DNA from: a virus
DNA length: 20,809 nucleotides
Reading direction: 5' to 3' (one strand)
IMG/VR virus record: IMGVR_UViG_3300008113_001973
Coordinates: 1-20,809 of that record
Made by a program: the position numbers and the translations under genes
Notes under the pieces: generated by a model
Told to the model about the DNA's origin: nothing
Databases searched by the model: none
What the model saw: only the letters and a program-made list of their open reading frames with translations
Shown here: one piece after another, positions 1 through 20,809 of the stretch
Numbering within the stretch: position 1 is the stretch's first letter
Layout of the letters: every line of letters begins with the position of its first letter

Positions 1-192
1 GGCTAACTGTTCTCTTGCTGTACCCACGCCAGTGGTATCAGTAGCAACACCACCATAGTTGTTAACTAAGTTAGTCAAAGACTGATAGTTCGTTGTATAG
101 CCATAACCAAAAATAGCCCGAGTTGCGGTAACACTATTCTCTACGAGTGTGCCATCGTGATATAATACACCTGTTGTGTTTAGTGTTGCCAT
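1..192 (-). CDS. Repeat adhesin / tail-fibre-like protein, N-terminal part (runs off the left edge)
   Basis: The first 64 residues can be read; the rest lies outside the window. It begins MATLNTTGVLYHDGT and continues with RAIFGYG, LTNLVNNYGGVATD and GVGTAR. These are the same elements, in the same order, as in the protein at 1305-2102, so the two are paralogues sharing an N-terminal cap (TGVLYHDGT versus LGVTYHDTS) and the start of the repeat domain. The ATG is at 192, a few bases after the stop of the gene at 199-606, in the same late/tail cluster. The likely role is a distal tail or receptor-binding component. That is inferred from the repeats and from the neighbouring tail-assembly-like gene, not from a recognised family. 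Confidence 0.75.
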   Translation of the reverse strand, partial: MATLNTTGVLYHDGTLVENSVTATRAIFGYGYTTNYQSLTNLVNNYGGVATDTTGVGTAREQLA

Positions 193-198
193 CTTTTA

Positions 199-606
199 TT
201 ACCAGCTAAATTTAGGATACTTTGCTTTAACAGCCAAACATGCATCGATGTATGTTTGTTCTTGTACAGCATCACCCTTGACTTTTGCATCCAAGTAATC
301 AGCCATTGGTGGATACTCCTCTTTTCGCAGAGTGTCAATCACACGATGAATGATTTCTTCGGTGATTCTTAGACCCCATTCTTGTCTAAAGATGAAATCA
401 TATCCCTCAGGTACAGAAGTTTGTTGTGTGAATTCTTCCACAACTGTATCCGACAATAGCATATAACCTGAACAATCAGGTTTTTGACCAATCATTATGA
501 CTTTTAAATTTTCATATTTTGGTGGTACAGCTTCTTCGGGACCGAAACTTGGTCTACCGAATACTGTTGATAAGTCTGTAGCTTCTACAGTGCAAAGGTA
601 AAACAT
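199..606 (-). CDS. Tail-fibre-assembly-like phage protein (135 aa)
   Basis: This 135-residue protein has a C-terminal segment, EEYPPMADYLDAKVKG...YIDACLAVKAKYPK. It matches the short motif (YPxxxDxLDAxxKG ... KAKYPK) that I recognise from many phage proteins encoded beside tail fibres, often annotated as tail-fibre assembly or virion proteins. The N-terminal half (CTVEATDLSTVFGRPSFGP) is not recognised. Its ATG (606-604) directly follows the TAA stop of the upstream gene (609-607), so the two are probably translationally coupled. It lies between two paralogous repeat adhesins, which supports a tail role. The exact function is unknown. Confidence 0.65.
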   Translation of the reverse strand: MFYLCTVEATDLSTVFGRPSFGPEEAVPPKYENLKVIMIGQKPDCSGYMLLSDTVVEEFTQQTSVPEGYDFIFRQEWGLRITEEIIHRVIDTLRKEEYPPMADYLDAKVKGDAVQEQTYIDACLAVKAKYPKFSW

Positions 607-1263
607 TTAGTTGTTCTCCAATTTTTCTTTTTGTTCTTCGTTCGTCAATGGAATCATAGATGGTGATGCTCTCAGTTCAATCTTCAATGGGTCTGCATTA
701 CCTTCAAGCAGAATAGCATCAGGTGGAACTAATCCAATCTTTTGCAATGCATGAAACGTATGTGGATTAGACATAGCATTTCTTAATTTTGCAGGAGAAG
801 GACGACCATTTGCAATAATCTCCGCTTGAATTTCTTTACCGATCATAACAGTGAATTCATTGGCCGCATTCGCTTCAAACATCTCAGCATCAGTGTATGG
901 TGTTCCATCTTCATGACGCATTCTTGTTGGTTCTGCAACTTCATATAATTCAGCAAGCAATTTTTTCAGAATACGAATCTCATCTCTGTTTAACTCAAAA
1001 CTTTCCTTCTGTGAAGGTAAGAATGATTCTAATTCGATAATCTCTGCTTGCATAGTCATGATAACGTGGGGTAGTGCATTAATATCTTTTAGATTTTGCA
1101 ACTCCAATAGTTTTGCTTTATACTTTAACTCCGAAACTTCTTCTAGTGCAGCGGCACGAACACGGCCCTCTAAGAAGTTTTGAAGCTGAAAGATTTTTTC
1201 CCAAGGTGTTTCGCCAATCACTTGATAACGATAGTTGAACTCAGAATTTAATTTTGATGACAT
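607..1263 (-). CDS. Hypothetical, helix-rich protein of the tail module (218 aa)
   Basis: I do not recognise a defined family. The protein is 218 residues, rich in Glu, Leu and Lys. The first 110 residues are probably mostly alpha-helical and possibly coiled coil (for example AALEEVSELKYKAKLLELQN). There is no signal peptide, membrane segment or catalytic motif. The start is supported by a good Shine-Dalgarno (TTAGGAG, then nine bases to ATG). A CATAAATA late-promoter-like element lies about 25 bp upstream. Its position between a repeat adhesin and a tail-fibre-assembly-like gene suggests a structural, connector or chaperone role. That is inference from context. Confidence 0.6.
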   Translation of the reverse strand: MSSKLNSEFNYRYQVIGETPWEKIFQLQNFLEGRVRAAALEEVSELKYKAKLLELQNLKDINALPHVIMTMQAEIIELESFLPSQKESFELNRDEIRILKKLLAELYEVAEPTRMRHEDGTPYTDAEMFEANAANEFTVMIGKEIQAEIIANGRPSPAKLRNAMSNPHTFHALQKIGLVPPDAILLEGNADPLKIELRASPSMIPLTNEEQKEKLENN

Positions 1264-1287
1264 AATGAAATACTCCTAATAATATAT

Positions 1288-1295
1288 TATTTATG
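1288..1295 (-). promoter_or_regulatory. Late-promoter-like CATAAATA upstream of 607-1263
   Basis: On the minus strand the sequence reads CACATAAATA about 25 bp upstream of the ATG at 1263. CATAAATA differs by one base from the T4 late consensus TATAAATA. The same ten bases recur upstream of the other tail gene (2152-2161). Confidence 0.45.
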
Positions 1296-1304
1296 TGTTG
1301 ATTT

Positions 1305-2030
1305 TTATGAACTATATGATGCGGCGGCCAATGAATTTCTTGCAGTGCCGACACCGTTAGTATTAGTGGAGACAACACCAGTATTTGATACTAGGTTGGT
1401 CACATTGAAACGGGATACATTATACCCATATCCAAAAAGGGCTTTATCACCACCATACCCTGCTGCTGCTAAACTATACCTAGCTGTTCCAACACCGGTA
1501 ACATCGGTTCCAACAACACCAGTATTTGATACTAGGTTGGTCACTGATGTGTATACACCTGGACCACCAGAAATGAATCCATATCCAAAAATGGCTTTAT
1601 CACCACCATACCCTGCTGCTGCTAGTGAGTCTCGGATCTGACCAACACCAGTAGTGTCTGTAGCAACAACACCGATGTTTGATACTAAGTTGGTCATTGA
1701 TAATCTAAGACCACCATTCCACCCATATCCAAATATGGCTTTATCACCACCATAACCGGCGGCCGCCAATGAGGTCCTGGCGGTACCCACACCAGTAACA
1801 TCAGCACCAACAACACCAATGTTGGATACTAAATTGGTTATCGAATAGTATACGGTAGATGCATTTCCATATCCAAATATGGCTTTATCACCACCATATC
1901 CAGCACCAGCTAGACTAGACCTAATCGTGCCGATGCCAGCGGTGTCAGTTGCAACTCCACCATAGTTATTAACTAGATTGGTCATTGATACGTTACCTGC
2001 ACCAGAAAATCCATACCCAAAAATAGCACG
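1305..2030 (-). repeat. Tandem in-frame repeats inside the adhesin gene
   Basis: The plus-strand string gctttatcaccaccata recurs at about 1441, 1594, 1738 and 1882, giving spacings of 153, 144 and 144 bp. It encodes the GYGGDKAIFGYG core of each blade. The linking segments between cores are much more variable. Confidence 0.85.
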
Positions 2031-2102
2031 AGTCGGGGATTTACCAGAAGTTTCTACAGAGGTGTCATGGTATGTGACACCTAGTCCTAATGTTATTGCC
2101 AT
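1305..2102 (-). CDS. Repeat adhesin with five Kelch-like FGYG blades (265 aa)
   Basis: After an N-terminal cap of about 24 residues, five repeats of about 48-51 residues follow. Each has the order [A/R]-[I/L]-FGYG, SxTNLVSNxGVV, DxxGVGTAR, SLAAAGYGGDK. The alternation of short beta-prone stretches with GYGGDKAIFGYG resembles a degenerate Kelch or RCC1-type beta-propeller, although the exact family is not certain. Repeats are also well conserved as DNA (period 144-153 bp). The start is supported by AGAGG upstream of the ATG. A late-promoter-like element sits about 50 bp upstream. A shorter-visible paralogue begins at 192. A tail-tip or receptor-binding role is likely but inferred. No signal peptide or membrane segment is present. 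Confidence 0.75.
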   Translation of the reverse strand: MAITLGLGVTYHDTSVETSGKSPTRAIFGYGFSGAGNVSMTNLVNNYGGVATDTAGIGTIRSSLAGAGYGGDKAIFGYGNASTVYYSITNLVSNIGVVGADVTGVGTARTSLAAAGYGGDKAIFGYGWNGGLRLSMTNLVSNIGVVATDTTGVGQIRDSLAAAGYGGDKAIFGYGFISGGPGVYTSVTNLVSNTGVVGTDVTGVGTARYSLAAAGYGGDKALFGYGYNVSRFNVTNLVSNTGVVSTNTNGVGTARNSLAAASYSS

Positions 2103-2151
2103 TAATTCCTCTATTTGTTATTTCTGTAAAAAGAAATGTGTTCTATTAGAG

Positions 2152-2159
2152 TATTTATG
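2152..2159 (-). promoter_or_regulatory. Late-promoter-like CATAAATA upstream of the adhesin gene
   Basis: The minus strand reads CACATAAATA about 50 bp upstream of the ATG at 2102, identical over ten bases to the site at 1288-1297. It overlaps the stop codon of the exonuclease gene (2155-2157), marking the boundary between the early-type unit and the tail module. Confidence 0.45.
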
Positions 2160-2691
2160 TGATCTTCTGTTCTTCATACATTCCAGAATATGCGGTACAT
2201 TGTGCAAAGTAATCTTGAATATCTTCACGTTGCTTGATACGTTTCGATGTTTTGAAGTCAATGACAGAGAGAACACCGTCCCATTCTGCAATCAAATCTA
2301 CACGACCAGCCAATCCAATTGATTCCGACCAGAGTGCTTGTTCAATGTAATGAATGTTATTGATGCGATGTATATGTGGAATGAGTGTACGGAACATCTC
2401 AACAGCATCCGGCATCTCCCGCATCCAATCTATCTTTTCGTTCTTTAGATACCGTTCAGCTAGATCATGCACACGATTACCACGACCTGTGGCAAGTTTG
2501 GAGACTCGGTTGGCTTCTTCTTCACCAACACGATTTCTCCATTCCATAATAGATTGTTTCTTCATTGCACCAACAACAGTCGTAACTGACGGTAAGCGTT
2601 TACCTTTGGGTGAAGTGTAATAACGTCTACCGTCAGTGTGTGTTTCCGATTTTAGGTCCGGAAGAACCATTGGTGGGCAATGTATAAACAT
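2155..2691 (-). CDS. PD-(D/E)XK exonuclease, MGME1/cyanophage-exonuclease-like (178 aa)
   Basis: The order of motifs fits the MGME1/RecB-like nuclease fold. LPSVTTVVGAMKK is near residues 33-45, GRGNRVHDLAE at 69-79, GLAGRVDLIAEWDG at 126-139, VIDFKTSKR at 143-151 (D145 and K147 as core PD-(D/E)XK residues, with D132 upstream) and QCTAY at 164-168 as the usual QxxxY element. Such phage enzymes probably degrade or process DNA ends. The protein ends only ten residues after QCTAY, whereas relatives as I recall them continue for some 30-40 residues, so the C-terminus looks short. It is the last gene of the unit that contains PhoH. Confidence 0.8.
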   Translation of the reverse strand: MFIHCPPMVLPDLKSETHTDGRRYYTSPKGKRLPSVTTVVGAMKKQSIMEWRNRVGEEEANRVSKLATGRGNRVHDLAERYLKNEKIDWMREMPDAVEMFRTLIPHIHRINNIHYIEQALWSESIGLAGRVDLIAEWDGVLSVIDFKTSKRIKQREDIQDYFAQCTAYSGMYEEQKIT

Positions 2692-2692
2692 A

Positions 2693-2941
2693 TTATTCTA
2701 ATTCAACCTCATCTTGTTTAAAACGTTTCTCTTGAATCGTTTCTTCTTTCCATACTTTACGTGGGTTTCCACACATCATGCAACCAGGAGTTCCACAATC
2801 CATTGCGTGGTGTTTTGCAAACTTGTGTGGCTCTTTCACTTCAATACCAAATGCTTTTGCAATTTTAGTTTGCTTCTTTACAGCCGTTTCTTTAGCATGA
2901 ATACGTTTGCTGTGTTTCAGTTTGTCTTGTTCTGTACTCAT
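2693..2941 (-). CDS. Small Cys-cluster (zinc-ribbon-like) conserved phage protein (82 aa)
   Basis: A basic N-terminal half is followed by HHAMDCGTPGCMMCGNPRKVWKEETIQEKR. The C49-x4-C54-x2-C57 cluster with nearby H44/H45 looks like a small metal-binding knuckle. The segment CGxPxCxMCGNPRK...TIQE is one I recognise from many uncharacterised phage and bacterial proteins. Function is unknown; nucleic-acid binding is possible. Its ATG overlaps the TGA of PhoH by four bases (ATGA), so it is co-translated with PhoH. Confidence 0.75.
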   Translation of the reverse strand: MSTEQDKLKHSKRIHAKETAVKKQTKIAKAFGIEVKEPHKFAKHHAMDCGTPGCMMCGNPRKVWKEETIQEKRFKQDEVELE

Positions 2942-3708
2942 TCTGCATCCTCGTATTTAAGTTTGGCAATAATGTAGTCTTTTACTAAAGAACTACGAAC
3001 AATATCATTCACGGTAAACTCAATCTTTGTGAATGCATTCATGTGATATGCAACATCAAAGAACTTGAGAATACCAGATACATCATTACGTTTCTTATTC
3101 AAGTCTGTCTGACGGTAATCACCACACCAAACAATCTTTGAACGATAACCAACCCGTGTCATGACAGTATCGATTTCTTCAAACGTCATGTTCTGCATTT
3201 CATCAACAATGATGATTGCATCGTCAAATGACATACCACGAATAAATGATGTGGAGATGAATTCTATATGATTTTGCTCAGAAAGTCTTTGATATGCGTC
3301 TTTTCTACCAAAAAGAGTTTCGCAAATCTGCACATATGGTTGCTGGTAAATTTCCATTTTCTCTGTCACATCACCGGGAAGATGGCCAATTTCCCGACCC
3401 TGTACGGCTGAACGTACAATAATGATTTTATCAAATGGATTGTTTTTATCCAAAACTTCTTCAAGTGCTTTGTACAATGCACAAAATGTTTTGCCAGTAC
3501 CTGCAACACCGTGAAGTGCTACAAAATAATCACCTCTCTTATATGCTTCAAAAAATAATCTTTGATTTTCCGTTAATGGCTCAAACGTTCTCAGGTGATC
3601 TAATTTGATTCGTAGTGCGTTTGTTATTGCAGGCTGATGTGTGTATTTTTCTTCCTCTGAACTGTTAATGTCAATTCGTTTTTGAACTGGAGACTTTCTA
3701 CTGGCCAT
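2938..3708 (-). CDS. phoH: PhoH-like ATPase (256 aa)
   Basis: Walker A is GVAGTGKT at residues 67-74. The conserved IIVRSAVQGREIGHLPGD follows (about 96-113), then IIIVDEMQN with Walker B (165-173), and KIVWCGDYRQTDL (191-203), which contains the expected sensor/helicase-like motif. This arrangement is diagnostic of the PhoH family, a P-loop NTPase related to superfamily 1 helicases and widespread in tailed phages. The cellular role is not settled; RNA metabolism has been proposed. The start is supported by AAGGGG upstream. It is followed by a four-base overlapping small Cys-cluster gene and then by the exonuclease. Confidence 0.93.
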   Translation of the reverse strand: MASRKSPVQKRIDINSSEEEKYTHQPAITNALRIKLDHLRTFEPLTENQRLFFEAYKRGDYFVALHGVAGTGKTFCALYKALEEVLDKNNPFDKIIIVRSAVQGREIGHLPGDVTEKMEIYQQPYVQICETLFGRKDAYQRLSEQNHIEFISTSFIRGMSFDDAIIIVDEMQNMTFEEIDTVMTRVGYRSKIVWCGDYRQTDLNKKRNDVSGILKFFDVAYHMNAFTKIEFTVNDIVRSSLVKDYIIAKLKYEDAE

Positions 3709-3729
3709 TAATACCCCTTGTTGTTGTTT

Positions 3730-4011
3730 TTACCACTCTCTACCAAGTTTAGTCTTGTGTGATTTGGCTAATGTGTTACCTGGTACAGTTTCCTTAATAC
3801 GTTGAATAACTCCTTTCTCAAATGCAGAATCGTATGACCTGGTTCCCGGAACACTCATGCGAGCCGCATCCGAGAATACAGGTAAATCTCTTGAATCGAA
3901 ATATCGTTCCAAATGTGTGTTGTCTTCTTTGAATTTATCATACTCTGAAAGTCTTAGAGTATGTTCCTCAATCTCTTGAGTGTTGAGGTTTTTAAAGGTG
4001 TAGTTTGGCAT
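3730..4011 (-). CDS. Conserved phage protein with MPxYxFKN...T N-terminus (93 aa)
   Basis: The ATG at 4011 lies one base after the TAA of the upstream gene (4015-4013). An upstream in-frame extension would lie inside that gene and is rejected. The protein begins MPNYTFKNLNTQEIEEHTLRLSEYDKF. This resembles a family of T4-like phage proteins (MPxYxFxNxxTxE...MSISExxxF...NPHIEQ...) that is sometimes annotated FmdB-like, although no cysteine pairs are present here. The remaining 60 residues are Ser, Lys and Asp rich and end KTKLGREW. Function unknown. Confidence 0.7.
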   Translation of the reverse strand: MPNYTFKNLNTQEIEEHTLRLSEYDKFKEDNTHLERYFDSRDLPVFSDAARMSVPGTRSYDSAFEKGVIQRIKETVPGNTLAKSHKTKLGREW

Positions 4012-4012
4012 T

Positions 4013-4597
4013 TTATAAATTGAAAACAATTGAAATACGTGGATCGGTTGATTGATTCGGTAACACCTCATGATACAGCCATGCAGGCCACATCAACAAC
4101 AACCCTGGATATGGCTTATAGTCATACTGTTTGAGTGCGTACCAATTATCTGGATCCTTGACCATGAACATATAATCGAAAAAGTCTCGAAACGGCTGAT
4201 TCGGTGTGAACCTAATGTCTGAAGAACCTGGTGGTGTTTGTAGGTAGAAAATACCTGAGATAGTGCATTGTGAATGCACGTGTTTTGGATGTGCGCTACC
4301 TTCTAGAAAGTAGTTTAGGAAGAAATATGGATTGAACTGTGGCAAAAAGATTTCAAGTTTTTTAAATTTAGCTTCAACGGCTTTTTCTAACTCCGCCTCA
4401 GTAATATTTATATCAGTTTCCATCATTAATACCTTGATAATTGCTAAAACATCACCAATTTCTGTGACAAGTGCCTGTCTATTCGTGACACCTTGCCACT
4501 CACCATGCATACCAAAACGGTTAATTTTGGATACGGCTTGAATCACTTCTGCACATTCTTCCTGTAGCACAGCCATTACTGTTTGTGTATTTCTCAT
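4013..4597 (-). CDS. MazG-like nucleotide pyrophosphohydrolase fused to 2OG-Fe(II) oxygenase domain (194 aa)
   Basis: Residues 5-85 look like an all-alpha MazG-type NTP pyrophosphatase half. E13-E14-xx-E17 (QEECAEV) and E46-xx-D49 (TEIGD) fit the EExxE/ExxD metal-binding motif. Residues 88-194 look like the core of a TIGR02466-type 2OG-Fe(II) oxygenase: HPKHVHSQCTISGIFYL (H106, H108), PGLLLMWPAWLYHEVLPN (H176) and PRISIVFNL (R187 as the likely 2OG contact). The N-terminal helical part usual for the oxygenase is missing and replaced by MazG. The ATG at 4597 gives an ATGA overlap with the previous gene and is preferred over a TTG 12 bases upstream. Each half alone is common in phages; the fusion is unusual. 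Confidence 0.8.
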   Translation of the reverse strand: MRNTQTVMAVLQEECAEVIQAVSKINRFGMHGEWQGVTNRQALVTEIGDVLAIIKVLMMETDINITEAELEKAVEAKFKKLEIFLPQFNPYFFLNYFLEGSAHPKHVHSQCTISGIFYLQTPPGSSDIRFTPNQPFRDFFDYMFMVKDPDNWYALKQYDYKPYPGLLLMWPAWLYHEVLPNQSTDPRISIVFNL

Positions 4598-4812
4598 TCT
4601 GTAATCCAATCTGGTTTAGGTATTTCAACTGCCCAATGTAAAACACACCAGTCATCAATGCATAGTTCTCTGCTAATCAAATCGTGTCGATTGACTTGCA
4701 CCATTTTACTGTACCAATATTTGTAATATGATTCGATGATTTGGTCTTCAGACCAAATTTCATCCACGTGCTGACCCCACCGGCCAGGAAAAGAAATGGT
4801 ATAATACTTCAT
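4594..4812 (-). CDS. Conserved phage protein with WSEDQIIESYY motif (72 aa)
   Basis: This small acidic, aromatic-rich protein contains WSEDQIIESYYKYWYSKM and CIDDWCVLHWA. I recognise these strings from uncharacterised proteins of T4-like cyanophages and relatives. There is no signal peptide or membrane segment. Both ends are coupled to neighbours by four-base ATGA overlaps (4809-4812 upstream, 4594-4597 downstream), which supports the start and the reality of the gene. Function unknown. Confidence 0.8.
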   Translation of the reverse strand: MKYYTISFPGRWGQHVDEIWSEDQIIESYYKYWYSKMVQVNRHDLISRELCIDDWCVLHWAVEIPKPDWITE

Positions 4813-5381
4813 ACATTATACCATTCTGGTGTTGGACGGGAATTGACTCTGCCCTTCCATGTTGCAAAACTCCGTTTCGAAACGTTGTAGTAGTTGTGAT
4901 ATGATTTGAGTGAATCATACTTGCGACCAGGTGTTGGATTTTCTGCCAACACTTTTACTTCAGGTGGCATTGCGGGTGTTGGTGCAAAGAAATCACCGAT
5001 TGCAATTTTATTTGGAGGGAAACGTAAGGCATCTTTGAGCCTTGCACATGCATGAATTTTACCGTAACGATAGGTGTATTCTTCTAGCAGGTGTAGCCAC
5101 ATGCGATAGAGCCAAGCATAGTTGGCTTGATTCTCACGACACCAGATTGCTGATGGGTGATTAATGTGTGATGCCTTCATTAGAGATTGTTCACGAACAT
5201 CATCAAGACGCCAACGTTTGATTTTGCGACCGGATGATGCATCAATATATTCTTCACCGTCAATGACACGGTGTGCCGTTGACATGAGTTGAGCATATTC
5301 AATAATCATTTTTACAACATGTTTGGAGACATGTTGTTCCGCACAAGTTTTTGGATGTGTATCGAGATAGAAGATGTTCAT
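4809..5381 (-). CDS. Conserved phage protein, possible pyrimidine-dimer DNA glycosylase-like (190 aa)
   Basis: The N-terminus MNIFYLDTHPKTCAEQHVSKHVVKMIIEYAQLMSTAHRV, followed by HPSAIWCRENQANYAWLYRMW, EEYTYRYGK and a TPAMP element, matches a phage family I recognise that is often labelled pyrimidine-dimer DNA glycosylase-like. The catalytic assignment (DenV repairs UV dimers through its N-terminal Thr) cannot be verified here, because the N-terminal residues differ from T4 DenV. It starts eight bases after the glycosyltransferase gene and overlaps the next gene by ATGA. The product is soluble, with no signal peptide. Reality is near certain; function is moderate. Confidence 0.75.
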   Translation of the reverse strand: MNIFYLDTHPKTCAEQHVSKHVVKMIIEYAQLMSTAHRVIDGEEYIDASSGRKIKRWRLDDVREQSLMKASHINHPSAIWCRENQANYAWLYRMWLHLLEEYTYRYGKIHACARLKDALRFPPNKIAIGDFFAPTPAMPPEVKVLAENPTPGRKYDSLKSYHNYYNVSKRSFATWKGRVNSRPTPEWYNV

Positions 5382-5389
5382 AATATAAC

Positions 5390-6190
5390 CTATTCAACAA
5401 TGTAACCTTTTTCTTTAAGGTTCTCAATGTCCATTTCAAAATATGGATACACTATTATAGCAGGAACCACAGGTGTTGTCAATACCATTTCTTGAATATT
5501 TTCAGGCCATCTACCCTCCATTTCGGTAAATCTCCACTTATAGAGGAAATTTGCCCATGATAAACCTCTGAATTTGTGTGAACGGGACTGTTCTTCATAC
5601 CTTTCAGATTGTGGTTCTGGACGTTTAGCGAGGTGTAGTGTTGGTTCCCACACACGACCATGTGCAAAGTCATTGATTGACGATTTTTCTGGTAGGTGTT
5701 TGATTGCTCTAAGGAAGTAATCACCTTCACCAAAGCCATAATGAAAACGTTCATCCCACATACCAATGGCTTTCACCGCTTTTGGTGTGTATGCACATAT
5801 CATATCACCAGCATCATCGGCATAGAAATCAAAGTCTTTCATCACCTTCAACAGTTGTGGAATCCAATCATAGTTCCAAACTGTATCATCTTGTGCAGTC
5901 ACCACAATGTCGGCATCTGGTTCATTTAGATTTTTAAAACCGTGAATGAGTGCCATGTTCCACATACGTGCAAGCATTGCAGTTGCAAAGTCTGGAGTCC
6001 CACGGTTGTGTATCACATTTACATGTGGTGCAAACCGTGGATCCAGTGTGAAGTTGCTGTGGTTGTTGATGATGTTAACATGAATATCAACATCAGGTGG
6101 TAATAGTTTATAACCTTCAAAGAGTGTGTGAAGGTTCATGTCCAATGCCACTGGATCCTGCCACGTTACAATGAAGATTTTAATTTTCAT
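5390..6190 (-). CDS. GT-A fold glycosyltransferase, family-2-like (266 aa)
   Basis: The N-terminal strand MKIKIFIVTWQDP is followed by a nucleotide-sugar-binding half. VVTAQDDTVWNYDW carries the acidic D101-D102 pair where a DxD motif is expected. GMWDERFHYGFGEGDYFLRA (143-162) corresponds to the acceptor/catalytic-base region of family 2 enzymes. The likely reaction is transfer of a sugar from a nucleotide sugar. The target (phage DNA base, virion protein or host surface) cannot be read from the sequence. There is no membrane segment. The ATG overlaps the stop of the upstream membrane-protein gene by four bases. Confidence 0.82.
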   Translation of the reverse strand: MKIKIFIVTWQDPVALDMNLHTLFEGYKLLPPDVDIHVNIINNHSNFTLDPRFAPHVNVIHNRGTPDFATAMLARMWNMALIHGFKNLNEPDADIVVTAQDDTVWNYDWIPQLLKVMKDFDFYADDAGDMICAYTPKAVKAIGMWDERFHYGFGEGDYFLRAIKHLPEKSSINDFAHGRVWEPTLHLAKRPEPQSERYEEQSRSHKFRGLSWANFLYKWRFTEMEGRWPENIQEMVLTTPVVPAIIVYPYFEMDIENLKEKGYIVE

Positions 6191-6474
6191 GCAAGCATTC
6201 TAATCAAACCAACTGAATCAATTGTTACAAGCAAGAGGTAGTTAGCGAGCATACCAAAAGATTTCCTAGTAAAAGCAGCCCAAGCATACATAGAACAGCC
6301 AATAATCCAGATAGGATATAACGCCAGAAGGGGAGGGTTAGGTACAGTAAGAGCCATTGTGATCGAACAACCGATACTAATACCCCAAGCAAGCAACTCA
6401 ATAATAAAACGAAAAGGATGAGTGCGATAGTCATCTTTGATCCATCCAAAAATACCCATTATTGTATTAATCAT
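6187..6474 (-). CDS. Small membrane protein, three predicted helices (95 aa)
   Basis: Three hydrophobic stretches are visible: about 24-43 (IIELLAWGISIGCSITMALTV), 47-67 (PPLLALYPIWIIGCSMYAWAA) and 72-92 (FGMLANYLLLVTIDSVGLIR). The segment SIGCSITMALTVPNPPLL is familiar from uncharacterised proteins of T4-like phages. It probably inserts in the host inner membrane; its role is unknown. GGAG lies just upstream of the ATG. It overlaps both neighbouring genes by four bases. Confidence 0.8.
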   Translation of the reverse strand: MINTIMGIFGWIKDDYRTHPFRFIIELLAWGISIGCSITMALTVPNPPLLALYPIWIIGCSMYAWAAFTRKSFGMLANYLLLVTIDSVGLIRMLA

Positions 6475-6794
6475 TGTGCTCCGAATTTAGGAATGTCAAA
6501 CTCGACACCCTTACCTTCCTCTTGTGCTTTGATGTTTGATAAGTCTTGCTTTGGTTTGGTAACTTTAGGAAAACGTTTTGCAATATCATCAGCCGAGACT
6601 GTTTGCATTGCAAATTGCAAGAATGCAGTATAACTATCAGAAACTGTCATGGTGCGTGGACCACCCGCTTCTGTTGCGGAAAAGTAAAGAACACAACCAC
6701 CTGCAAGAAGTGGTGCAATCTCAATAACATTATCCAGATTGACAATAAGTTTGCATTGTTTAGGTGCAACGGAAGTAACTTCAACGAATGTCAT
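6471..6794 (-). CDS. Hypothetical small protein, first gene of the PhoH unit (107 aa)
   Basis: The start at 6794 is chosen because AAGGAAA lies seven bases upstream; an 18-residue extension to 6848 has no such site. The protein (MTFVEVTSVAPKQCKLIVNLDNVIEIAPL...) has a beta-rich first 50 residues and then a helix-prone region (SYTAFLQFAMQTV), with a charged, Lys/Glu-rich tail ending FDIPKFGAQ. I do not recognise the family. It is the promoter-proximal gene of the unit running to 2155, driven by the promoter at 6869-6897. Confidence 0.7.
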   Translation of the reverse strand: MTFVEVTSVAPKQCKLIVNLDNVIEIAPLLAGGCVLYFSATEAGGPRTMTVSDSYTAFLQFAMQTVSADDIAKRFPKVTKPKQDLSNIKAQEEGKGVEFDIPKFGAQ

Positions 6795-6868
6795 TTTAAA
6801 TTTCCTTAAACAAATAAATAAAGGGTACCAGTCACGATGCGATAACATCTACTGGTTCTATGTCTAAC

Positions 6869-6897
6869 ATTTTACAGCAGGAGACACAGCTTGTCAA
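6869..6897 (-). promoter_or_regulatory. Sigma70-like promoter for the 6794-2155 unit
   Basis: On the minus strand TTGACA (6897-6892), a 17-base spacer and TAAAAT (6874-6869) form a near-consensus host sigma70 promoter. Transcription would begin near 6862 and give a leader of about 68 bases. The -35 box overlaps the first codons of the divergent homing endonuclease gene. Confidence 0.75.
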
Positions 6898-7418
6898 GTA
6901 TATATACAAACATTTTTTACATATATGCCTATTTGAGGGGAGATGGCACACCTTATTACATAGGTAAAGGTTGCGGTTTAAGAGCTTGGAGACATTTCAA
7001 AAAAGAAATAAAGCCTCCCAAAAACAAAACACTGATAACAATAATTGAAACGAATTTAACCGAAATTGGTGCATTTTCCCTCGAAAGAAGATACATCAGA
7101 TGGTATGGCAGAAAAGACTTAGGTACAGGTATTTTGCGTAATAGAACCGATGGTGGTGAGGGTGCATCGGGTAGAAAAATTGTAATAACACAAGAATGGA
7201 AAAATAATATGTCCAAAGCAAAAGTTGGAAAAATACCAAAGTGTACCTTTACTCGGCGCTCATATGAAAATGGAGGAAACCCAAAAGCTAAAAAATGCCA
7301 GTCGGCCGATGGTCAAATTTTCAACTCTGCAAAAGAGGCCGCCGAAAAATTTAATTTAAAAATAAAAACAATACAAGCAAGATGCAGAAATAACGTTGGA
7401 GGTTGGTGTTATTTTTAA
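6891..7418 (+). CDS. GIY-YIG homing endonuclease, free-standing, with NUMOD1-like tail (175 aa)
   Basis: The N-terminus FYIYAYLRGDGTPYYIGKG carries the GIY-YIG motif (here Y-I-Y ... Y-Y-I-G), followed by LRAWRHF and the conserved Glu-containing SLERRYIRWYG and RTDGGEG. The C-terminus (CQSADGQIFNSAKEAAEKFNLKIKTIQARC...GGWCYF) resembles a NUMOD1 DNA-binding module. Such Seg-like enzymes cut cognate alleles lacking the gene and spread by repair. The start is TTG at 6891: CAGGAG lies seven bases upstream, and the only nearby ATG is out of frame. It is the only plus-strand gene here and is inserted between minus-strand units, with AAA/AAT-rich codons. No interrupted host gene or intron is visible. 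Confidence 0.9.
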   Translation: MSSIYTNIFYIYAYLRGDGTPYYIGKGCGLRAWRHFKKEIKPPKNKTLITIIETNLTEIGAFSLERRYIRWYGRKDLGTGILRNRTDGGEGASGRKIVITQEWKNNMSKAKVGKIPKCTFTRRSYENGGNPKAKKCQSADGQIFNSAKEAAEKFNLKIKTIQARCRNNVGGWCYF

Positions 7419-7552
7419 TAAAAAAAGAATATTAATATAACCGTAACACACAAAAAAACGCCGAATGTCAAGGCATAAAGCCTGATTTTTCGGCGTTTCT
7501 CTATTTCCTGATATATCTTTACCTGTTCCAGGAATAACTCAAAATTGTCCAT
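7415..7552 (-). CDS. Possible single-helix membrane ORF overlapping a terminator (45 aa)
   Basis: The frame reads MDNFELFLEQVKIYQEIEKR, then RKIRLYAL, a hydrophobic stretch (LTFGVFLCVTVILIFFFY) and a stop. The order of amphipathic helix, positive cluster and membrane helix is protein-like. Against it, there is no Shine-Dalgarno upstream of the ATG, the poly-Phe end derives partly from a T-run, and a strong hairpin (7452-7499) lies inside the frame. It overlaps the end of the endonuclease gene by four bases on the opposite strand. It is recorded as uncertain. Confidence 0.35.
   Translation of the reverse strand: MDNFELFLEQVKIYQEIEKRRKIRLYALTFGVFLCVTVILIFFFY
7452..7499. terminator. Bidirectional intrinsic terminator
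   Basis: The arms AAAACGCCGAA (ending at 7465) and TTCGGCGTTT (from 7489) pair perfectly over about ten bases. They enclose a smaller AGGC-ATAAA-GCCT hairpin. Reading leftward the stem is followed by seven Ts; reading rightward by TTT and C/T. It lies between converging transcription: the endonuclease gene (+) and the 8066-7581 genes (-). Confidence 0.8.
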
Positions 7553-7580
7553 AATAAAAACCAGAATTGTTTAAGGTGTT

Positions 7581-7745
7581 TTATTTAGCATTGAAGGAAT
7601 CAATTTGGTTTTTCAAAATTTCAACTGTTGCAGATAGTTCTTCGTTAACACGTACACCCTCAAAGTTCAATTCTTTGATTCTGTCTTCTAATGATTTGAT
7701 TTCGGCGACCATCTTATCAAACTCTTGTTCAATTACGGTTTTCAT
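7581..7745 (-). CDS. Small coiled-coil protein (54 aa)
   Basis: The 54 residues begin MKTVIEQEFDKMVAEIKSLE, continue DRIKELNFEGVRVNEELSAT and end VEILKNQIDSFNAK. Leu, Ile and Val recur at heptad-like spacing (I15, L19, I23, L26, then L37, V41, L44, I48), so two coiled-coil helices are likely. AGGA lies about ten bases before the ATG. It is downstream of the phasin-like gene and ahead of the terminator at 7452-7499. Function unknown. Confidence 0.7.
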   Translation of the reverse strand: MKTVIEQEFDKMVAEIKSLEDRIKELNFEGVRVNEELSATVEILKNQIDSFNAK

Positions 7746-7746
7746 T

Positions 7747-7833
7747 TTAGTACATTCCTGTATTGTTTGAGTTCTTACGAATTTCGGACAGAAACTCGCT
7801 AACTATTTCCAAGGCTCGTTTCATTAAAGACAT
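7747..7833 (-). CDS. Very short ORF between two small helical genes (28 aa)
   Basis: The product is MSLMKRALEIVSEFLSEIRK plus NSNNTGMY, an amphipathic helix with a polar tail. Its stop lies one base before the ATG of the next gene, as is common in this genome. No clear Shine-Dalgarno precedes it, so it could be untranslated leader. It is reported because it fills the gap with a coherent helix. Confidence 0.4.
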   Translation of the reverse strand: MSLMKRALEIVSEFLSEIRKNSNNTGMY

Positions 7834-7847
7834 GGTGTTATAACTAT

Positions 7848-8066
7848 TTAGACGTTTTTAGCCGCTTTTTGTACCGCAGAAGTTGCTTCGTCTGTTATGT
7901 ACTTTGAAACTTCAGTGTATGATTTGAAGATTTGTTTTGTGAATGCCGTTTGTGCATCTACAAATGCATTAAGTGGCTTACGCACCTTTTCATCTGTAAT
8001 GAAAGTGGATACGAAATACTTTTTGGAATTTTGAACGGTGTCAATGAATGTGTCTGTTGCGAACAT
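7848..8066 (-). CDS. Phasin-like small helical protein (72 aa)
   Basis: The start at 8066 has a strong AGGAG seven bases upstream; the longer frame to 8123 has none. The protein (MFATDTFIDTVQNSKKYFVS, then FVDAQTAFTKQIFKSYTEVS) is amphipathic and helical throughout. It resembles the N-terminal part of phasins, which coat polyhydroxyalkanoate granules, and similar short proteins in some phage genomes. The resemblance is based on pattern only. If correct, it would suit a PHA-storing host. It is driven by the promoter at 8131-8159. Confidence 0.65.
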   Translation of the reverse strand: MFATDTFIDTVQNSKKYFVSTFITDEKVRKPLNAFVDAQTAFTKQIFKSYTEVSKYITDEATSAVQKAAKNV

Positions 8067-8130
8067 GTGGTTTCTCCTAAATTTAGCGAGTGTTAAAAAA
8101 ATAGTAACCTGTATTAGCGTCACTACTTAT

Positions 8131-8159
8131 ATTATATAGGAGTTTATGTTGCAATGCAA
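8131..8159 (-). promoter_or_regulatory. Promoter TTGCAT-N17-TATAAT for the phasin-like gene
   Basis: On the minus strand TTGCAT (8159-8154), a 17-base spacer and a perfect TATAAT (8136-8131) precede the gene starting at 8066 by about 65 bases. The -35 lies in the small palindrome GTTGCATTGCAAC. Confidence 0.75.
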
Positions 8160-8177
8160 CATTCTTTTCATAGAATG
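8160..8177. repeat. Inverted repeat CATTCT-N6-AGAATG next to a -35 box
   Basis: Six-base arms at 8160-8165 and 8172-8177 abut the -35 hexamer of the promoter at 8131-8159. The same half-site occurs at the promoters at 12373 and 19010. It also lies just after the stop of the gene at 8184-8438, but no T-run follows. Confidence 0.5.
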
Positions 8178-8183
8178 CCGACT

Positions 8184-8438
8184 CTAAACAACCATGTAAT
8201 TGTATTCCAAATGACGCTTCGCTTCATTCACTGAGTGGCATTTGTGACCATTGATGTAAATGACCTTCGGTGAATAAATCAATACGTCACCTTTAATCAT
8301 TTTCAGCCGATAATAGGATTTACCCTTGTTATCAACTTCTTTGCTTTTCATTCCACGGTATTCAGCCGCAAGTCCAGACCACATGAGTGTTTCACCCATT
8401 TCATCGGATATTAATTTACGAAAATAGTTTGCGTTCAT
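8184..8438 (-). CDS. Hypothetical protein with its own promoter (84 aa)
   Basis: The start is taken as the ATG at 8438 (MNANYFRKLISDEMGETLMWS), because an upstream in-frame codon at 8456 would lie upstream of the -10 box. The protein is basic and probably mixed alpha/beta, with VLIYSPKVIYINGHKCHSVNEAKRHLEYN at the end. I do not recognise the family. It is a single-gene unit, flanked by a promoter at 8445-8472 and another promoter downstream. The -10 box ends six bases before the ATG, so the mRNA is predicted to be leaderless. Confidence 0.65.
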   Translation of the reverse strand: MNANYFRKLISDEMGETLMWSGLAAEYRGMKSKEVDNKGKSYYRLKMIKGDVLIYSPKVIYINGHKCHSVNEAKRHLEYNYMVV

Positions 8439-8444
8439 ATCTAT

Positions 8445-8472
8445 ATTATAACACAACCACGGTAAATGGCAA
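8445..8472 (-). promoter_or_regulatory. Promoter TTGCCA-N16-TATAAT directly before an ATG
   Basis: On the minus strand TTGCCA (8472-8467), a 16-base spacer and TATAAT (8450-8445) are followed six bases later by the ATG at 8438. It lies just past the terminator at 8505-8536 that ends the previous unit. Confidence 0.75.
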
Positions 8473-8504
8473 GTATTATTTCACGTTTGTTGCAAAAAAA
8501 CAAC

Positions 8505-8536
8505 AGAAAAAGACGCACCAGGATCGTCCTGGAGCG
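8505..8536 (-). terminator. Intrinsic terminator of the 12335-8543 unit
   Basis: On the minus strand CGC-T-CCAGGA, loop CGA, TCCTGG-T-GCG forms a stem of nine pairs with one T-T mismatch. It is followed by TCTTTTTCTG. It sits just after the stop of the gene at 8543-8743. Confidence 0.8.
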
Positions 8537-8542
8537 CCTGGA

Positions 8543-8743
8543 TCACTTTATTGTGTTCAGAGTCTCTACCAGTCGGTTCCATTCGTCTGGGTTGAGGAAA
8601 AACTCTACCTGTGACTGGATGGCATCAGGAAACTTGGCACCCTGGTACTTCACTGACAATTTTATATGTTTCAACTCACGAATATTTTCTATATCTAAAA
8701 AGTATTCATATTGCTGGTACTGATCGGAAATTACGTGTCTCAT
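8543..8743 (-). CDS. Hypothetical protein, last gene of the SPFH/AAA+ unit (66 aa)
   Basis: The protein begins MRHVISDQYQQYEYFLDIEN, then ELKHIKLSVKYQGAKF, and ends FFLNPDEWNRLVETLNTIK. The alternation suggests a small beta-sheet followed by a helix. I do not recognise a family. The ATG overlaps the TGA of the AAA+ ATPase gene by four bases, and a terminator follows the stop. It is therefore co-translated with the ATPase and may be its partner; that is inference. Confidence 0.7.
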   Translation of the reverse strand: MRHVISDQYQQYEYFLDIENIRELKHIKLSVKYQGAKFPDAIQSQVEFFLNPDEWNRLVETLNTIK

Positions 8744-9702
8744 ACAAAACCCATCTTGATTTCTTTAATTTTATTTGGCTTCACGTTAGTGTTCTGATTA
8801 AAGAACACATCAGCGATGGACCACTTAGTGCGTTCACCATCAATACTCACACCAGCTTTCTCGGCAAGTTTTTCAGCTTGTTCCTGATTCAATTCAGAAA
8901 AGTGTAGAATGTCATAGCAACGACCAGGACGAACCAGTGCAGAATCAATGTCTTTGATTGATGGTAAGTTGGTGGAGAACACCATCTTCTTATTGCGAGT
9001 GGTCACCAAGCCATCACCAACGTTCAAAAACTTATGCATCATGGTGTTACCTTCTTGGCGAGACTTCAAGAACATATCAGCATCTTCCATCACCATCACA
9101 GACTTATCACCTTCGATGAAGTTGGCGAATACATAATCTTTTTCCAGAATGCTTGCATCGTATGTAACAATTGCGGAAGAATTTGTATGTTGAAGTAGAC
9201 CACGAATGAATGTAGTTTTCCCCGTGCCTGGTGGTCCAATGAGCAACAAAATAGATGCATTCGATTTCATGAAGTTGTCGTAATATTCACCGAGGTTTTG
9301 ACCTTCGAGGAACGGATACATTTCATTCAATGGCATACGATCAGGCTGTAGAGGTACTTCCATTGAAGAACCATCAGATGAATAAATCCATTCAATTTGG
9401 TTGGTCACAAAAGTGAAATCGTTTTGAAATTGTTTGTGCAAGTTATCAATGAAAACATCATCACCAAACAATTCAATAGACACGTGTGTGTTGTGTATAC
9501 GGTACGCCAAATAGGATAGATTTTCATCATCATGAAAATATCCGGTCGTGCGAGAGTCCTGAACACACCGATAATCGGATAAATGTGTAATGTATGCGTC
9601 CCATTCCTTGTGTGTTGCATACACACCGAAATCTTTACGCACACTTTCAAGTTGCTTATCATTTCGTTTTTTAAGCACAGCTTGTATCATGTACTCTGCC
9701 AT
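8740..9702 (-). CDS. AAA+ ATPase (Bcs1/FtsH-type module), 320 aa
   Basis: Residues 1-130 form an uncharacterised N-terminal domain (KKRNDKQLESVRKDFGVYAT). The AAA core follows: Walker A GPPGTGKT at 156-163, Walker B VMVMEDAD near 202-209, sensor-1-like FSTNLP at 242-247 and RPGR at 258-261 as the expected arginine finger region. This is the classic AAA family used for remodelling or unfolding. There is no membrane segment or protease domain. A second ATG at 9690 gives a four-base overlap with the upstream 48-residue gene and could be the true start. It is co-transcribed with the SPFH lipoprotein. Confidence 0.9.
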   Translation of the reverse strand: MAEYMIQAVLKKRNDKQLESVRKDFGVYATHKEWDAYITHLSDYRCVQDSRTTGYFHDDENLSYLAYRIHNTHVSIELFGDDVFIDNLHKQFQNDFTFVTNQIEWIYSSDGSSMEVPLQPDRMPLNEMYPFLEGQNLGEYYDNFMKSNASILLLIGPPGTGKTTFIRGLLQHTNSSAIVTYDASILEKDYVFANFIEGDKSVMVMEDADMFLKSRQEGNTMMHKFLNVGDGLVTTRNKKMVFSTNLPSIKDIDSALVRPGRCYDILHFSELNQEQAEKLAEKAGVSIDGERTKWSIADVFFNQNTNVKPNKIKEIKMGFV

Positions 9703-9833
9703 ATCTGATGCAGATACGAAAATATCATTTTAACCACCCATGTGGCCCAATCTTGTCGGTGGATTTTATTAATATCGATGTGGTTCTGTTTGCAAAAATT
9801 CCACGCATCGAGGTAAAACGAGAAAAGTTCCAT
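9687..9833 (-). CDS. Small Trp-rich protein (48 aa)
   Basis: The protein reads MELFSFYLDAWNFCKQNHID then INKIHRQDWATWVVKMIFSYLHQIWQST, a helix-rich, aromatic, basic peptide with four Trp. The ATG at 9833 lies one base after the TGA (9837-9835) of the upstream gene. A longer frame reaching to 9977 overlaps that gene fully and is rejected. It overlaps the start of the AAA+ gene. Function unknown; membrane-surface binding is possible but not shown. Confidence 0.65.
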   Translation of the reverse strand: MELFSFYLDAWNFCKQNHIDINKIHRQDWATWVVKMIFSYLHQIWQST

Positions 9834-9834
9834 A

Positions 9835-10020
9835 TCAAATATCCTTTGCTTTGTATTCATAATTCCAATATCGAGTACCTTCGTAAGTATACTCCACATT
9901 GCCCCGCCTGGCAACAGTTTCCAGCCAACGACAATCATTGTCTGCCACTCTGACTGGAAACCATGCGAACCAATCATGCCACAGAAGTTTGTAATTTTTC
10001 GATGGGCAATTAAACTTCAT
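9835..10020 (-). CDS. Conserved small phage protein, HDWFAWFPVR motif (61 aa)
   Basis: The sequence includes LLWHDWFAWFPVRVADNDCRW and LETVARRGNVEYTYEGTRYW. HDWFAW-PVRV...DCRWLETV...R is a pattern I recognise from many short, uncharacterised phage proteins. A compact beta-fold is likely. It overlaps the 45-residue upstream gene by 11 bases and is followed at once by the 48-residue gene. Function unknown. Confidence 0.75.
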   Translation of the reverse strand: MKFNCPSKNYKLLWHDWFAWFPVRVADNDCRWLETVARRGNVEYTYEGTRYWNYEYKAKDI

Positions 10021-10147
10021 GGTCGTATGTCATATACAGTTTTAACAAGTAAGAAAAAAGAATGGGTTGGTGGTCAGGATTTGGAAGTGTATCACCATAA
10101 ATCCTAATCAACCCATTCATAATTTTTTCTAGTTGTTCCTCTGTCAT
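10010..10147 (-). CDS. Small conserved phage protein (45 aa)
   Basis: The protein begins MTEEQLEKIMNGLIRIYGDT and continues LPNPDHQPILFSYLLKLYMTYDHEV. The LPNP-x-HQPI-x-FxYxxKLY string is familiar from uncharacterised phage proteins. The ATG at 10147 overlaps the stop of the SPFH gene (ATGA). It overlaps the next start by 11 bases. It is too short for most gene finders but fits the overlap pattern on both sides. Confidence 0.75.
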   Translation of the reverse strand: MTEEQLEKIMNGLIRIYGDTLPNPDHQPILFSYLLKLYMTYDHEV

Positions 10148-10941
10148 TTTGGCATCATGAGTGCATTGAAGTTGGATGGCACAACGATTGTCTGCACTTT
10201 ACCCGCTTTGATACCTTCAGAGATGTTCAACATGGCTTGAGCCTGCATGAATGCAATGGAACTGCCAGAGTTATTTGCAAGTGCGGCCATACGGCGAGAT
10301 TCAGCTTCGGCAGTTTTAACTTCAACTTCTTTCTGCTTGAGTTCGTTCTTTGAGCGAACCAATGCATTAGCTGATTCGACAACAGTATCGGATGGCAACA
10401 CATTACGAATCATAACTTGACTGATAACAATTGCACCGTCCAACTTTTCTTCGGCCATGTTGCGTACAATCTCATCTTGAATGAACTTTTCCATTTCGCT
10501 ACGCTTGTCCGCCATATCCAATGCTTCGTATTTACGTGCGGCCTTGTAGATGGCATTACGAGCAGTTTGCACAATGTAGTTATACATCACATAGGTGTCA
10601 CCTTTAAACTCAGCGTGAAAACTCTTATTCTTAGTTGAGTACAATTCGGCGACTTGTTGTGGGTTGATGTTATAAACAACCACAGCATCAAAGTCTTTCA
10701 TTGTTGAGTTGTCACTGGCCACTGGTGTCATATTCTCCAATGTCACATTAACATCTTTGATGGGGAATGTCAGCACAGTGCCAATCATAGTTTGATTAAA
10801 TGAGCCTGGTAGCAATTCACCACTTTGTACTTGTTTATCAAAGCCAACTCGAACACCAACTTCACCCGTTTCAATTCGAGTACAGGCAGAGGTGAGAGCA
10901 ACAGCGGCGGCAATAACAGAAATTTTCAACAAACGAGACAT
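10144..10941 (-). CDS. SPFH/prohibitin-domain lipoprotein (265 aa)
   Basis: The N-terminus MSRLLKISVIAAAVALTSAC is a signal peptide ending in a lipobox-like site with Cys20; the -3 residue is Thr rather than Leu, so lipidation is likely but not certain. Residues 21-200 carry the SPFH/prohibitin pattern: RIETGEVGVRVGFDKQ, TFPIKDVNVTLENMTP, VVVYNINPQQVAEL, a long amphipathic region and ISQVMIRNVLPSD. A charged coiled-coil (KNELKQKEVEVKTAEAESRR) and ending VVPSNFNALMMPK follow. SPFH proteins form large membrane-bound rings or cages. AAAGGA lies five bases before the ATG. It is flanked by a two-helix membrane protein gene and lies upstream of an AAA+ ATPase. Confidence 0.88.
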   Translation of the reverse strand: MSRLLKISVIAAAVALTSACTRIETGEVGVRVGFDKQVQSGELLPGSFNQTMIGTVLTFPIKDVNVTLENMTPVASDNSTMKDFDAVVVYNINPQQVAELYSTKNKSFHAEFKGDTYVMYNYIVQTARNAIYKAARKYEALDMADKRSEMEKFIQDEIVRNMAEEKLDGAIVISQVMIRNVLPSDTVVESANALVRSKNELKQKEVEVKTAEAESRRMAALANNSGSSIAFMQAQAMLNISEGIKAGKVQTIVVPSNFNALMMPK

Positions 10942-10950
10942 AACAATCCT

Positions 10951-11127
10951 TTAAAACATAATGACAATAAAAACAAGAAACAGACAGGTGAGTATAGCAC
11001 AAATTGCACTATACGCAAACAATTTTATCAAAACCCAACGTTCTTTACCAGAAAGTTGAAAGTATGTTTTGATTACAATAAAAAATAACAAAAAGACAAT
11101 AAGAAAAACCAAAATCATTTGAATCAT
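10951..11127 (-). CDS. Two-helix small membrane protein (58 aa)
   Basis: The frame reads MIQMILVFLIVFLLFFIVIK, then TYFQLSGKERWVLIKLFAYS and AICAILTCLFLVFIVIMF. Two hydrophobic helices flank a short polar turn (QLSGKER). The ATG at 11127 overlaps the TGA of the nucleotidyltransferase-fold gene by four bases, and the stop lies nine bases before the SPFH start. It probably sits in the inner membrane and may partner the SPFH lipoprotein; that is inferred from order alone. Confidence 0.75.
   Translation of the reverse strand: MIQMILVFLIVFLLFFIVIKTYFQLSGKERWVLIKLFAYSAICAILTCLFLVFIVIMF
10991..11018 (-). promoter_or_regulatory. Possible internal promoter upstream of the SPFH gene
   Basis: Minus-strand TTGCGT (11018-11013), a 16-base spacer and TATACT (10996-10991) form a plausible promoter about 50 bases before the SPFH ATG. 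GTATAG-N11-CTATAC forms an inverted repeat covering it. The site is inside the coding sequence of the 58-residue membrane protein, so it may be coincidental. Confidence 0.35.
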
Positions 11128-11678
11128 TTAAATTTCCATCCTCTATCAGTATATTTGTCAACACGTTTCTGTGAAAGGTGGAACGCATTTGGGTGTTCAT
11201 TCTTAATCAAAGTTTTACTTTTGATTGCATCATATTGCCTTTTGGAAATATGAAGTAAATTCTGTGATATTTTATACCACGGCATACAATGCACAAAATC
11301 AAATGTAGTACGTGCATCAGCAGTGTGCATTGTAATCACTTGAATACCATTTTTAAATGTGGTGGCATTTGCAGTCACTAATTTACCACTAATAACTGCA
11401 TCTAGATATTTTTCGTCCACATCTTTAATCAAATTATGGTCCATAACAAGAACATATTGTTTGAAAAACATTATGTGGTTTTCATCATTCAAATACAAAT
11501 CATAATCATTCGGCGATTCACCATTCAAAAAAGACGGAATTGCACCTCCGGACAAGATTGCATTCTGCTTTAAAAAATCCTCCAATACACCAGGAAAATC
11601 ATTCAAACGCTTTGCTACAGCTTGTGCGGCAAGTTCTTTAATACTTCGAATATTGTTTTTTTCTTGTTCACTAAACAT
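11124..11678 (-). CDS. Nucleotidyltransferase-fold protein (184 aa)
   Basis: The start at 11678 has AGGA nine bases upstream; an upstream extension lies inside the previous gene. LSGGAIPSFLNGESPNDYDLYL (42-63) fits the GG ... DxD signature of the polymerase-beta / poly(A)-polymerase-head nucleotidyltransferase fold, with D58 and D60 as metal ligands. A third acidic residue may be in TTFDFVH. Phages often carry such proteins; their substrates (RNA end, protein or nucleotide) are generally unknown. It lies between an unknown gene, overlapped by eight bases, and the two-helix membrane protein gene. Confidence 0.72.
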   Translation of the reverse strand: MFSEQEKNNIRSIKELAAQAVAKRLNDFPGVLEDFLKQNAILSGGAIPSFLNGESPNDYDLYLNDENHIMFFKQYVLVMDHNLIKDVDEKYLDAVISGKLVTANATTFKNGIQVITMHTADARTTFDFVHCMPWYKISQNLLHISKRQYDAIKSKTLIKNEHPNAFHLSQKRVDKYTDRGWKFK

Positions 11679-12009
11679 TATAATGTGTCCTGATAAATTT
11701 AATCTGGTCATCTGGTGCAAGATAACAACGAGCATTTATCCTTGTATTCCCTGTTTGACGGTCTTCCATATAGGTAAACTCAACCAAATTGTTCGATAGC
11801 ATATACTTAGCCAATTCAATTGACATTTCATATTTTACATGATCTCTGAAAGATTTTTCAGAGCCAAATGAATGAATCTTCTGTTCGGGAAATTCCATTG
11901 TACACCGCACCAATTTACCACCAATAGCGGTAACTTGGTGTGTGAATTCTAATTGTGAATCGTATGCATAGGGGTCTAAAACCCATGGCGGATTTACATT
12001 AATCGCCAT
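11671..12009 (-). CDS. Hypothetical protein (112 aa)
   Basis: The protein begins MAINVNPPWVLDPYAYDSQL and is beta-rich, with an embedded helix (SEKSFRDHVKYEMSIELAKYM) and the ending RCYLAPDDQIKFIRTHYNV. I do not recognise it. Start choice: the ATG at 12009 overlaps the previous TGA by one base, and a GTG one codon earlier (12012) would overlap it by four. The end overlaps the nucleotidyltransferase-fold start by eight bases, so coupling is tight. Confidence 0.7.
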   Translation of the reverse strand: MAINVNPPWVLDPYAYDSQLEFTHQVTAIGGKLVRCTMEFPEQKIHSFGSEKSFRDHVKYEMSIELAKYMLSNNLVEFTYMEDRQTGNTRINARCYLAPDDQIKFIRTHYNV

Positions 12010-12335
12010 CACACCACTTCAGTAGTATCTTCCGATTTTTCAATCTCACGTTGTGTTGGTGCGACACTCTTAGCTTTACCAATGTAACGACCTTCGGGAG
12101 AGAATTCATCAAAGTTAACGAGTTGGTAACCGGTCACTTTCCGACCATCTTTATACACACGTACAATTCCACCATCTTTGCGGATGTTGTAAATATTTGT
12201 GGAGAGTCGGTAGAGTACGCCTTCTTGGTCTGTGCCTTTGAAACAGGCTTCAATCTCGGAAGGCGAGACAGGTTTACCTGAGAGCAAAACACAAGCAATT
12301 TTTTCGTGACGATTGATTTTAGTATTCGAACGCAT
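12009..12335 (-). CDS. Winged-helix-like DNA-binding protein (108 aa)
   Basis: Residues 8-75 read KINRHEKIACVLLSGKPVSPSEIEACF... RLSTNIYNIRKDGGIVRVYKDGRKVTGYQLVN. The helix, turn, helix (SPSEIEACF; YRLSTNIYNIRK) and beta-wing (GGIVRVYKDGRKVTGYQL) suggest a wHTH domain. The remaining 35 residues are charged and disordered. It may regulate phage or host promoters. It is first in the ten-gene unit that ends at 8543, and its own promoter contains an inverted repeat, so autoregulation is possible. AAAGGA lies six bases upstream of the ATG. Confidence 0.68.
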   Translation of the reverse strand: MRSNTKINRHEKIACVLLSGKPVSPSEIEACFKGTDQEGVLYRLSTNIYNIRKDGGIVRVYKDGRKVTGYQLVNFDEFSPEGRYIGKAKSVAPTQREIEKSEDTTEVV

Positions 12336-12372
12336 AATATATCCTTTTCAAAAGAGAAGTTTACCAGATTCA

Positions 12373-12401
12373 ATTATAACAGAATGGCCGTCTGGTGGCA
12401 A
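12373..12401 (-). promoter_or_regulatory. Promoter TTGCCA-N17-TATAAT for the SPFH/AAA+ unit
   Basis: Minus-strand TTGCCA (12401-12396), 17-base spacer, TATAAT (12378-12373). Predicted transcription starts near 12366, about 30 bases before the ATG at 12335. Confidence 0.8.
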
Positions 12402-12410
12402 CCATTCTGT
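12379..12410. repeat. Nine-base inverted repeat straddling a promoter
   Basis: ACAGAATGG at 12379-12387 and CCATTCTGT at 12402-12410 pair perfectly around a 14-base loop that contains the -35 box. One arm abuts the -10 box. It could be an operator or an RNA hairpin after the CobS-like gene; no T-run follows. Confidence 0.65.
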
Positions 12411-12427
12411 TGTTAAAATACCACAGT

Positions 12428-13591
12428 TTAGAATGGTATTTCTTCATCAGGTGAGTTGGGCATCACAGGTGCGGTGTTTGCTTCCGCAACTTTAACGTCC
12501 ACTTTGGAATACAGATCAAGGAAAGAATCCTTAGTCTCTTGGTCAAAACGATTCACACAGAGTTGAATTGCTTTTTGACGGTCTTTGAAGATAGAATAGG
12601 TCTTTGCAATGTGTACCAAACGGCGGGTGGAAACAATCTCATCAACACCACCTTCGGCAAATGTTTTACGAATCACATCAGCCCACTTTACAAGGTTCTC
12701 AGCAAATTCATCATCATTCAACAATGGTTTGAGAATCTTGAGTTCAACTTTGGACTCAGGATATTCCTGTTCAACAGTAATGTTGAAACGTTCAAGAAAC
12801 GCATCATCAAGAATTTGTGAGAGGTAACGACCTTCTTCGGAGCCACGACCCTTGGTGTTTGCGGTTGCAATCACGTTGAAGCCACGCTTCGGATAAATGT
12901 ATTCACCAGACTTTTTGTTGAAGTAAGGTTTACCTTCAAGAATACCTTGCAGGCACATGAGTTTGTTAGAACCACGGTCAACTTCGTCAATCAATAGAAT
13001 TGCGCCACGTTTCATTGCGGTCATCACAGGACCATCACGATACACCACGTTACCATCAACCAGTGTCGGACCACCAATCAGGTCAGATTCATCGGTTTCA
13101 ACAGAGATGTTAACACGGATACATTCACGCTTGAGTGTGGCGCAAACTTGTTCAACCATCAGTGTCTTACCATTACCAGACATACCGGTAATAAACACTG
13201 GAAAGAATTCTTGTGAGAGTACAATAGAGGTGAGGTCTTTGTAGAAACCAAAAGGAACATAGCCTTGATACTTTTCTGGAATGGAAGTATCTGCATGGTC
13301 TTCAAGTTTCTTTTGACGGAGAACATGAATCGTGGCAGGTTGTGCGAGATCAACTGTGTCGAGTTCTTCCGTCACTACAGGAGCAGTGAGTGGTGCTTTG
13401 AGTGCATCAGGTGCATCAGGAAGGCGGTATTGGCCACGACCAGCACGGAAGTCTTGTCGAGTGACAAACCAAAAAGGATAGGGTACGGCACGTTCATCAA
13501 CTACACGTTGAATTTGGTCACGGGTCAGAATGGCATTCACTCCGAACATTTCAGATGCCGCTTGCACAAACGCTTTCGCATTACGATTCAT
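12428..13591 (-). CDS. CobS/MoxR-type AAA+ ATPase (387 aa)
   Basis: The ATG at 13591 is chosen because GGAG lies six bases upstream; another ATG twelve bases earlier overlaps that site. Residues 1-65 form a small domain (AILTRDQIQRVV...GRGQYRLPDAP) resembling a winged helix. The AAA_5-type core has Walker A GMSGNGKT (about 136-143), the pre-sensor insert ETDESDLIGGP, Walker B AILLIDEVDR (about 197-206), and VIATANTKGRG with the downstream FLERF arginine. Phage CobS-like ATPases are common in T4-like genomes with unknown targets. The last residues are SPDEEIPF, like an SSB C-terminal tip. It is a single-gene unit. Confidence 0.9.
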   Translation of the reverse strand: MNRNAKAFVQAASEMFGVNAILTRDQIQRVVDERAVPYPFWFVTRQDFRAGRGQYRLPDAPDALKAPLTAPVVTEELDTVDLAQPATIHVLRQKKLEDHADTSIPEKYQGYVPFGFYKDLTSIVLSQEFFPVFITGMSGNGKTLMVEQVCATLKRECIRVNISVETDESDLIGGPTLVDGNVVYRDGPVMTAMKRGAILLIDEVDRGSNKLMCLQGILEGKPYFNKKSGEYIYPKRGFNVIATANTKGRGSEEGRYLSQILDDAFLERFNITVEQEYPESKVELKILKPLLNDDEFAENLVKWADVIRKTFAEGGVDEIVSTRRLVHIAKTYSIFKDRQKAIQLCVNRFDQETKDSFLDLYSKVDVKVAEANTAPVMPNSPDEEIPF

Positions 13592-13617
13592 AAAATTCTC
13601 CATAATAAAGTGTTTCT

Positions 13618-13646
13618 ATTGTATCACAGTTCTTGCCAGATGGCAA
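13618..13646 (-). promoter_or_regulatory. Promoter TTGCCA-N17-TACAAT for the CobS-like gene
   Basis: Minus-strand TTGCCA (13646-13641), 17-base spacer, TACAAT (13623-13618). The -35 box is one arm of the palindrome TTGCCATCTGGCAA (13633-13646). Confidence 0.8.
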
Positions 13647-13812
13647 CCATTTTTTGGTAGATATGTTGCAAAGAAACAACAATCATGTACCAGTTTATAT
13701 CCATATTCACCTCTTTCCATTCTTGTTTGTTGCATACATAGGTATGTCCATCCTTTGAATCATACCATCCACCACCATCAGACCAGGTCCACCTGTACCT
13801 GAAATTCTTCAC
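13624..13812 (-). CDS. Possible small protein with uncertain start (about 62 aa)
   Basis: A frame fills the space between the CobS-like gene and the gene at 13778. It reads FRYRWTWSDGGGWYDSKDGH, TYVCNKQEWKEVNMDINWYM and IVVSLQHIYQKMVAIWQEL. The composition is protein-like, but no ATG precedes the likely N-terminus. A GTG at 13812 is a possible start, and a later ATG (MDINWY) with AGAGG upstream would give only 26 residues. The stop lies inside the promoter of the CobS-like gene. Function unknown. Confidence 0.42.
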   Translation of the reverse strand: MKNFRYRWTWSDGGGWYDSKDGHTYVCNKQEWKEVNMDINWYMIVVSLQHIYQKMVAIWQEL

Positions 13813-14032
13813 GTTCCATCTTGTGATTATAAACTGCAACAGTAGTGGCTACACCAGTAGCATTATCTTTTCCATTAGACAATTTCATCAATGCAGAATA
13901 CATGACAGTGCTATGTGTGGAAAAAGGTAATTCAGTTGCACCTTTTACGGTGGTATAGAAACCAATACCATTTAGAATCACACGGATTCTTTGAGAGTTA
14001 TTCAGACCCCAGATAACTTGTTTGGTACGCAT
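13778..14032 (-). CDS. Hypothetical phage protein (84 aa)
   Basis: The protein starts MRTKQVIWGLNNSQRIRVIL and contains VMYSALMKLSNGKDNATGVATTVAVYNHKMEREEF, ending QVQVDLV. The YSALxKLSN...ATxVxxY pattern and a beta-rich end recur in uncharacterised phage proteins I know. AAGGA lies seven bases before the ATG, with its own promoter at 14063-14090. Function unknown. Confidence 0.72.
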   Translation of the reverse strand: MRTKQVIWGLNNSQRIRVILNGIGFYTTVKGATELPFSTHSTVMYSALMKLSNGKDNATGVATTVAVYNHKMEREEFQVQVDLV

Positions 14033-14062
14033 CGTATTGTCCTTTGTTGCTGTCTAGGTTCT

Positions 14063-14090
14063 ATTATACCACAGGCCAAAAAAAAGGCAA
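14063..14090 (-). promoter_or_regulatory. Promoter TTGCCT-N16-TATAAT inside a terminator
   Basis: Minus-strand TTGCCT (14090-14085), 16-base spacer, TATAAT (14068-14063). The -35 box is part of the 3' arm of the terminator stem, and the T-run lies in the spacer. Confidence 0.72.
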
Positions 14091-14107
14091 CCATAAAGAT
14101 TGCCTTT
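14078..14107 (-). terminator. Intrinsic terminator of the 18978-14125 unit
   Basis: Minus-strand AAAGGCAA (14107-14100), a nine-base loop and TTGCCTTT (14090-14083) form a perfect eight-pair stem. It is followed by an unbroken run of Ts to 14078. It lies 18 bases after the stop at 14125. Confidence 0.85.
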
Positions 14108-14124
14108 GTTGTTTTTTTACAACA

Positions 14125-14328
14125 TCACCATTGTCCGTCCGAACAACTAAGGACGTATTGGTAAACCCGTTTCCGTCCTTCTTCATCCGCTAAGTATACA
14201 GCATTAGGTGTTTTACCATCAAATGCTTTATTAGAAGAATGCCACCACCAATCAATCATATCTGCACGACCTAACATTGCCTGTAGATAACGATTAATTT
14301 CTATTTTGGTTATAATATGTTCAGACAT
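14125..14328 (-). CDS. DUF2384/ParS-like (Xre-MbcA antitoxin C-terminal type) protein (67 aa)
   Basis: The start is the ATG at 14328, with AGGAG six bases upstream; another ATG at 14334 is too close to that site. RYLQAMLGRADMIDWWWHSSNKAFDGKTPNAVYLADEEGRKRVYQYV fits the W-xx-xN-xAF-x-G-x-TP ... V-xx-Y pattern of the DUF2384/MbcA-ParS-Xre C-terminal domain. That domain in antitoxins binds RES-type toxins, but similar short proteins without a toxin are common in phages. No toxin gene is adjacent. It is last in its unit. Confidence 0.65.
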   Translation of the reverse strand: MSEHIITKIEINRYLQAMLGRADMIDWWWHSSNKAFDGKTPNAVYLADEEGRKRVYQYVLSCSDGQW

Positions 14329-14743
14329 TATCATCTCCTAAATGTTCTGGAAAGGTGTGTGCATTACAAGCCGTATAAATCCAGCCTTTACCACGGCGTT
14401 TACCAGGTGAACCACATTTCTCACAAGTAATATCAGCCATACTCTCTGCCATACTCAACATACCGAGTATACGGTCATCACCACCATCATAATAAAAACG
14501 TAAACCACCAAACTTTTCTTTAATTTGTGTTACGACAACCTGTTGAACAATAGGTGGAGAATCTTGATTTCTGTTAATCCAATCCAGATAACTCTGTATG
14601 TTTGAACATAATGCGTTTATAATTGGATACCAACCATCAGAGCATTCAATACCGAGATACTCTATATGTGCATCAAACGAGGATTGATTAGCAAAAATCT
14701 TCGGATAATTTTTAGATAGCTTTGACTCCAATTCAGTACGCAT
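14321..14743 (-). CDS. Zinc-binding conserved phage protein (140 aa)
   Basis: The protein has a helical N-terminal region, CSDGWYPIINALCSNIQSYL, then TQIKEKFGGLRFYYDGGDDRI and a C-terminal knuckle with C107-x2-C110 (CEKCGSPG) and C126-x2-H129 (TACNAH). The string KEKFGGLRFYY..GGDD.I.G and CExCG.PG...GWI.T.C belongs to a widely seen, uncharacterised phage family. A structural zinc site is likely. The ATG overlaps the upstream TAA by one base. Function unknown. Confidence 0.78.
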   Translation of the reverse strand: MRTELESKLSKNYPKIFANQSSFDAHIEYLGIECSDGWYPIINALCSNIQSYLDWINRNQDSPPIVQQVVVTQIKEKFGGLRFYYDGGDDRILGMLSMAESMADITCEKCGSPGKRRGKGWIYTACNAHTFPEHLGDDNV

Positions 14744-14943
14744 TACCAGTCCTTTGTATCGGTGATATCAATGTTAGTATCATTCTTTTCGAACAAATCA
14801 AATCTTACATTTATATTAGAACCAATACCAGATGTTTGGCTACTTTCAATTTCAAATCGGTCTATATTGAAACTTTCAAAATGTTCAATGATTTTATACA
14901 GTTTTTTAATCTGCTCACGATTCAATACAATGCTTTTATTCAT
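14743..14943 (-). CDS. Hypothetical small protein (66 aa)
   Basis: The start at 14943 is chosen because GGAG lies six bases upstream and the ATG follows the previous TAA by one base. The protein (MNKSIVLNREQIKKLYKIIEH, then RFEIESSQTSGIGSNINVRF) has an N-terminal helix and a beta hairpin, and an acidic end DTNIDITDTKDW. Not recognised. Confidence 0.7.
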   Translation of the reverse strand: MNKSIVLNREQIKKLYKIIEHFESFNIDRFEIESSQTSGIGSNINVRFDLFEKNDTNIDITDTKDW

Positions 14944-14944
14944 A

Positions 14945-15136
14945 TTAATCTCCATAGTAATGTATAACAGTTTCCAATGCTTCAAGTAATCGGGTATTGT
15001 ACACCACATCCTCTGGATGCATATACCCACCTTTTTTAAATGCTTTCAATTCTTTTTTGATATATTTCTGGTGCTCTTTCAGGCACACCAATGTAATACG
15101 TTCAGCCGTTTCAATATCAATTTCAAGTTTAGTCAT
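14945..15136 (-). CDS. Conserved small phage protein (63 aa)
   Basis: The protein begins MTKLEIDIETAERITLVCLK and continues KKELKAFKKGGYMHPEDVVY before ALETVIHYYGD. MTKLEID-xx-A-xxIT...K-YMHPEDVV-N-x-L...YYG is a pattern I know from many T4-like phages. It is helical and charged. The ATG overlaps the TAA of the PNK-like gene by one base (TAATG), which excludes the longer start at 15148. Function unknown. Confidence 0.8.
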   Translation of the reverse strand: MTKLEIDIETAERITLVCLKEHQKYIKKELKAFKKGGYMHPEDVVYNTRLLEALETVIHYYGD

Positions 15137-15606
15137 TATGCTCTCCAAATCTCGTTAAAGCCTTCTTCCAATGTTGGTTCTTCCCAATTAGCAATCATGT
15201 TATCCAACACCTCCGATGGTATCACCTTTTCAGGTCTGTTGGCAAGCCTGCTTTGGAGTTCTTGAGGCTCTGGGATCCGAAAAACAACACCAATCGCATA
15301 ATATTCCGGTAACATTCGGAATTTCTTCGCTCTTGATGCAGTGGTAGTAGAGGTTTGGTCCCAAATTATAGTATGACCATGCTTACGTGCAAATACAACT
15401 TGTTCAGCCATAAGATTAACTGCTGTGGGCATATATTCATCAAACACTTCAGAATAAGTCTTGCCTTTTTTTCTAGCATAGTCTTCCACAAACACATCAG
15501 TAGAAACTACGGTTAAACCCAATGCCCAGTCTTGGTTCTTAATCCAAGTGGACTTACCGGAACCTGGTACACCGACCAGCATATAGAGTTTAGGTTTTTC
15601 GTTCAT
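15136..15606 (-). CDS. Polynucleotide-kinase-like P-loop protein (156 aa)
   Basis: Walker A is GVPGSGKST at residues 12-20, followed by STD at 35-37 (Asp where T4 Pnk has its catalytic Asp), and IIWDQTS at 80-86, the usual AAA_33/kinase pattern. The C-terminal part (RIPEPQELQSRLANRPEKVIP...WEEPTLEEGF) contains the lid region and the typical WEEP end. The likely reaction is transfer of phosphate to a 5'-OH nucleic acid end or a related small substrate. No phosphatase domain is fused. It overlaps the previous small gene by 17 bases and the next by one. Confidence 0.83.
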   Translation of the reverse strand: MNEKPKLYMLVGVPGSGKSTWIKNQDWALGLTVVSTDVFVEDYARKKGKTYSEVFDEYMPTAVNLMAEQVVFARKHGHTIIWDQTSTTTASRAKKFRMLPEYYAIGVVFRIPEPQELQSRLANRPEKVIPSEVLDNMIANWEEPTLEEGFNEIWRA

Positions 15607-15736
15607 TTAATACCTCTCGACAATCAATCAATAAATCTCTTACTGCATTATGGTTAGCGAGTTCGGGATTGAAAAGACCACCATTGAACAAATATGCAGT
15701 GATTCTATCAATCAGTTCTTTAGTTTGTTCGCCCAT
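15590..15736 (-). CDS. Conserved small phage protein, GGLFNPE motif (48 aa)
   Basis: The protein reads MGEQTKELIDRITAYLFNGG then LFNPELANHNAVRDLLIDCREVLNERKT. The pattern of a short helix, YL-x-GGLFNPE, and VRDLxIDCRxxL matches small uncharacterised phage proteins that I recognise. It overlaps both neighbours by 17 bases. It is too short for default gene-finder cut-offs but is well supported by its similarity to a known pattern. Confidence 0.78.
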   Translation of the reverse strand: MGEQTKELIDRITAYLFNGGLFNPELANHNAVRDLLIDCREVLNERKT

Positions 15737-15920
15737 CTTGAATTTCCTGTAATTTTTTCAATGCTTCAATCAATGCTGGTATTGTTCGTCTATCGAATTC
15801 AAATTTAATGGGTGTGCCCAAGAAATCATAATCATGTATTTGCATTGACACCATCATCAACCTATCATCGCTCATGGTAATATATGGAGAACCGTCCGGT
15901 TTTTCTAGAATGATTTTCAT
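15720..15920 (-). CDS. Hypothetical small protein (66 aa)
   Basis: The protein begins MKIILEKPDGSPYITMSDDR, then MVSMQIHDYDFLGTPIKFEF, and ends with the helix IPALIEALKKLQEIQDGRTN. Three or four beta strands and a C-terminal helix seem likely. The ATG overlaps the preceding stop by four bases. Not recognised. Confidence 0.7.
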   Translation of the reverse strand: MKIILEKPDGSPYITMSDDRLMMVSMQIHDYDFLGTPIKFEFDRRTIPALIEALKKLQEIQDGRTN

Positions 15921-16225
15921 ACATTTCCCAATCCTATTCTTGAATAACCTAACTTGCTCTTAATATCTCTACGGTTCGTTTTCTTTTCTGGTTTCCAAGC
16001 ACGTGGATCAACTGTTTCACCAGTAAGTACATACCGAAAGTCTGGATCATAGACCATGCGACCCGTCAAGTGCCATATTGGTTCACCATTATATGGAAAA
16101 ATACAACCACGACACATACACCAACTCCAGCCCCTGTCAGTCATTACATTGCCATTGACCGTACCAACGTATTTAATTACATTACCTTTGTGCATTTCTT
16201 TGATAGCTTCGTGATAGTCAATCAT
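15917..16225 (-). CDS. Conserved phage protein (102 aa)
   Basis: The N-terminus MIDYHEAIKEMHKGNVIKYV resembles a common phage pattern (F-xEAIKxMxxGKxVKY) seen in small early proteins. Cys and Trp are unusually clustered (WSWCMCRGC), followed by IWHLTGRMVYDPDFRYVLT and a basic tail (KKTNRRDIKSKLGYSRIG). It overlaps the exonuclease start and the next gene by four bases. Function unknown. Confidence 0.72.
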   Translation of the reverse strand: MIDYHEAIKEMHKGNVIKYVGTVNGNVMTDRGWSWCMCRGCIFPYNGEPIWHLTGRMVYDPDFRYVLTGETVDPRAWKPEKKTNRRDIKSKLGYSRIGLGNV

Positions 16226-16653
16226 TTCTTTCTCTTTTCATAAACATCACGGATGGCTCTGGCATCATGTAGTGCATTATGTGGTACGACCGATTCATAT
16301 TCAATACTAAAGTCTAATTCGAATTTGATATTATTCTTCAGTGCAATTCGTTGACCTGGACCAGTAATGAGAGATTCACAGAAATATCGAATATCATCTG
16401 GCCAATCTGCAACGATAGTACAATCACCTACCCAGTTTAGATATTGTGCAAGTGTCTGTTGGAACTTATTATGTGTACATGGATTCAAAAACAAGTGGGG
16501 TACAACATTTTCTGCAACCCAAGGTTCCAATTGGTCTTTGATTTCCAATTCAACATAGAATTCAGGAATCGTATTATTCTCTGGCACCAAAGCCATGGAG
16601 ATTAGTTTACCACCAAAACCATTGAATTCGGTGTCTAGAAATAATTTAAGCAT
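16222..16653 (-). CDS. DEDDh 3'-5' exonuclease (143 aa)
   Basis: FLDTEFNG carries D7 and E9 of motif I. DWPDDIRYF near 83-91 provides the motif II Asp (D86 likely), and HNALHDARAIRD (H125, D130) forms the DEDDh motif III. The small size is like phage DnaQ/RNase T-like exonucleases that act on single-stranded DNA or RNA 3' ends. All four acidic residues and the His are present, so it should be active. It is a distinct gene from the DexA-like enzyme at 19190. Neighbours overlap by one and four bases. Confidence 0.85.
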   Translation of the reverse strand: MLKLFLDTEFNGFGGKLISMALVPENNTIPEFYVELEIKDQLEPWVAENVVPHLFLNPCTHNKFQQTLAQYLNWVGDCTIVADWPDDIRYFCESLITGPGQRIALKNNIKFELDFSIEYESVVPHNALHDARAIRDVYEKRKK

Positions 16654-16913
16654 TACATTCCTTTATCAAAGGTGTCTCGAATCACAGATATTGCGGCTTC
16701 AGTAGCCCATCCAATATCTTCATTCTCAAAATTGGAGACACCAATAAGTGCAATCCGTTGAACACATTTTTGCACAACTAAATCAGCAAACTTTTCCAAT
16801 TCGTAATCATATGAACAGGACCAATCCACCACAGCATCCACTGGTGCATGTTCTTCGCCATTCCATAATACAAACCCAGCCTCGTCGGCCAACTCTTTAA
16901 TTAGTTTCTTCAT
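16653..16913 (-). CDS. Paralogue of the ELIV family, diverged C-terminus (86 aa)
   Basis: MKKLIKELADEAGFVLWNGE parallels MNERIKQLADDAGFLMWDGE of the gene at 17430. The 25-residue block from GEEHAPVD to YELEKFA is identical in both. The second half (KCVQRIALIGVSNFENEDIGWATEAAISVIRDTFDKGM) is different and lacks the usual QHFGVEE ending. Such short helical phage proteins have no known function. It overlaps both neighbours (ATGA upstream, one base downstream). Confidence 0.75.
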   Translation of the reverse strand: MKKLIKELADEAGFVLWNGEEHAPVDAVVDWSCSYDYELEKFADLVVQKCVQRIALIGVSNFENEDIGWATEAAISVIRDTFDKGM

Positions 16914-17050
16914 TCTTCAACCTTGAATCGATTTTGAAGTTTACGCTTGAAATAACCTTTGAGTATCATATCATCAAATACAAAGAAGGCAACCCCCCAC
17001 ATGATAGCCAGCATAGAGAGAAACAGCAAATCAGAAATAATATAAATCAT
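16910..17050 (-). CDS. Small single-helix membrane protein (46 aa)
   Basis: MIYIISDLLFLSMLAIMWGV and AFFVFDD form one long N-terminal hydrophobic helix, followed by the positive segment MILKGYFKRKLQNRFKVEE, so an N-out, C-in inner-membrane topology is likely. ATGA overlaps join it to the genes on both sides. The end FKVEE echoes the HFGVEE ending of adjacent paralogues, perhaps a trace of recombination. Function unknown. Confidence 0.68.
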   Translation of the reverse strand: MIYIISDLLFLSMLAIMWGVAFFVFDDMILKGYFKRKLQNRFKVEE

Positions 17051-17169
17051 TCTGCTACTCCGAAATGTTGCAACAAAAAATCACCTTCGATATCAAAAAC
17101 TTTTAGTTCTTTAGTTACTTGCTTTGCACATTCTTTCACAATCAACTCACAAAAAAACTCTATATCCAT
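17047..17169 (-). CDS. Short ELIV-family paralogue, possibly frameshifted (40 aa)
   Basis: The frame reads MDIEFFCELIVKECAKQVTK then ELKVFDIEGDFLLQHFGVAE. It keeps the F-x-ELIV-x-EC and QHFGV-x-E signatures of the family but lacks the N-terminal half. Upstream, the usual ATGA start (17215) enters a different frame. Removing a single base near that start would join it in frame to this coding stretch as MNGEAITGSNETGDVMD... It is either a truncated gene using an internal ATG or a frameshifted copy. No good Shine-Dalgarno precedes the internal ATG. Confidence 0.6.
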   Translation of the reverse strand: MDIEFFCELIVKECAKQVTKELKVFDIEGDFLLQHFGVAE

Positions 17170-17211
17170 AACATCACCAGTTTCATTACTTCCTGTTATA
17201 GCTTCGCCGGT

Positions 17212-17433
17212 TCATTCTTCAACTCCGAAATGTTGTTCGATCCGCATGGCAATGATTAGACCAGGACCGCCAAGTTTAGAACCATCATATTCTTGGGCAA
17301 TGGACATACATTCCTTCACAATCAACTCGGCGAACTTTTTACGATTGAAACTTTCAGCAGTAGAAGTACCGTTTAGTCCGCACTTCACTGTTTCAGTTGC
17401 CTGTCTTTCAAGTTGTTTAACTCGTTCGTTCAT
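17212..17433 (-). CDS. ELIV-family paralogue (73 aa)
   Basis: MNERVKQLERQATETVKCGL begins the protein, followed by FNRKKFAELIVKECMSIAQE and the end AMRIEQHFGVEE. MNER...KFAELIV-x-EC...QHFGVEE is the family signature, seen in many uncharacterised phage proteins that I recognise. The ATG overlaps the TGA of the gene at 17430 by four bases. Function unknown; helical. Confidence 0.78.
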   Translation of the reverse strand: MNERVKQLERQATETVKCGLNGTSTAESFNRKKFAELIVKECMSIAQEYDGSKLGGPGLIIAMRIEQHFGVEE

Positions 17434-17696
17434 TCTTCAACTCCGAAATGTTGTTTAATCTCCGTCATACATTGTGTGCCACCATTCAACCAAGTATCTA
17501 CTGATTCGGGAACAGGGTCACTGATAACTTGCTCACAACATCCTAAACATTCCCTCACAATCAACTCGGCGAACTTTTCCAATTCATAATCATATGAACA
17601 GGACCAATCCACCACGGCGTCAACCGGTGCATGTTCTTCACCATCCCACATTAGAAAACCGGCATCATCGGCCAATTGTTTAATTCGTTCGTTCAT
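17430..17696 (-). CDS. ELIV-family paralogue, full form (88 aa)
   Basis: The protein has the full layout: MNERIKQLADDAGFLMWDGE, the central block HAPVDAVVDWSCSYDYELEK, FAELIVRECLGCCEQ and the ending TEIKQHFGVEE. The central block is almost the same as in 16653 at DNA level. The ATG overlaps the preceding TGA by four bases. Function unknown; probably helical and soluble. Confidence 0.8.
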   Translation of the reverse strand: MNERIKQLADDAGFLMWDGEEHAPVDAVVDWSCSYDYELEKFAELIVRECLGCCEQVISDPVPESVDTWLNGGTQCMTEIKQHFGVEE

Positions 17697-17920
17697 ACAA
17701 ATCCATTACCAAATACTTTTGTTCCGAGTGCCACATTCGAATTATCTTCACGTTCGGCAATAATATCCATGTGGTGTTTGGATGGATAATGACGGAGGCA
17801 ATGATGTGCTTGAATACGGAGTGATTTTGGAATCCGTGGAGTTACCTTTGGATCCAATAGGTCCAATAGAAACTGCTCGGTTTTAATCACGGCATTTTTA
17901 CGTTCTTGTGGTACTGTCAT
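17693..17920 (-). CDS. BPSL0761-family-like protein (75 aa)
   Basis: MTVPQERKNAVIKTEQFLLD begins the protein, followed by PRIPKSLRIQAHHCLRHYPS. MTxPxERxxAV...FLxDL...P-x-P-xxxRxxAxxxLRHYP is the pattern of the BPSL0761 family, known from Burkholderiales genomes, and similar proteins occur in phages. The N-terminal 55 residues match; the tail (NVALGTKVFGNGFV) does not. Function unknown. It overlaps both neighbours by four bases. Confidence 0.72.
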   Translation of the reverse strand: MTVPQERKNAVIKTEQFLLDLLDPKVTPRIPKSLRIQAHHCLRHYPSKHHMDIIAEREDNSNVALGTKVFGNGFV

Positions 17921-18345
17921 AGCTTTTCAACAATAATTTTATTCCCCATCTCCTCACCAAAGGAGACATTCTCATAATATATTTTCACAAGCCCTTTCCG
18001 TGCGAGTGATTCAATAGCGAGGAATGCACAGAATTGGTCAATTCTCTGTGAGAATGTATCAATATCTTTAAATGCAGTAAGCCCTTCACCTGCGGCTAAC
18101 ATCTCAGCCATAAGTGCAATCTCAGAGAATTGTTCAGAGTCTTCATCACCTGAGATTTTTAATAGATTCTCTACGTCATAATCGGATAAACTTTTCAAAA
18201 AATCACCGACCGACATATAACCTGATTCAGATAAATCAACGGCAAGTGTCCGTGTCACGGGCATTAACCCTTTTGACTTGATAATATTGTCATACACAAG
18301 GGTAAACTGACCTTCTTCATTATCACCGAATTCAAATTCATCCAT
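17917..18345 (-). CDS. Hypothetical acidic protein (142 aa)
   Basis: The protein is acidic and largely helical. It contains DEFEFGDNEEGQFTLVYDNI, a segment that could dimerise (LSESGYMSVGDFLKSLSDYD) and ALMAEMLAAGEGLTAF, and ends KIYYENVSFGEEMGNKIIVE. I do not recognise the family. A small potential basic pair is absent, so DNA binding is unlikely. It lies 10 bases after the upstream gene. Confidence 0.7.
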   Translation of the reverse strand: MDEFEFGDNEEGQFTLVYDNIIKSKGLMPVTRTLAVDLSESGYMSVGDFLKSLSDYDVENLLKISGDEDSEQFSEIALMAEMLAAGEGLTAFKDIDTFSQRIDQFCAFLAIESLARKGLVKIYYENVSFGEEMGNKIIVEKL

Positions 18346-18355
18346 AATATACCCC

Positions 18356-18586
18356 TTAAATAATCTTACCGAGAATGCCGTAGATCAATTGATCTAATTC
18401 AGCCTGATAGTCCTTACCGGTTCTACGCTTTACATATAGTGTCTGGAGAACCTGTCGCATTTCCTCACCATCAACGAATTGAGTATTATAATCATACCCT
18501 CTCCGTTTCAGTTCCTTGATAAGGTCATCATCAGAGAGTTCATCAAGTACATCGTCAACCTCAACATATGTGTTTACGTATGGCAT
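18356..18586 (-). CDS. Conserved phage protein, LIKELKRRG motif (76 aa)
   Basis: The start at 18586 overlaps the upstream TAA by one base (TAATG); an extension to 18610 would lie in that gene. The protein has YVEVDDVLDELSDDDLIKEL and KRRGYDYNTQFVDGEEMRQVL. The EV-xx-DxL-xxLxxxDLIxELxRRG pattern is common in phage and bacterial small proteins. Helical and acidic. Function unknown. Confidence 0.78.
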   Translation of the reverse strand: MPYVNTYVEVDDVLDELSDDDLIKELKRRGYDYNTQFVDGEEMRQVLQTLYVKRRTGKDYQAELDQLIYGILGKII

Positions 18587-18978
18587 TATGCAGTTTCCCT
18601 TCCTGCACAAAATTCAGCAAAATAAACCCATGGTCCAGTGAATATGGCTTTACCCCTATAATCCTTCACCGTGATACGGTCAGTATAAATGTGGTATTCA
18701 TATTCTTGCCCACAATCTTTGGAATTCACAGGGTAGAGGTAGAAACCACCAGCACCAATCTTAAAATGTGCAACCATTTGAGCGGCGAGGCAACCCATGC
18801 CATTAGCCAGTTTCCGAGTATCTCCGAGTGGAATACCATTGGTAATAGCTTCAAATGAGTTTAAAAATTCAGCCAGTTCTGCACCATGACCAGATGGATA
18901 ACCATCAAACTGGCGATACATATTGATAATTGGTTTGTTCAGGTCATCATAAACAAAAGTAAGAGAGCGAGTACCCAT
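18586..18978 (-). CDS. Conserved phage protein, MGTRSLTFVYD family (130 aa)
   Basis: MGTRSLTFVYDDLNKPIINM followed by YRQFDGYPSGHGAELAEFLN matches a phage protein family that I recognise by its invariant opening and YRQFDGYPSGHG. The C-terminal half (GGFYLYPVNSKDCGQEYEYHIY) is probably beta-rich. AAGGA precedes the ATG. It is the first gene after the promoter at 19010-19038, so it starts the long unit to 14125. Function unknown. Confidence 0.83.
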   Translation of the reverse strand: MGTRSLTFVYDDLNKPIINMYRQFDGYPSGHGAELAEFLNSFEAITNGIPLGDTRKLANGMGCLAAQMVAHFKIGAGGFYLYPVNSKDCGQEYEYHIYTDRITVKDYRGKAIFTGPWVYFAEFCAGRETA

Positions 18979-19009
18979 GATAATTCCTTTTCAGTTTTCA
19001 GGTGGTTCT

Positions 19010-19038
19010 ATTGTATCATAACCATTCTAGAATGGCAA
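19010..19038 (-). promoter_or_regulatory. Promoter TTGCCA-N17-TACAAT for the long 18978-14125 unit
   Basis: Minus-strand TTGCCA (19038-19033), 17-base spacer, TACAAT (19015-19010). The 14-base perfect palindrome CCATTCTAGAATGG (19022-19035) overlaps the -35 box and spacer. Confidence 0.8.
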
Positions 19039-19053
19039 GTCAGCAGGAAGTTC

Positions 19054-19215
19054 TCATTTGTTGAATGATTCGATCCATGCAAGTAGGATTTCCTTGGCTT
19101 CTTTGTATGTCACATCAAATTCCCGTTCGAGGTACAGAGCCGCTCCCCACATATTAGTTTCCCCAGAATTCCGGAGTTCAACGAGATAATCAAAATATTC
19201 TTTCATTTCGTTCAT
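19054..19215 (-). CDS. Conserved small phage protein, KEYFDYLVELR motif (53 aa)
   Basis: The protein reads MNEMKEYFDYLVELRNSGET, NMWGAALYLEREFDVTYKEA and KEILLAWIESFNK. The pattern MKEYFDYLxxLRxSGxTNM-x-GAxxYLxxEF...EAxxIL-xW-xxSF is one I know from many short phage proteins. An ATG three codons later (19206) is an alternative start. It overlaps the DexA-like gene by 26 bases. Function unknown. Confidence 0.8.
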   Translation of the reverse strand: MNEMKEYFDYLVELRNSGETNMWGAALYLEREFDVTYKEAKEILLAWIESFNK

Positions 19216-19825
19216 TTTTAGCACCATATAACATCATCATTGCATCAAATACACAGTCATCAATTGGATTATGCTTGGTAATATGTAATGCTGGATCAAA
19301 TTTGTCCATCCATGGTGGTGTTTCCACTTTCACATAACCATCGTGTGTGTCATATAGAAAATCGACAGCAGTTCTCACATCACGCCATCGTGCATATTTG
19401 AATACTGGTTCCAGACCAATTTGTTCTTCAATATCATCTAGCACCAATTGATCCAGATTACCACGTGCAAATACCCATGCCGTTGGATCGTTTTTCTCAT
19501 TAGCCCAGGCTCGCATACGTTCATAACCGTCCTCGAATATCTCATCCGCAGGACAAGGTGTAAATGATTTTGTTTTGGCATTCAAGCATTGTTTAGCCCA
19601 CCATTCCATTGTGGATTTACCCGCAACCCGGTGCAACCTTTTCATCTGGTCTTTAACGTCAAACTTGGCAAAAAATGCACCTTCAAATAGTGCCTTATGA
19701 TTGGGTTTATCCTCAGGCTTGAAATGAATACAGGCCATGGAGAGAATAACCGAATGGGATCGTTTACCCAATGTTTCAACATCAAATATAAAAATTTTAA
19801 TTCTCCGATATAATAAACAGTTCAA
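19190..19825 (-). CDS. dexA: DexA-like 3'-5' exonuclease (Rv2179c-like), 211 aa
   Basis: IFIFDVETLG carries D15 and E17 (motif I) and is followed by SVILSMACIHF. FARGNLDQLVLDDI has D125 (motif II), and HNPIDDCVFDAMMM has H185 and D190 (motif III). These match T4 DexA and Rv2179c-like exoribonucleases of the DEDDh class. The reading frame opens with TTG at 19825, directly after the TGA of the upstream gene. Homologues usually begin MKIFIFDVETLG, where this gene has ATT AAA ATT instead. The N-terminal extension is therefore probably real but odd. It acts on single-stranded DNA or RNA 3' ends. Confidence 0.87.
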   Translation of the reverse strand: MNCLLYRRIKIFIFDVETLGKRSHSVILSMACIHFKPEDKPNHKALFEGAFFAKFDVKDQMKRLHRVAGKSTMEWWAKQCLNAKTKSFTPCPADEIFEDGYERMRAWANEKNDPTAWVFARGNLDQLVLDDIEEQIGLEPVFKYARWRDVRTAVDFLYDTHDGYVKVETPPWMDKFDPALHITKHNPIDDCVFDAMMMLYGAKNERNERIF

Positions 19826-20086
19826 TCATTCTTCAACTCCAAAATGTTGTTTAATCAATTCTCTTGCCTGATTCAACCCGCCAAGATTAGTGATAATACG
19901 CTGGCGCATTTGCAATTGACAATCATCATTAATGACTTGACACATTTCCCGAACAATCAACTCGGCGAATTTTTCTCCCCAGCCAGAGACCAACTCAACA
20001 GCTTTTTCTCTGGCGCCCGGAGTGATTGGATCACCATAGTGTTCTTGAAATGCCATCAACATAAGTTCTTGTATTCGTTCGTTCAT
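19826..20086 (-). CDS. ELIV-family paralogue, distant copy (86 aa)
   Basis: The protein starts MNERIQELMLMAFQEHYGDP and contains GWGEKFAELIVREMCQVIND. It ends ARELIKQHFGVEE, as in the tandem copies at 17212 and 17430. The middle differs greatly, so only the MNER, KFAELIVRE and KQHFGVEE ends are shared. It lies about 2 kb upstream of the other copies, with its own intervening genes, so dispersal is not recent. Function unknown. Confidence 0.78.
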   Translation of the reverse strand: MNERIQELMLMAFQEHYGDPITPGAREKAVELVSGWGEKFAELIVREMCQVINDDCQLQMRQRIITNLGGLNQARELIKQHFGVEE

Positions 20087-20088
20087 AA

Positions 20089-20343
20089 TTAAGATTTCTC
20101 AAGTGCATTGAAAACTGATTCTCGAACCGCAGTATCAGTTGCTTCCTCGAATCCGTCCAGAGTAGATATATCATAGAGAATATCAAGAACCTGGTCAAAA
20201 TCAAGATTATGTGCTTTTGCTGTAAGAACAACATCAGCAATCATTGAATTACCTTTTTCCGTGAACATTCCATAATGATGGGGGAAATCAATAGGATTAT
20301 CCGTGTTTGTGAAATGTCTCGCCATGTTAGTAACCACTTTCAT
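20089..20343 (-). CDS. Hypothetical small acidic protein (84 aa)
   Basis: The start at 20343 overlaps the upstream TAA by one base; the longer frame from 20355 would enter the previous gene. MKVVTNMARHFTNTDNPIDF is followed by MIADVVLTAKAHNLDFDQVL and ISTLDGFEEATDTAVRESVF. Mostly helical, with an N-terminal loop. Not recognised. Confidence 0.7.
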   Translation of the reverse strand: MKVVTNMARHFTNTDNPIDFPHHYGMFTEKGNSMIADVVLTAKAHNLDFDQVLDILYDISTLDGFEEATDTAVRESVFNALEKS

Positions 20344-20513
20344 TATGCCATCCATGGTTCATCAAAAGTATATGCATCCGAGGGGAGATTCATCTCCTGC
20401 ATTACAATAGAGATATGATACTCTGCATCAGCCAGAGAAACAAATGTTTCTACAAGAGTACCAGAATAATACACTTCATAATCAGAGTCATCATTCACAA
20501 TGATATCAAACAT
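20343..20513 (-). CDS. Hypothetical small acidic protein (56 aa)
   Basis: The frame reads MFDIIVNDDSDYEVYYSGTL then VETFVSLADAEYHISIVMQE and DAYTFDEPWMA. An N-terminal beta hairpin and a helix are likely. The stop overlaps the next ATG by one base (TAATG), and the upstream gene ends 13 bases before it. Missed by default cut-offs because of its length. Not recognised. Confidence 0.72.
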   Translation of the reverse strand: MFDIIVNDDSDYEVYYSGTLVETFVSLADAEYHISIVMQEMNLPSDAYTFDEPWMA

Positions 20514-20526
20514 AATTACCTTTCAA

Positions 20527-20730
20527 TTACCGTTTATAATGAACCGGGCGCTCATAACGACCTTCAGAATCCCGATATACAGAGACATAATGCCCGTATT
20601 TCGAGCCATCATCAAAAGTATATGCAAAGGTAGAATCATAAGAGAGTGGAGGGAAGTTGAGTGCCCATGTCTCCAATAATCCTTCAGACTCCAGAGCAGA
20701 ATTAAGGGTAGGGAAATAATTTTGTTTCAT
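20527..20730 (-). CDS. Hypothetical small protein (67 aa)
   Basis: GAAGGAG lies eight bases upstream of the ATG, and the ATG overlaps the preceding TGA by four bases. The protein starts MKQNYFPTLNSALESEGLLE and ends SEGRYERPVHYKR. FAYTFDDGSKYGHYVSVYRD suggests a short beta-sheet. Not recognised. Confidence 0.72.
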   Translation of the reverse strand: MKQNYFPTLNSALESEGLLETWALNFPPLSYDSTFAYTFDDGSKYGHYVSVYRDSEGRYERPVHYKR

Positions 20731-20809
20731 ACATTTTCTCCTTCAAACAAATGACCATAATATTCTTCATCAAAAGAATCAAAATCATTCTTGATCCATT
20801 CAATAGTAT
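20727..20809 (-). CDS. Hypothetical protein, C-terminal end only
   Basis: Only the last 27 residues are inside the window, ending IEWIKNDFDSFDEEYYGHLF and EGENV. The TGA overlaps the ATG of the next gene by four bases. Its N-terminus lies beyond the right edge. Confidence 0.65.
   Translation of the reverse strand, partial: TIEWIKNDFDSFDEEYYGHLFEGENV

Follow-up and report, generated by a model that had tools for sequence, protein, structure and literature searches.

This locus raised the question of whether an SPFH lipoprotein and an AAA+ ATPase, encoded in one ten-gene unit of a virus, work together as a single membrane system, as the initial annotation had proposed by analogy with HflKC and FtsH. 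The window, that is the whole stretch of DNA analysed (20,809 nucleotides, IMG/VR record IMGVR_UViG_3300008113_001973), gave no match when it was compared as a whole with known phages by megablast.

Composition and boundaries of the unit

Ten consecutive ORFs were found on the minus strand of the window between 12335 and 8543, and the genes described there earlier are real. They are given below in the order of reading, with their flanking signals; L055/L083 denotes a contig that carries this operon too, and L084 and L085 belong to the same phage lineage.

12401-12373, minus: sigma-70-like promoter TTGCCA-17-TATAAT (agrees with the consensus at 11 of 12 positions and has TG preceding the second hexamer; consensus match only)
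12009-12335, minus: winged-helix-like protein, backbone gene (82% in L084 and 67% in L085, adjoining the AAA+ gene)
11671-12012, minus: 113-aa protein, function unassigned (in the block that L084 and L085 lack; four loci have weak, partial relatives)
11124-11678, minus: nucleotidyltransferase-like protein with a GG...DxDLY motif (block missing from L084 and L085)
10951-11127, minus: two-helix hairpin membrane protein, 58 aa, 9 nt upstream of the SPFH gene; second member of the module
10144-10941, minus: SPFH/Band 7 lipoprotein, 265 aa, with signal peptide, Cys20 and predicted prohibitin-like fold; core of the module
10010-10147, 9835-10020 and 9687-9833, minus: three small ORFs between the SPFH and AAA+ genes, whose relatives differ from one ORF to the next
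8740-9702, minus: soluble AAA+ ATPase, 320 aa, part of a MoxR, winged-helix and AAA+ backbone distinct from the module
8543-8743, minus: 66-aa protein, backbone gene (67% in L083 and 48% in L084, directly after the AAA+ gene in each)
8532-8518, minus: stem-loop resembling an intrinsic terminator, closing the unit (6-pair stem, then a T-rich tail; consensus match only)

Promoter-like and terminator-like signals are indeed present where the unit had been said to carry its own. As a class, promoter-like sites showed no excess in the window (17 versus 13.6 +/- 3.4 in shuffles), although the one at 12401-12373 is, with 8472-8445, among the two best; for this reason the transcription-unit boundaries at 12401-12373 and 8532-8518 are plausible, not proven.

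The two other family assignments in the upstream half of the unit fared differently. No Pfam or PHROG profile confirmed the winged helix, while the nucleotidyltransferase fold was upheld as far as its motif, which is visible, and not by any family: the protein's matches were limited to phage families without an assigned function (PHROG_4400, E = 1.4e-11), and its relatives elsewhere lie away from SPFH genes and on the other strand. Among the three small ORFs, the one at 9687-9833 is kept in L084 and L085 and the one at 9835-10020 has relatives in L055/L083 only. The 45-aa ORF at 10010-10147 is the least certain gene of the unit, because no relative of it was found even in the closest relative contig.

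The AAA+ ATPase and its backbone

The ATPase matched the AAA domain (PF00004, E = 9e-12) and no protease domain, and neither a membrane segment nor a signal was predicted in it, so that the analogy with HflKC-FtsH fails on topology. Comparison of contigs gave the outcome that the initial annotation had named as refuting a joint system, namely a gene order that is not conserved or SPFH and AAA+ genes in unrelated contexts. L084 and L085 keep the MoxR, winged-helix and AAA+ genes with no hairpin-SPFH block between them, and a relative of this ATPase is absent from 17 of the 20 large SPFH-bearing contigs. Two relatives carry both genes about 8-9 kb apart, and the sole exception found with the two close together was L055/L083. 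Judging from this distribution, the AAA+ gene is an accidental neighbour of the hairpin-SPFH pair and, since the two can be separated, the ten-gene unit is a mosaic.

Another ATPase of the window, the MoxR-like AAA+ protein at 12428-13603, was also considered as a general SPFH partner. It is close to the hairpin-SPFH pair in the window and in two other loci (L216 and L217), and it was rejected, being found in 5 of 83 sampled loci.

The hairpin-SPFH pair

The SPFH protein was recognized by Pfam Band_7 (PF01145, 67 bits for a cut-off of 23.6, E = 2.8e-18) and by PHROG_200, annotated as lipoprotein (E = 1.7e-32), and the gene was found in several hundred further viral contigs. Cys20 is invariant across 82 relatives, after a hydrophobic signal that varies, and a PROSITE-like lipoprotein pattern occurs in 83 of 89 SPFH loci. 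The protein is predicted to be an exported lipoprotein with Cys20 as candidate site of the lipid anchor, and it probably sits in the bacterial envelope. Over the 80 closest loci, amino acid identity is 85-92% with synonymous sites saturated; by this measure the gene is under strong purifying selection. A phmmer search of the PDB gave nothing significant and structure comparison alone gave matches: with an AlphaFold2 model of moderate confidence only (pLDDT 66, pTM 0.50), Foldseek retrieved PHB1/2 at the top, with stomatin and HflK/C close behind (E down to 2.1e-8), and the QmcA-YbbJ complex and the HflK/C-FtsH assembly were also among the matches. The predicted fold is of the prohibitin/stomatin/HflK-C type.

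The small protein encoded just upstream has two hydrophobic segments, which AlphaFold2 modelled as helices 2-24 and 27-57 only (pLDDT 86.5). No Pfam or PHROG family exceeded its cut-off. It did not match NfeD, having two helices and no NfeD/OB soluble domain, and membership in known superinfection immunity or exclusion families was rejected, as neither this hairpin nor eight hairpins from isolates matched a profile, with the caveat that very short proteins may escape profiles. When the hairpin by itself was searched against viral contigs, no match was confirmed, the query being short and hydrophobic, and the hairpin alignment was too variable for scanning.

The link between the two genes came from their arrangement. 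A hairpin ORF lies directly upstream of SPFH in 76 of 89 non-redundant phage loci, versus 24 of 562 control ORFs (4.3%), and the distances of the two proteins correlate (Mantel r = 0.45, p = 0.0005). Both genes are coding and under selection. The pair is present in T4-like, Ackermannviridae, Schitoviridae, Obolenskvirus and Kyanoviridae phages, isolates of several families sharing the arrangement with the hairpin unannotated in some of them. Synechococcus phage BUCT-ZZ01, which infects S. elongatus PCC 7942, has it at 3793-4801 of L086. Hairpin-less SPFH genes exist in Herod, as chromosomal copies and in one viral clade, and no hairpin was found upstream of the transmembrane-anchored SPFH genes of 44RR, RB43, T5-like phages, LAh_9, AsFcp_2, helene, Aes508 and DaisyDussoix; the association of lipoprotein with hairpin was not significant once related phages were collapsed (p = 0.24). 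Hairpin and SPFH lipoprotein nevertheless form, from these genomic comparisons, a firmly supported and strongly conserved two-gene phage module, of which we found no description in the open literature that was searched. A subset of loci may have a third component, a single-span microprotein of 28 residues.

Two further points were noted. The hairpin and SPFH proteins, which form a conserved pair, had been described separately. Also, a gap of 95-97 nt was considered as regulatory DNA and rejected, since it encodes a micro-ORF.

Possible roles of the module and known systems

We tentatively favour a module in which a periplasmic, lipid-anchored SPFH dome, tied by the hairpin to the inner membrane, protects or reorganises the host membrane during infection. 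After export and lipidation, several copies of the SPFH protein would build a dome on the envelope face of the inner membrane, in the manner of prohibitin, stomatin and HflK/C. Since a lipid anchor cannot span the bilayer, the part that crosses it beneath the dome would come from the hairpin, with its basic loop in the cytoplasm and both ends outside. Such a dome could wall off a patch of membrane or membrane proteins and stabilise the envelope of the infected cell, superinfection or premature lysis being the most likely threats that it counters. Two residues count against this reading: the Leu usual at lipobox position -3 is replaced by Ala or Thr, and position +2 is Thr, which under the E. 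coli Lol rule would route the lipoprotein to the outer membrane and not the inner one. Of the earlier suggestion, a lipoprotein and its small membrane partner that plausibly act in the host envelope are supported, and a single system with the ATPase is not.

The neighbourhood gives some hints of function. Genes rIIA-rIIB lie upstream in 11 sampled SPFH contigs, which represent few lineages only, rI is near SPFH in RB43 and Aes508, and a superinfection-exclusion gene adjoins the Kuttervirus pair.

We consider it unlikely, though worth weighing, that the module modulates host FtsH, the phage lipoprotein replacing or competing with HflK/C in the periplasm and altering the degradation of membrane proteins. 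The HflK/C-FtsH match fits such a role, and members of the SPFH1 and SPFH3 subfamilies are reported to interact with FtsH, the same being inferred for the prohibitin-like SPFH4 group (PMC2636767), but the anchor differs in about half of the isolate phage SPFH lineages and no neighbour gene suggesting proteolysis was found. Less probable still is a bacterial housekeeping gene acquired by phages for general tolerance of membrane stress, with a hairpin of no specific role. Stand-alone chromosomal homologues with 54-60% identity do occur in Massilia, Duganella, Pseudoduganella and a Bacteriovoracaceae MAG, and a quick tree places the hairpin-less clade, which includes six viral contigs, with Oxalobacteraceae; however, the hairpin accompanies SPFH proteins sharing as little as about 25-45% identity, and an accident would not keep it there. 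Finally, one membrane-scaffolded system of SPFH, AAA+ and small partners is very improbable: here, as in L055/L083, a single transcription unit is predicted to hold them all, and SPFH proteins elsewhere act with AAA+ proteases, but beyond the separate distribution described above the two proteins are predicted on opposite sides of the membrane. These results correct an SPFH/AAA+ story that is tempting at this locus.

Returning to the protective dome, it is conceivable, if doubtful, that the pair represents a widespread and unrecognised envelope machine of phages, made of a lipid-anchored SPFH dome and a dedicated hairpin subunit (with the microprotein in a subset). It would be exchanged among unrelated phages of Gram-negative bacteria, would act as a control on membrane integrity, on lysis timing or on superinfection, and in some phages would extend the rIIA-rIIB operon. 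Reports of SPFH proteins in phage genomes go back to 2006 or earlier, and the literature searched assigns them no role. With a conserved partner, a predicted lipid anchor and recurring rII, rI and exclusion neighbours, what was an annotation becomes a two-component system that can be tested, and the pair offers a minimal model for membrane organisation by SPFH domes.

Among phages, a close arrangement is that of Kuttervirus CBA120, where a small hairpin ORF (orf127A) lies directly upstream of an SPFH lipoprotein (orf126); its SPFH sequence is very divergent, and the record annotations examined do not link the two genes. The transmembrane-anchored proteins of 44RR, RB43, Aeh1 and T5-like phages, reported as Band 7 in 2006 (PMC1524935), share the PHROG_200 family (44RR) but have an N-terminal membrane helix and no upstream hairpin gene in those examined. 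Chromosomal SPFH lipoproteins of Oxalobacteraceae have the same Cys, a signal peptide and 54-57% identity, whereas they are stand-alone, with no upstream hairpin gene in those examined. In bacteria, a membrane partner gene is conserved beside the SPFH gene in SPFH-NfeD operons, NfeD partners not having been found for the prohibitin-like SPFH4 group (PMC2636767). The phage pair resembles such operons (QmcA-YbbJ, FloT-YuaF) in this arrangement, but its partner, at 58 aa, is too short to hold the NfeD soluble domain. With prohibitin, stomatin and HflK-HflC, the phage protein, which has no solved relative by sequence, shares the SPFH domain, the predicted fold, a helix after the SPFH domains and the predicted envelope location; it differs from them in being phage-borne, in having a predicted lipid anchor where they have an N-terminal membrane helix, and in its 58-aa hairpin partner.

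Gene content of the window

The window covers a virus record of 20,809 bases from end to end, and a megablast search matched it to no known phage. Ten minus-strand ORFs occupy positions 12335-8543, as stated in the initial annotation, and are bounded by a promoter-like site agreeing with 11 of 12 sigma-70 positions and, at the other end, by a terminator-like stem (consensus matching). The following features are discussed:

8740-9702 (-), soluble AAA+ ATPase
9687-9833, small ORF (ORF 9687)
10010-10147, small ORF (ORF 10010)
10144-10941 (-), SPFH (Band 7) lipoprotein, 265 aa
10951-11127 (-), two-helix membrane protein (hairpin), 58 aa
12009-12335 (-), proposed winged-helix protein
12428-13603, MoxR-like AAA+ protein

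The SPFH call is certain, with profile matches to PF01145 and PHROG_200, as is the AAA domain of the AAA+ gene, and the two-helix protein is predicted to form a helical hairpin. The winged-helix call received no profile support; for the proposed nucleotidyltransferase the motif was seen, but the family matches were only to phage families of unknown function.

Elsewhere in the window, the sole long plus-strand ORF (6891-7418) looks by eye like a GIY-YIG homing endonuclease and gave only a sub-threshold match (I-TevI DNA-binding). Two proteins (1-192 and 1305-2102) are made of the repeated motif GGDKAIFGYG ... TNLVSN, the longer without a Pfam match, and a single ORF (4013-4609) fuses a MazG-like domain, which aligns alone in relatives, to a 2OG-Fe(II) oxygenase domain. 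Several paralogous small genes (16653-20086) have a C-terminal HFGVEE or similar tail; the repeated DNA at their 3' end (GGAGTTGAAGA) directly precedes the next start codon. This repeated DNA is also found ahead of many hairpin genes in related loci, as if acting as a portable ribosome-binding site.

The hairpin-SPFH pair

Hairpin and SPFH very likely constitute a two-gene module. The SPFH proteins of 80 viral loci are 85-92% identical to that of the window, and most other window genes were found in only a few of these loci, the exception being the hairpin gene directly upstream of SPFH, which is widely kept. In 89 SPFH loci (the closest plus more distant ones, near-copies removed), an adjoining upstream hairpin ORF of ≤100 aa was present in 76, versus 24 of 562 control ORFs (4.3%) from the same loci; a 77th case, in L119, was left out of this count, as its "hairpin" is the frameshifted SPFH itself. 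Mean identity is 34% for the hairpin versus 70% for SPFH, and the near-invariant features of the hairpin are its 58-aa length, MI start, Lys35, Val55 and terminal Phe58. In a subset of loci, a 95-97 nt gap holds a 28-aa micro-ORF (M-x-D-..-LRPLYF-x-LGF..). L003 and some 20 further loci carry this conserved, single-span micro-ORF (like MINDRWLRPLYFALGFVVCFYLFSTGVI) after the hairpin gene and roughly 87 nt ahead of the SPFH start; the window lacks it. Codon position 3 changes most and position 2 least in both hairpin and micro-ORF, the pattern that coding sequence should show.

Among isolates, the arrangement recurs in cyanophages BUCT-ZZ01, S-CREM1 and B23, in Acinetobacter phages (Straboviridae, Schitoviridae, Obolenskvirus and others), in Kuttervirus CBA120 (hairpin = orf127A) and PhiSH19, and in Erwinia phage Bue1 and Vibrio phage 5P1b; it is absent from Herod. 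The GenBank records of PhiSH19 and Bue1 leave the hairpin gene just upstream of SPFH unannotated. No hairpin precedes the TM-anchored SPFH of RB43, 44RR, Aes508, a T5-like phage, LAh_9, AsFcp_2 or helene. Among isolates, a hairpin accompanies 8 of 9 lipoprotein-type versus 3 of 10 TM-anchored SPFH genes (p = 0.02; p = 0.24 once related phages are collapsed), which gives only a hint that it makes up for the absent membrane helix of SPFH.

Four-fold degenerate sites of SPFH show 36-56% identity to the window versus ~88% for the protein, which indicates old divergence under strong purifying selection rather than a recent transfer of identical DNA. Contigs that carry T4-type capsid genes share 81-89% SPFH identity with contigs whose terminases are distant from theirs (local alignment only, 26-31%), and the two groups interleave in a quick SPFH tree. 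The window SPFH groups with that of L003 (92%) and not with that of L055 (86%), the window's nearest relative in the genes around SPFH. Stand-alone chromosomal homologues occur in Oxalobacteraceae and one Bacteriovoracaceae MAG.

Position of the AAA+ gene

The proposal that SPFH, AAA+ and small partners form one ten-gene system was not borne out, as AAA+ is separable from hairpin-SPFH by gene content; the unit is a mosaic. A scan found AAA+ relatives on only three contigs. Two of these, L084 and L085, from the same phage lineage as the window, keep its order of MoxR, winged-helix, AAA+ and downstream genes (identities of 79%, 82% and 61% in L084, and 65%, 67% and 47% in L085, for the three named genes). 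Both are devoid of SPFH, and the interval from winged-helix to AAA+ holds only two unrelated small ORFs and an ORF 9687 homologue in L084 and is empty in L085. The third, L055/L083, has the order of the window minus ORF 10010, the expected winged-helix position falling outside the locus end. An AAA+ match is missing from 17 of 20 large SPFH contigs, those of 364 kb and 367 kb among them, each single absence being weak because contigs may be fragments; in two of the other three, ~8-9 kb separates SPFH and AAA+, and the last matches in the ATPase core only (37%). The separability of the two genes is clear, and we are confident that AAA+ stands outside the hairpin-SPFH module.

The MoxR-like AAA+ gene lies ~1.2-1.6 kb upstream of hairpin-SPFH in the window, L216 and L217; in the latter two contigs the other AAA+ is far from the pair.

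Predicted topology and possible role

A signal peptide and an invariant Cys make SPFH a probable lipoprotein facing the periplasm. The fold predicted for it matches those of PHB1/2, stomatin and HflK/C, which assemble into rings or domes. The basic residues of the hairpin are mainly in the loop (positions 20-35), more strongly so in Kuttervirus, which argues for a cytoplasmic loop with both ends outside; the hairpin would sit beneath the proposed SPFH dome. We give even chances to such a lipid-anchored periplasmic dome with a hairpin tether.

rIIA-rIIB lie a short way upstream in 11 sampled contigs, and in L039 rIIB abuts the hairpin gene directly; rI is near SPFH in RB43 and Aes508, and a superinfection-exclusion annotation adjoins the Kuttervirus pair. 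These neighbours suggest, at fairly low confidence, envelope protection linked to lysis timing or superinfection. The main rival explanation is that the module modulates FtsH.

No description of the hairpin-SPFH pair was found in the open-access literature searched. Phage Band 7 proteins have already been reported in 44RR, Aeh1 and RB43 (PMC1524935). SPFH-NfeD operons are known, as are SPFH types that interact with FtsH (PMC2636767).
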